DNA from: an uncultured Burkholderiales bacterium
GTDB lineage: Bacteria; Pseudomonadota; Gammaproteobacteria; Burkholderiales; Burkholderiaceae_C
Reading direction: 5' to 3'
NCBI GenBank assembly: GCA_903831655.1
Contig: CAIKYO010000314.1
Location: 1 to 48,817 of the forward strand
Length of the DNA stretch: 48,817 nt
Below are positions 1 through 48,817 of the stretch, piece by piece. The notes beneath the pieces were generated by a model. The model searched no databases and was not told the origin of the DNA. It was given only the letters and a program-made list of their open reading frames with translations. Numbering within the stretch: position 1 is the first letter of the stretch; each line of letters starts with the position of its first letter. The position numbers and the translations under genes are program-made.

Positions 1-2022
1 AATGAAGCACGCGCGGTCAGGCGCGCATTGAGTCAAAGAGGGATTGCCAGTGTATTCATGTCAGATCGCGATTCCGTTTTTCAATCACAACAGGCCAAGG
101 ATTTGCTCTTTTGGCTAAAGGCTGTGCATCGTTGCACGGATGCAAGACTCTTGCGCGCAGCATTGGCAAGTCCAATGTTTGGTTTGTCGCAGGTGGAACT
201 CAAAAACTTGCTCAGCGATGATGATGTATTTGACAGCTATGCAGCTTTGGCTAAAAAATTGAACACCACATGGGTCAACAAAGGTGTTTTTGCGATGTTG
301 CGAGAAACCATGTTCGCACTCTCGTTGCCCCAAAAATGGATGATCAATGGTCAGGGGGGGGAGAGGTGCTTGACCAACGTGCTCCATTTGGCAGAAATTC
401 TTCAAAGCTGGTCGCTGAGCGTGAAGACACCCCAAGCTCTCATCACTGCGTTGACGCAAACCATTGTGTCAGACTCGAACGATCTGGATGAACACACGCT
501 TAGGCTTGAAAGTGAGAGCGATGTTGTAAGAGTGATCACAATTCACAAATCCAAAGGACTCGAGTTCCCCATTGTGATGATGCCGTTTTTGGGAATTTAT
601 AAAAAAGCCAAGGACAAGCCCAAGACTTTGGGACAAGGGACTGGGTCAGATCCTGAGATGGAGAGGTTAAGAGAAGACCTGAGACTCCTGTATGTGGGTT
701 TGACACGTGCGGTTTACTCCTTGTGGCTGGGTTTGGGGCGGTTAAAGGGTACTCAAAAACAAGAGTGCACAACGCATTTGAGTGCAGTAGGTTATTTGCT
801 AAGTGCCAATCAATCGGCACTGGACACCAACTCTTTGAGAGCAACACTCTCAGATCAATTTGGCTCTGATCCGAGAGTTGAAATGGTGGATGTGACTGGA
901 CAGGAGATGCGTCAAGGTCGCTACGAAATGCTTGAGCCAATCCATACAAAGCCTGCCAGAACTTACATCAAACGGGTTGATGATGGCTACAAGATATCTT
1001 CATTTTCTTCCTTGCTCAGGTGGCAAGAGGCACATACAGGCCAAACCCCCGCATGGATCACTCTGGGAGGAGCTGATGATGAACCTGCACTGGATGAGAG
1101 TTCAAGTGTTGAGTCCTCAAATGTTTCGGGTAAATTCAAGGCCTCAAATGCACAGGAGCCGGTGATACCAGTGTGGCGATCAATGCCTGGAGGCGTCCAA
1201 TTTGGTAATTGGGTGCATGAGTTGCTCCAGAGTTTGGTCAATGAGACGGTAACGCTTGAGCAGATTCGAAGTCATGACGCTCATTATGAGGCCTTGATTG
1301 TGCCTCGCATTCAAAGGCTACTCGCCTTGGTGAGTGTGAAGTCCATTTTGAAAAAAAATCCACATTTGAGTCTTCCATCCGGTAAATTGACATCAGATTT
1401 ACTCACTGACAACGGTGAGGCTGTGGTGCTGAGGGCTTGGATTGAGGCTTGGTTGAGATCCATTTATTCAAGTCTTTTCTTGGGTCATTGCACGATGGAT
1501 CAGTTTGAGTCTAAACTCACTGAGATGGAGTTTTGGCTTGCGATTGACTCCTTTGATGCTTCATCTTTTGCTCAGGCTTGTTCAAGACATGCTTTGCCAA
1601 ATCTAAAACGCGACCGCTTCTCTACGTTGGACTGGCACGGGTTGATGATGGGTTTTATGGATTTGGTGTGTCTCATTGATGGACGCTATTGGGTGATCGA
1701 TTACAAATCAAATCAATTGGGAATGAACGACGATGCCTACAGTCAATCGAATCTTGAACACGATGTGGTCAAGAATCACTACGATATCCAAGCTGGCATT
1801 TATTTATTTGCACTGCACCGCCATTTAAAGAACCGACTCAAAGACGCTTACGACAGCAGTCAACACCTAGGAGGTGCGATTGTTTGGTATTTGAGAGGCG
1901 TTGATTCTCACAACAATGGCATGTTGATCTTGCCTGCCTCATCGCAATGGATGCATGATATGGAGATGAGTTTAAGCTCCAGTGCGAGAGTGGGCAAGGC
2001 TCAAGAATTGGGGAACGTTTGA
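1..2022 (+). CDS. recB: RecB, exodeoxyribonuclease V beta subunit (5'-truncated by window edge)
   Basis: The frame is open from base 1, so the gene begins upstream; about 670 C-terminal residues are present. RecB is the 3'-5' helicase and nuclease subunit of RecBCD, which processes double-strand DNA ends for RecA-dependent repair. Helicase motifs are visible: VITIHKSKGLEFP (about nt 530-570) and LLYVGLTRA (about nt 685-711). The C-terminal nuclease domain shows GFMDLVCLIDG followed by VIDYKSN (about nt 1650-1713), the Asp and Asp-x-Lys residues of the RecB PD-(D/E)xK site. The stop overlaps the recD start by three bases (TTGA), indicating translational coupling. recC, usually next to recB, is not visible and may lie to the left. 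Confidence 0.95.
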   Translation, partial: NEARAVRRALSQRGIASVFMSDRDSVFQSQQAKDLLFWLKAVHRCTDARLLRAALASPMFGLSQVELKNLLSDDDVFDSYAALAKKLNTTWVNKGVFAMLRETMFALSLPQKWMINGQGGERCLTNVLHLAEILQSWSLSVKTPQALITALTQTIVSDSNDLDEHTLRLESESDVVRVITIHKSKGLEFPIVMMPFLGIYKKAKDKPKTLGQGTGSDPEMERLREDLRLLYVGLTRAVYSLWLGLGRLKGTQKQECTTHLSAVGYLLSANQSALDTNSLRATLSDQFGSDPRVEMVDVTGQEMRQGRYEMLEPIHTKPARTYIKRVDDGYKISSFSSLLRWQEAHTGQTPAWITLGGADDEPALDESSSVESSNVSGKFKASNAQEPVIPVWRSMPGGVQFGNWVHELLQSLVNETVTLEQIRSHDAHYEALIVPRIQRLLALVSVKSILKKNPHLSLPSGKLTSDLLTDNGEAVVLRAWIEAWLRSIYSSLFLGHCTMDQFESKLTEMEFWLAIDSFDASSFAQACSRHALPNLKRDRFSTLDWHGLMMGFMDLVCLIDGRYWVIDYKSNQLGMNDDAYSQSNLEHDVVKNHYDIQAGIYLFALHRHLKNRLKDAYDSSQHLGGAIVWYLRGVDSHNNGMLILPASSQWMHDMEMSLSSSARVGKAQELGNV

Positions 2023-4148
2023 AGACCTTTGATTCAAGCTTAAATTCAGCCCAAGAGCGTGTGCTTTCAGTGCTCAAAGAATGTGCCGTTGAAGGTTTAA
2101 TTCGCAACATAGATTGGGCTTGTGCAAGCACGTTTGTTCAATTGAGTCCAGACACCAGCAGCGCACCTGTATTGATGGCCGTTTGTATGCTCAGTCGCTT
2201 TGAGGGCTTGGGTCATACTTGCTTGCCTTTGAGAGTTTTGTATCAGTGGAAAAATGCCCTCGGGCAAGACTTTGAGCCTTGGAGTTCACTCTCACCTTTG
2301 ATGCCGCAAAATGAGCAAGACTGGATTCAAGCACTGGAGTCGAGCGGTTTGATTCGGCAAGATGACGCAGACTGGTCTATCTCTAACACGCATTTGCTCG
2401 GTAGTGAGCCTGTGGTGTGTGAGAGATGGAGTGCTGAGCCTTCCCTTTATTTCCGTCGACACTGGATATCGGACTTTTTGGTGGCGAAATCATTGATTGA
2501 TCGCAGTCGAATGCGTTTGGCCTATGACCCCAAAAAACTCAAACATTTCTTGTCCTTGCTTTTCCCCTCACCCACAGAATCTGTAGATTGGCAGCAATTG
2601 GCATGTGCTTTATCTGTCAGATCGGGACTTACTTTTGTAACGGGGGGGCCTGGAACGGGTAAGACGTTCACGGTGGCCCGAATTTTGGCGTTGATGTTTG
2701 CTCTACAAGAAAAACCCAATTCGATTAAAGTTGCTTTGGCAGCTCCAACTGGAAAGGCTGCCACTCGGTTGTTGCGTTCGATTCAAAATGCTATGGGCCC
2801 GATTCAGTCGCAATTGGTGGGGCAAGTTGACATTGACAAAGATGTCGCAAGCCTCACCCAAGCACACACCCTGCATTCTCTCTTGGGCGCCAGTGCCGAT
2901 GGCTCAAGATTCAAATACAACGCCAATAATCCTTTGCAAGCAAGTGTGCTGATTGTCGATGAGGCATCGATGGTTAATTTGGAGATGATGTCATGTTTGA
3001 TGCAAGCGCTTGATGCGAGTACGCAATTGATATTCTTGGGTGACCCTGATCAGCTTGCTGCTGTAGAGGCGGGAAGCGTTTTGGCTGATCTGTGTCAGCC
3101 TAATCATGAGATGCAACAATTTTCTGAATTGACCCCTTACTCCTCAACGTTATTCAAAGAGTTTAAAAGCGTGATGAATTTGCCAAGCGACTTTGAGCCT
3201 GCTTGGAGAAACTCTTTTCCTGAGCCCATGGCGTTGTCAGATCACATCGTGCATCTCAAACGCAGCAGACGCTTTGCTGGTCCAATCGCCTCATTGGCCG
3301 AGTTGATCAAAGCAGCCGATTTAAAAGCCCTTGCTCGTTGGATGAATGATGAACGCGAGACTGACGGGGTGGTGCAAATTAAAAAGTACCCACAAGCTCA
3401 AGGTGTTGTCGGTGAATCTTTAAGCCCGCTGGGCGACAATGCTGAAGCGCGACGTCCTAATTTTTACACTTATTTGAAAAAGCTTTGTGTTTGGAATCAG
3501 AAGGCAAAGCATGCTTCAAATCACGCTCCATTTGTGCCACCTTCCGATTGGGTCAAAGCGTTGTTGCTTGAATTCGATCGGTACCGTGTTTTATGTGCTG
3601 TCAATGAAGGACCAATGGGTGCAAAGCATATCAATCAAGCGATTGAGGCAAAGGTATTGAGTGATTTTGAGCTTCCAAAGGTGGGTGAGTGGTATGCAGG
3701 GCGTCCCATCATGGTGACTCACAATCAGCACGATTTGGGTTTATCCAATGGGGACGTTGGGTTGGTGTTGCCCGAAGAGTTAGGGTCCTCTGCACTGAAA
3801 GCTTATTTTTTGTCAGGCGAGGATTTAAGGATTTTTTCTTTGGCCAGATTGGCGAATGTACAAACTTCCTTTGCAATGAGTATTCACAAGTCACAAGGCT
3901 CTGAATATGAGCACACCCTTTTGGTTTTACCTCAGCACATGGATCAAGCCTTGAGCAAAGAGTTGCTCTACACGGGGGTGACCAGGGCCAAACAATACCT
4001 TACCTTGGTGCAAGAGAGTGAGGGGCTTGTTGCAAAGGCTGTCTCTCAAGTGGCCAATCGAAGCAGTGGGCTTTCTGCCCAAATCAAGCGTTTGCAGCAA
4101 CACCTTGAGAGGGGGGCACCTCAAGACCCAAAAGACCTTGCCCCTTGA
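2019..4148 (+). CDS. recD: RecD, exodeoxyribonuclease V alpha subunit
   Basis: This 709-residue protein is the 5'-3' helicase (SF1B) subunit of RecBCD. Visible motifs are Walker A GGPGTGKT near residues 209-216, Walker [10 protein letters not shown] near 310, [13 protein letters not shown] just after it, and the C-terminal [18 protein letters not shown] and [10 protein letters not shown] motifs typical of RecD. The start is TTG inside the recB stop (TTGA overlap), which fits coupled translation. Length is somewhat above the E. coli protein, with extra sequence between the Walker B and the C-terminal motifs. Its last 65 bases overlap the 3' end of ureG on the opposite strand, so the two genes are convergent with no intergenic terminator. 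Confidence 0.95.
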
Positions 4149-4776
4149 TGAAGTCAATCACCTCTTGCAGTCCCTCAAGCGTTTTCAGGTTCGTCAAAAC
4201 AAAAGGCTTTAAGCCCTTTGCGGAACTTCTCATCCTGTGGGCATCTGCTTTCATCACCTCTAAATCGGCACCGACGTGAGGTGCAAGATCGGTTTTGTTG
4301 ATGACCAAGAGATCGCTTTTGGTGATGCCTGGGCCACCTTTTCTCGGGATTTTTTCGCCTGCAGCCACATCGATCACATAAATGGTGAGATCGCTCAATT
4401 CGGGTGAGAAAGTCGCCGCGAGGTTATCGCCACCACTTTCGACAAACACAACATCTGCATTTGGGTAGAGCTCTAGCATGCGGTCGATGGCCTCCAAATT
4501 GATGGAGGCATCCTCGCGAATGGCAGTGTGGGGACATCCCCCTGTCTCCACACCCATGATGCGTTCTGCCTCCAAGGCTCCGCTGACTGTCAAGAGCCTT
4601 TGATCTTCCTTGGTGTAGATGTCATTGGTGATCGCAATAAGGTCGTGATCTTGACGCATGTTTTTGCAAAGCATTTCAAGCAAGGTCGTTTTACCCGACC
4701 CTACAGGACCGCCTATGCCTACTCGCAATGGAGGTAGTTTTTTATCGCGATTTCGAATGTGGTGGAGTTGGTTCAT
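4084..4776 (-). CDS. ureG: Urease accessory GTPase UreG
   Basis: UreG is a SIMIBI-class GTPase that powers nickel delivery to apo-urease with UreE and the UreF/UreD scaffold in the cytoplasm. The sequence has P-loop GPVGSGKT (residues 23-30), [17 protein letters not shown] and the NKTD guanine-specificity motif in VINKTDLAP. The start ATG overlaps the ureF stop (ATGA). At 230 residues it is roughly 15-25 longer than most UreG proteins. The excess lies at the C-terminus after FIKGQGLL, and this tail is encoded antisense to the end of recD. It is the last gene of the ureABCEFG run. Confidence 0.96.
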
Positions 4777-5525
4777 GATCTAAAAAGTCTAGAGTATTGA
4801 TGCTCGTGTTGCGAGCTCAGAATGGATAAATGTGGGTTAAAGAGTTGACGCTCTGAGGGTTTGGTTTGAATTGCCAGTTCAATGGCTTGAGGAATATGTG
4901 CAATCAATTGATTGAGTATTTTTTGTCCCGCAATTTGTCCCAAGGGTATGGTTTTCATGGCGGTTTGTGCCATATTTTCAGCCCATCCGAACGCCATTGC
5001 AACGAGTCCAGACCTGACGTCGGCGTGTGACAAATGCAAGGCCAAGGCGTAAACCACTGGCCAAGTGGGTGTGTCTAAATTGGAGCACCATTGCACCCTA
5101 GGGTCTTGAAGGGATTGATGGGTGTTGAGCCAATTAAGCAAGGATCGACCCATTTGCACGCATTGAAGCCTGAATTCATGGCTCTCTCGGGTCATGAGAA
5201 CCCAAGTGTTGAGCGTCTGGAGTTCTGTTTCGTTGAAGTCAGACCACGTTGTCATGGCTTGCCCAACAAGAGACCAATCGCCTTTGGCTTGACAGATCAG
5301 CATTTGATCAATCAGCCAATGGGTGGCTGAGGGCTCGTCATTGACCCATCCCTGGTCGACCGCTGACTCAAACCCTTCGGAATAAGAAAATCCTCCCACC
5401 GCCAATGCGGGAGACGCGAGCCACATGAGTCTCATTAATGTGTCCGGGCTTAAGACGCAGGGGGTTAGAGTGATTACCGTGCTTGAGGTGAATGTCTCTG
5501 GCATGAGCGCTGAACTGGTTACCAT
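4773..5525 (-). CDS. ureF: Urease accessory protein UreF
   Basis: UreF is an all-helical scaffold that, with UreD and UreG, forms the pre-activation complex on urease and gates GTP-dependent nickel insertion. The diagnostic N-terminal family motif [21 protein letters not shown] is present near residues 36-56. The remaining length and helical character fit the family (usually about 225-240 residues; 250 here). The first ~30 residues before [10 protein letters not shown] are poorly conserved, so an internal start at the Met of MPETFT is possible. The gene lies 17 bases after ureE and overlaps ureG by four bases. Confidence 0.93.
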
Positions 5526-5542
5526 GGGTTGAGAGGGCTCAC

Positions 5543-6091
5543 TCAGTGATGGCCATGGTGGTGTGGGTGATCGTGATCGTGATCGTGATCATGATGTGCA
5601 GCATGGCCAGAGGCATGTTCATAAGCTCCAGCTTCGGGCTCGAAGGGAAGCTCACTTTTTTGAACAATGAGTCCCATGTTTTTCAACATCTCTTCGAGCA
5701 CGTGATCTGGTTCTATGAGTAAATGCGTGCTTTGAATTTCAATCGGAATATGTCGGTTTCCCAAATGATAGGCAGCTCGGGGTAAGTCCAAGGGTGTGCC
5801 GTGAATGGAGCATGAAGTGATTTTGAGTACGGATTGGTCTGCGGAGATGATTCTTAACAACTCTCCTTGCTCACTCACCATGATGTCCCCACCACGCAGA
5901 ACTTTCCCGCGTGGCAAAAACAAGGCCACTGAATCACCATTTGAACTCAAGCCATTGAGTCTGCTGTGTTGTCTTTGGTCCCAGTCAAGGGTGATGGTGG
6001 GGGCTCGGGCAATCAAGGCCTTTGCCATCGAAGCCCCCTTGGGGAGGTGTTTGGTGAACAATTTCATTGCTGGGTGAGCCTGAGGTGACAC
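5543..6091 (-). CDS. ureE: Urease accessory metallochaperone UreE
   Basis: UreE is the dimeric nickel-binding chaperone that hands Ni(II) to the urease activation complex. Family features are the N-terminal domain (DWDQRQHSRLNGLS, LPRGKVLRGGD), the central AYHLGNRHIPIEIQ motif holding the conserved interface histidine, and a C-terminal Asp/His tail (about the last 20 residues) typical of nickel-storing UreE proteins. The chosen start is GTG at 6091. An in-frame ATG at 6067 (MKLFTKHLP) is an equally reasonable start because neither has a strong ribosome-binding site. The gene starts 15 bases after ureC and lies 17 bases before ureF. Confidence 0.93.
   Translation of the reverse strand: MSPQAHPAMKLFTKHLPKGASMAKALIARAPTITLDWDQRQHSRLNGLSSNGDSVALFLPRGKVLRGGDIMVSEQGELLRIISADQSVLKITSCSIHGTPLDLPRAAYHLGNRHIPIEIQSTHLLIEPDHVLEEMLKNMGLIVQKSELPFEPEAGAYEHASGHAAHHDHDHDHDHPHHHGHH
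5567..5590 (-). repeat. Tandem hexamer encoding the UreE Asp-His tail
   Basis: Four exact copies of GTGATC on the plus strand (GATCAC on the coding strand) encode alternating Asp-His residues in the metal-binding tail of UreE. Copy number could change by slippage in steps of two residues without breaking the frame. Confidence 0.85.
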
Positions 6092-6106
6092 ATCGCGGTC
6101 ATCCGT

Positions 6107-7849
6107 TCAAAATAGAAAATAGCGTTGAGTCATGGGCAATGTGACGGCTGGCTCGCAGGTGAGCAACATGCCATCGGCTCTCACCTCATAGGTTTGCGCA
6201 TTGATCTCCATCTTAGGCGTGTAGTGGTTATGGACCATGTCTTTTTTACCAACGTTTCTTATGTTCTTAACGGCCACACATTCTTTTTGCAATCCAAAGC
6301 GTGAGCGAATGCCTTGAGTCAGGCTGGCTTGAGAGACAAAAGTCAGCGAGCCTTTGGCGGTCGCACCACCGAAGGCGCCGAACATGGGTCGATAGTGAAC
6401 GGGTTGTGGGGTTGGGATTGATGCGTTGGGATCCCCCATCGCAGCCATTGCAATAGAGCCACCTTTGAGGATCGTGGAGGGCTTGACGCCAAAAAAGGCA
6501 GGTCTCCAAATCACCAAATCTGCCCACTTACCCACCTCAATGCTGCCCACTTCGTGGCTGATGCCGTGTGCAATGGCTGGATTGATGGTGAGTTTGGCTT
6601 GGTAGCGCTTGACGCGTTCATTGTCGTGGCGTGAGGTGTCATTTGGCAATTTACCTCTTTGTAGTTTCATCTTGTGAGCCGTTTGCCAGCAGCGCATGAT
6701 GACCTCCCCGACTCGACCCATGGCTTGGCTGTCAGAGCTGAACATGCTGATGGCGCCAAGGTCGTGCAAAATGTCTTCAGCAGCAATCGTCTCCTTTCGG
6801 ATGCGACTCTCAGCAAACGCCAAATCTTCTGCAATGCTCGGATCCAAATGATGGCAAACCATGAGCATATCCACGTGTTCATCAAGGGTATTGACGGTGT
6901 ATGGGCGTGTTGGGTTGGTGGAGGAGGGGAGAACATTTTGTTCACCCACCACTTTCATGATGTCTGGTGCATGTCCACCTCCAGCCCCCTCTGTGTGAAA
7001 GGTGTGAATGGTTCTGCCTTTGAAAGCAGCAACCGAGTCTTCTACAAATCCTGATTCGTTGAGGGTGTCAGTGTGAATGGCCACTTGAGTGTCGGTCTCC
7101 TCGGCAACACTCAGACAGTTGTCGATGGCCTGCGGAGTCGTGCCCCAGTCTTCGTGTAGTTTGAGACCAATGGCGCCTGCATTGATTTGTTCATGCAGGG
7201 ATTCTGGTAAAGACGCGTTGCCTTTGCCTAAAAAACCAAGGTTCATGGGGAACGCATCGGCTGCTTGAAGCATGCGCTCCAAGTGCCAAGCACCCGGTGT
7301 GCAGGTGGTTGCAAAAGTTCCAGTTGCGGGACCAGTGCCACCACCAATCATGGTGGTAATGCCACTGCTGAGTGCTTCTTCAATTTGCTGAGGTGCAATG
7401 AAGTGAATGTGAGTGTCAATGCCACCCGCAGTCACGATCATGCCCTCACAACTGATGATCTCGGTACTGGCTCCAATGATGATGTCAACATTGGGTTGTG
7501 TATCTGGGTTACCTGCCTTACCAATGGAGGAGATGCGACCATTTTTTAAACCAATGTCTGCTTTGACAATACCCCAATGATCCAAAATTAAAGCATTGGT
7601 AAGGACCGTGTCTACCGCGCCAGCGGCTTGGGGCCCGGAAGATTTTCCATCACGCGTTCTTTGCGATTGAGCCATCCCGTCTCTGATGGTCTTGCCCCCG
7701 CCAAACTTGACCTCTTCGCCGTAGGAGCCCGCGTTGAGGGTCATGTCCCTCTCCACTTCTATGATCAAGTCCGTGTCAGCCAGTCTTACTCTGTCTCCCA
7801 CAGTGGGGCCATACATTTCCGCATAAGCACGTTTTCCAATCGTCGCCAT
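6107..7849 (-). CDS. ureC: Urease alpha subunit UreC (catalytic)
   Basis: UreC carries the dinuclear nickel site that hydrolyses urea to ammonia and carbamate. Visible active-site elements are THIHF (His147/His149), [10 protein letters not shown] (the carbamylated lysine Lys230, and His232), [30 protein letters not shown] with the mobile-flap histidines, and [12 protein letters not shown] with the nickel-ligand Asp. The start is ATG at 7849, sharing one base with the ureB stop (TGATG); a TTG one codon upstream is less likely. Against the Klebsiella numbering (134/136/217/219) the catalytic residues are shifted by 13. The shift comes from two N-terminal insertions of about 4 and 9 residues (near residues 37-44 and 63-76). 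Otherwise the protein is full length (580 residues). Confidence 0.97.
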
Positions 7850-8154
7850 CAAAGTGCTCCTTGAGTAAGTCCACGAAAACCATAAATTTCTCTTGCGCCA
7901 GCAATGTCCACAAGTTCAATGGTTCTGCTCTGTCCTGGTTCAAAACGCACAGCTGTGCCAGAGGCGATGTTGAGCCTCATTCCACGTGCCATTTCACGGT
8001 CAAAACTCAATGCCTGATTGGTTTCTGAAAAATGGTAGTGAGAGCCCACTTGAATGGGGCGTTCAGACGTATTTTGAACCACGATCGTGATGGTTCTCCT
8101 GCCAACGTTGAGCAAATGATGACCTTCGTCAACAATGAGTTCTCCGGGAATCAT
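7849..8154 (-). CDS. ureB: Urease beta subunit UreB
   Basis: UreB is the small structural beta chain of the bacterial three-chain urease. The sequence begins [11 protein letters not shown] and contains [19 protein letters not shown] and [18 protein letters not shown], all family signatures. At 101 residues it has the usual length. It lies 49 bases after ureA and its stop overlaps the ureC ATG by one base, so the two are probably translated together. It is a separate chain, not fused to UreA as in Helicobacter. Confidence 0.96.
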
Positions 8155-8203
8155 AGGTGTGCCCTTTTACGGAAGTGTTTGAACAGTTAAGTCTATTTCT
8201 AGG

Positions 8204-8506
8204 TTAGACAATGGGTTGGTGCACGGTGACGAGCTTGGTGCCATCGGGAAAGGTGGCTTCAACTTGGATGTCTGGAATCATGTCTGCCACACCATCCATC
8301 ACTTCGCTTGCGCTCAAAACCCCTCTGGCCTCATTCATCAGTTGAGCCACGGTTTTGCCCTCCCTTGCCCCTTCCATGACAAATGCACTAATAAGAGCAA
8401 TCGATTCAGGGTAATTCAGTTTGAGCCCTTTGGCCCTGCGTCTTTCAGCCAACAAGGAGGCTGTGAAGATGAGCAATTTATCTTTTTCGCGAGGAGTTAG
8501 TTCCAT
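8204..8506 (-). CDS. ureA: Urease gamma subunit UreA
   Basis: UreA is the 100-residue gamma chain of urease. It begins [20 protein letters not shown] and contains the conserved [18 protein letters not shown] and [21 protein letters not shown]-like segments (here [12 protein letters not shown]). The reading frame stays open further upstream, but the ATG at 8506 matches the family N-terminus and lies about 31 bases after the start site predicted for a sigma-54 promoter. I see no clear Shine-Dalgarno sequence before it. It is the first gene of ureABCEFG. No ureD lies upstream, where many relatives carry it. Confidence 0.95.
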
Positions 8507-8548
8507 GGCTTTAGGAAATGAAGTGATTGGATATAAAAAAGGGAAGGC

Positions 8549-8563
8549 GCAACTTATGTGCCA
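8549..8563 (-). promoter_or_regulatory. Sigma-54 promoter for the urease operon
   Basis: Read on the minus strand the sequence is TGGCAC-ATAAG-TTGC, an exact match to the sigma-54 -24/-12 consensus with the required five-base spacer. The predicted start site is near 8537, giving a leader of about 31 bases before ureA. The match is seen directly; use of the promoter is inferred. Confidence 0.82.
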
Positions 8564-8663
8564 TCCAAAAGATATGTTAAACCCAAAAAGGGAATGCAAC
8601 TTGAACTGGTTTTAAATGGATTATGCAATTTGGTTTCAATTCAATGCATTGAAGTTTGCCAAG

Positions 8664-8742
8664 GTTACCAAATTGGTGCATTTGCAAATAGTCCATCGAT
8701 TTGATTTGGTGCGCAAATCAACCATTGTTAGATTTTGGTGCA
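8664..8742. promoter_or_regulatory. Cluster of three NtrC-type binding sites shared by ureA and urtA
   Basis: Three TGGTGCA-type half-sites occur at 8674-8680 (TGGTGCA), 8707-8713 (TGGTGCG) and 8736-8742 (TGGTGCA). They are spaced 33 and 29 bases apart, close to three helical turns each. The first has the best dyad (GTTACCA-AAT-TGGTGCA, 8664-8680). They sit roughly 80-150 bases upstream of the predicted urtA start and 130-200 upstream of the ureA start, normal enhancer distances for NtrC. The ntrB-ntrC genes lie 9-11 kb to the right. Confidence 0.7.
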
Positions 8743-8791
8743 GAAAACCTTCGGATTTCAAGGTTAAGGTTGATTATTGTTTTACACAAAC

Positions 8792-8806
8792 TGGCACAAG
8801 GATTGC
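8792..8806 (+). promoter_or_regulatory. Sigma-54 promoter for the urt operon
   Basis: TGGCAC-AAGGA-TTGC matches the sigma-54 -24/-12 consensus exactly, with a five-base spacer. The expected start is near 8818, about 70 bases before the urtA ATG, which itself has GGAG at 8877-8880. It faces away from the urease promoter at 8549-8563. Confidence 0.83.
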
Positions 8807-8886
8807 CTAGTTAAATTGTTGGCCAACTGTTTTGTAAGTGTTGGCTTGCAAACAATTCACCTCTATCACTTGAACTGGAGTTTTTA

Positions 8887-10158
8887 ATGATTAATCGTCG
8901 TAGACTGACCGCTTTGGCAACTGCCTCAGCATTGGCTTTGAGCGCCTTTGGATGGAATACCGCTAGCGCAGCGGAGGACACCATTAAAGTGGGTGTTCTA
9001 CACTCGTTGTCTGGCACCATGGCCATCTCTGAGTCTGTGCTCAAAGATACCATTTTGATGGCGATTGATGAAATCAATGCCAAGGGTGGAGTTTTGGGTA
9101 AGAAGTTGGAGCCAGTGGTGGTTGATCCAGCTTCAAACTGGCCTTTGTTTGCAGAGAAAACAAAACAGTTGCTGACACAAGATAAGGTGGCCGTCATTTT
9201 CGGTTGCTGGACCTCTGTGAGCCGTAAATCTGTGTTGCCAGTTGTTGAAGAGTTGAATGGCTTGCTCTTTTACCCCGTTCAATACGAAGGTGAAGAGTTG
9301 TCTAAGAATGTTTTCTACACTGGTGCAGCACCAAATCAGCAAGCTATTCCTGCTGTTGACTATTTGATGAGCAAAGACGGTGGCGCTGCTAAGCGTTGGG
9401 TTTTGTTGGGTACTGATTATGTATACCCCAGAACAACCAACAAAATTTTGCGTGCATATTTGCACAGCAAAGGTGTGAAAGATTCTGACATCGATGAGAA
9501 ATACACACCGTTTGGTCACTCTGATTACCAGACCATCGTTGCTGACATCAAGAAATTCGCTGCTGGTGGTAAAACTGCTGTTGTGTCCACCATCAATGGT
9601 GACTCAAACGTTCCCTTCTACAAGGAATTGGGTAACGCTGGTTTGAAAGCCAAGGATGTTCCAGTGGTTGCTTTCTCCGTGGGTGAGGAAGAGTTGCGCG
9701 GTGTTGATGCCAAGCCTTTGGTGGGTCACTTGGCTGCATGGAACTACTTCATGAGCTTGAAGAATCCTACCAACACTGAGTTCATCAAGAAATGGTCTGA
9801 TTATGCAAAATTGCACAACATTCCTGGTCACAAAGACAAGCCTTTGACCAACGATCCAATGGAAGCTTCCTACATTGGTATCAACATGTGGAAACAAGCG
9901 GTTGAAAAAGCAAAATCCACTGATGTTGATAAAGTCATTGCTGCGATGGCAGGACAGACTTTCAAAGCTCCTAGTGGCATCACATCCATGATGGATCCAA
10001 AGAACCACCATTTGCACAAGTCAGTCTTCATTGGTGAAGTCAAGGCTGATGGTCAGTTCAATGTGGTTTGGCAAACTCCTGGTCCTGTGAAGGCCAAGCC
10101 ATGGAGTCCATACATTGAAGGCAATGACAAAAAGCCTGATGAGCCTGTAACCAAATAA
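8887..10158 (+). CDS. urtA: Urea ABC transporter substrate-binding protein UrtA
   Basis: UrtA is the periplasmic urea receptor of the high-affinity UrtABCDE transporter. It has an N-terminal signal peptide with RRR and a hydrophobic stretch, probable cleavage after residue 28 or 29 (ASA-AED), then a type I periplasmic-binding fold. UrtA-like segments include TIKVGVLHSLSGTMAISE, FGCWTSVSRKSVLPVVE and NGLLFYPVQYEGEE. At 423 residues it is the usual length. GGAG lies six bases before the ATG. It is the first gene after the sigma-54 promoter and is followed by a strong hairpin terminator, which would let it be made in excess of the membrane and ATPase subunits. Confidence 0.95.
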   Translation: MINRRRLTALATASALALSAFGWNTASAAEDTIKVGVLHSLSGTMAISESVLKDTILMAIDEINAKGGVLGKKLEPVVVDPASNWPLFAEKTKQLLTQDKVAVIFGCWTSVSRKSVLPVVEELNGLLFYPVQYEGEELSKNVFYTGAAPNQQAIPAVDYLMSKDGGAAKRWVLLGTDYVYPRTTNKILRAYLHSKGVKDSDIDEKYTPFGHSDYQTIVADIKKFAAGGKTAVVSTINGDSNVPFYKELGNAGLKAKDVPVVAFSVGEEELRGVDAKPLVGHLAAWNYFMSLKNPTNTEFIKKWSDYAKLHNIPGHKDKPLTNDPMEASYIGINMWKQAVEKAKSTDVDKVIAAMAGQTFKAPSGITSMMDPKNHHLHKSVFIGEVKADGQFNVVWQTPGPVKAKPWSPYIEGNDKKPDEPVTK

Positions 10159-10183
10159 TATTTGGGACTCAACCGGTCAGAGT

Positions 10184-10210
10184 AAGGGCGCTCCGGGCGC
10201 CCTTATTTTT
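10184..10210 (+). terminator. Hairpin terminator between urtA and urtB
   Basis: An 8-bp perfect stem (AAGGGCGC / GCGCCCTT) with a 5-base loop is followed by ATTTTT. It lies 26 bases after the urtA stop. Because urtB-E follow on the same strand with no obvious sigma-54 promoter, it probably attenuates rather than ends transcription. Confidence 0.82.
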
Positions 10211-10297
10211 GCCAAAGCAGAGTACTTTGAGTGCAAAGAAAGTCTTCTTTGGTAAACGTAAAAATAAAATTAATCTATCAATCAACGGCAATTCTTC

Positions 10298-11878
10298 ATG
10301 AAGTCAATCCTCTATTTTTCATTTATTTTGTGTGGATTATTGTTTCATGGCGCAGCTCACTCCCTGAGTACAGATGAGGCCGTGGGGTTGGCCTCGGGAG
10401 CGACAGAGGATCGATTGAAAGTGCTGGCCAAAGTGATGGAGAGTGCGGATGACAGGACAGCCGCGTTCATCAAAGCGCTCTCAGATGACAATGTAAAAAT
10501 ACTAGATCACCAAGTATTTGTGGTTCAAAATGGAAAGTCAATTGATCCCGTAACTGGACAAGAGACGCCCCTGCCTGAGGGCGCAGAGGATGTGGTGAGC
10601 AACAACCGCATGAGAGGGGAGATTGATGCGGCTTTGTCGAGTCTGAGCTTATTTAGCAGCGACGATTCTGTGAGGCTAAAAGCGATCAAGGAAATGATCA
10701 AAGATCCTGATGCCTCACGTATGGGGTTGATTCAAAAAGCCTTGCTCAACGAGAAAAACGAAAAAATAAAGATTCAAATCGAATTTGCAAAGGCCGCCAT
10801 CGAAATCAATGATGAAGATTTGTCCAAGAGAACATTGGCCATTTCACTCCTGAGTGGTAACGCGACCCCAGAGACTGTGAGACTTTTGAATGATCGATTG
10901 CAAACCGAGACCGAGGAGAAGCTGAAAACCCAAATCAAAGATGCTCTCAAGCAAATTCAGGGCAAGCTTGCTTGGGGGGAGAGACTGGGTACGCTTTTCA
11001 CAGGTTTAAGTTTGGGCTCGATCTTGTTGTTGGTGGCATTGGGGTTGGCCATTACATACGGATTGATGGGCGTGATCAACATGGCACACGGCGAGTTGAT
11101 GATGTTAGGTGCTTATGCAACGTACATGGTCCAAGCTTTTTTTCAGCACCATTTCCCGCAGTGGTTTGATGCTTATTTGCCTGTCGCTGTTGTCTTTTCC
11201 TTTTTGACTTCTGCCATGGTGGGTGCGATTTTGGAGAGAGTCATTTTGAAGCATCTCTATGGCAGACCCCTGGAGACCCTGCTGGCGACTTGGGGTATCA
11301 GTTTGATGTTGATGCAAGGGGTGCGGTCTATTTTTGGCGCGCAAAATGTCACAGTTGAAAATCCAGTTTGGATGAGCGGGGGTATTGAGGTTTTGTCCAA
11401 TTTGACACTTCCTTGGAACCGCATTGTGATCATCTTCTTTGCTGCCTTTGTCTTGATTGCCATGTCATTGTTGATTGGCAAAACACGATTGGGCTTGTTT
11501 GTGCGTGGTGTCACGCAAAACCGTCCCATGGCTTCAAGTTTGGGTGTGAATACAAACCGTGTTGACACCTATGCCTTTGCATTGGGTTCAGGAATAGCTG
11601 GGATGGCTGGCTGTGCATTGAGTCAAATTGGAAACGTAGGACCAGATTTAGGTCAGAGCTACATTGTGGACTCTTTCATGGTGGTGGTTCTAGGTGGGGT
11701 TGGGCAGTTATTGGGCAGTGTTTATGCTGCTGTTGGTCTAGGGGTACTCAACAAGTTGTTGGAGGGAGTTGCAGGTGCTGTGCTGGCAAAAATCACTGTG
11801 CTGGTGTTCATCGTGATCTTTATTCAAAAAAGGCCACAAGGCTTGTTTGCCATGAAGGGCAGAAGTGCAGAAACATGA
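10298..11878 (+). CDS. urtB: Urea ABC transporter permease UrtB
   Basis: UrtB is one of the two LivH-type inner-membrane permeases of the urea importer. The 526-residue protein has a signal peptide (about residues 1-22), then a ~200-residue soluble, mostly helical HEAT-like N-terminal region characteristic of UrtB. The multi-spanning permease domain starts near GLSLGSILLLVALGLAITYG. Permease signatures include GVINMAHGELMMLGAYATY and ETLLATWGISLMLMQGVRS. It follows the urtA terminator by about 90 bases and precedes urtC by 64. Confidence 0.95.
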   Translation: MKSILYFSFILCGLLFHGAAHSLSTDEAVGLASGATEDRLKVLAKVMESADDRTAAFIKALSDDNVKILDHQVFVVQNGKSIDPVTGQETPLPEGAEDVVSNNRMRGEIDAALSSLSLFSSDDSVRLKAIKEMIKDPDASRMGLIQKALLNEKNEKIKIQIEFAKAAIEINDEDLSKRTLAISLLSGNATPETVRLLNDRLQTETEEKLKTQIKDALKQIQGKLAWGERLGTLFTGLSLGSILLLVALGLAITYGLMGVINMAHGELMMLGAYATYMVQAFFQHHFPQWFDAYLPVAVVFSFLTSAMVGAILERVILKHLYGRPLETLLATWGISLMLMQGVRSIFGAQNVTVENPVWMSGGIEVLSNLTLPWNRIVIIFFAAFVLIAMSLLIGKTRLGLFVRGVTQNRPMASSLGVNTNRVDTYAFALGSGIAGMAGCALSQIGNVGPDLGQSYIVDSFMVVVLGGVGQLLGSVYAAVGLGVLNKLLEGVAGAVLAKITVLVFIVIFIQKRPQGLFAMKGRSAET

Positions 11879-11942
11879 TAAATGATTCAGTTTTAAACGT
11901 TTTGCGCGTTCACGCTCCATTGACACATTAAAGAGACCCATC

Positions 11943-13055
11943 ATGAATTCATTGATCAATCACCAACCCAAACCCATGCTAAGTGCCGTTGGCTGGAGGG
12001 TGTTTACGATTTGCGTATTGCTCTTTTGCGTCGGTGCACCCGTCATGAACTTGGTTTTGCCGGCCACAAGTTTTTTTCACATGAGCGATTTTGCCGTGGC
12101 ATTGATTGGAAAGATCATGTGCTACGCAATTTGTGCATTGGCCATGGACTTGATATGGGGTTACACCGGTATTTTGTCTTTAGGGCATGGACTCTTTTTT
12201 GCGCTAGGCGGGTACATCATGGGGATGTATTTGATGCGTCAAATTGGCACAGATGGAAATTACAAATCTGAATTACCCGATTTCATGGTGTTTTTAGATT
12301 GGAAGAAATTTCCGTGGCAGTGGGCTTTGAGTGATAACTTTGTGGCCACTTTGGTGTTGATTGTGGTGGTTCCCGCTTTATTGGCCTGGATATTTGGCTA
12401 CTTTGCCTTTCGCTCAAGAATCAAAGGCGTGTATTTTTCTATCATCACGCAAGCCATGACCTATGCGGCGATGCTGTTGTTCTTTAGAAACGAGACGGGC
12501 TTTGGAGGAAACAATGGTTTCACAGACTTCAAGCGAATTTTGGGTGTTCCTATTGCCACGCCTGAGATGCGCATGACCTTGTTTGTGATCACTGCAATGG
12601 TTTTGTTCGGTTTTTATTTACTTGCCAAATGGATCATCCATTCCAAGTTGGGCCGTGTGCTGATGGCGATCAGAGATGCAGAGAGCCGGGTCATGTTCTC
12701 AGGCTACTCTCCTATGCCTTATAAACTTGCGATTTGGACGTTGTCTGCGCTCATGTGTGCTGTGGCTGGTGCGCTCTACGTTCCTCAAGTTGGCATCATC
12801 AATCCCAGCGAAATGAGCCCCGCCCAATCCATTGAAATTGCGATCTGGACTGCGGTGGGTGGCAGGGGCACTTTAATCGGTCCCATCGTTGGAGCTTTTT
12901 TGGTCAACTTAGCAAAGAGTTGGCTTACAGTGTCAGCGCCTGAGTTTTGGCTGTATTTTTTAGGTGCATTGTTCATTTTGGTGACCCTCTTTCTGCCTCA
13001 AGGTGTCGTTGGGTTCGTCCAAAAACACATTAAAAAGCATGGAGGTCAACAATGA
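11943..13055 (+). CDS. urtC: Urea ABC transporter permease UrtC
   Basis: UrtC is the LivM-type partner permease. Its 370 residues contain eight or more hydrophobic segments and the family motifs DLIWGYTGILSLGHGLFFALG, IKGVYFSIITQAMTYA and AGALYVPQVGIINPSEMSP. The ATG at 11943 follows GAGACC-type purine-rich sequence. The stop overlaps the urtD start by four bases (ATGA), so the permease and ATPase are translationally coupled. Confidence 0.95.
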   Translation: MNSLINHQPKPMLSAVGWRVFTICVLLFCVGAPVMNLVLPATSFFHMSDFAVALIGKIMCYAICALAMDLIWGYTGILSLGHGLFFALGGYIMGMYLMRQIGTDGNYKSELPDFMVFLDWKKFPWQWALSDNFVATLVLIVVVPALLAWIFGYFAFRSRIKGVYFSIITQAMTYAAMLLFFRNETGFGGNNGFTDFKRILGVPIATPEMRMTLFVITAMVLFGFYLLAKWIIHSKLGRVLMAIRDAESRVMFSGYSPMPYKLAIWTLSALMCAVAGALYVPQVGIINPSEMSPAQSIEIAIWTAVGGRGTLIGPIVGAFLVNLAKSWLTVSAPEFWLYFLGALFILVTLFLPQGVVGFVQKHIKKHGGQQ

Positions 13056-13930
13056 CACCTGAACTCATGGAGCAAGGTGCTCAAAGACTCGTCGACATTG
13101 AGCAAAAGCGCGCTAGCCAACAGAGCACTGAATCTGGAGGGCGCACAGCCTCCTATGCAAGGCTACACAAGAGCAATGAGATCGACACCACACATGGACG
13201 CATCCTTTATCTAGAGGATGTGAACGTGAGCTTTGATGGATTCAAAGCCATCAATCACCTGAGCGTGGATATTGCACCGGGTGAGTTGCGCTGTGTCATT
13301 GGTCCGAACGGTGCAGGTAAGACCACCATGATGGACATCATCACGGGAAAGACCAAGCCTGATTCTGGGCAAGTTTTTTTGGGTAGCACCATTGACTTGC
13401 TCAAATACAGTGAGCCTGAAATTGCACAGCTTGGAGTGGGCCGTAAGTTCCAAAAGCCCACCGTCTTTGAGCAACTCACTGTGTTTGAGAATTTGGAATT
13501 GGCTCTCAAGACCAACAAGAATGTGAAATCTTCTTTGTTCTTTAAGTTGGATTCAGAGAAGTCAGATCGATTGGCCGAGGTACTTGGCACCATTCAGCTC
13601 GATTCTGAGGTGTACCGAGATGCTGGTCATTTGAGCCATGGTCAAAAGCAGTGGCTTGAAATTGGAATGCTATTGATGCAGGACCCCAAATTGTTGCTTC
13701 TCGATGAGCCAGTTGCCGGAATGACCGACCAAGAGACGGCCAGGACTGCTGAGCTTTTCTTAACGCTCAAAGGCAAGCACTCTTTGATGGTGGTAGAGCA
13801 TGACATGAGTTTCATTGCTACCATTTCTGAAAAGGTCACTGTATTGTGCGACGGAAGCGTATTAGCTGAAGGCACTTTGGATCAAGTGCAAAACGATGAG
13901 CGTGTAATCGAAGTTTATTTGGGGCGATAA
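13052..13930 (+). CDS. urtD: Urea ABC transporter ATPase UrtD
   Basis: UrtD is the LivG-type ATP-binding subunit. It shows Walker A GPNGAGKT (residues 84-91), Q-loop GRKFQKPTVFEQLTV, signature LSHGQKQWLEIG, Walker B LLLLDEPVAGM and the switch histidine in VVEHDMSF. The first ~50 residues before GRILYLEDVNVSFDG are polar and low in conservation, an N-terminal extension outside the ATPase fold. The 4-base overlap with urtC supports the annotated ATG at 13052 over a later start. The next gene, urtE, begins immediately after the stop. Confidence 0.95.
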   Translation: MTPELMEQGAQRLVDIEQKRASQQSTESGGRTASYARLHKSNEIDTTHGRILYLEDVNVSFDGFKAINHLSVDIAPGELRCVIGPNGAGKTTMMDIITGKTKPDSGQVFLGSTIDLLKYSEPEIAQLGVGRKFQKPTVFEQLTVFENLELALKTNKNVKSSLFFKLDSEKSDRLAEVLGTIQLDSEVYRDAGHLSHGQKQWLEIGMLLMQDPKLLLLDEPVAGMTDQETARTAELFLTLKGKHSLMVVEHDMSFIATISEKVTVLCDGSVLAEGTLDQVQNDERVIEVYLGR

Positions 13931-14626
13931 ATGTTTTTAAAAATTGATCAACTCAATCAGTATTACAGCGGTTCTCATATTTTGCGCTCCGTCTCCATGG
14001 AGGCCAAGTTGGGGGAGGTGACCGTGCTTTTGGGTAGGAATGGTGTTGGGAAAACCACATTGATCAAATCTCTCATGGGATTGGTGCCCATCAAGAGCGG
14101 AGAGATTGAACTGGATGGTGTCTCCATTAAGCGCATGGCCCCCTACCAAAGGGCGAAAGCAGGCATTGGATTTGTCCCTCAGGGTAGAGAGATTTTTGGA
14201 AGGTTGAGCGTTCTTGAAAACCTTCAAATGGGCTTGGCCACCCAGTCTGCCAACGCCAAGGTTCCAGAAGAACTCTTTGAGTTGTTTCCCATATTGCGTG
14301 AGATGCAGCATCGCCGAGGTGGTGACTTATCGGGTGGTCAACAGCAGCAACTGGCCATTGCAAGAGCGTTGGCTTCCAATCCGAAATTGTTGGTTTTGGA
14401 TGAGCCCACAGAGGGCATTCAACCCAGCATCATCAAAGACATAGGTCGGGTTATCAAAATGCTGGCCAAGCGAGGCAACATGGCCATCTTGCTGTGTGAG
14501 CAGTATTACGATTTTGCTGAAAGCTTGGCCGATCACTATTTTGTCATGGAGCGCGGTGAGGTGGTGGCAAGTGGTCCGGGCGCTGAAATGGTGAGCAAAG
14601 GCATTCGTCAAATGGTGGCAATCTAA
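13931..14626 (+). CDS. urtE: Urea ABC transporter ATPase UrtE
   Basis: UrtE is the LivF-type second ATPase of the urea importer. It has Walker A GRNGVGKTT (residues 35-43), GFVPQGREIFGRLSV, signature LSGGQQQQLAIARAL, Walker B LLVLDEPTEGIQPS and switch histidine replaced by a Gln/Cys context typical of LivF-type proteins (ILLCEQYYDF). Its start directly abuts the urtD stop (TAAATG). At 231 residues it has the expected size. No clear terminator follows in the 74 bases before the next gene. Confidence 0.95.
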   Translation: MFLKIDQLNQYYSGSHILRSVSMEAKLGEVTVLLGRNGVGKTTLIKSLMGLVPIKSGEIELDGVSIKRMAPYQRAKAGIGFVPQGREIFGRLSVLENLQMGLATQSANAKVPEELFELFPILREMQHRRGGDLSGGQQQQLAIARALASNPKLLVLDEPTEGIQPSIIKDIGRVIKMLAKRGNMAILLCEQYYDFAESLADHYFVMERGEVVASGPGAEMVSKGIRQMVAI

Positions 14627-14700
14627 AGTCCGCTAACTCAAAGGGTGGTTCACGCTCGTGTAAACTGTTTGAAGATCAATCACTCTTTTTTCAAGAGCCC

Positions 14701-15579
14701 ATGAACACCATTCAGTCCCCATTGAAGCACTCTGAAGTGCAAAAGCCCAAATTCGGTTTGATCATCGTAGGTGACGAAATCTTATCTGGTAAGCGCGCCG
14801 ATAAGCACATGCCCAAAGCCATTGAGTTGCTCTCACAAAGAGGACTCTCTTTGTCTTACGCCGAATACGTGGGAGATGATCCAAAGCGTATTCAGTCCGT
14901 CTTGCAGCGTGCTTTTTTGAGCGGAGACATTGTGTTTTCTTGTGGTGGCATTGGAGCCACACCAGATGACCACACGAGACAATGCGCGGCCAAGGCGTTG
15001 GGTGTTGAATTGGCTTTGCACCCTCAGGCAGAGGAACTCATTCGACAACGCATCAAGGACCAAGCTTTGGAAGCGGGAAAGCCTTATGAGCCCGATCTGC
15101 CTGAACACATCCATCGCTTGAACATGGGCCAGTTCCCACTCGGTGCTGAGATCATTCCCAACCCGTACAACAAAATACCTGGCTTTCAGTGCTCAACCAG
15201 GGATCCCCAAGTGCTGGCCCAACATCCCTGGGCTCGTGTTTATTTTTTGCCGGGTTTCCCCGTCATGGCCTGGCCGATGATGGAGTGGGTACTAGATGAA
15301 TATTGCCAAGCTTGGTTTGAAAAATCATCTTTCACAGAGCACTCTGTGATTGTGTATGGCTCCATGGAGGCCTCACTGACACCCATGATGCTCAAACTCG
15401 AGGAGCAGTTCTCCCTCATCAAAGTCTTCAGCCTCCCAAGTGTCGACCACCCCGTTCATGGTCGGCACATTGAACTCGGAGTCAAAGGCCCCCCCGATGC
15501 GGTCGCTCAAGCTTATCCAGCGCTGCTTGCCTACTTGCATGAATTTGGTGCGTCATTAGGCCCTGAATTGGTGCGTTAA
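14701..15579 (+). CDS. CinA N-terminal/molybdopterin-binding-fold protein
   Basis: This 292-residue protein has the MoCF/CinA N-terminal domain: FGLIIVGDEILSGKRADKH, VGDDPKRIQSVLQRA and the FSCGGIGATPDDHTRQ loop. Stand-alone CinA-N proteins are related to nucleotide pyrophosphatases (ADP-ribose/CoA) and to the molybdopterin adenylyltransferase fold; the precise substrate here cannot be told. The C-terminal half (about residues 150-292) lacks the PncC-type NMN deamidase domain. It lies between urtE and the glnA control region on the same strand. A role in nitrogen metabolism is possible from position only. Confidence 0.85.
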   Translation: MNTIQSPLKHSEVQKPKFGLIIVGDEILSGKRADKHMPKAIELLSQRGLSLSYAEYVGDDPKRIQSVLQRAFLSGDIVFSCGGIGATPDDHTRQCAAKALGVELALHPQAEELIRQRIKDQALEAGKPYEPDLPEHIHRLNMGQFPLGAEIIPNPYNKIPGFQCSTRDPQVLAQHPWARVYFLPGFPVMAWPMMEWVLDEYCQAWFEKSSFTEHSVIVYGSMEASLTPMMLKLEEQFSLIKVFSLPSVDHPVHGRHIELGVKGPPDAVAQAYPALLAYLHEFGASLGPELVR

Positions 15580-15607
15580 AAATCACTCTAAAATATTTTT
15601 CTCAATA

Positions 15608-15624
15608 TGCACTATAATGGTGCA
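15608..15624 (+). promoter_or_regulatory. NtrC-binding palindrome upstream of glnA
   Basis: TGCACTATAATGGTGCA is an almost perfect NtrC dyad (TGCACY-N5-TGGTGCA). Its centre is about 158 bases upstream of the start site predicted from the sigma-54 promoter at 15749, close to the distance of the classical glnA enhancer sites of enteric bacteria. Confidence 0.85.
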
Positions 15625-15748
15625 CATAATTGATTGCCTTTGGGCTTAATTTTACGTAAAACAGTCCTTTATTCTTCTTAATGGCACATTGGAAGACCTA
15701 CAATGGGGCTGTTTTGGTTCGCTGGGGCTAGAAGTCTTCTTTGGGAGA

Positions 15749-15763
15749 TGGCACAAATTCTGC
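15749..15763 (+). promoter_or_regulatory. Sigma-54 promoter for glnA
   Basis: TGGCAC-AAATT-CTGC has the -24 element intact and a -12 element with one deviation (CTGC for TTGC), correct spacing. The predicted start is near 15775, giving a 40-base leader before the glnA ATG at 15815, which is preceded by AGGAGAA. Confidence 0.75.
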
Positions 15764-15814
15764 TCATAGCTTCAAGACTTTTTTCTAAACTTACCGTAAA
15801 TTCAGGAGAAACTG

Positions 15815-17230
15815 ATGGCAAAGACCGTCGCTGATGTGATGAAGCAAATCAAGGATGACGAAGTTAAATTCGTTGATTTTCGCTTCACTGATACCCGTGG
15901 AAAAGAACAGCACGTGAGCGTGCCAATTTCTGCTTTTGATGAAGGCAAATTCACCGATGGCCATGCCTTTGATGGATCCTCTATCGCTGGCTGGAAGGGC
16001 ATTGAGGCATCAGACATGTTGCTCATGCCTGATGCCAACACAGCCTTCATCGACCCCTTTTTCCAAGAGCCAACATTGGTTCTGTCATGCGACGTTCTCG
16101 AACCAGGTGACGGTAAAGCCTACGACCGCGATCCTCGCTCCATTGCCAAGCGCGCTGAGGCTTACCTCAAGGCCAGCGGCATTGGTGACACAGCCTACTT
16201 TGGTCCAGAGCCAGAGTTCTTCATCTTTGATGATGTGAAGTGGGGCAATGAGATGTCTGGAGCTTTTTTCCAGATCGACGAATACGAAGCACCCTGGAAT
16301 TCCTCCAAGACCATTGAAGGCGGTAACAAAGGTCACCGTCCCACAGTTAAAGGTGGTTACTTCCCCGTGCCTCCAGTGGACAGCACACAAGACATGAGAG
16401 CAGAGATGTCCTCAATTCTTGAAGAGATGGGCATCCCCGTTGAGGTGTTCCACCACGAAGTGGCTGGCGCAGGTCAAAACGAGATTGGTACCAAGTTCTC
16501 AACTTTGGTTGAGAGAGCCGATTGGACGCAAAAGTTGAAGTATGTGGTTTGGAACGTGGCTCACGCTTACGGAAAAACAGCCACCTTCATGCCCAAGCCT
16601 TTGGTTTGCGATAACGGCTCAGGCATGCACGTTCACCAGTCAGTTTGGAAAGACGGTAAAAACCTCTTCGCAGGCTCTGGCTATGCAGGTTTGAGCGATA
16701 CTGCCCTCTACTACATTGGTGGTGTGATCAAGCACGCTCGTGCATTGAACGCCATTACCAACCCCACCACCAACAGCTACAAGCGCTTGGTACCTGGGTT
16801 TGAGGCTCCCGTGAAATTGGCTTATTCAAGCCGCAATCGCTCTGCTTCGATTCGCATTCCTTTCGTTGCCAGCGACAAAGGTCGTCGCATTGAGTCTCGT
16901 TTCCCTGATCCCATGGCCAACCCCTACTTGTGCTTTGCTGCATTGTTGATGGCTGGACTTGATGGCATCAAGAACAAGATTCATCCTGGAGAGCCAGCAA
17001 CCAAAGACTTGTACCACCTCCCACCCGAGGAAGATGCATTGGTCCCAACCGTTTGCCACAGCTTGGATCAAGCTTTGGAGTATTTGGACAAAGACCGTGC
17101 ATTCTTGACTCAAGGTGGTGTGTTCACTGACAGCATGATTGATGCTTACATTGAACTCAAAATGGGAGAAGTGACTCGCTTTAGACAAGCCACTCACCCC
17201 ATTGAGTACGATATGTATTACTCACTGTAA
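15815..17230 (+). CDS. glnA: Glutamine synthetase, type I
   Basis: GlnA makes glutamine from glutamate, ammonia and ATP in the cytoplasm as a dodecamer. The 471-residue protein matches GSI-beta: [30 protein letters not shown]-like segment ([15 protein letters not shown]), the ATP-binding [16 protein letters not shown] and [14 protein letters not shown]. The regulatory adenylylation tyrosine lies in DLYHLPPEE (Tyr400), so control by GlnE is likely. AGGAG sits just before the ATG. An upstream NtrC site and sigma-54 promoter indicate induction under nitrogen limitation, and a strong terminator follows before ntrB. Confidence 0.98.
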
Positions 17231-17264
17231 AACACCCGACCCTTCTTTTGAGGGATCAATCAAA

Positions 17265-17293
17265 GGGGGCGGAAAGACCGTCCCCTTTTTTTT
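17265..17293 (+). terminator. Rho-independent terminator after glnA
   Basis: GGGGGCGG-AAAGA-CCGTCCCC forms an 8-bp stem with one G-U pair and is followed by eight T. It lies 35 bases past the glnA stop and ends about 23 bases before the chosen ntrB start, so it should limit read-through from glnA into ntrBC. Confidence 0.93.
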
Positions 17294-17315
17294 ATGCAAA
17301 AAAACGCTGAGACAC

Positions 17316-18416
17316 ATGCCTTCCTCCATTAAATCAAGTACCCGTGCTCGCTCTCTTGCCAAAACCGAAGGCACGCAGAGCTTGCTTCACTTGCTTGCAA
17401 CTTTGATTCTCTTGGTCAACGCCGATGGAAAAATTGAGTTTGTCAATTCGGCGACAGAGGAGGTCTTTGGCGTACCGAGTAAATCCATCGTTGGTACTTC
17501 ATTGTTGGAGTATTTCATCGATGCGCAAAGCATAGCCAATGCATTGGCCAGTTCACAAAAGGAACATTTTTCAGCACTTCGTTTTGATGGCATGCTCAAG
17601 CGCTCAAGCGTCGAGTCCATGCCTGTTCATGTGATCGTCTCGCCCTCCAATCACGAGAGAGAAGTTTTGGTGGAGCTCATTCCCTTTGACCAAATGGCCA
17701 AACAAGAAAGGGAAGGTCGAATCATCGATCAAGCGCGTGCCAATAAAGAGCTCATTCGAAATTTAGCTCACGAAATCAAGAACCCATTGGGTGGTATTCG
17801 AGGCGCAGCGCAATTGTTACAACTTGAGATCGAATCCAAGGATTTGATCGAGTACACGCAAGTCATTATCCGAGAGGCGGATCGACTTCAAACGCTGGTT
17901 GACCGATTGTTGGCCCCCCATCGTCGCCCACAAGTGGTCACCAAGGTCAATATTCACGAGGTCTGTGAACGGGTTCGGTCTTTGATATTGGCTGAGTTTC
18001 CAAGAGGCTTGAAGGTCAGGCGTGACTATGACACCTCCTTGCCTGACTTCAATGGGGATGTAGAACAACTCATCCAAGCTGTGCTCAATATTGCTCACAA
18101 TGCGGCACAAGCCCTCAGTCAAAAAATTGCAACCTCAGAGGCTCAAATCATTTTGCAAACCCGTGTGGCCAGGCAAGTTACTTTTAGCAAACAACGCAAT
18201 CGATTGGCATTGGAATTGCATGTCATTGACAACGGTCCAGGGATTTCAGAGTCAATCAAAGACAGGCTCTTTTATCCCTTGGTCTCTGGTCGGGAGGGTG
18301 GATCGGGTTTGGGTTTGAATTTGGCGCAAACATTCATTCAACAGCACCACGGATTGATTGAGTGCGAGAGCGTGCCAGGTAAAACAGATTTTAAGATTTT
18401 GATACCACTGCAATGA
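17316..18416 (+). CDS. ntrB: Nitrogen regulation sensor kinase NtrB
   Basis: NtrB (GlnL, NRII) is the cytoplasmic kinase/phosphatase that controls NtrC phosphorylation in response to PII. It has an N-terminal PAS domain (LILLVNADGKIEFVNSATEEVFG), the HisKA box NLAHEIKNPLGGIRGAAQLL with phosphoacceptor His152, the N box NIAHNAAQAL, and G boxes DNGPGIS and GGSGLGLNLAQ. No membrane segment is seen. The frame is open back to 17202, inside glnA, but that longer version would span the glnA terminator. The ATG at 17316 gives 366 residues, a normal NtrB length, so I chose it. Confidence 0.94.
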   Translation: MPSSIKSSTRARSLAKTEGTQSLLHLLATLILLVNADGKIEFVNSATEEVFGVPSKSIVGTSLLEYFIDAQSIANALASSQKEHFSALRFDGMLKRSSVESMPVHVIVSPSNHEREVLVELIPFDQMAKQEREGRIIDQARANKELIRNLAHEIKNPLGGIRGAAQLLQLEIESKDLIEYTQVIIREADRLQTLVDRLLAPHRRPQVVTKVNIHEVCERVRSLILAEFPRGLKVRRDYDTSLPDFNGDVEQLIQAVLNIAHNAAQALSQKIATSEAQIILQTRVARQVTFSKQRNRLALELHVIDNGPGISESIKDRLFYPLVSGREGGSGLGLNLAQTFIQQHHGLIECESVPGKTDFKILIPLQ

Positions 18417-18462
18417 ATTTGACACATTGAGCCTAAGTAAGAATTGACAAGGTGAAATAAAA

Positions 18463-20205
18463 ATGAAACCCATTTGGATCGTAGATGATGATCAATCCAT
18501 CAGATTTGTGATGGAGAAGGCGTTGCTGCGAGAGGGAATGCCAACTCGAAGTTTCACAAACCCAAGAGATGTGCTTTTGGCTTTGGAGCGTGTGAGCGAG
18601 GAAGAGTTGCCTCAAGTGTTGGTGAGTGACATTCGAATGCCCGGAGGATCGGGACTTGATTTGTTGCAAGAGATCAAGTCCAAGCAACCTCAAATTGCCG
18701 TCATCATCATGACCGCCTTCTCTGACTTGGATTCAGCCGTGTCATCCTTTCAAGGTGGTGCGTTTGAGTACTTGCCCAAGCCCTTTGACATTGCAAAGGC
18801 AGTCGAGCTCATCCGGCGCGCCGTGCAAGAGACACTCCAAGAGACAGTGACATCTGTGGGCTCTGAGGAGACACCAGAGATGCTTGGCCAAGCGCCAGCC
18901 ATGCAAGATGTCTTTCGGGCCATCGGTCGATTGAGCCAAAGCAATGTTACGGTGATGATCACTGGTGAGTCTGGGTCGGGTAAGGAGCTTGTTGCAAGGG
19001 CCTTGCACAAGCACTCTTTGAGGGCCAGCGGTTCCTTTGTGGCCATCAACACAGCGGCCATACCAAAAGACTTGTTGGAAAGTGAGCTCTTCGGTCATGA
19101 GCGTGGTGCGTTCACTGGTGCTCAAACCATGAGGCGTGGCCGTTTTGAGCAAGCTGAAGGGGGAACACTTTTCTTAGATGAAATTGGTGACATGCCTTTT
19201 GACCTTCAAACCCGCTTGTTGCGAGTTTTAAGTGATGGCAATTACTACCGTGTTGGTGGCCATGTGAGCATCAAAGCAAATGTGCGAGTGATTGCAGCCA
19301 CCCATCAAGACTTAGAGCAGCGTGTCAAGGAAGGCTCATTCAGGGAGGATTTGTTTCACCGCCTCAATGTGATTCGCCTGCGATTGCCCCCACTGAGAGA
19401 GAGGCGAGAGGATATCTCTGTGCTCACGCACTATTTCTTAAAGCAAAGCGCAATTCAACTTGGGGTTGAGCCCAAACGGATCTCTGATTCGGCTTTGTTG
19501 GTGTTGCAAAACTTTCATTTCCCAGGAAATGTGAGGCAACTGGAGAACATTTGCCATTGGCTCAGTGTCATGGCCCCCACCCAAGTGGTGGAGGCCAAGG
19601 ACTTGCCTCCTGAGGTGTTGAAAGATCAGCGTGCACTTGAAGCGGCAGCTCATCAATCCGTTCAACTCCATTCATTCTCAGCACCAACAGCTTCAAGTAC
19701 CCTTGCAGATCAGATGCCCCAAGGGGATGTTTCAACCCATCGCTTTGAATCAACCCACGCGGGCATTGCAAGCACTCCTGAGTCAGTGTTGAATGTGTTT
19801 GGTGAAATCATCTATAAAAATGAAGGTGTTGCACCACTCTCTCCCAGTGGCATGCCCTCAGCGCATGCACTTGAAGCCTTTGACGCTAGCGCTCAAGAGC
19901 AAATGGAGCGATCGCTCTCACATCCATTCTCCTCAGTCAACCCAGTTGGCGCTGCAAACTCCCATGCCCATGGTGCCTCCTCTTCCTTGGGCAGTTGGGA
20001 AAGTATTTTGGAGTCAGAGGCAAGTGCTTTGCTAGCAGCCGGCAGAACCGATGTGTGGGATGTTTTAACGCGTCGCTTCGAGTCCAAACTCATTCAAACA
20101 GCACTGCTCAATACTCGGGGGCGCAGAATTGAGGCGGCACAAAAGCTAGGCATTGGACGCAATACCATTACGCGAAAAATTCAAGAGTTGGGTTTAGATG
20201 ACTAA
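18463..20205 (+). CDS. ntrC: Nitrogen regulation response regulator NtrC, with long linker
   Basis: NtrC (GlnG, NRI) is the sigma-54 enhancer-binding activator. It has a receiver domain (acid pocket DDD at 8-10, phosphoacceptor Asp56, Lys106), AAA+ domain with Walker A GESGSGKE (168-175), the sigma-54-contacting GAFTGA loop (215-220) and Walker B GGTLFLDEIGD. A Fis-type helix-turn-helix ends the protein (AAQKLGIGRNTITRKIQEL). At 580 residues it is about 100 longer than enteric NtrC. The excess is a Ser/Ala/Pro/His-rich linker between the AAA+ and DNA-binding domains (about residues 390-520). Its likely targets are the sites before ureA, urtA and glnA. Confidence 0.95.
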   Translation: MKPIWIVDDDQSIRFVMEKALLREGMPTRSFTNPRDVLLALERVSEEELPQVLVSDIRMPGGSGLDLLQEIKSKQPQIAVIIMTAFSDLDSAVSSFQGGAFEYLPKPFDIAKAVELIRRAVQETLQETVTSVGSEETPEMLGQAPAMQDVFRAIGRLSQSNVTVMITGESGSGKELVARALHKHSLRASGSFVAINTAAIPKDLLESELFGHERGAFTGAQTMRRGRFEQAEGGTLFLDEIGDMPFDLQTRLLRVLSDGNYYRVGGHVSIKANVRVIAATHQDLEQRVKEGSFREDLFHRLNVIRLRLPPLRERREDISVLTHYFLKQSAIQLGVEPKRISDSALLVLQNFHFPGNVRQLENICHWLSVMAPTQVVEAKDLPPEVLKDQRALEAAAHQSVQLHSFSAPTASSTLADQMPQGDVSTHRFESTHAGIASTPESVLNVFGEIIYKNEGVAPLSPSGMPSAHALEAFDASAQEQMERSLSHPFSSVNPVGAANSHAHGASSSLGSWESILESEASALLAAGRTDVWDVLTRRFESKLIQTALLNTRGRRIEAAQKLGIGRNTITRKIQELGLDD

Positions 20206-20211
20206 AACAAA

Positions 20212-20234
20212 AAAACAAGCGTCGCTTGGTTTTT
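20212..20234. terminator. Bidirectional terminator between ntrC and xth
   Basis: CAAGC-GTC-GCTTG is a short hairpin flanked by an A-run on the left and a T-run on the right, so it can act on either strand. It sits between the ends of the convergent genes ntrC and xth; the stem can be extended by three A-T pairs past a mismatch. Confidence 0.65.
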
Positions 20235-21027
20235 AGCTGTTTTTAATCTCGACCCAAACTGGGGCGTGATCGCTGGGTCTTTCTAATTTACGAGGTGTAG
20301 GGTCCACATCACAGTTCAGCAACTTTGAGCTGAGGGCTTGAGAGATCAAAATGTGATCAATGCGCAGTCCATGGTTTCTGCGGAAACCGCCGCCTCTGTA
20401 GTCCCACCATGAAAATGTTTTTTGATCGGGGTGAAGTGAGCGAAAAGCATCCACGAGTCCTAAGTTTAGGAGCGCTTCAAAGCGAGCTCGCTCCTCTTTC
20501 GTGCAATGAATGGTGTCGGCCAATCCAACGGGATCCCATACGTCCAAATCAATGTGGGTGATGTTGTAGTCTCCCATCAGGACCACGGGAGCAGACTCCT
20601 TACAAAGTTGAGCAAGCCAAGCCTCTAAGGCCTCAAGCCAGCGCATTTTGTAGGCGAATTTCTCGCTCCCTGGCTCTTGACCATTTGGGAAGTATCCACC
20701 AACAACCCGAACACCCAAGACCTCTGCGCTGATGATGCGAGCCATTTCATCATCAAAGCCTGGAATATTTTTGACAACACCCTTGATCGGATGGCGTGAG
20801 AGCAAGGCCACACCGTTGTAGGTCTTTTGTCCCAAAAACACGCTCTCGTAGCCAATGTCTTTGAACGCTTGAGTTGGGAATTGGTCATCACTCAGCTTGA
20901 GCTCTTGGAGAACCAAGACATCCATATCTTGACCCGCACTTTGCACGCCCTCCTTGGGTGCCAACCAATCCAGCACATGCTCCAAGCGCACGCGCAGCGA
21001 GTTGACATTCCAAGTGGCAAGTTTCAT
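20233..21027 (-). CDS. xth: Exodeoxyribonuclease III
   Basis: This 264-residue protein is an ExoIII-family AP endonuclease and 3'-5' exonuclease for base-excision repair. Signature segments are KLATWNVNSLRVRLEHVLDWL, the metal-ligand Glu in LVLQELKLSDDQFP, GDYNITHIDLDVWDP, SLHPDQKTFSWWDYRGGGFR and the catalytic LRIDHILISQ and PSDHAPVWVE. It starts with ATG, 43 bases after the preceding gene, and converges with ntrC at a shared terminator. Confidence 0.96.
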   Translation of the reverse strand: MKLATWNVNSLRVRLEHVLDWLAPKEGVQSAGQDMDVLVLQELKLSDDQFPTQAFKDIGYESVFLGQKTYNGVALLSRHPIKGVVKNIPGFDDEMARIISAEVLGVRVVGGYFPNGQEPGSEKFAYKMRWLEALEAWLAQLCKESAPVVLMGDYNITHIDLDVWDPVGLADTIHCTKEERARFEALLNLGLVDAFRSLHPDQKTFSWWDYRGGGFRRNHGLRIDHILISQALSSKLLNCDVDPTPRKLERPSDHAPVWVEIKNS

Positions 21028-21070
21028 GGTTATTTCTTTGGACTAGGTGCGCTGAGAGAAGGTTCGCCGA

Positions 21071-21646
21071 TTAGATGTGAAGCGCGGCCAATATACCCAA
21101 TGCCACGCCCAAGCTGGCCATGGCCATCATGGCTTTTTGAAGCCATGATTTGCGCGTGAGCAAAGCAATCGCTGCCAATGCAATAGAGATTTGCAAAGCC
21201 GTGGTCGCCTGTGCCCAGCGGTGATGCTGGTGCATTTGCTCGTCAGATTTCTCGTCCCACTCTAAACTTTCTTTTTCCAGTTTTTCAGCGCCCGCTTTGA
21301 TCTCTTCTTTTTCTTTTTTGTACCTCGCAATCTCAGCTTGATAGAACTCAGCCTTGGAGGAGGGGGAGATATTCAGAGCCAATTCACTTAAATTTTGTTT
21401 GCTGCTTTTGGCTTGGTAATAATTCCATTGATTGGAGGCCTCGGTTTTTCGAATGGCCGCATTATTTTTAAAAAGACCTGCGTCCGCTTGAGTTGCACCG
21501 CCCATGTATCCAAAAATCGCACCCACTGTGGCAATGATGGCCGTGAACATGGCGATTTGATTGGTCATTTTCGATCCGTGACCCTCGCCAGCGTGTTCGA
21601 GCTCGTCTTCATGAGCACCTTTGACTTCAAAACCTTCTTCAGACAT
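21071..21646 (-). CDS. DUF4337-family membrane protein
   Basis: The protein of 191 residues resembles DUF4337. It has an acidic/His N-terminus, a hydrophobic segment (TNQIAMFTAIIATVGAIFGYMGG), a long charged helical middle (KSSKQNLSEL, AEIARYKKEKEEIKAGAEKLEKE), then two hydrophobic segments near the end. The function is unknown. The start at ATG 21646 is favoured over a TTG two codons upstream because AAAGGA lies at a good distance before it. The gene overlaps the end of folA by eight bases, so it is probably co-transcribed with thyA-folA. Confidence 0.8.
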   Translation of the reverse strand: MSEEGFEVKGAHEDELEHAGEGHGSKMTNQIAMFTAIIATVGAIFGYMGGATQADAGLFKNNAAIRKTEASNQWNYYQAKSSKQNLSELALNISPSSKAEFYQAEIARYKKEKEEIKAGAEKLEKESLEWDEKSDEQMHQHHRWAQATTALQISIALAAIALLTRKSWLQKAMMAMASLGVALGILAALHI

Positions 21647-22187
21647 GTTCAATCCTTTGTGAAATTTTTCGATAAGAAACGAAACTGTAACCTAAACCTT
21701 TGGCAGATTGATGACGATTGCGTTGGACTTCCTCCCAAGTGTCATCGATGACGGGCGCGAGCGCATCTCCATCAACGGTAAGCTCAATTTCAGTGACTTC
21801 GATTCTAGATGCCAAAGGCATGAAAAGTGAGTAGACCTGAGCGCCGCCAATCACCCACAGTGTAGGCGTTGGAGTTGCGCTCGAGGCAGAGGCAGCTTGT
21901 CGCTTGGCTTTCTCATTGGCTTGATCAATGGCTTGTTTTGGGCTGTTGACCGTGATGGCACCTTCCAGCTTTAGCGCCTCATTTGTGCTCAGCACCAAAT
22001 TCACACGGCCGGGTAGGGGTCTGAAGGCCTTTGGGAGAGAATCCCAAGTTTTTCGACCCATCAGAACCGTTTGACCCTGTGTGAGGGCTTTGAAATGAGC
22101 CAAATCCTCAGGCAAATGCCAAGGAAGTTTGTTCTCATGGCCAATCACTTTGTTGGCACTTTGGGCAAAGATGAGGCTGATCTCCAC
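21639..22187 (-). CDS. folA: Dihydrofolate reductase
   Basis: FolA reduces dihydrofolate to tetrahydrofolate with NADPH. Its N-terminus has the family pattern: SLIFAQSANKVIGHENKLPWHLPEDLAHFK, with the catalytic acidic residue in LPEDLAHFK, then LMGRKTWDSLP and the NADPH-binding VIGGAQVYSLFMP. The length, 182 residues, is above the usual ~160 because of an Ala/Ser/Thr/Pro-rich insertion (about residues 95-110) before LWVIGGAQ. It lies three bases after thyA, the enzyme that generates dihydrofolate, forming a standard thyA-folA pair. Confidence 0.94.
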   Translation of the reverse strand: MEISLIFAQSANKVIGHENKLPWHLPEDLAHFKALTQGQTVLMGRKTWDSLPKAFRPLPGRVNLVLSTNEALKLEGAITVNSPKQAIDQANEKAKRQAASASSATPTPTLWVIGGAQVYSLFMPLASRIEVTEIELTVDGDALAPVIDDTWEEVQRNRHQSAKGLGYSFVSYRKISQRIEHV

Positions 22188-22190
22188 CGA

Positions 22191-23027
22191 TTACACCGCC
22201 ACAGGTGCTTTGATGGCCTCATGGCACTGATAGTCCAAAACCTCGAAGTCTTCAAACTGATAGTCAAAAATGGAATCAGGCTTTCGCTTGATGTTGAGCA
22301 AAGGATAGGCGTAGGCTTGACGAGAGAGTTGAAGTTCCACTTGTTCAAAGTGATTTTTATAAATGTGGCAATCCCCACCTGTCCAGATGAAGTCACCCAC
22401 ATCCAAGTCGCATTGTTGAGCCACCATGTGGGTGAGAAGCGCGTAACTTGCGATGTTGAAAGGCACGCCTAAGAAGATGTCAGCACTGCGTTGGTAGAGC
22501 TGGCAACTCAGTTTGCCCTTGCCCCCTGGGGTTGTGCTGGGGGCGACGTAGAACTGGAAAAAAGCATGACACGGCATGAGCGCCATTTTGGATAAGTCAG
22601 CAACATTCCAAGCACTCACGATGATGCGTCGGGAGTCAGGATTGGTTTTTAGGGTGTGAATCACCTGCGCAATTTGGTCAATGTGTTCACCCCCAGGTGT
22701 TGGCCAGCTGCGCCACTGCACCCCATACACTGGGCCGAGGTCGCCGTCGGGCTTGGCCCATTCGTCCCAAATGGTGACCCCTCGCTCTTTGAGCCAATTG
22801 TTATTGGACGAACCGGTCAAGAACCACAACAACTCTTGAATGATCGAGCGAAGGTGAACTTTTTTTGTGGTCACCAGGGGAAAGCCTTCGTTCAAGTCAA
22901 AGCGCATCTGCGCCCCGAAAACACTGAGGGTGCCAGTGCCCGTGCGATCCTCTTTGGACACACCTTGGGTGTAGACCTGGCGCATGAAATCTTCGTATTG
23001 GGTTCGAATGGGTCGAGAGCTTTGCAT
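22191..23027 (-). CDS. thyA: Thymidylate synthase
   Basis: ThyA methylates dUMP to dTMP using methylenetetrahydrofolate. Motifs are [35 protein letters not shown], the catalytic cysteine in [13 protein letters not shown] (about residue 152), [20 protein letters not shown] and [13 protein letters not shown]. The frame is open 32 codons further upstream, but the ATG at 23027 matches the family start, giving 278 residues. There is a short extra loop ([11 protein letters not shown]) after the active site. No good Shine-Dalgarno is visible. It is coupled to folA downstream. Confidence 0.95.
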
Positions 23028-23137
23028 GAAAGGGTGTTCAGGTTTAAATGGGAAAATCCAACATTTCAAGCCGTTTTTTTTTCGGCTATTTCGTAAGTGT
23101 ATCGCGAGCAAAGCGCAATCCAATGTTGATCTGAATT

Positions 23138-24553
23138 TTAGGAGGGGTTTAACTCAATTACTCGGTTGGGGTTCATGATGTTATCGGGATCCAGAGACTT
23201 TTTGATGGATCTCATGAGGGACAAAGCCACAGCATCTTTGTAATTGGGAAGGGATTTGAGTTTTAAGCTTCCAATGCCGTGTTCAGCAGAGATGGATCCG
23301 CCTAAGCTTTTGACCTGCTGGTAGACGATTTCATTGACCTTGTCCTCATATTGGGTCAAAAAGGTTTTGTGATCAAAGCCCCTTGGCGCTTGGACGTTGT
23401 AGTGCAAGTTGCCATCCCCCAAATGACCAAAATTAACCAATCGGACGCCTTCAACGAGCTCCTCTAGCGCACGATCGGTGTGCTCAACAAAGGATTTGAT
23501 TTGCGAGACGGGCAGCGAGATGTCGTGCTTGATGTTCAAGCCCTCTTGGGCTTGTGCCAAGGTGATGCTTTCTCTGATGTGCCACAGCTGCTTGGACTCA
23601 GCCAAGGATTTGGAAACGATAGCATCTTGGACAGCCCCTTGCTCGAGCGCGGCGCTGAGCAAGTTCTCCAACAGGGTGGCTGCGTGGCTCGAGTCTTGTG
23701 GATCAGAGAGCTCCAAGAGCACACACCAAGGCGAGGATTCAAAGGGAGGGGCTAGATTTGGAAAGTGAGTCCTCACCAGCTCCAAAGAGAATTGGTTCAT
23801 GACTTCAAAGCCAGTCAAGCCAGCACTCAAATGTTCGTGGGCCAATTTCAAAAGACGTATGCAGCCCTCTAGGTCCTCAGTGGAGGCAAGCGCGGTGAGC
23901 GTACTCTGGGGGGCAGGAAATAACTTCAAGGTTGCTGCAGTGATGATGCCCAGTGTGCCTTCGCTGCCGATGAAGAGGTCCTTTAAATCGTAGCCCGTGT
24001 TGTCTTTGCGAAGGGCTGAGAGTCCAGACCAAATTTCTCCCTGAGCAGTGACCACTTCAAGCCCCAAACACAATTCCCTTGCATTGCCAAAGCGCAGCAC
24101 TTGTGTGCCTCCAGCGTTGGTGGACAAATTGCCACCAATGGTGCAACTGCCCTCTGAGCCCAGGCTCAAAGGGAACAACAAACCATGAGATTGTGCAACC
24201 TCTTGGAGCGTTTGGAGCACGCACCCAGCCTCGACGGTCAAGCTCAGATTGGAGGCGTCTATGTGTCTAATTTTCTTCATGCGCTTCATTGACAACACAA
24301 CTTGTGTGCCACTCTCATCGGGGATGGAGCCTACCACCAAGCCCGTGTTGCCACCTTGGGGCACGATGGAGACGCCGTGCGCAAGGCAAGACTTCACGAC
24401 CATGGCCACTTCTTGAGTGGTCTGTGGGCTCACCACATAAAGTGCTTTGCCCTGCTGTCTTTTTCGCCAATCGAGCTCAAAAGCAGTTTTGTCGCCATCG
24501 GTCAACACAAAGGCTGAGCCGACATGGGATTGGAGTTCTTCAAGGAGTGTCAT
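23138..24553 (-). CDS. FAD-linked oxidase (GlcD / D-2-hydroxyacid dehydrogenase family)
   Basis: The 471-residue protein has an N-terminal FAD-binding PCMH domain ([67 protein letters not shown]) and a C-terminal FAD-oxidase domain ending in [15 protein letters not shown] and [12 protein letters not shown]. These fit the GlcD/D-lactate/D-2-hydroxyglutarate dehydrogenase family, which oxidises D-2-hydroxyacids. The substrate cannot be assigned. There is no iron-sulfur partner next to it, which argues against a glycolate oxidase complex. It is separated by 110 bases from thyA. Confidence 0.9.
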
Positions 24554-24598
24554 AGGGGCTGCTTGGAAATAGTCTTTTTGAGGCTTTGTTGTTTGAGT

Positions 24599-25126
24599 TT
24601 AATTCGTGCTCGGCGCTGACTCTGCTGATGGGTTGATGTGCGCTTGAGCCGCTTTGAAGCGGTATTTCACATGCAAGGCGCAGCTGACAAATAAAACCAA
24701 GCACAACAAAATCTCCACCTGAGCCATTTGACAAGAAGGGGAGGGGTCAGAGTATGCGCGCACCACGCCCTCAATGAAATAGAGCCAAACGATCAAGCTC
24801 ACCCAGCGAAAGGTGTACAAGCGACGCTTTAGAAAACCAGCGACTGGCAAAGCCAATGGAAGCGCTTTGAGGGCTAGCCAAGAGCCCCCTGGTTTGATGG
24901 GAGCCCAAGCAAGCTCCCAGCCCACACACAAAACTATGAGGGCCAATAAAGTCAGTAATGCCACACGCTGAGTGGTTAAAACGCCAGTGCTGGCGAGGAG
25001 GGGGGCGTGCTCCGGGTGAGGGGTGTCAACTGTTGCGCTGGGGTCGATGGGGGTCATGTCTTGCTTTGTTACATGCTCCAAGGCTTGTGGCTTGGTGCGA
25101 GTTGGTGAGTCAAAAAGAAACTGCAT
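24599..25126 (-). CDS. DUF2069 membrane protein
   Basis: A small inner-membrane protein with four hydrophobic segments (TLLALIVLCVGWELAW, ALKALPLALPVAGFL, VSLIVWLYFIEGVV, ILLCLVLFVSCALHV). The motif RRLYTFRWVSLIVWLYFIEG is typical of DUF2069. The function is unknown. The start is uncertain: ATG 25126 (175 residues, GAAG upstream) is my choice; ATG 25057 would give a shorter protein nearer the usual family length, and the longest frame (to 25207) would overlap the divergent yihY start. In many Burkholderiales this gene neighbours yihY, as here, though wrbA is not between them. Confidence 0.78.
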   Translation of the reverse strand: MQFLFDSPTRTKPQALEHVTKQDMTPIDPSATVDTPHPEHAPLLASTGVLTTQRVALLTLLALIVLCVGWELAWAPIKPGGSWLALKALPLALPVAGFLKRRLYTFRWVSLIVWLYFIEGVVRAYSDPSPSCQMAQVEILLCLVLFVSCALHVKYRFKAAQAHINPSAESAPSTN

Positions 25127-25188
25127 TTTTACATCTTCAAGCCTCAAAAGCCGAATTTCCGCATAAAAAATGGCATCATGGTGTCCGC

Positions 25189-26427
25189 ATGCAAAGTTCA
25201 TCCTCATTCTCCCCTTTTGATTCGGTCAAAGAGGCCACCCAGTGGCTCAAAACCCTACCCCTCAAGCGGGTGGCTTCTTTGCTCTTTGAGCGCTTTAAAA
25301 GAGAGCGTTTGGCCCAGACCGCTGGGAGTCTCACCTTCACCACCACCATGGCTTTGGTGCCATGTTTGACTGTGATTTTGGCTTTGTTCACCGCTTTCCC
25401 TTTGTTCACACAGTTTCAAACGATCTTGCAGCACTGGTTTGTTGAGAGCTTGATTCCCGAGAGCATTTCACGATCGGTGTTCAATTACTTGTCCCAGTTC
25501 TCCAGTAAGGCTTCCAGATTGGGGTTGTATGGCTTTGTGGCCCTCTTTTTCTCGGCTTTCGCCTTGGTCTTCACCATTGACCGGGCTTTAAATGGGATAT
25601 GGAGGGTAAAGAAATCTCGGTCGTGGGCCCAAAGGGTGTTGCTCTACTGGAGTGCCATGACTTTGGGGCCCATGGTTTTGTGCGCTGCTGTGGTGTGTTT
25701 GTACTATTTGGCAATGTTGCCCCAGACCTTGTTGCCCGAAGCCAGAGAGCTCATCCAGGCGGTCCTGGGTTTTTTTGAGTTTGCCATTTGTGCTTTGTCC
25801 ATGGCGGCTCTTTACCGTTTTGTACCCAAAGCCAGTGTGCCTTTGTCCCATGCTGTGATTGGGGGTGCAGGGGTCACCATTGCTTTGGAGCTCGCCCGCC
25901 ATGGGGTCACATGGTACTTGGGCAAGATACCGACAGTCTCTTTGGTATACGGTACTTTTGCGACCCTACCTATTTTGCTTTTGTGGATCTATGTGGCATG
26001 GTGCATTGTCTTGGCTGGGGCCGTGGTGGTGGCCTCAATTCCGAGTCTGATCAATCACCACACCAGAAGTTCAAATGCCCCGGGGTGGGATTGGGCCATC
26101 GCCCTTGATAGCTTGCTTGCCCTGCAAAGGGCCCAACGAGGGCCTCAAAGGGGGCTTGGCATGATGGACCTTTCAAGCACATTGTCATTGGATGTGCTGG
26201 ATTTGGAGAGCGTATTGGAGCGGTTGCAAGCCCTGGACTGGGTGGGAGAGCTGAGTGAGCCCACGCAGTTGTATCCGCGCTATGTCTTGCTCATCGATCC
26301 AACTCAGACGCTGGTTTTACCCTTGTTTAGAGCCATGCTCTTGGATGCCGAACACACCAGCACCGCCATGGAGGAGAGTTTGGGCCATTTGACTTTGGCC
26401 AAATTGTTGCAAGTGCACAATTTTTAA
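25189..26427 (+). CDS. YihY/virulence factor BrkB-family membrane protein
   Basis: The 412-residue protein has six or so membrane segments and YihY motifs near the N-terminus: ERLAQTAGSLTFTTTMALVPCLTV, SQFSSKASRLGLYGFVALFFSA and RALNGIWRVKKSRSW. The C-terminal ~110 residues are a soluble tail with a winged-helix-like look. This family was once called ribonuclease BN, which is wrong; its function is unclear. The start ATG 25189 fits the family; the frame is open for another ~77 codons upstream, but these lie antisense to the DUF2069 gene. Confidence 0.87.
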   Translation: MQSSSSFSPFDSVKEATQWLKTLPLKRVASLLFERFKRERLAQTAGSLTFTTTMALVPCLTVILALFTAFPLFTQFQTILQHWFVESLIPESISRSVFNYLSQFSSKASRLGLYGFVALFFSAFALVFTIDRALNGIWRVKKSRSWAQRVLLYWSAMTLGPMVLCAAVVCLYYLAMLPQTLLPEARELIQAVLGFFEFAICALSMAALYRFVPKASVPLSHAVIGGAGVTIALELARHGVTWYLGKIPTVSLVYGTFATLPILLLWIYVAWCIVLAGAVVVASIPSLINHHTRSSNAPGWDWAIALDSLLALQRAQRGPQRGLGMMDLSSTLSLDVLDLESVLERLQALDWVGELSEPTQLYPRYVLLIDPTQTLVLPLFRAMLLDAEHTSTAMEESLGHLTLAKLLQVHNF

Positions 26428-26508
26428 ACTAGGGTTTGCCAAGGTGTTCACGGTGGGGCAGAGGTTTAAACTGCAACTGAACGAAGGCTCCAACTCCCTC
26501 ACTAAGGT

Positions 26509-26527
26509 GTGAGGTGGGGTTCCTCAC
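26509..26527 (+). promoter_or_regulatory. Small hairpin just upstream of the CBS-protein ribosome-binding site
   Basis: GTGAGG-TGGGGTT-CCTCAC is a 6-bp stem ending eight bases before GGAG (26535-26538). There is no T-run after it. It could affect translation of the CBS-domain gene, or be chance. Confidence 0.3.
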
Positions 26528-26544
26528 CAACCATGGAGAAGATC

Positions 26545-27045
26545 ATGCTAGTCAGTGACATATTGCGTTTAAAGTCAAACCACCTCTACAGCGTGGAAGT
26601 TTCGGAGCCCATGTCCTTGGCGGCAAAAATCATGGCGGACAAAGACATTGGTTCTTTGGTGGTGATCAAAGACGGTGAGCTTGCAGGCATGCTCACCTTT
26701 AGGGAGGTCATTCAGTGGGTGGTTAAAAATCCAAGCTTGGCCTCTGAGACTCAAGTCAAAGGGTTCATGGAGACCTCTCCTTTGACTTGCACACCCGATA
26801 CGCATTTGGATGAGGTTCGTCGAATGATGCTTGAAAGGCATGCTCGTTATTTGCCCGTGATGAATGGCAAATCGATTGTGGGCGTGATCAGCTTTTACGA
26901 CGTGGCCAAAGCCGTGGTTGACAGTCAGAACTTTGAGAACAAACTGCTCAAAGCCTACATCAAAGATTGGCCTGAGGACAATTCTGTGCCTTTCTCCTCA
27001 ATGCCCCCAAGCTCTGGCTCTGGTTCTCAACAGCCCCACGCCTGA
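26545..27045 (+). CDS. Tandem CBS-domain protein
   Basis: This 166-residue protein consists of two CBS domains: residues ~6-62 (VSEPMSLAAKIMADKDIGSLVVIKDGELAGMLTFRE) and ~72-130 (METSPLTCTPDTHLDEVRRMMLERHARYLPVMNGKSIVGVISFYDV). Stand-alone CBS pairs bind adenosine nucleotides; no partner domain is present and the regulated target is unknown. The start ATG 26545 has GGAG six bases upstream; earlier in-frame Met codons have none. The tail after the second domain is polar and Ser/Pro-rich. Confidence 0.86.
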   Translation: MLVSDILRLKSNHLYSVEVSEPMSLAAKIMADKDIGSLVVIKDGELAGMLTFREVIQWVVKNPSLASETQVKGFMETSPLTCTPDTHLDEVRRMMLERHARYLPVMNGKSIVGVISFYDVAKAVVDSQNFENKLLKAYIKDWPEDNSVPFSSMPPSSGSGSQQPHA

Positions 27046-27133
27046 GATCTAGGCCGGTTGCTTTGTGAGATGCCTTTGAGACCTTTCGCTCAGATTCGCC
27101 ACTTACAAGGCAATCTGAGGCGATAATAAGGGC

Positions 27134-28216
27134 ATGAGCGCAAATACATTTGGAAATCTCTTTGCAGTCACCAATTTTGGTGAATCCCATGGCCCAAGCA
27201 TCGGGTGCGTGATCGATGGTTGTCCCCCTGGCATGCCGCTGGATACATCAGATATTCAGCCCGATCTTGATCGACGCAGGCCTGGCACAAGTCGCTTCGT
27301 GACCCAACGCCAAGAGAGCGACCAAGTTCAAATCCTCTCAGGTGTTTTTGAGGGAGTCACCACTGGGACTCCCATCGCTCTTTTGATTCCCAACACCGAC
27401 CAAAGAAGCAAGGACTATGGCGATTTGCTTCAAACCTTTCGTCCTGGTCATGCTGATTACACTTACACACAAAAGTATGGACTGAGAGATCCCAGGGGAG
27501 GGGGGCGATCTTCGGCTCGCATGACCGCCCCCATGGTGGCCGCTGGAGCGGTCGCAAAGAAGTGGTTGAGCATTCACTTGGGTGTCACGTTCACGGCCTA
27601 CATGACTCAGATTGGTCCGCAAAAGATTGCCTTTGAGGATGAGCAATACATCACTCAAAATCCTTTTTTCGCACCTGTCTCTGATGTCAGTGCTTTGGAG
27701 CACTACATGGAGCAATTGAGAAAATCGGGTGACTCGTGTGGCGCTCAAATCAAAGTGATTGCCAAAGGCATGCCAGTGGGCTTGGGTTCACCGCTTTTTG
27801 AAAAGCTCGACGCCGATGTGGCTTGGGCCATGATGGGGCTCAACGCAGTGAAGGGGGTTGAGATTGGAAGCGGTTTTGAAAGTGTTGAGCACTTGGGTAG
27901 TTTCCATGGCGATGAGCTAACTCCCTCGGGCTTTAAGACCAATCACGCAGGCGGTGTCTTGGGGGGCATCAGCACGGGGCAGGATTTGGAGGTGACTGTG
28001 GCCATCAAGCCCACCAGTTCCATTTTGATCCCCAAGGAATCAATCACCATTGAGGGCCAAACCACCCAAGTGATCACCAAGGGAAGACACGACCCATGTG
28101 TTGGCATCAGAGCTGCTCCCATTGCTGAGGCCTTGTTGGCTTTGGTGGTGATGGAGCACGCATTGAGACACCGGGCTCAATGCGGCGATGTCACCCCGCC
28201 TTTGAAGCCGATCTGA
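27134..28216 (+). CDS. aroC: Chorismate synthase
   Basis: AroC catalyses the last shikimate-pathway step, converting EPSP to chorismate with reduced FMN. Family signatures are all present: [21 protein letters not shown] near the start, [45 protein letters not shown] and the C-terminal [17 protein letters not shown]. At 360 residues it has the usual length. Its stop lies two bases from the stop of tolA on the other strand, and I see no hairpin terminator between them. Confidence 0.97.
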
Positions 28217-28218
28217 GG

Positions 28219-29238
28219 CTAAAAACGAATCGTGATCTCCAAGGGACAGTAATCGTAGGCAGAGCGCCCATCGCTGTCCCTGGGTAATTTGGTTTGAATT
28301 TGTGTGCTCTCGATGGCCTTGTTGACCGCGTCATCGTAGTCCTCATTGCCACTCTTTTGTTTGATTTGCCATTTGGTGATCGAGCCATCAGGCGCACAAG
28401 AGACCACCACCACTGCGCTTGGACTGCCAGAGACCTCTTTGTGCAATGCCCAGTTGCGTTTGATCAAGTCAATGATCTTGCCCGAATAATTGGGATTCAA
28501 TGCATGCCCACTGCCCTGACCTTTGGACTCATTGGACGCTTTGGACACAGAGCCTTGAGCGCCAGACGCTGTGGCTGCATTCAAAGCGCGATTCAAATCA
28601 GCTTGTTTCATTTTTTCAAGCTCTTTGGCCAATTGAGCTGCTTTTTGAGCCTCCTTGGGGTCTGGCTTGGCTTTTTGAGCTTTCTCTTTTTCCAATTCCT
28701 TTTGACGCGCCAACTCGATGTCCTTTTGACGTTGCTTTTCTATCTCCTTTTGGCGCTGTTTTTCGATTTCCTTTTGACGCTCTTTTTCTTTGAGTTTGTC
28801 TTGTTCGAGTTTCTTTTGACGTTCAAGCTCTAAACGAGCTTGTTTGGCTTTTTCCTCAAGTGCCAGTTGAGCTTCTTTTTCTTTTTGCTTGACCTCGGCT
28901 TGTTTCTTAGCGATCGCCAGTTGTGCCTCACGGGGATCGGGAGCTGCGGGGCTTGGTGGGGGTGCTTTGACGGGCTCGGGCACAGGCACAGGGGCGGGTG
29001 CAGGAGGAGGAGCGTCGGGTGTTTCAACGACTTCGCTTGGAGGAGCACTGGGGGCAAAGACGGTGTTGGGTGACCACAGCTCAGCGGTGGACGCCTCTTG
29101 AATGGCTTTTTCGTTCCAAGTGATGCCCCAAGTGAGAGCCATCACCAAGAGCAAGTGAACGCAAAGCGAAAAAGCTACGGAGGGCCAGTTGCGCTCTCGC
29201 TCAGGAGGTAAAAAAACGCTGGAGGCTTGCGAGCTCAT
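28219..29238 (-). CDS. tolA: TolA-type cell-envelope protein
   Basis: TolA spans the periplasm and links the TolQR motor in the inner membrane to outer-membrane partners. Domain order fits: one N-terminal membrane segment (VAFSLCVHLLLVMALTWGITW, about residues 22-42), a Pro-rich stretch (about 70-98), a long charged coiled coil with Lys/Glu/Gln/Arg repeats (about 105-215), and a C-terminal globular TolA/TonB-like domain (about 245-339, GSITKWQIKQKSGNEDYDDAVNKAIE). Part of the coil is encoded by a 24-base tandem repeat. It follows tolR by 70 bases. tolB and pal do not follow. Confidence 0.9.
   Translation of the reverse strand: MSSQASSVFLPPERERNWPSVAFSLCVHLLLVMALTWGITWNEKAIQEASTAELWSPNTVFAPSAPPSEVVETPDAPPPAPAPVPVPEPVKAPPPSPAAPDPREAQLAIAKKQAEVKQKEKEAQLALEEKAKQARLELERQKKLEQDKLKEKERQKEIEKQRQKEIEKQRQKDIELARQKELEKEKAQKAKPDPKEAQKAAQLAKELEKMKQADLNRALNAATASGAQGSVSKASNESKGQGSGHALNPNYSGKIIDLIKRNWALHKEVSGSPSAVVVVSCAPDGSITKWQIKQKSGNEDYDDAVNKAIESTQIQTKLPRDSDGRSAYDYCPLEITIRF
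28697..28792 (-). repeat. 24-base tandem repeat in tolA coil
   Basis: Four units starting at 28697, 28721, 28745 and 28769 (each beginning TCCTTTT on the plus strand) encode 8-residue repeats of the RQKEIEKQ type. The period is exact, so copy number can vary without changing the frame. Confidence 0.8.
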
Positions 29239-29308
29239 GGGTTAAATCTTGGCGCTCAAGGGTTTTGCACAAATCAAAGTGGCGGTCATCCGGTGAGAGA
29301 GTTCCATG

Positions 29309-29800
29309 TCAATTTTGTGTGATTTGCACAGACAAGCCCACTTTTTGCACGCCAGCGCGTTGCAACAAGTCAAGCACTTTGACCACCTCAGCGTAGGTGA
29401 GGGATTTGTCACCAAAAATGATGACGGGTGTGTTGGCTGCATCTGCCGAAGCCTGTTGTAGGGCAAGAGTTTTGGCAACGATCTCGCTCACATCAACCTC
29501 TTGCGCCTCTTCGTTTGAGGTGGGGGGTGAGTTCATCACAGCACTCAAGTTCTTGGCAGAGCCGGTTGCAAAGCTTTTGAGGTAAATTTTGTGGTCGCTC
29601 TTGAGCTCGATGCGGATGACTTGTTCGGGTGCTGTGGAGGCTTTGCCAACACTGGGCACATCAATCACACTGGTGCTGATCAATGGAGCGGTGACCATGA
29701 AAATGATCAACAGCACCAGCATCACATCGATGAAGGGCACCATGTTGATCTCGTTCATGGTTCTGCGCTTGGAGCGCGAACGGGTTGCGATTTGAGCCAT
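29309..29800 (-). CDS. tolR: TolR/ExbD-family protein
   Basis: TolR is the small bitopic partner of TolQ in the proton-driven Tol motor. It has the conserved N-terminus NEINMVPFIDVMLVLLIIFMVTAP, including the proton-path Asp in PFIDVMLVLL, and a C-terminal periplasmic domain with VIIFGDKSLTYAEVVKVLDLLQRAG. A ~30-residue insertion in the periplasmic part (about residues 75-105) makes it 163 residues, longer than the usual ~140. Position between tolQ and tolA supports TolR rather than ExbD. Confidence 0.92.
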   Translation of the reverse strand: MAQIATRSRSKRRTMNEINMVPFIDVMLVLLIIFMVTAPLISTSVIDVPSVGKASTAPEQVIRIELKSDHKIYLKSFATGSAKNLSAVMNSPPTSNEEAQEVDVSEIVAKTLALQQASADAANTPVIIFGDKSLTYAEVVKVLDLLQRAGVQKVGLSVQITQN

Positions 29801-29828
29801 GCTTGTAGCGTCTTAGAGTTTGGCGGGC

Positions 29829-30521
29829 TCAGTGGGGAGACTGAGTGAGCGAGCCCACGTTGCGTTGCAAGATGTTGCTGAACTCTTCCATGAAGGTCTC
29901 CATTCGAATGGAGATGCGGTCAATGTCTCTTGCAAAGCGATTAAAGGCGAGCACGGCTGGGATCGCCGCAAAGAGTCCAATGGCCGTGGCCACAAGTGCC
30001 TCAGCGATGCCAGGCGCCACTTTGGCCAAGGTCACTTGCTGCAAAGCGGCCAAACCTGTGAACGCGTGCATGATGCCCCAAACGGTTCCAAACAGTCCCA
30101 CGTAAGGAGAGACAGAGCCAACTGAGGCTAGCCAGGAGAGGCTCGATTCAATGTCATCCATCTCCCTTTGAAGACTCGCGCGCATGGCTCGATTGGCTGC
30201 ATCCACAAGCACAGAGGGGTCGGTGATGCGACGCTCACGAAGTTTTTGATATTCGCGCATGCCACTGGCAAAAATGCGCTCCATGGGGCCTGCGGTTCGC
30301 GCGTTTTGTGAGGCCGCGCCAAAGAGCTCATTTAAGCTCTTGCCAGACCAAAATTCCCGTTCAAATTCTTCGTTCAAAGCTTTGATTTTTTTGAGTGAAA
30401 AAATCTTCTTAAAAATAGCACTCCAGCTTGTGATGGAGACCAAAAAGAGGATCAACACCACGAGTTGGACCACCCAGCTCGCATTCATCAAAAGGGTAAC
30501 GATGCTGAAATCTTGATTCAT
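29829..30521 (-). CDS. tolQ: TolQ motor protein
   Basis: TolQ is the three-span inner-membrane motor protein of the Tol-Pal system. It has a first span at the N-terminus (MNASWVVQLVVLILFLVSITSWSAIF), a cytoplasmic loop, then GSVSPYVGLFGTVWGIMHAF and PGIAEALVATAIGLFAAIPAVLAFNRF. The ATG at 30521 overlaps the ybgC stop (ATGA) and gives 230 residues, the expected size. The longer open frame upstream runs inside ybgC and is not used. tolR follows after 28 bases. Confidence 0.93.
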   Translation of the reverse strand: MNQDFSIVTLLMNASWVVQLVVLILFLVSITSWSAIFKKIFSLKKIKALNEEFEREFWSGKSLNELFGAASQNARTAGPMERIFASGMREYQKLRERRITDPSVLVDAANRAMRASLQREMDDIESSLSWLASVGSVSPYVGLFGTVWGIMHAFTGLAALQQVTLAKVAPGIAEALVATAIGLFAAIPAVLAFNRFARDIDRISIRMETFMEEFSNILQRNVGSLTQSPH

Positions 30522-30928
30522 AAAAAGTAGTCCAAAATGATTTGAGGAATGCGGGCCGGCTTTAAGGTTTGGGCGTTCACCCAACCGATCCGAATGCTGC
30601 CCTCGCAAAGAAGAGTGGGGACGTCTGAGTTCCCATCGAGTCGAGTGGCCGTTTGAGCAATCACCAAACTGGCTTTACCCACCTCTTGTGCTTTTGCGCT
30701 GACGCTTAACAAGTCATCGAGCCGACAAGGTTGGTGGTATTTCATCTGAGTCTCGCTCACGATGAACAAACCTTGGTGCTCTTTCAACAAATTTTGTTGC
30801 TCCAGGCCAAAACTCCTGAGCCATTCGGTGCGAGCTCTTTCAAAGAATTTTAAATAATTCGCGTAAAAAACAATACCACCCGCATCGGTATCTTCCCAAT
30901 AAACACGAACTGGCCATTTGAACATCAT
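30518..30928 (-). CDS. ybgC: YbgC-family acyl-CoA thioesterase
   Basis: YbgC is a hot-dog-fold thioesterase encoded at the head of many tol-pal clusters. The active-site signature VYWEDTDAGGIVFYANYLKF is near the N-terminus, with the catalytic Asp in DTDAGG, followed by FFERARTEWLRSFG. At 136 residues it has the normal size. Both ends overlap neighbours by four bases (ATGA with the aminotransferase before it, ATGA with tolQ after it), so the Tol genes are coupled to the metabolic operon upstream. Confidence 0.93.
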   Translation of the reverse strand: MMFKWPVRVYWEDTDAGGIVFYANYLKFFERARTEWLRSFGLEQQNLLKEHQGLFIVSETQMKYHQPCRLDDLLSVSAKAQEVGKASLVIAQTATRLDGNSDVPTLLCEGSIRIGWVNAQTLKPARIPQIILDYFL

Positions 30929-32112
30929 GGGTGACTCCAGAGTTGACGCATGCGGGAGACGGCTTCTTGCAGATCTTGCAAAGAGCTGGCAATGGAGATT
31001 CGAACAAAGTGTTCCACCTCATGTTGCCCAAAATCCCGTCCTGGGGCGAGCGCGATTCTGCACTCTTGCATGAGTTTCATGGTGAAGTCCCAACTGTTGT
31101 CTACACCCAAACGGGCGTACAAAGGGCGGCAATCAGCCCAACAGTAAAATGCCCCGTCAGGTGTGACAGGAACCTCAAAACCCAGGGCTTTGAGCTCGGG
31201 CACCAAATAGTCTCGCCGCGCCTTGAAGGCGGCTTTGCGTTCTTCAAAAAGATCCAAGCTACTGGGCTCAAAGCAAGCCAATGCAGCGTGTTGAGCAATG
31301 CTGGAGGGGCAGATGAATAAATTTTGTGCAAGTCTGTCAAAAGTGGGTGCCAACTCTAGGGGTGTGACCACCCAGCCAAGTCGCCATCCGGTCATGTTGA
31401 AGTATTTGGAGAAGCTGTTGATGCTGATGATCTCCTCATCAATGGCCAAAGCACTTTGAGCCTCTTGCTCCCCAAAGGACAGACCAAGGTAGATTTCATC
31501 AACCAAGGTGATGCCTGAGCGAGCTTTGATAAAGCTGTGGATGCGTTTGAGTTCCTCAAAATCGATGCAAGTGCCTGTTGGGTTGGAGGGTGAGGCGAGC
31601 AAGACGCCACGGGTCCTCTCATTCCAATGGGATTGGATTTGCGAGGCACTCAGCTGAAATTTATTCTTCGCGTTGCTTGGCAAAAGGGTGGGAACGCCTT
31701 GGGCCACGCTTACAAAATGTCGGTTGCAAGCGTAACTTGGGTCTGGCATCAAGATCTCATCGCCCTCTTCAATGAGCGCCATTGCACTCAATAGCAGTGC
31801 TGCAGAGGCGCCTGCTGTGACGGTGATGCGTGCGGGCTCAATGTTGAGACCCCAGCGATTGAGGTACCAATTGGAGATGGCCTCTCGCAACTCGTGTGTG
31901 CCGCTCGCATGCGTGTATTGTGTCAATCCAGAGGCAATGGCTTCTTGTGCCGCTTTTTGAACCAAGGGGGCTGCTTTGAAGTCAGGCTCTCCAATGTTCA
32001 AATGAATCATCTTGCCCAAGCTCGACTGGGTGGCTGCAAGGGTCTGAGCAGCTTTGGCAATTTCCATCACAAAAAAGGGTTCAATGGCTTGAGCCCGTGC
32101 GGATACTCTCAT
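30925..32112 (-). CDS. PLP-dependent class I/II aminotransferase
   Basis: A fold-type I aminotransferase of 395 residues. It shows HLNIGEPDFKAAP, YTHASGTHELREAISNWY, VTAGASAALLLSAMAL, SPSNPTGTCID and the PLP-lysine motif SFSKYFNMTGWRLGWVV (Lys near residue 235), plus a C-terminal Arg motif (HFVRISIA). The layout resembles aspartate/alanine-type aminotransferases in the AspC/AlaA-like subgroup; the substrate is not determinable from sequence. It lies 11 bases after nusB and overlaps ybgC. Confidence 0.9.
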   Translation of the reverse strand: MRVSARAQAIEPFFVMEIAKAAQTLAATQSSLGKMIHLNIGEPDFKAAPLVQKAAQEAIASGLTQYTHASGTHELREAISNWYLNRWGLNIEPARITVTAGASAALLLSAMALIEEGDEILMPDPSYACNRHFVSVAQGVPTLLPSNAKNKFQLSASQIQSHWNERTRGVLLASPSNPTGTCIDFEELKRIHSFIKARSGITLVDEIYLGLSFGEQEAQSALAIDEEIISINSFSKYFNMTGWRLGWVVTPLELAPTFDRLAQNLFICPSSIAQHAALACFEPSSLDLFEERKAAFKARRDYLVPELKALGFEVPVTPDGAFYCWADCRPLYARLGVDNSWDFTMKLMQECRIALAPGRDFGQHEVEHFVRISIASSLQDLQEAVSRMRQLWSHP

Positions 32113-32123
32113 GGATGAAAGCC

Positions 32124-32708
32124 TCAGTCTTGGTGGGAGGTCTGCGAGTGTGTTGAGTTGTGCTCGGCACCGATTTCAACCGCTCTGTAAGTGGCGGCCA
32201 ATTCGTTGAGCACAGCATTGACGTATTTGTGTCCATCGGTACCGCCAAATTGTTTGGCCAGTTCCACGTATTCATTCAAAACCACTCGCCAAGGCACATC
32301 CAAGCAGTGAGCAAGTTCATAAACGCCCAGCCACATGACCGCACGTTCAATGGGGCTGATCTCATTCAAGGGGCGATCCAAAACGGGCAAAATGGCGGCA
32401 TCTAGGCTCGTGCGTTCTTTGGCGCATCCATGAAGGAGTGCATCGTAGTGAACGGAGTCTGCTTTTTTAAATCCCACCAAGTCGCGTGTGAACACATCGA
32501 TGTCTTCGGGTTCATTTTTGCCAATGATCAATTGGTAGAGCGCTTGGAGTGCGAATTCGCGGGCCCGACTGCGTGCTGATTTGCTGGGTGCTTTGATGGG
32601 TTTTGCAGGAGAAGGGGTTGCCTCATGCTCAGGCAAGGTTTGGCTCAAAGCCTGGATCAGCGCGCTTTGATTCAAATCAGATGTGGTTTTGGGAGTGTGG
32701 TTGCTCAT
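32124..32708 (-). CDS. nusB: Transcription antitermination factor NusB
   Basis: NusB binds boxA RNA with NusE (S10) in antitermination complexes on rRNA operons. The core starts at [20 protein letters not shown] and includes [44 protein letters not shown] and [11 protein letters not shown], all typical. The 194-residue length exceeds the usual ~140 owing to a ~45-residue polar N-terminal tail and a short His/Ser-rich C-terminus. The ATG at 32708 shares one base with the ribH stop (TGATG); a TTG one codon earlier is less likely. ribH-nusB adjacency is widespread. Confidence 0.94.
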
Positions 32709-33277
32709 CAAGCCCAGGTCTCCAAAACTTTGATCATGTGCAAAGCCACTTGAGCAGCCTCTCGGCCCTTGACCTCTTGACGGGCATGGGCTTGTTCGGT
32801 GTTTTCAGTGGTCAAAATGGCGTTGACAACTGGCACATGAAAGTCCAGTGAGACTTGGCTCACGCCACTTGCGGACTCGTTGGCCACGAGCTCAAAGTGG
32901 TAGGTCTCGCCTCTGATGATGCAGCCAAGCGCAATCAAAGCATGAAAGGGTTGGGGTTCCTCAATTTGAGCCAACGCCTGAAGCGCCAAGGGAATCTCTA
33001 GAGCTCCAGGCACTTCGACCAAAGAGATGTGAGGGGCCAAGACACCACATGAGAGCAACTCCTTTAAACAGGCATTTTTCAAAGCATTGGTGACTTCAGC
33101 GTTGAAGGCCGATTGCACAATGCCAATGTGCACATTTTTCGCTTGCTCCTCAGTCAATTGAAGTACAGGCTGAGAGTTGCCTTTTTCGGAGTGACTTTTG
33201 AGGTGCTCTGGCAAGTTGTGCGCAAAGGCACTTTTTTCCAAAGCACTTTGAGCTTGAGTTTGTGAGGGTGTGAACAT
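32708..33277 (-). CDS. ribH: 6,7-dimethyl-8-ribityllumazine synthase
   Basis: RibH condenses DHBP with the ribitylamino-pyrimidine to form lumazine, the penultimate step of riboflavin synthesis. The core has [59 protein letters not shown] and [18 protein letters not shown]. The catalytic His lies in GETYHFE. A ~45-residue polar N-terminal extension precedes the core, so the protein is 189 residues rather than ~155. It follows ribBA by 33 bases and precedes nusB with a one-base overlap. Confidence 0.95.
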
Positions 33278-33310
33278 GTGTGCTGATGAAGGGTGATGGG
33301 GGTTGAGGAA

Positions 33311-34456
33311 TCAAGCCGCTTGGGGTGTGGTTTTGGAGACATAGCCTTCGATCTCAAGTCCATAACCAGTCATGCTGGGCATGCGTCTGGGGGTTCCCAT
33401 GAGACGCATTTTATGAACACCACATTCTTTCAAAATTTGCGCTCCAATGCCATAGCTTCTAAGGTCCATGCGGCCTCGCTCTGGACCGTGCATGGATTTG
33501 GCATTGCCTTGAAATTGATCAAGCAGTTGTTGAGCGTTTTCACCCGCGTTTAAAAGGACCAACACGCCAGCCCCTGCTTGGGAGATGGCTGACAAACTCT
33601 CGTCTAAGCTCCAGGTGTGCATTTTTCGGTTGACCTCCAATGCGTCAAGCACGGACAAAGGCTCATGAACACGAGCCAACACGACATCGGATGCATCCCA
33701 CTCGCCTTTGATCAAGGCCAAATGAACGCCTTGGCTCAAAATGTCTTGAAAGGCGTGGGCCGTGAATTCACCTTGTGAGGTCAACATGGGTCGAGTGGCG
33801 ATTTTTTTGAGCAAAGTCTCGTGACGGCTGCGATATTCGATCAAGTCGGCAATGGTGCCAATGTGCAACTTGTGCTGGGCTGCAAAGCGCTGCAAGTCAG
33901 GCAAGCGAGCCATGGTGCCATCGTCATTCATGATTTCACAAATCACGGAACTCGGACTGTGACCAGCCAATCTTGCAAAATCACATCCCGCCTCGGTGTG
34001 ACCCGCTCGCATGAGGACACCGCCTTCGACGGCTTGCAAAGGAAACACGTGTCCGGGTTGGACCAAGTCACTGGCTTGGGTTTGGGGGGCCACGGCCACT
34101 TGAATGGTTCGAGCTCGGTCTGCGGCCGAGATACCGGTGGTGACCCCTTCTGCCGCTTCAATGCTCACTGTAAATGCAGTGGCGTAAACCGTGCCATTTT
34201 GCGAAGCCATGGGGGGGAGATTCAAGTGCTGGCATCTCTCTTTGGTGAGGGTCAGACAAATGAGGCCGCGCCCAAATCGAGCCATGAAATTGATGGCCTC
34301 TGGCGTTACGCAGTCTGATGCCAGTACCAAGTCACCCTCGTTTTCGCGATCCTCCTCGTCAACCAAGATCACCATGCGACCTTCTTTCATGTCTTTGATG
34401 ATGGTCTCAACGGGGGAGATGGGCTCTAGGGCTTGTGGGTTCGCGTGATCGTTCAT
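33311..34456 (-). CDS. ribBA: RibBA-type protein: DHBP synthase with degenerate GTP cyclohydrolase II domain
   Basis: The N-terminal domain (about residues 1-210) is a full 3,4-dihydroxy-2-butanone-4-phosphate synthase: [29 protein letters not shown] and [16 protein letters not shown]. The C-terminal ~170 residues align with GTP cyclohydrolase II, including the late segment [23 protein letters not shown]. The zinc-binding SLRCDCGFQL-type cysteine motif is absent, replaced by [17 protein letters not shown] infer the second domain has no cyclohydrolase activity, so a separate RibA is needed elsewhere. The start ATG overlaps the ribE stop by four bases. Confidence 0.92.
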
Positions 34457-35097
34457 GGTTTTGTGACATTGGAGGGAATGGACACTGCGCTTAACATGCG
34501 TTGCACGTAACGGGCCACGGTGTCGATTTCCAAATTGATGTGTTCGCCCACTTGTAACTCATGCAAAGCGGTGTTTTGCATGGTGTGGGAGATCAAGTTG
34601 ATGCTGATCTCTGAGCCTTCAGGTGAGTCGGTGACGGAGTTGATGGTGAGACTCACGCCGTTCAGTGTGACTGAGCCTTTGTATGCCAAATACACACCCA
34701 AATGGTGAGGCGCCATCACTTTGAGCTCCCAACTCTCACCCACAGGTGCAAGCCGGGTGACCGTACCCACTCCGTCAACGTGTCCAGAGACTATGTGCCC
34801 GCCGAGTCGGTCTTGAGCGCGAAGGGCTTTCTCTAGGTTGATGAGCCTTTTGGAGTCCAGTCCGTGGGTCTTGTCCAAAGACTCGGCGGAGATCTCAATG
34901 CAAAACTGATCTTGAGCTTTGTCCAAAAAGGTCACGGTCATGCAAGCGCCATTCAAAGCGATGCTGTCGCCCAAGCCCACGTCAGCCAAGTAATGGGCTG
35001 GGGCTTGGAGTGTTAGTTTTTTGCCATGTGACTGGGTTTGTCCCAAATCTTGCACATCGATGATGCGGCCAAGGCCAGTGATGATTCCGGTAAACAT
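34453..35097 (-). CDS. ribE: Riboflavin synthase alpha chain
   Basis: This enzyme converts two lumazine molecules to riboflavin and a pyrimidine. It begins with the standard MFTGIITGLGRI and shows the two internal lumazine-binding repeats: first ALNGACMTVTFLD with VNIS-like ISAESL, second GGHIVSGHVDGVG followed by VTLNGVSLTINSV. At 214 residues it has the normal length. In E. coli nomenclature this is ribC/ribE. It precedes ribBA with an ATGA overlap and follows ribD after 103 bases that contain a weak inverted repeat but no evident FMN riboswitch. Confidence 0.95.
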   Translation of the reverse strand: MFTGIITGLGRIIDVQDLGQTQSHGKKLTLQAPAHYLADVGLGDSIALNGACMTVTFLDKAQDQFCIEISAESLDKTHGLDSKRLINLEKALRAQDRLGGHIVSGHVDGVGTVTRLAPVGESWELKVMAPHHLGVYLAYKGSVTLNGVSLTINSVTDSPEGSEISINLISHTMQNTALHELQVGEHINLEIDTVARYVQRMLSAVSIPSNVTKP

Positions 35098-35200
35098 AGG
35101 GCTGTATTTTCGCAGAGAACTAGCACACCGTGTTGCGATGTGGACAAACCTTTGGCAATAAATGAAGGTTTTTGAGCTTTACAAGAGCAACTTGGGGGGA

Positions 35201-36400
35201 TCAGTGATCCCTCAGAGCACTTTTGGCCCCTTTTTTTTCTGCAAGGATCCTCAAGTCCTCCCCCACCAATGAGAGCGATTGAAAGTCAAGCGCCAAAGCA
35301 TTGGCGAGTTGTTCCAAGGGGGGGAGGGTGCTCATGGGTTTTGCAGGGCCAATCCATTTGGGTGCCATGTAGAGCAAGAACTCATCGATCAGCCCTGATT
35401 GAATGAGTGCGCCATTGAGCGTTGCTCCAGCCTCGATGTGAACCTCGTTCATGCCTTTTTGTCCCAAATCAAGCACCATGGCCGTTAGATCTACTTGCGG
35501 CTTTGAGTCGTTCTTTTTGGCGAAAGGAATCCCAATGACCTCTACTCCCTTGTCCTTCAAAGCGCGCAGTCTCTCTTGGTATTGCCGCCTTCTTTGCTCG
35601 TCCATCTCCAGCAAAACGTCGCTTGAATCCTCGTTCAAGGGGAGTGCACAGTAGAGGTACATCGAGCGTTTAAACTGCAAAGCGTGAGCCTCAATGGGCG
35701 TGCTCAAAAGCGAATCCACCACCACCAATGCCGGAGCCCTAGGAGAGTCAACTCCTCTGACATCCAGACGCGGGTTGTCCGATAAAAGGGTGCCAACACC
35801 TGTGAGAATTGCGCAGGCACGCGCTCTCCACAAGTGACCATCAGCGCGTGCTGCGTCCCCCGTGATCCATTGCGACTGACCATTGAGCAATGCGGTTTGA
35901 CCATCCAAGGACGCTGCGATTTTGCTTCTCATCCAAGGCGAGCCTAAGCGCATGCGCTTGAAAAATCCTTTGTTCAATTCCAGTGCTTCGGACTCCATTA
36001 GACCGATATGTACTTCGATGCCATGGCTTTTGAGTTGCGCAACCCCCAAGCCATTCACTCTCGGGTTGGGGTCGGTGAGGCTTAGGAAGACGCGAGCGAT
36101 CCCTGCTTGGCTCAAGGCTTGAGTGCACGGAGGGGTTCTGCCGTGATGTGAGCAAGGCTCAAGCGTCACATAGGCAGTTGCCCCTTGGGTCGAATGCCCC
36201 CGAGATTGAGCGTCCCGAAGGGCCATGACTTCGGCATGGGCTTGTCCCGCAACTTGGGTGTGTCCCACCCCGATGATTTCTCCGCTTGGGCGGGTGATCA
36301 CACACCCAACGCGTGGATTGGGGGAAGTGATGAAGAGCGCTTTTTGTGCCTCATCAAGCGCCAATCGCATCATGGAGTTGTGCTCGACTGTGGAGTGCAT
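35201..36400 (-). CDS. ribD: Riboflavin biosynthesis bifunctional deaminase/reductase RibD
   Basis: RibD deaminates and then reduces the pyrimidine intermediate of riboflavin synthesis. The N-terminal deaminase domain (about residues 8-150) has SPNPRVGCVI, the zinc motif GQAHAEVMAL and TLEPCSHHGRTPPC. The C-terminal reductase domain starts at SPWMRSKIAASLDGQTALLNGQSQWITG. The length of 399 residues is slightly above the typical ~370 because of insertions in the reductase half (around residues 240-300). It lies 56 bases after nrdR. Confidence 0.95.
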   Translation of the reverse strand: MHSTVEHNSMMRLALDEAQKALFITSPNPRVGCVITRPSGEIIGVGHTQVAGQAHAEVMALRDAQSRGHSTQGATAYVTLEPCSHHGRTPPCTQALSQAGIARVFLSLTDPNPRVNGLGVAQLKSHGIEVHIGLMESEALELNKGFFKRMRLGSPWMRSKIAASLDGQTALLNGQSQWITGDAARADGHLWRARACAILTGVGTLLSDNPRLDVRGVDSPRAPALVVVDSLLSTPIEAHALQFKRSMYLYCALPLNEDSSDVLLEMDEQRRRQYQERLRALKDKGVEVIGIPFAKKNDSKPQVDLTAMVLDLGQKGMNEVHIEAGATLNGALIQSGLIDEFLLYMAPKWIGPAKPMSTLPPLEQLANALALDFQSLSLVGEDLRILAEKKGAKSALRDH

Positions 36401-36456
36401 TGACTTGGAGTGCTTGGGGCAGCTGAAGTGTTAAAAAAAGTGGGGGGAGATGTCCT

Positions 36457-36903
36457 TTAGCGAACTTCGTCCACCAAGGTTTTGAATTCATCAATGTCTT
36501 CGAAACTGCGGTAAACGCTGGCAAAGCGAACGTAGGCCACTTTGTCGAGTTTTTTGAGCTCTCGCATGACCAATTCGCCCAGGCGATGTGAGGCAATTTC
36601 CCTTTGTCCAAGCAGCAAGAGTTTTTCTTCAATGCGTTCAATGGCAGAGTCGATTTGCTCGGTGCTCACAGGCCTTTTGCGCAGAGCCAAGTTAAGGGAG
36701 CCTTGCAGTTTGTGTCGCTCGTACTCGTTGCGACGTCCATCTTTTTTAACAATAGAGGGGAAGCTCACATCCGGTTTTTCGTAGGTTGTGAAGCGTTTGT
36801 CGCAAGCCGAGCACTGGCGCCTTCTGCGCACGAACTCACCCTCCTCGGCCACGCGAGTCTCAATGACCGTGGTGTCCAAGTGGGCGCAAAAGGGGCATTT
36901 CAT
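36457..36903 (-). CDS. nrdR: Transcriptional repressor NrdR
   Basis: NrdR is the zinc-ribbon/ATP-cone repressor of ribonucleotide reductase genes. The zinc-ribbon cysteines are in [17 protein letters not shown] and [12 protein letters not shown]; the ATP-cone follows (about residues 49-139: [23 protein letters not shown]). At 148 residues it has the usual length. It follows glyA by 16 bases, a common arrangement in betaproteobacteria. Confidence 0.97.
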
Positions 36904-36919
36904 TGTGGGTCCGTCAAAT

Positions 36920-38164
36920 TCAGCCGTAAACGGGAAATTGTCGAGTCAATTGGTGCACTTGTGCCCTGACCTTAGAGAGCGCTGCCTCATCCTCATGATG
37001 CTCAAGGACGTCTGCAATCAGGTGAGCAGTTTGTCTCGCCTCTTCTTCTTTAAAGCCACGAGTGGTCATCGCAGGTGTACCGATTCTGATACCCGAGGTG
37101 ACCATGGGTTTTTCGGGATCATTGGGGATTGCGTTTTTATTGATCGTGATGTGCGCTTGGCCAAGAACTTGTTCGGCGACTTTGCCAGTGATGCCCTTGC
37201 TCCTGAGGTCAACCAGCATGACGTGGCTTTGTGTGCCACCACTCACAATGCGAAGGCCTCGCTCGGTCAGGGTTTTGGCCATGATGTCTGCATTTTTGAG
37301 GACTTGTGCTTGGTAGATTTTGAATTCAGGGCTGAGCGCCTCTTTGAAGGCCACGGCTTTGGCCGCAATCACGTGCATCAATGGACCACCTTGGAGGCCG
37401 GGGAAGATGGCGCTGTTGATGGCTTTTTCGTGCTCGCTTTTCATCAAAATAATACCGCCGCGAGGACCTCTAAGGCTCTTGTGGGTGGTGGAGGTGACGA
37501 TGTCCGCATGGGGCACTGGGTTGGGGTACAGGCCAGCGGCAATGAGGCCCGCGTAGTGGGCCATGTCGACCAGAAAAATAGCTTCAACGTCACGGGCCAC
37601 TTTGGCCATGAATTCAAAGTCAATGTGCAAACTGTAGGCAGAGGCGCCTGCGATGATGAGCTTGGGTTTGCTCTCGTGAGCTTTTCTCTCAAAGGCTGGG
37701 TAATCAATGGCCTCATGTTCGTTGAGTCCATAACTCACGACGTTGAACCACTTGCCACTCATATTAAGCGCCATACCATGTGTCAAGTGACCGCCCTCAG
37801 CCAGGCTCATGCCCATGATGGTGTCTCCAGGCTTTAAAAAGGCCAAGAACACGGCCTCATTGGCAGATGCACCGCAATGGGGTTGGACGTTGGCGGCTTG
37901 AGCGCCAAAGATGGTTTTTACACGGTCAATGGCAAGTTGCTCAGCGATGTCAACAAATTCGCATCCACCATAGTAGCGTTTGCCGGGGTAGCCCTCTGCG
38001 TATTTGTTGGTGAGTTGCGAGCCTTGGGCTTGAAGGACTGCAGGTGAGGCGTAGTTCTCACTTGCAATGAGCTCGATGTGGTCTTCTTGGCGTTTGTTTT
38101 CTTGAACAATGGCGCTCCAAAGTTCTGGGTCGGTGTGTTCAATGGAAATTTGTCTTGAAAACAT
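36920..38164 (-). CDS. glyA: Serine hydroxymethyltransferase
   Basis: GlyA interconverts serine and glycine, charging tetrahydrofolate with a one-carbon unit. It has [58 protein letters not shown] and the PLP lysine in [13 protein letters not shown] (near residue 230). At 414 residues it is full length. It is the first gene of the long minus-strand run that continues through nrdR and the rib genes to tolA. A poorly defined intergenic stretch (38165-38441) lies upstream and should contain its promoter. Confidence 0.98.
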
Positions 38165-38288
38165 GTTGTGTGTCCTAAGCGATAGAGAGGGGTTATCTTA
38201 AATTAGACCCAAGGGGCTTGGATGCGATGACTCGCAATGGGCTCAGACCTTTGGGTGACCAATTGAAGCTGCCCAGGCGAACGACAAA

Positions 38289-38408
38289 TCATTTCATGAA
38301 ACTGAAATGGTCCGCTTCCCAGTGGTTGATGTTGAGTTGGAAATGTGCTTTGAACTCAACAATGTCCACGTCAATGAGGATGTGGGTGACATACAGCTTC
38401 ACCCAAAC
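38289..38408 (-). pseudogene. Possible relic of a dihydrofolate-reductase-like gene
   Basis: A stop-bounded minus-strand fragment of about 40 codons contains KLYVTHILIDVD, which resembles the KLYLTHI-x3-VE segment of DHFR, followed 15 residues later by HWEA in roughly the place of the family's W-E. No start or upstream DHFR sequence is found in the frame. The plus strand over the same bases also has a 47-codon frame (38307-38450). It may be chance; a complete folA is present at 21639-22187. Confidence 0.22.
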
Positions 38409-38441
38409 TCATCTATCGCCAGTTGCGGCACATTGGAGAGT

Positions 38442-39308
38442 TTATCTTGATTCAGCCGTCTCTTCGTTAAAGGAGGTTAATTTTTGGGCTTTTTCCCATA
38501 AATTTTCAACCAATCCCCCTGTGGCTGCAGTGAGAGATGGGGGAGTTACCAATGTGGGTACTTTGACACCTTGAGCCACTTGTTTGAGTCGGGCTTGCTC
38601 AGCCAATACTTTGCTGGAGTAAACCCCGTCATCACTTGAACTGCTATCGCCAACGTACATGTGCAGCCCGCCCTCCAAGGAGCCAGCTTTGTCAATGTAG
38701 TCTTTCAAGATTTTGACACCCACACGCAAGTTGGAGACAGGGTCGAAAGCGGCCAAATTACCGCCAAATCCTTCGTATTTCTCAGAATGTACGCGGGTCA
38801 TGACTTGCATGAGTCCTTGGGCTCCGACATTGCTTTGTGCAAAGGGGTTGAAGCCAGATTCAATGGCCATGACTGCCAAAATTAAAGTGGGATCGAGTTG
38901 GTTTTTAGGCCCCAAATCGTAAGCCTCCTCCACCAAAGCACTGATGGGCTCGGGGGCGACGTGGTATTTTTTGCTGAGCCAATAAGCAATGTTCGCTTGT
39001 TGTTTTGGTAATTCTGACGGATCGGTGGCTGTGGCGCGATCAACCGCATCTGCATCGGTCAAGAGTCCCGTGTCATCGGCATGGCGTTGTTGCAACCAAT
39101 TGATGAGTTGGAGTTCTCCGTTTTCTCTCAATTCAGGTCTCAACACCATGACCATCGTCAGGCAAAAAACACCTAGCCCCAATAAAGCCAAGCCGCTGTG
39201 TGTGATGAAGAAAAAGCCTTCCGCCACATCTTGTGCAAAAGCGATGACAGCGAGATTGAATTGTCTGAGTGCGTTCAAGGCACTGGCTCTCGTTAAAAGA
39301 GTGGACAT
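38442..39308 (-). CDS. Lytic transglycosylase (SLT domain)
   Basis: This 288-residue protein has a hydrophobic segment near residues 32-54 (GFFFITHSGLALLGLGVFCLTMVMVL), consistent with a membrane anchor, then a soltype transglycosylase domain (about residues 130-235). The catalytic Glu is in LAVMAIESGFNPFAQSNVGAQGLMQVM, followed by GFGGNLAAFDPVSNLRVGVKIL and a Tyr-containing MYVGDSS. It probably cleaves peptidoglycan in the periplasm to give anhydromuropeptides. The family member (MltC/Slt-like) cannot be fixed. It stands alone on the minus strand, flanked by two gene-poor stretches. Confidence 0.88.
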   Translation of the reverse strand: MSTLLTRASALNALRQFNLAVIAFAQDVAEGFFFITHSGLALLGLGVFCLTMVMVLRPELRENGELQLINWLQQRHADDTGLLTDADAVDRATATDPSELPKQQANIAYWLSKKYHVAPEPISALVEEAYDLGPKNQLDPTLILAVMAIESGFNPFAQSNVGAQGLMQVMTRVHSEKYEGFGGNLAAFDPVSNLRVGVKILKDYIDKAGSLEGGLHMYVGDSSSSDDGVYSSKVLAEQARLKQVAQGVKVPTLVTPPSLTAATGGLVENLWEKAQKLTSFNEETAESR

Positions 39309-39934
39309 GTCTTTTAAACCTTACTCAACCGGTTGGATGGGTGAAATTGGAGGAAGAGAACTTCGTCTCCAAAGGATCTTTGCATCAATCTACCCGTCGG
39401 TGTTTTGCGCCATTCAAATAAGACAATGGACGTGAGATCGGGTGGAGTGAAGAGGCTAGCGTTATTGATATGAAATGCAAATAGAGATGAAGTCCCTATT
39501 TTAAAGGGGTTTGGACAAGAAATTCGCCATTTAAATCAAAAAAAGGAACTAAAGTATTAATCATAGAGGGTTTGATTTCACCAGACTGCGAGGTGACTCA
39601 CTTTTTTGGGGGGTGGTGGATGTGAATGAACCTTCAAATCGGCTTGCCAAGCTTGGATCCCTGCAAGTACCGGATTTCTCATTGTTGAGAAAAAGCACAG
39701 CTGCTCGATTGGGGATGGAGTGGTGGCTGGGGTGGGTGGGATGAGATTTGAGAGATGAGCACAAGGGCAAGAGGGGGGACCTTGTGGGTTGTTGTTTGCT
39801 GGGTTCGAATTGGTGAGCATATTGGGCTCAAAGTTCAAAACCTTCAAGAAAGCGTTCACAATATGGTTCTTTGCTACCAAAGGCCGAACCATTAAAGGCT
39901 TTTGGACTTTTATTTTTTAGAAGAAGAATTTCCA
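39309..39934. other. 626-base gene-poor stretch with hairpins
   Basis: No convincing protein is encoded. The longest frame (104 codons, minus strand, 39578-39892) is Pro/Asn-rich and has no family I recognise. Plus-strand features are a 7-bp hairpin CACAAGG/CCTTGTG (39760-39786), a G-rich run near 39606-39621, and the terminator-like hairpin at 39877-39918. The stretch must hold the promoters of the divergent transglycosylase and DUF349 genes; none is obvious by eye. Confidence 0.5.
39877..39918 (+). terminator. Terminator-like hairpin in front of the DUF349 gene
   Basis: CCAAAGGCC and GGCTTTTGG form a 9-bp stem with one G-U pair and an 11-base loop, followed by ACTTTTATTTTTT. It looks like a real intrinsic terminator on the plus strand, but the gene upstream of it points the other way. 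It therefore ends either an unannotated RNA from 39309-39876 or the leader of the DUF349 gene, which starts 16 bases later. Confidence 0.7.
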
Positions 39935-42900
39935 GTGATTGAACAAGACGCAGCCTCTAGCCACCTGAGCCCAAGCCAATTGGACGACTTAACTTTGGGT
40001 GCTTTCTCAGCCAGCACCTCCACAGAGCGAGCTCAACGGCTTCGCGCGTGGATAGATTCGAATCCCTCAATGGAGAAAATGCAAGAGGTGTTCAAGGAGA
40101 TGAGTGCTCGGGATAAGGGTGCGGCAAAGCCTTTGCGTGAAAAAATTGACGAACTGAAAAAACTAAGAACTCAAGAGGCGTTGACACAGGACTGGGCTGC
40201 CAAGGCCCAATTGATATTGAGTGCGGAGCATTTAAATTTGGTAGATGCTTTGGCATGGGTCAGAGATGCTGCAAAGGCAGGTGCTCCCCTATCCAAAGAG
40301 CCATTGGCTTTGTTCAAAGCTCAAATGGCTGAGAAAATCAAAAGGGTTGAAGACTTGGAGCACCGCTCACAGGTTCAACGCGAAGCTGCGGTGCTTCTCG
40401 CTCAGCGAATTGAGGTGCTTTCCACCAAACCATGGCAAGACGCTTTGGCTCAGCAACTCAGTCTAGAAAAAGATGTGAAGTTGTGGTTTGTGGAAAGAGA
40501 TCAAATCACCATTGATCCTTTGTGGCCTTCTGTAGACCCCAAACACTCACCGTTGATGCTCAACAGCGGACAACAGTTACAAGCGGTCTGGGACGCCTTT
40601 GACGCTGCATTGGCGCAAACGCAAAAGGCAGCTTTGGATCCCAATGAGGCACCACCTTTGGTGCCTGCTTGGGCAGAACAAATCAAAGCCACTCGAGCCG
40701 ACGCCTCTCCCCAAGGCAATCACTTGCCCAGACCCAAGGTGGACCCTGAACAAAAAGCAAAAGCCACAGAGGCAGTTCAGCGCTTTCTAAAAGTATTGGA
40801 GGCCGAGGTCGCTGAGGGACATGGCAAGGCAAGCGCATCAGCCGCACAGGATTTGAAGAATGCACTTCGCGAGAACGCTCGTTTGATCGACGAAAAACTT
40901 GAACACCACGCTCAAAGTGTATTGGCCGCAGCCAGTGAGTTGGAGGGTTGGCAACGTTGGCGAGCAGACCAAATCAGAGCGGAGTTGCTCTCCAAAGCCG
41001 AGGCTTTGTTCAAGCGTGTACCTGTCAAAACTCAAAGTTCTGCCCGAGTCACCAAAGTGACTCGCGCTGAGACCAAGAAAAAAATGATCACACCACAAGC
41101 CTCACCTGATGGGCTTGTGCAACCCGTGCCTGAGCTTTCAGGGCAATCTCATTCAGAGGTCTTGCACCCAGATGCACCTCAAGTGGTGTCCGTTGATGTG
41201 GCCTCAGCTCAGGCCCCAACTGGTCTTGAACACCCAAGCCATTCACAGCTTGAGCCTTTGAGTCATGTTGAAAATGTCACTCCTGCTGCAAATGTGGAAC
41301 ATCCAGAAGGTGTTGCGACTGCCGTAACTGAGGGCTCCCCGGTCCAAGAAATTCTCACACCTGTGACCCAGGAGATGACTTGGGTTCCAGTGGTGGGTGG
41401 GCGGAAAATGCAAGAGATTTTGCGTGACCTGCGCGAGCAGTGGAAGCAAACCGATCAGGGCGGTTTGCCCAATCATGCATTGTGGAAAAAGTTTGATCAA
41501 GCCTGCAACCGCGCATACAAAGTGGTTGAAGTTTGGCAAGAGAAAGTTAAAAAAGAAGGTGCAGAGCACAAAGCGCAACGCTTGGCTTTGATTGAAGAGG
41601 TCAAAGCCTTTGCCCAGACCAAAGCACAAGGACCTGATTGGAAGGGAGTCGCGCGCCAATTGCATCAATACTCCGAACGCTGGAGAGAGTCGGGGCATGT
41701 GAGCGAGAGAGTATTTGCAGAGTTGCAACCGATGTGGAAGGAGGCCATGCGCTTGGCCCACGAACCCATTGAGAAGGTTCAGGCCGCAAGCATTCAAAAA
41801 CGCCAAGCCATGATCGAAGAGGCAAAGGCCTTGGGTCAAGAGAGTCAACTTCGCATCGATGCGGTGAAAAATCTCCAACAGCGCTGGCAGCAAGAGTCTC
41901 AAAGTGTATTGCTCGACAGAAAGCAAGAACAAAAGCTTTGGGATTTGTTTAGAGAACCGATTGATGCTGCATTTAACCGCAAAACGCAGCAAAGGCAGCA
42001 AAACATGGCTGCCTTGAGTGCCCACGATGAGGCGGTTGTTCAGGCTTCTAAATTGCTTGAGGAGGCGGTGCGTCAAGAAGACGCCAAGTTGATCAAAGAA
42101 AGAATGCAAGCATTGGATGCGGCCTTGAGAGGACAAAGTGCTGCTCAATCGCAGGCCTTGAAAGATGCCCCATCTCAAGCTGAGCCTGAGATGGGTTCGC
42201 CAGCTCAAGCCCCCGAACAGATGGCTCCTCAAGGCCAATCCCAGACAGAGGTACCCCCCTCCACTGCCTCCGAGACCTTGGCTGCTGAGTCTTCCCCAGA
42301 GACTGCTCAAGCGGTATCTGAAGAGTCCGAAGATGGGCAAGTACAAAGTGAAAAGAGCTCACCAACTCCAGCCCCCAAAGCTCCCCCCAAGCCTGTGGTG
42401 GCTGTGAGAGGGGATGATAGACCGGGTCAAAAGCCAGGGCTCTCAGCGCCACCAGCACCAGGCAAGGATTCTCGTTCGGCCAAAGGTGGGTTCGCTCGTG
42501 GGCCCAAGGACAATGCGCCAGGTAGGGGGCGTCGAGAATTTGAAGGACAAGCAAGGCCATCTCGATTTGATGATGCACCCAGGGGACCCAGACTCTCTGA
42601 TGCCGCGTTCAGGATGCAACGCCACGCTTTGGAGTCGGCTGAGCAGACCCTTAGAAAGCTCTCTGCCATGGCCCACGGTGAGTCATTGATGCAGTTGATG
42701 CAGGCTTGGGAGCATCGTGACGCTGAGCGTGTACCTGCTTTAAAAGATTTGAGCTCCAAGCTCAGTCCCGCTGAGAGACAATTGATGGTTCAAAGCCTGC
42801 AAGTGACTCCCAAAGCACAAAGTCAAGCCTCGACATCCATTTTGAGACTTGAGATGGCCAGTGAGGTACCCACACCTGCGCAGTTTCTCTCAGACAGGCG

Positions 42901-43051
42901 CGCATTGCAGTTACAGCTTTTGACGCGTAGAAATGATCCCTCTCCACAGCAAACCTGGACACGAGACGTGGCTCAGGTGCTAGAGACCTCTTACGATGCA
43001 GGGCTGGCTCAAAGGCTTCAAAATACACTCAAAGTGCTCTTGAAAAAGTGA
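39935..43051 (+). CDS. Very long DUF349-domain protein
   Basis: The protein has about 1038 residues and is mostly helical and charged. DUF349-type repeats are visible, for example LREQWKQTDQGGLPNHALWKKFDQACNRAY and LHQYSERWRESGHVSERVFAELQPMWKEAM in the middle third, followed by LQQRWQQESQSVLLDRKQEQKLWDLFREPIDAAF. The region near residues 400-500 and 750-880 is Pro/Ala/Ser-rich and likely disordered. The function is unknown. I chose GTG at 39935 (MIEQDAAS) with AGAAGAAG upstream; the earlier TTG at 39902 lies inside the terminator-like hairpin and is unlikely. No neighbour suggests a role. Confidence 0.85.
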   Translation: MIEQDAASSHLSPSQLDDLTLGAFSASTSTERAQRLRAWIDSNPSMEKMQEVFKEMSARDKGAAKPLREKIDELKKLRTQEALTQDWAAKAQLILSAEHLNLVDALAWVRDAAKAGAPLSKEPLALFKAQMAEKIKRVEDLEHRSQVQREAAVLLAQRIEVLSTKPWQDALAQQLSLEKDVKLWFVERDQITIDPLWPSVDPKHSPLMLNSGQQLQAVWDAFDAALAQTQKAALDPNEAPPLVPAWAEQIKATRADASPQGNHLPRPKVDPEQKAKATEAVQRFLKVLEAEVAEGHGKASASAAQDLKNALRENARLIDEKLEHHAQSVLAAASELEGWQRWRADQIRAELLSKAEALFKRVPVKTQSSARVTKVTRAETKKKMITPQASPDGLVQPVPELSGQSHSEVLHPDAPQVVSVDVASAQAPTGLEHPSHSQLEPLSHVENVTPAANVEHPEGVATAVTEGSPVQEILTPVTQEMTWVPVVGGRKMQEILRDLREQWKQTDQGGLPNHALWKKFDQACNRAYKVVEVWQEKVKKEGAEHKAQRLALIEEVKAFAQTKAQGPDWKGVARQLHQYSERWRESGHVSERVFAELQPMWKEAMRLAHEPIEKVQAASIQKRQAMIEEAKALGQESQLRIDAVKNLQQRWQQESQSVLLDRKQEQKLWDLFREPIDAAFNRKTQQRQQNMAALSAHDEAVVQASKLLEEAVRQEDAKLIKERMQALDAALRGQSAAQSQALKDAPSQAEPEMGSPAQAPEQMAPQGQSQTEVPPSTASETLAAESSPETAQAVSEESEDGQVQSEKSSPTPAPKAPPKPVVAVRGDDRPGQKPGLSAPPAPGKDSRSAKGGFARGPKDNAPGRGRREFEGQARPSRFDDAPRGPRLSDAAFRMQRHALESAEQTLRKLSAMAHGESLMQLMQAWEHRDAERVPALKDLSSKLSPAERQLMVQSLQVTPKAQSQASTSILRLEMASEVPTPAQFLSDRRALQLQLLTRRNDPSPQQTWTRDVAQVLETSYDAGLAQRLQNTLKVLLKK

Positions 43052-43078
43052 GTCGATGAGGCGCGTGGTGGGCGTGGG

Positions 43079-43885
43079 CTAGATCTTGGTGTCTTGCCAA
43101 GTTGAGATGGACACTCTTTTGAGCTCCTCGCCCTCCAGTCGAAGCACTTGGGTGCGGGCGGGAGATGATTGAGCATCCCAATCACTTAACACCACTCTTT
43201 GGTGTGATGAGTCCAAGGACAAGTCATTGGGTTGGTGGGTGTGCCCATGAATGAGGCAATGACAGTTGTGTTTGCTGAGCCATTGCAAACAGGCCTCTGT
43301 GTCTAAATCGGGAAATGCGTTTGCACTGATCTTGATTTGCGCTTGAACCTCTTGACTTTTTGCGCGCATCTCTCGGGCACTTTGAGCCCTTTGCTCAATG
43401 GGTTGGGCCAAGAAGTTGGATATCCATTGCGGCGAACGCACCAAGGATCTGAAGCTTTGGTATTCACGGTCAGATAAACAAAGTTCATCCCCATGGCTCA
43501 ACAGGAACCGGTGTTTTTGGGTTTCAAGTACGCAAGGGTCGGCAAGCGCTTGAACTTTTGAGGATTTTAAAAAATCCTTTGAAATTAAAAAGTCTCTGTT
43601 TCCAGGTAAGAAATACAAGGCACAGGTTTGGGCTTTTTGCGCCAAGTGGAGAACACATTGACGCTCAAACTCAGCGCCATCAAGCTCCAACACATCATCT
43701 CCAATCCACACCTCAAAGAGGTCGCCCAAGATGAAGATGGCTTGTGCATGGGTGAGCCTTAAGTAGTCAAAAAAGGCCTGTGCTGTGAGGGGGTCATCGG
43801 CTTGCAAGTGCAAGTCGGAGATGAAGTCCACTGTCGCCCAAGCTCTAGCATCAATGACTTGAGCGGTGAGGGGGTGTGCGCTCAT
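43079..43885 (-). CDS. lpxH: UDP-2,3-diacylglucosamine diphosphatase LpxH
   Basis: LpxH hydrolyses UDP-diacylglucosamine to lipid X, the fourth step of lipid A synthesis, as a peripheral membrane metallophosphoesterase. Metal-binding motifs are in order: DFISDLHL, FILGDLFEVWIGDD, FLPGNRDFLI, LLSHGDELC and LIHGHTHQPN. At 268 residues it is slightly longer than E. coli LpxH, with extra N-terminal residues. It converges with the DUF349 gene, leaving 27 bases between stops, and follows a cyclophilin gene, an arrangement also seen in relatives. Confidence 0.95.
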   Translation of the reverse strand: MSAHPLTAQVIDARAWATVDFISDLHLQADDPLTAQAFFDYLRLTHAQAIFILGDLFEVWIGDDVLELDGAEFERQCVLHLAQKAQTCALYFLPGNRDFLISKDFLKSSKVQALADPCVLETQKHRFLLSHGDELCLSDREYQSFRSLVRSPQWISNFLAQPIEQRAQSAREMRAKSQEVQAQIKISANAFPDLDTEACLQWLSKHNCHCLIHGHTHQPNDLSLDSSHQRVVLSDWDAQSSPARTQVLRLEGEELKRVSISTWQDTKI

Positions 43886-43931
43886 GTGGGGCGTTGAGCT
43901 GTTGGGTGAATCAGTGGACCATCTGGGAGGA

Positions 43932-44573
43932 TTAGATCTGTGTGATTTTTTCGATCAGCACAGTCTCTTTGGGGACGTCGTCGTGAAACCCTTTGCGAGT
44001 CGTCGAAACCTTGTTGATGGCATCCACCACGCTTTGCCCCTCAGTGACTTTGCCAAACACTGCATAGCCCCAACCGCTGGGACTGGGTGAGGTGTGGTTC
44101 AAAAAAGCATTGTTGTGGGTGTTGATGAAGAACTGTGCGGTGGCAGAGTGAGGATCTGAGGTGCGAGCCATGGCGATGGTGTAGTGATCATTTCTGAGGC
44201 CATTGGCAGCTTCGTTTTGGATGGGGGAGCCAGATTTCACCTCCTTCATGTCAGCGGTGAAGCCACCCCCTTGAATCATGAAGCCTTCAATCACTCGGTG
44301 AAAAATAGTATTGGTGTAGTGGCCATCTTTGACGTATGAGAGAAAGTTGGTGACCGTCGCTGGAGCGAGTTCTGCGTCGAGTTCAAGGGTGATTACACCA
44401 AATTTGGCGACGTGAATTTGAACTTTGGGGTGAGCGCCAGCGGTGGCTGACTCTCCCTCGGTGTGTGAGTCGACTTCAGCACTTGATTGGGTCTCCAGCG
44501 CTTGCACTTCTTCAGGCTTTTTGTTGTTGGATTTAGGTGCAGATTTTTTAGAGGTTTTGGTTGCTTTGGTCAT
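43932..44573 (-). CDS. ppiB: Cyclophilin-type peptidyl-prolyl isomerase, cytoplasmic (PpiB-like)
   Basis: This catalyses cis-trans isomerisation at proline. The cyclophilin domain (about residues 50-213) has [17 protein letters not shown], the catalytic Arg in [28 protein letters not shown] and [12 protein letters not shown]. No signal peptide is present. Instead there is a ~48-residue Lys/Ser/Glu-rich N-terminal tail that is atypical of PpiB (~165 residues) and may be disordered. It follows the exported paralogue after only six bases, so the two are probably one operon. Confidence 0.92.
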
Positions 44574-44579
44574 ATTGAT

Positions 44580-45287
44580 TTATTTGATGATGCTTGCGGA
44601 TTGAATGAATACAAAAGATTTTGGAACATCGCTGGAAAAGGGGGGAGCCGATCCTGTGGGGACTGACTTGATGGCGTTTACGACCTCCATGCCAGATACA
44701 ACTTTACCGAAAACAGTGTACCCGAACAGTTTGGGGCTAGAGGTTAAGTTTTCTCGAGGAATATTGGTGTAAGTCTTGCCGTTGTAGGTAAAGCTTGGGA
44801 CAGGGTCACCGGGGGGCACAGGGATTGGATCCAAAAAGGGGTTGTCTTGCACATTGATGAAAAATTGTGCGGCTGCCGAATCGGGGTCTCCTGTTCGAGC
44901 CATGGCAACTGTTCCAACTGTGTTGTGGGGTCCACCCAAGGCAATCGCCGCTTGTCCTTCGTGTTTGATGGGGGGGGGGGTTTTTTTCTCAAACATACTT
45001 TTTGTGTACCCGCCACCTTGAATCATGAAGTTATTGATGACACGGTGAAAAATCGTTCCATCGTAGTGGTGTTCCCCCACGTATTGCAAAAAGTTGGCGA
45101 CTGTTTTGGGTGCGTACTCTGGGTACAACTCAATCACGATATCACCCATGTTGGTGCTGATCTTGACCTTTGGGTGCTCAGTAGAGGCGCTTTGCGACAA
45201 GGCCAAGCTGGTGTGGCCCACCAGGGCGAGGCTTGCGATCCACAAGAGCAGTTGGCGCCAACAAAATTTGGAGAATGTGTTTTGCAT
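44580..45287 (-). CDS. ppiA: Cyclophilin-type peptidyl-prolyl isomerase, exported (PpiA-like)
   Basis: An N-terminal signal peptide (QLLLWIASLALVGHTSLALS, cleavage around residue 31-33) indicates export to the periplasm. The cyclophilin domain has TIFHRVINNFMIQGGGY, VAMARTGDPDSAAAQFFINVQDN and FGYTVFGKVVSG. There is an insertion (about residues 160-185, PVPPGDPVPSFTYNGKTY) not found in the shorter paralogue. The frame passes through a run of seven A and eleven C encoding EKKTPPPI; a one-base change in it would truncate the protein. It is transcribed with ppiB. Confidence 0.92.
   Translation of the reverse strand: MQNTFSKFCWRQLLLWIASLALVGHTSLALSQSASTEHPKVKISTNMGDIVIELYPEYAPKTVANFLQYVGEHHYDGTIFHRVINNFMIQGGGYTKSMFEKKTPPPIKHEGQAAIALGGPHNTVGTVAMARTGDPDSAAAQFFINVQDNPFLDPIPVPPGDPVPSFTYNGKTYTNIPRENLTSSPKLFGYTVFGKVVSGMEVVNAIKSVPTGSAPPFSSDVPKSFVFIQSASIIK
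44970..44987 (-). repeat. Homopolymer tract G11-T7 inside ppiA
   Basis: Eleven G followed by seven T on the plus strand (A7-C11 in the coding direction). It lies about one third into the coding region, so slippage by one base would disrupt the cyclophilin domain. It is also a place where sequencing errors are expected. Confidence 0.9.
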
Positions 45288-45380
45288 ACGGGGTGAGTGA
45301 AGGGTAGGGGGGGGATTGAAAGTTTAAATCCATGGGCTTGGCTATTTTTTTAGCAAAGCAAAATACGGATGGCTTGTATT

Positions 45381-45923
45381 TTAGTGAATGCCCGTGGAGC
45401 TCAGGGTTGAGAACTGATTAATCACCCCTTCTATGGACTTGAGTTTAGAGGCGATAACTTTGGATTGTGGATCCAGTGTTTGTGCCTGGATGAGGGAGGC
45501 TTGCGAGAGCAGGAGAAACACAGACGCTAAATTCTCCTGCGCATTGACCAAATTGGGCGCGTCTTTGAGAGCCATCTCAAATGACGCTTTGGCATTAAGC
45601 AATTCGCCTTTTTTTACCCAAAGAATGCCCAAATTGTTGTGAGGCTCTGCAAGCTCGGGGTAGTCTTGGGTGAGCTGCAAATATATTTCAAAGGCTTGAT
45701 CAGAGGCTGCTTTTTTTTCGAGTAGATTGGCCATCCAAAATCTCATTTGAGGATCAAGTGGGTGGTCCTTTAAATAGTTCTGAACCAATTCAAAAGCTTC
45801 GTCGGACTTATCCTGGCGCAACAATTTCATGGCATCTTGGTGTGGGCCGGCAAAGGCCATTGAACCCAAGACCATGCAGCCCATGAGATTGAGGTATAGC
45901 CAAATTTTCAAAAGTCTGATCAT
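45381..45923 (-). CDS. TPR-repeat exported protein
   Basis: The protein of about 180 residues has a hydrophobic N-terminal signal (IWLYLNLMGCMVLGSMAFA), then tetratricopeptide-like helices: DAMKLLRQDKSDEAFELVQNYLKDHP, FEIYLQLTQDYPELAEPHNNLGILWVKKGELLNAKASFEMALKDAPNLVNAQENLASVFLLLS. The last part is a Ser/Gln-rich tail. The start ATG 45923 is favoured over a TTG at 45953; neither has a clear ribosome-binding site. It is probably periplasmic and lies divergent from cysS. Confidence 0.8.
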   Translation of the reverse strand: MIRLLKIWLYLNLMGCMVLGSMAFAGPHQDAMKLLRQDKSDEAFELVQNYLKDHPLDPQMRFWMANLLEKKAASDQAFEIYLQLTQDYPELAEPHNNLGILWVKKGELLNAKASFEMALKDAPNLVNAQENLASVFLLLSQASLIQAQTLDPQSKVIASKLKSIEGVINQFSTLSSTGIH

Positions 45924-45966
45924 GGTGTTATGGGGCAGGTTTGGGCAATACAAAAGGAGGGTTAAA

Positions 45967-45999
45967 ATGCGAAAAGTTAAAAAAAGCTTCTTAAATTAA
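45967..45999 (+). CDS. Possible 10-residue leader peptide upstream of cysS
   Basis: ATG at 45967 follows a perfect AAGGAGG (45954-45960) at six bases, and the frame reads MRKVKKSFLN then stop. It is the best ribosome-binding site in the region, yet no longer frame follows. Two overlapping hairpins lie just downstream (46027-46064) before cysS. No Cys codon is present, so a cysteine-sensing role is not supported. It could be chance. Confidence 0.35.
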   Translation: MRKVKKSFLN

Positions 46000-46196
46000 A
46001 GTGTGCCTTGGTCACCTGATTTCACAAGCCTCTTGTTGTGAGGCTCTAGAGTTTTTTCAGAGCCAATCATTTCAAATGTGGGGTGTTTTATCTTCTGCCC
46101 TTTGGGTTGAAGGGTTGAATTCAAGTCGTCCCCATTAGGCCATCGCCCATTGTAAATCAACCACTTGCAGCCTTGCTTGGTTTGCCAGTGAGTCAA
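45996..46196 (-). CDS. Possible 66-residue hypothetical protein
   Basis: A TTG start at 46196 is preceded by GAGG seven bases upstream. The product (66 residues, including WLIYNGRWPNGDDLNS and KHPTFEMIGSEKTLEPHNKR) is hydrophilic with a balanced amino-acid mix, so it looks protein-like, but I recognise no family. It lies antisense to the putative cysS leader and upstream of the TPR gene on the same strand. It may equally be a random frame in the divergent intergenic stretch. Confidence 0.25.
   Translation of the reverse strand: MTHWQTKQGCKWLIYNGRWPNGDDLNSTLQPKGQKIKHPTFEMIGSEKTLEPHNKRLVKSGDQGTL
46027..46064 (+). promoter_or_regulatory. Two mutually exclusive hairpins upstream of cysS
   Basis: AGCCTC-TTGTTGT-GAGGCT (46027-46045) and GGCTCT-N11-AGAGCC (46042-46064) share the bases GGCT, so only one can form at a time. 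They lie 28 bases after the mini-frame and 165 before the cysS start. This is an attenuator-like layout, but there is no T-run after the second stem. Confidence 0.4.
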
Positions 46197-46229
46197 TCTT
46201 AACCCTCAAATTTCAGTCTATCTCTTTCC

Positions 46230-47609
46230 ATGACACTTCGAATTTACAACACACTCAGTTCATCCCTTGAGGAGTTTCGTCCCTTGGTTGAGGGGCAACT
46301 GAAGATGTACGTTTGCGGTATGACCGTTTATGACTTGTGTCACATTGGGCATGCCCGTTCGATGGTTGCTTTTGACATCATTCAGCGTTGGTTCAAAGCA
46401 AGTGGCTACCAGGTGACTTACGTTCGAAACATTACCGATATTGATGACAAGATCATCAAGAGAAGCCTTGAAAATCAAGAGAGCATGAGCCAACTCACCA
46501 CCAGAATGATTGATGCCTTGCATGTCGATGCAGATGCTTTGGGCATTGAGCGTCCCAGTTTTGAGCCCTGTGCTACTCATTACGTAGGCTCAATGGTTGG
46601 CATGATTACCTCTTTGTTGGACAAAGGCTTGGCTTACAAGAGTGGTGCTGATGTTAATTTCTCCGTTCGCAAGTTTCCTGGCTACGGAGAGCTCTCTGGC
46701 AAAACGATCGATGAATTGCATGCTGGAGAGAGGGTGGCCGTGCTTGAGGGCAAAGAGGACCCCTTGGATTTCGTACTTTGGAAGTGCGCCAAAGCGGGTG
46801 ATCCTGAGGAAGCCAAATTTCCTGCACCTTTTGGGCAGGGACGTCCGGGCTGGCACATCGAATGTTCTGCCATGGCTTGTGACTTGTTGGGGGAGACCTT
46901 TGATATTCACGGTGGTGGAGCGGATTTGCAATTTCCTCACCATGAGAATGAAATCGCTCAAAGTACAGGTGCCAATGGCATCAAACCCGCAAATTACTGG
47001 ATTCACAATGGATTTGTGAACGTTGACAACGAAAAGATGTCCAAGAGTTTGGGTAATTTTTTCACCATACGCGAGGTGCTTGAGCACTATGATGCCGAGA
47101 CCTTGCGCTTTTTTATCGTTCGCAGCCATTACCGCAGCCCTCTTAATTACAGTGATGTTCACTTAAACGACGCCCGCGCCTCACTCAAAAGGCTCTATAC
47201 TTCGCTTGACTTGGTGAGTCCCTTGGATTCGCCCAAGCCCTTAGATTGGAGCAATTCTTTTGCACAACGATTCAAAGCAGCGATGAACGAGGATTTTGCA
47301 ACCCCCGAGGCTGTGTCTGTGCTTTTTGATCTTGCAAGCGAGGTCAATCGGACCAAAGATGCTGAACTGGCCACCCTTTTAAAGCAGTTGGGTGGTGTGT
47401 TGGGTCTGTTGCAAGCGAGCCCCTCCTCTTTTTTACAGTCTGGCTCAGAGTTAAATGCCGACTGGATCGATGAGCAAATCAAAGCACGCGCTCAGGCCAA
47501 ATTGGACAAGGATTTCAAACTTGCCGACTCCATCAGGGCTCAGTTGTTAGAGAAAGGCGTCTTGCTTAAAGATTCAGCGAGCGGCACCACATGGGAACAA
47601 TTGCATTGA
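46230..47609 (+). CDS. cysS: Cysteinyl-tRNA synthetase
   Basis: CysS charges tRNA-Cys. The class I motifs HIGH ([12 protein letters not shown]) and KMSKS ([12 protein letters not shown]) are present, along with the zinc ligands in [19 protein letters not shown] and FPHHENE. At 459 residues it is the normal length, and the C-terminal helical domain ends with [25 protein letters not shown]. The ATG at 46230 follows a pyrimidine-rich stretch and lacks a strong Shine-Dalgarno. Its 3' end overlaps the next gene by 19 bases. Confidence 0.97.
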
Positions 47610-48250
47610 CTTCCCCACAATTTAGCCCCCTTCAATTGCCTGAAGTTTGGGACGAGGCTTGTCGCCATCTTTGTAAAAAAGACAGGGTCATGAAGAGACT
47701 CATCCCTCAATTTGGAGATGCCAGGCTCGTCTCCAGAGGGGATGCCTTCATTACCTTGGCCAGGAGCATCGTGGGTCAACAGATATCGGTCAAAGCGGCT
47801 CAAACGGTGTGGGAGCGATTCGCTTTACTGAGCAAAAACTTGACTCCTCAAAGGGTTTTGAAATTAAAAATCGATGACATGCGGCAAGCTGGACTCTCCG
47901 CTCGCAAGGTGGAGTACATTGTGGACTTGGCGCTGCATTTCGATTCAGGCAAGTTGCATCCCAAGGATTGGGAGAGCATGGATGATGAGTCGATCATCAA
48001 AGAATTGGTGGCCATTCGGGGCATTGGTCGATGGACGGCTGAGATGTTTTTGATCTTTCATTTGATGAGGGTCAATGTCTTGCCTCTTGACGATGTGGGG
48101 CTGATCAATGGAATCAGTCACAACTACTTTTCTGGTGAGTCGGTGAGTCGCAGTGATGCAAGAGAGGTGGCTCAAGCCTGGGCCCCCTATTGCAGCGTAG
48201 CCACTTGGTATATTTGGAGATCATTGGACCCTGTACCCGTTGAGTATTGA
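47591..48250 (+). CDS. DNA-3-methyladenine glycosylase II (AlkA-like HhH-GPD protein)
   Basis: A helix-hairpin-helix glycosylase of 219 residues that removes alkylated bases. It shows [22 protein letters not shown], the hairpin [20 protein letters not shown] and the catalytic Asp in [13 protein letters not shown]. It lacks the extra N-terminal domain of E. coli AlkA and is closer to the short MAG-type proteins. The start ATG at 47591 lies inside cysS (19-base overlap), suggesting coupled translation with a housekeeping gene. Confidence 0.93.
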
Positions 48251-48300
48251 GGGACAATAGAGCATTGGCACTCAGAGTGCAAGCATTTGGAGAATGTATT

Positions 48301-48817
48301 TTGGCTAAAAAAACTTTTCTTGATTTCGAGCAGCCTATTGCCGAATTGGAATTGAAAATTGAAGAGTTGCGTTATGTACAAAGTGAGTCTGCTGTTGATA
48401 TTTCCCAAGAGATTGAGCAGCTCTCCAAAAAGAGTCAACAACTCACCAAAGACATCTACAGTCACTTAAACGCGTGGCAGATTACAAAAATTGCTCGTCA
48501 TCCTGAGCGTCCCTATACCCTTGACTATGTGAACGAGTTGTTCACGGATTTTGTTGAAATGCATGGAGACCGTCATTTCGCTGACGACATGAGCATCGTG
48601 GGTGGCTTGGCCCGTTTCAACGGCAACCCATGCATGGTTTTAGGTCATCAAAAGGGCCGAGATACCAAAGAGCGAGCCATTCGCAACTTTGGCATGAGCC
48701 GACCTGAGGGCTACCGCAAAGCCCTTCGATTGATGAAGACGGCTGAGAAGTTCAAATTTGCTAACATTTGATATCCCTGTTGGTGCCTAACTGGCGGGCA
48801 GATTCCATTTCTGACTG
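48301..48817 (+). CDS. accA: Acetyl-CoA carboxylase carboxyltransferase alpha subunit (partial, corrupted at right edge)
   Basis: AccA is part of the carboxyltransferase that makes malonyl-CoA for fatty-acid synthesis. The N-terminus [25 protein letters not shown] and the segments [30 protein letters not shown] and [21 protein letters not shown] match the family. The start is TTG at 48301, with GGAG eight bases upstream, rather than the longer frame from 48247. A stop appears at 48769-48771, but the following bases still resemble the expected DTPGAYPGxGAE coding sequence with several indels. I therefore read it as one gene running off a low-quality contig end. Confidence 0.9.

Follow-up and report, generated by a model that had tools for sequence, protein, structure and literature searches.

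A predicted bidirectional NtrC/sigma-54 control region between urease and urea transporter genes in a Burkholderiales bacterium, and an alternative palindrome-bearing state in its relatives

Overview

The 380 bp separating ureA from urtA (positions 8507-8886) in a 48,817-base stretch of DNA from an uncultured Burkholderiales bacterium, hereafter the window, very probably form a bidirectional nitrogen-controlled region, in which NtrC and sigma-54 would drive the urease (ure) genes on one side and the urea transporter (urt) genes on the other. This had been proposed in a first-pass annotation of the letters alone, and it is now supported by the conservation of both promoters, the enrichment of NtrC-like sites in relatives, the linkage to glnA and ntrBC, and the presence of rpoN. 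Comparison of the DNA before urtA across the family suggests that urea uptake is placed either under this general nitrogen switch or under a separate sensor system, and hardly ever under both. If this is true, the 250 bases before urtA would reveal for each species whether urea uptake is driven by starvation or by a dedicated sensor, and such a clean and repeated either/or would constitute a natural experiment in regulatory circuit replacement. Freshwater bacteria of the Limnohabitans type, to which the genus of the window probably belongs, are abundant, and in lakes urea serves as a source of nitrogen.

Precedents for nitrogen control of urea genes

Inactivation of ntrC in B. cenocepacia H111 changed the expression of ureC by -5.2 and of urtB by -5.9 log2 units (PMC5491218). 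This organism is, like that of the window, a betaproteobacterium, and the drop affected urea import and urease genes alike, but the accessible part of the report describes neither promoter anatomy nor a shared head-to-head region (PMC5491218). In H. seropedicae, a sigma-54 promoter was noted upstream of urtA, and expression of urt and ure under nitrogen deprivation was suggested (PMC3093359). The urtABCDE-ure cluster of this species thus resembles the window in the promoter before urtA, but there urt lies upstream of ure and, in the accessible part of that paper, one promoter is named, whereas the window has two predicted promoters leaving a single gap in opposite directions. Predicted NtrC regulons of the Proteobacteria include ureABC and urtABCDEF as taxon-specific targets, which the accessible part of the study places in Alteromonadales, Oceanospirillales, Rhizobiales, and Rhodobacterales rather than in Comamonadaceae or Burkholderiales (PMC5343134), and sigma-54 control of urease genes has been predicted mainly in alpha- and betaproteobacteria (PMC12316311). 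Because the action of NtrC and sigma-54 on ure and urt is already known from other betaproteobacteria, the bidirectional region should be regarded as a new arrangement of known control. Divergent sigma-54 promoters with activator sites between them occur in E. coli at zraP-zraSR and hyc-hyp, which resemble the window in their two outward promoters and differ from it in activators and functions.

Gene content of the window

Genes for urea use and nitrogen assimilation are clustered in the window, ure reading leftward and urt rightward, with glnA, ntrB, and ntrC after urt. The features relevant to this analysis are as follows.

8204..8506, minus strand: ureA, urease gamma, first gene of the ureA-B-C-E-F-G run (8506 down to 4084)
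8549..8563, minus strand: exact sigma-54 core TGGCAC-N5-TTGC, toward ureA
8664..8680, plus strand: best NtrC-like palindrome of the gap, GTTACC-N5-GGTGCA, 9/12, containing the half-site at 8673
8706..8712, plus strand: second TTGGTGC half-site, right half only
8726..8742, plus strand: third NtrC-like site, 8/12, containing the half-site at 8735
8792..8806, plus strand: exact sigma-54 core TGGCAC-N5-TTGC, toward urtA
8887..10158, plus strand: urtA, urea ABC transporter binding protein, first gene of urtABCDE (8887-14626)
14701-15579: molybdopterin-binding-domain gene, between the urt operon and glnA
15608..15624, plus strand: NtrC palindrome TGCACT-N5-GGTGCA before glnA, 11/12
15749..15763, plus strand: sigma-54-like core TGGCAC-N5-CTGC before glnA, one mismatch (such matches are at chance level window-wide)
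15815..17230, plus strand: glnA, glutamine synthetase
17202..18416, plus strand: ntrB, nitrogen sensor kinase
18463..20205, plus strand: ntrC, presumed activator, with a sigma-54 AAA+ domain and a Fis-type HTH

UreF was assigned by Pfam. The genome itself (G000; 3.54 Mb in 463 contigs) encodes sigma-54 (rpoN; PF04552 match, E 1.4e-63), and ntrB and ntrC lie in the same window as the gap. The glnA-ntrB-ntrC genes (15815-20205) follow urt with one gene between, an order found elsewhere in L019 only among the best 80 of 588 named loci, many of which have shorter flanks. The nearest named UrtA relatives, again among the best 80 of 588, are mostly Comamonadaceae. The ureD gene, required for urease maturation, stands apart from the other ure genes on another contig (C53:4455-5060, L129); in many relatives it lies about 6-11 kb downstream of the urtA start on the opposite strand. 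The predicted NtrC has 580 aa, of which about 140 aa, judged by eye to be rich in Ser and Ala, form a linker from the AAA+ lid (to 394) to the HTH (from 537), while UrtB (10298-11878; 526 aa) matches a permease from residue 232-233 only and so carries a long N-terminal extension.

Two outward-facing sigma-54 cores

The two opposite-facing TGGCAC-N5-TTGC elements noted at the outset were found again at the same coordinates and are the only exact matches in the 48,817 bases, pointing outward. Both display the invariant GG and GC at the fixed spacing of a sigma-54 promoter. Dinucleotide shuffling of 8507-8886 yielded exact cores on both strands in 0/2000 trials and any exact core in 4/2000. One-mismatch matches in the window are at chance level (7 counted, 7.6 expected), which leaves the exact pair alone as noteworthy. 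Across the whole genome (3.54 Mb), 17 exact cores were counted against 5 for the backwards pattern; two are those of ure and urt, 12 fall within predicted ORFs, and three are intergenic, 36-49 bp upstream of genes that by eye encode an ABC transporter ATPase, a FlgB-like protein, and a flagellin-like protein. One exact core, at C53:24552-24566 (L002) on the ureD-bearing contig, precedes an ABC-transporter-ATPase-like gene by about 42 bp.

The promoter-to-gene distances, described earlier as sensible, were confirmed: 42 bases separate the end of the core from the ATG on the ure side and 80 on the urt side. With transcription taken to begin 12 bases past the -12 element, the start sites implied by the predicted -24/-12 elements would give leaders of about 30 nt for ureA and 69 nt for urtA.

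Conservation and layout in relatives

Relatives were drawn from the best 80 of 588 named UrtA loci and from the genus of the window, in which 61 genomes were searched and 30 loci, the window included, were listed. Usable upstream sequence was available for 109 loci, with the window counted once and L081 left out because its sequence begins inside urtA; the 109 include two contigs twice (L019/L102 and L036/L118), and 11 of the regions recur in a separate sample of 200 family genomes, 137 of which encode a close UrtA (E <= 1e-180).

The compact head-to-head arrangement of ureA and urtA was observed in 46 of the loci listed (44 of them distinct). These comprise 18 named loci, among them the Limnohabitans loci L035, L066, and L069, together with 27 of the other 29 loci of the genus and the window itself. 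The first-pass description of this layout as less usual holds for the family sample, where compact genomes are a minority (29/137 by ureA positions), but not for the genus, in which it is the usual state (27/29 other loci among those listed; ureA was not found in the flank of the remaining two). The accompanying statement that many relatives carry urt and ure in the same direction was not borne out, since 36 of the 40 named loci with any ure gene in the flank (best 80 of 588) read opposite to urt and only four (L031, L073, L079, and L095) read the same way.

The comparison with related genomes that the annotation had recommended showed the cores to be kept and NtrC-like sites to be enriched. 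Among the 46 compact loci listed, all carry the urt-facing core at <=1 mismatch, exact in 37, and it ends 49-81 bases before the ATG in every one of them; the ure-facing core is present in 31/46 at <=1 mismatch (exact in 4) and in 41/46 at <=2. The backwards pattern used as a control occurred in 0/46 at <=1 mismatch and in 1/46 in each direction at <=2. Five of the 46 (L037, L106, L109, L110, and L113) lack a ure-facing core even when two mismatches are allowed. The compact genomes of the family sample gave similar figures at <=1 mismatch, namely 29/29 for the urt-facing and 21/29 for the ure-facing core.

The distance from the ure core to the ATG is 23-70 bases in 31 of the 41 compact loci that have this core at <=2 mismatches, and the spacing of the window (42) is ordinary. 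In the other ten (L103, L104, L105, L107, L108, L111, L114, L116, L127, and L128) it is a mere 12-15 bases, which leaves almost no leader and renders the promoter, the start codon, or a leaderless mode of translation questionable. Such short distances hint that the urease mRNA has no leader, that translation starts further downstream, or that the promoter is not in use.

NtrC-like sites and the proposed mechanism

Three TTGGTGC half-sites, starting at 8673, 8706, and 8735 with spacings of 33 and 29, were confirmed between the two cores, and three such half-sites arose in 0/2000 dinucleotide shuffles of the gap. Scored as full NtrC palindromes, the sites of the gap are weak, the best score of 9/12 being reached by 321/2000 shuffles; full-palindrome scoring being non-significant in the window, the case for NtrC rests on the relatives and on ntrBC-glnA. 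Sites of >=9/12 were found in 37/46 compact gaps against 17.5% of shuffles, and sites of >=10/12 in 17/46 against 1.5% (among the loci listed). The aligned relatives L019, L100, and L101 bear palindromes of 10-11/12 at the position of 8706..8712, and therefore the second site of the window looks decayed.

We infer that NtrC is the activator and that the cluster is shared by both promoters. Upon nitrogen scarcity, phosphorylated NtrC, encoded by ntrBC in the same window, would bind the TTGGTGC cluster (8664-8742) and activate sigma-54 polymerase at both -24/-12 elements, so that ureABCEFG would be transcribed from the leftward promoter and urtABCDE from the rightward one. With both operons switched on, urea import and hydrolysis would rise together.

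Three other explanations of the region were weighed. That the cores are chance matches is scarcely credible: one-mismatch cores are indeed no commoner in the window than expected, but the exact pair never arose in shuffled gaps, and the cores are conserved in relatives where the backwards pattern is absent from all 46 compact loci at <=1 mismatch. It is very unlikely that another sigma-54 enhancer-binding protein takes the place of NtrC. The poor fit of the window's sites to the NtrC palindrome (9/12 at best) would favour such a protein, but the GGTGC half-site is common to the gap and to the 11/12 site before glnA-ntrBC, close relatives have 10-11/12 sites in the gap region, and NtrC dependence has been demonstrated in a betaproteobacterium, B. 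cenocepacia (PMC5491218).

A more serious contender, though still doubtful, is that both promoters depend on sigma-54 with separate enhancers, the three half-sites serving urtA only and ureA relying on weaker, nearer sites. In relatives, most NtrC-like sites fall some 70-125 bp before the urt core (range 27-211), as separate enhancers would predict, and an additional half-site pair nearer ure in L105, L107, L108, L127, and L128 means that a single shared cluster is not general; the frequent retention of a sigma-54 core by urease where urt has none points the same way. The window, however, has no NtrC-like site of >=8/12 on the ure side of the cluster, and enhancers of the NtrC class are known to work at a distance and in both directions. 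A cluster shared by both promoters is thus the preferred reading for the window.

A palindrome and a LuxR-type two-component system in other relatives

Outside the compact layout, a sigma-54 core at <=1 mismatch was found within 600 bp before urtA in 7/63 of the loci listed. In several of these non-compact loci two genes stand between ure and urt, one for a hybrid histidine kinase (about 1170 aa) and the other for a LuxR-type response regulator (about 337 aa); the regulator was found in the fetched flank of 28/63 non-compact and 0/46 compact loci, some flanks being cut by contig ends. A match to the response regulator was found in none of the 61 genus genomes, the window's own included (E <= 1e-40), in 120/200 family genomes (E <= 1e-30, paralogues included), and in 20/150 genomes of the order across several families (E <= 1e-60). 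The regulator gene starts <=15 kb from ureA or urtA in 91/96 genomes, near both in 48, ureA only in 32, and urtA only in 11.

The genomes with a close UrtA were assigned by hand to a compact class and to classes with a strong, weaker, or no regulator match ('neither'), with one urtA taken per genome. In the 400 bp preceding urtA, the core at <=1 mismatch was present in 29/29 compact, 0/88 strong-regulator, 1/6 weaker, and 9/14 'neither' genomes, against 0, 1, 0, and 0 for the backwards control. The layout as cause of the sigma-54 core was rejected, as the core occurs in 10/20 non-compact genomes lacking a strong regulator (the 9/14 and 1/6 just given). The corresponding tree test of layout against core over the 109 loci mostly gave three pairs the same, none opposite, and two with no difference (median p 0.25); being non-significant, it was given no weight as evidence, and in the later test the response regulator took the place of layout.

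By k-mer counting in 87 regulator-bearing upstream regions, a palindrome, TACGCC-N4-GGCGTA, was found. It occurs in 87/88 strong-regulator genomes at <=2 mismatches and in 84 at <=1, at a median of 110 bp before the urtA start codon (range 70-183), and at <=2 mismatches it was found in 0/29 compact genomes, 0/46 compact loci, and nowhere in the window. Its position is specific: in 1.38 Mb of named loci (best 80 of 588), 53/56 matches at <=1 mismatch fall in the 450 bp that precede urtA. Exact copies precede urtA in 66/137 UrtA genomes (60 strong, with three and three in the other classes). Genome-wide, the exact palindrome occurs in 86/200 family genomes, as a single copy in 70 by hand count, and a few core-type genomes also have exact copies (four in G057, for example); since many genomes have the backwards palindrome about as often or more often, it is the position before urtA that counts and not the number. 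G158 has eight exact copies, of which six share their inner bases (TGAC/GTCA) and may belong to a repeat element. The 87 regulator-bearing upstream regions show no excess of NtrC-like sites (>=9/12 in 22/87 against 21.5% of shuffles; >=10/12 in 0/87 against 2.9%).

The likeliest role of the palindrome is to bind the LuxR-type response regulator, which most of the genomes bearing it encode, usually close to ure or urt. Where the regulator is more divergent, in the three genomes G140, G243, and G171, TACGAC-N4-GTCGTA stands in its place, and this covariation supports, without proving, binding of the regulator to the palindrome. The five members of the 'neither' class without a core also carry the palindrome (G087, G100, G159, G171 with two mismatches, and G251 with one), and in two of them, G087 and G159, no kinase or regulator was found within about 5 kb upstream of urtA.

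Predicted urease promoters where urtA lacks the core

The region before ureA was covered in 41 strong-regulator genomes and 12 others. A core at <=1 mismatch precedes ureA in 19/40 regulator-bearing genomes without a urtA core (backwards control 0/40), and at <=2 mismatches in 35/40 of the same set (backwards control 11/40). Nine of the 19 lie only about 12-15 bases before the ATG, with almost no leader. Urease thus often seems to remain under the nitrogen switch where control of uptake has passed elsewhere, a result weaker than that for urt.

Mutual exclusion and apparent recurrence of the swap

When the 250 bp before urtA were scored in the 137 family genomes, 39 had the core only, 97 the palindrome only (<=2 mismatches), one neither, and none both; restricting the palindrome to <=1 mismatch left it in 91/137 and raised the number with neither to seven. 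Letter-shuffled regions of this length contained the core at a rate of 0.7% and the palindrome (<=2 mismatches) at 1.4%. The addition of new distinct fetched loci (among the loci listed), with duplicates removed, brought the total to 233 distinct regions, of which 84 had the core only, 146 the palindrome only, three neither (G128, L090, and L095), and none both. In G128 the contig carries a mere 65 bases ahead of urtA, which accounts for its place among the three; elsewhere in that genome, on a different contig, there is an exact palindrome. When the search was extended to 400 bp, one core genome (G199) also showed a two-mismatch palindrome, 312 bases away.

The recurrence of the swap was examined on a quick UrtA tree, built from this single protein for 70 of the 137 genomes and with many weak branches, in which the regulator changes state at least nine times and the core at least eight. 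The tree holds all compact and all 'neither' genomes and hence under-samples regulator-bearing ones; G171 and G251 were labelled regulator-bearing in it. When six independent pairs on supported branches were repeatedly drawn at random, regulator and core changed in opposite directions in a mean of 5.8 pairs and in the same direction in none (median p 0.031; range, 0.031-0.0625). In addition, the genera g82, g92, and g97 each have one sampled genome of either state.

It is unlikely that the exclusion of core and palindrome reflects shared ancestry only, with no functional replacement. The clustering of states on the UrtA tree, the non-significant first test of layout against core, and the reliance of the second on a quick tree with weak branches would all sit well with ancestry, but the opposite behaviour of the independent pairs, the three genera that hold both states, and the absence of both elements together from all 233 regions argue against it. 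The fullest reading of these data is one to which we give about even chances: that the uptake modules are interchangeable and exclusive, NtrC and sigma-54 on the one hand and a transporter-like hybrid kinase with a LuxR-type regulator, chiefly targeting the urtA palindrome, on the other; that about six or more swaps have occurred, urease often staying with sigma-54; and that the kinase and its regulator would respond to urea itself or to some related compound. Were urea sensed directly, the swap would turn uptake from starvation-driven to substrate-driven. A published account of this alternation between core and palindrome with its two-component system was not found in the open-access literature.

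The candidate sensor

The kinase was searched for in the fetched loci. The example at L030:2447-5944 has a multi-spanning N-terminal half by hydropathy plus a Cys-rich stretch; no Pfam or PDB sequence match was found for this half, which by eye we take to resemble nucleobase-type transporters. If the reading of a swap is right, the kinase, as yet uncharacterised, would be a candidate for sensing urea through an input domain that resembles a transporter; that urea is what it senses is a guess made from gene position.

A described counterpart is CrbS/CrbR, which joins a transporter-fused hybrid kinase to a LuxR-type regulator acting through an inverted repeat (PMC5715377) and in this resembles the relatives' putative urea system. 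The two differ in that CrbS has an SLC5-STAC input and acetate genes as its targets (PMC5715377), whereas the relatives' kinase has no N-terminal Pfam match and the palindrome, TACGCC-N4-GGCGTA, stands before urtA. In the accessible part of that work, the instances given of the CrbR ACTU inverted repeat begin with TAC or TAA, and the TACGAC-N4-GTCGTA variant of G140, G243, and G171 is close to the Pseudomonas instances (PMC5715377).
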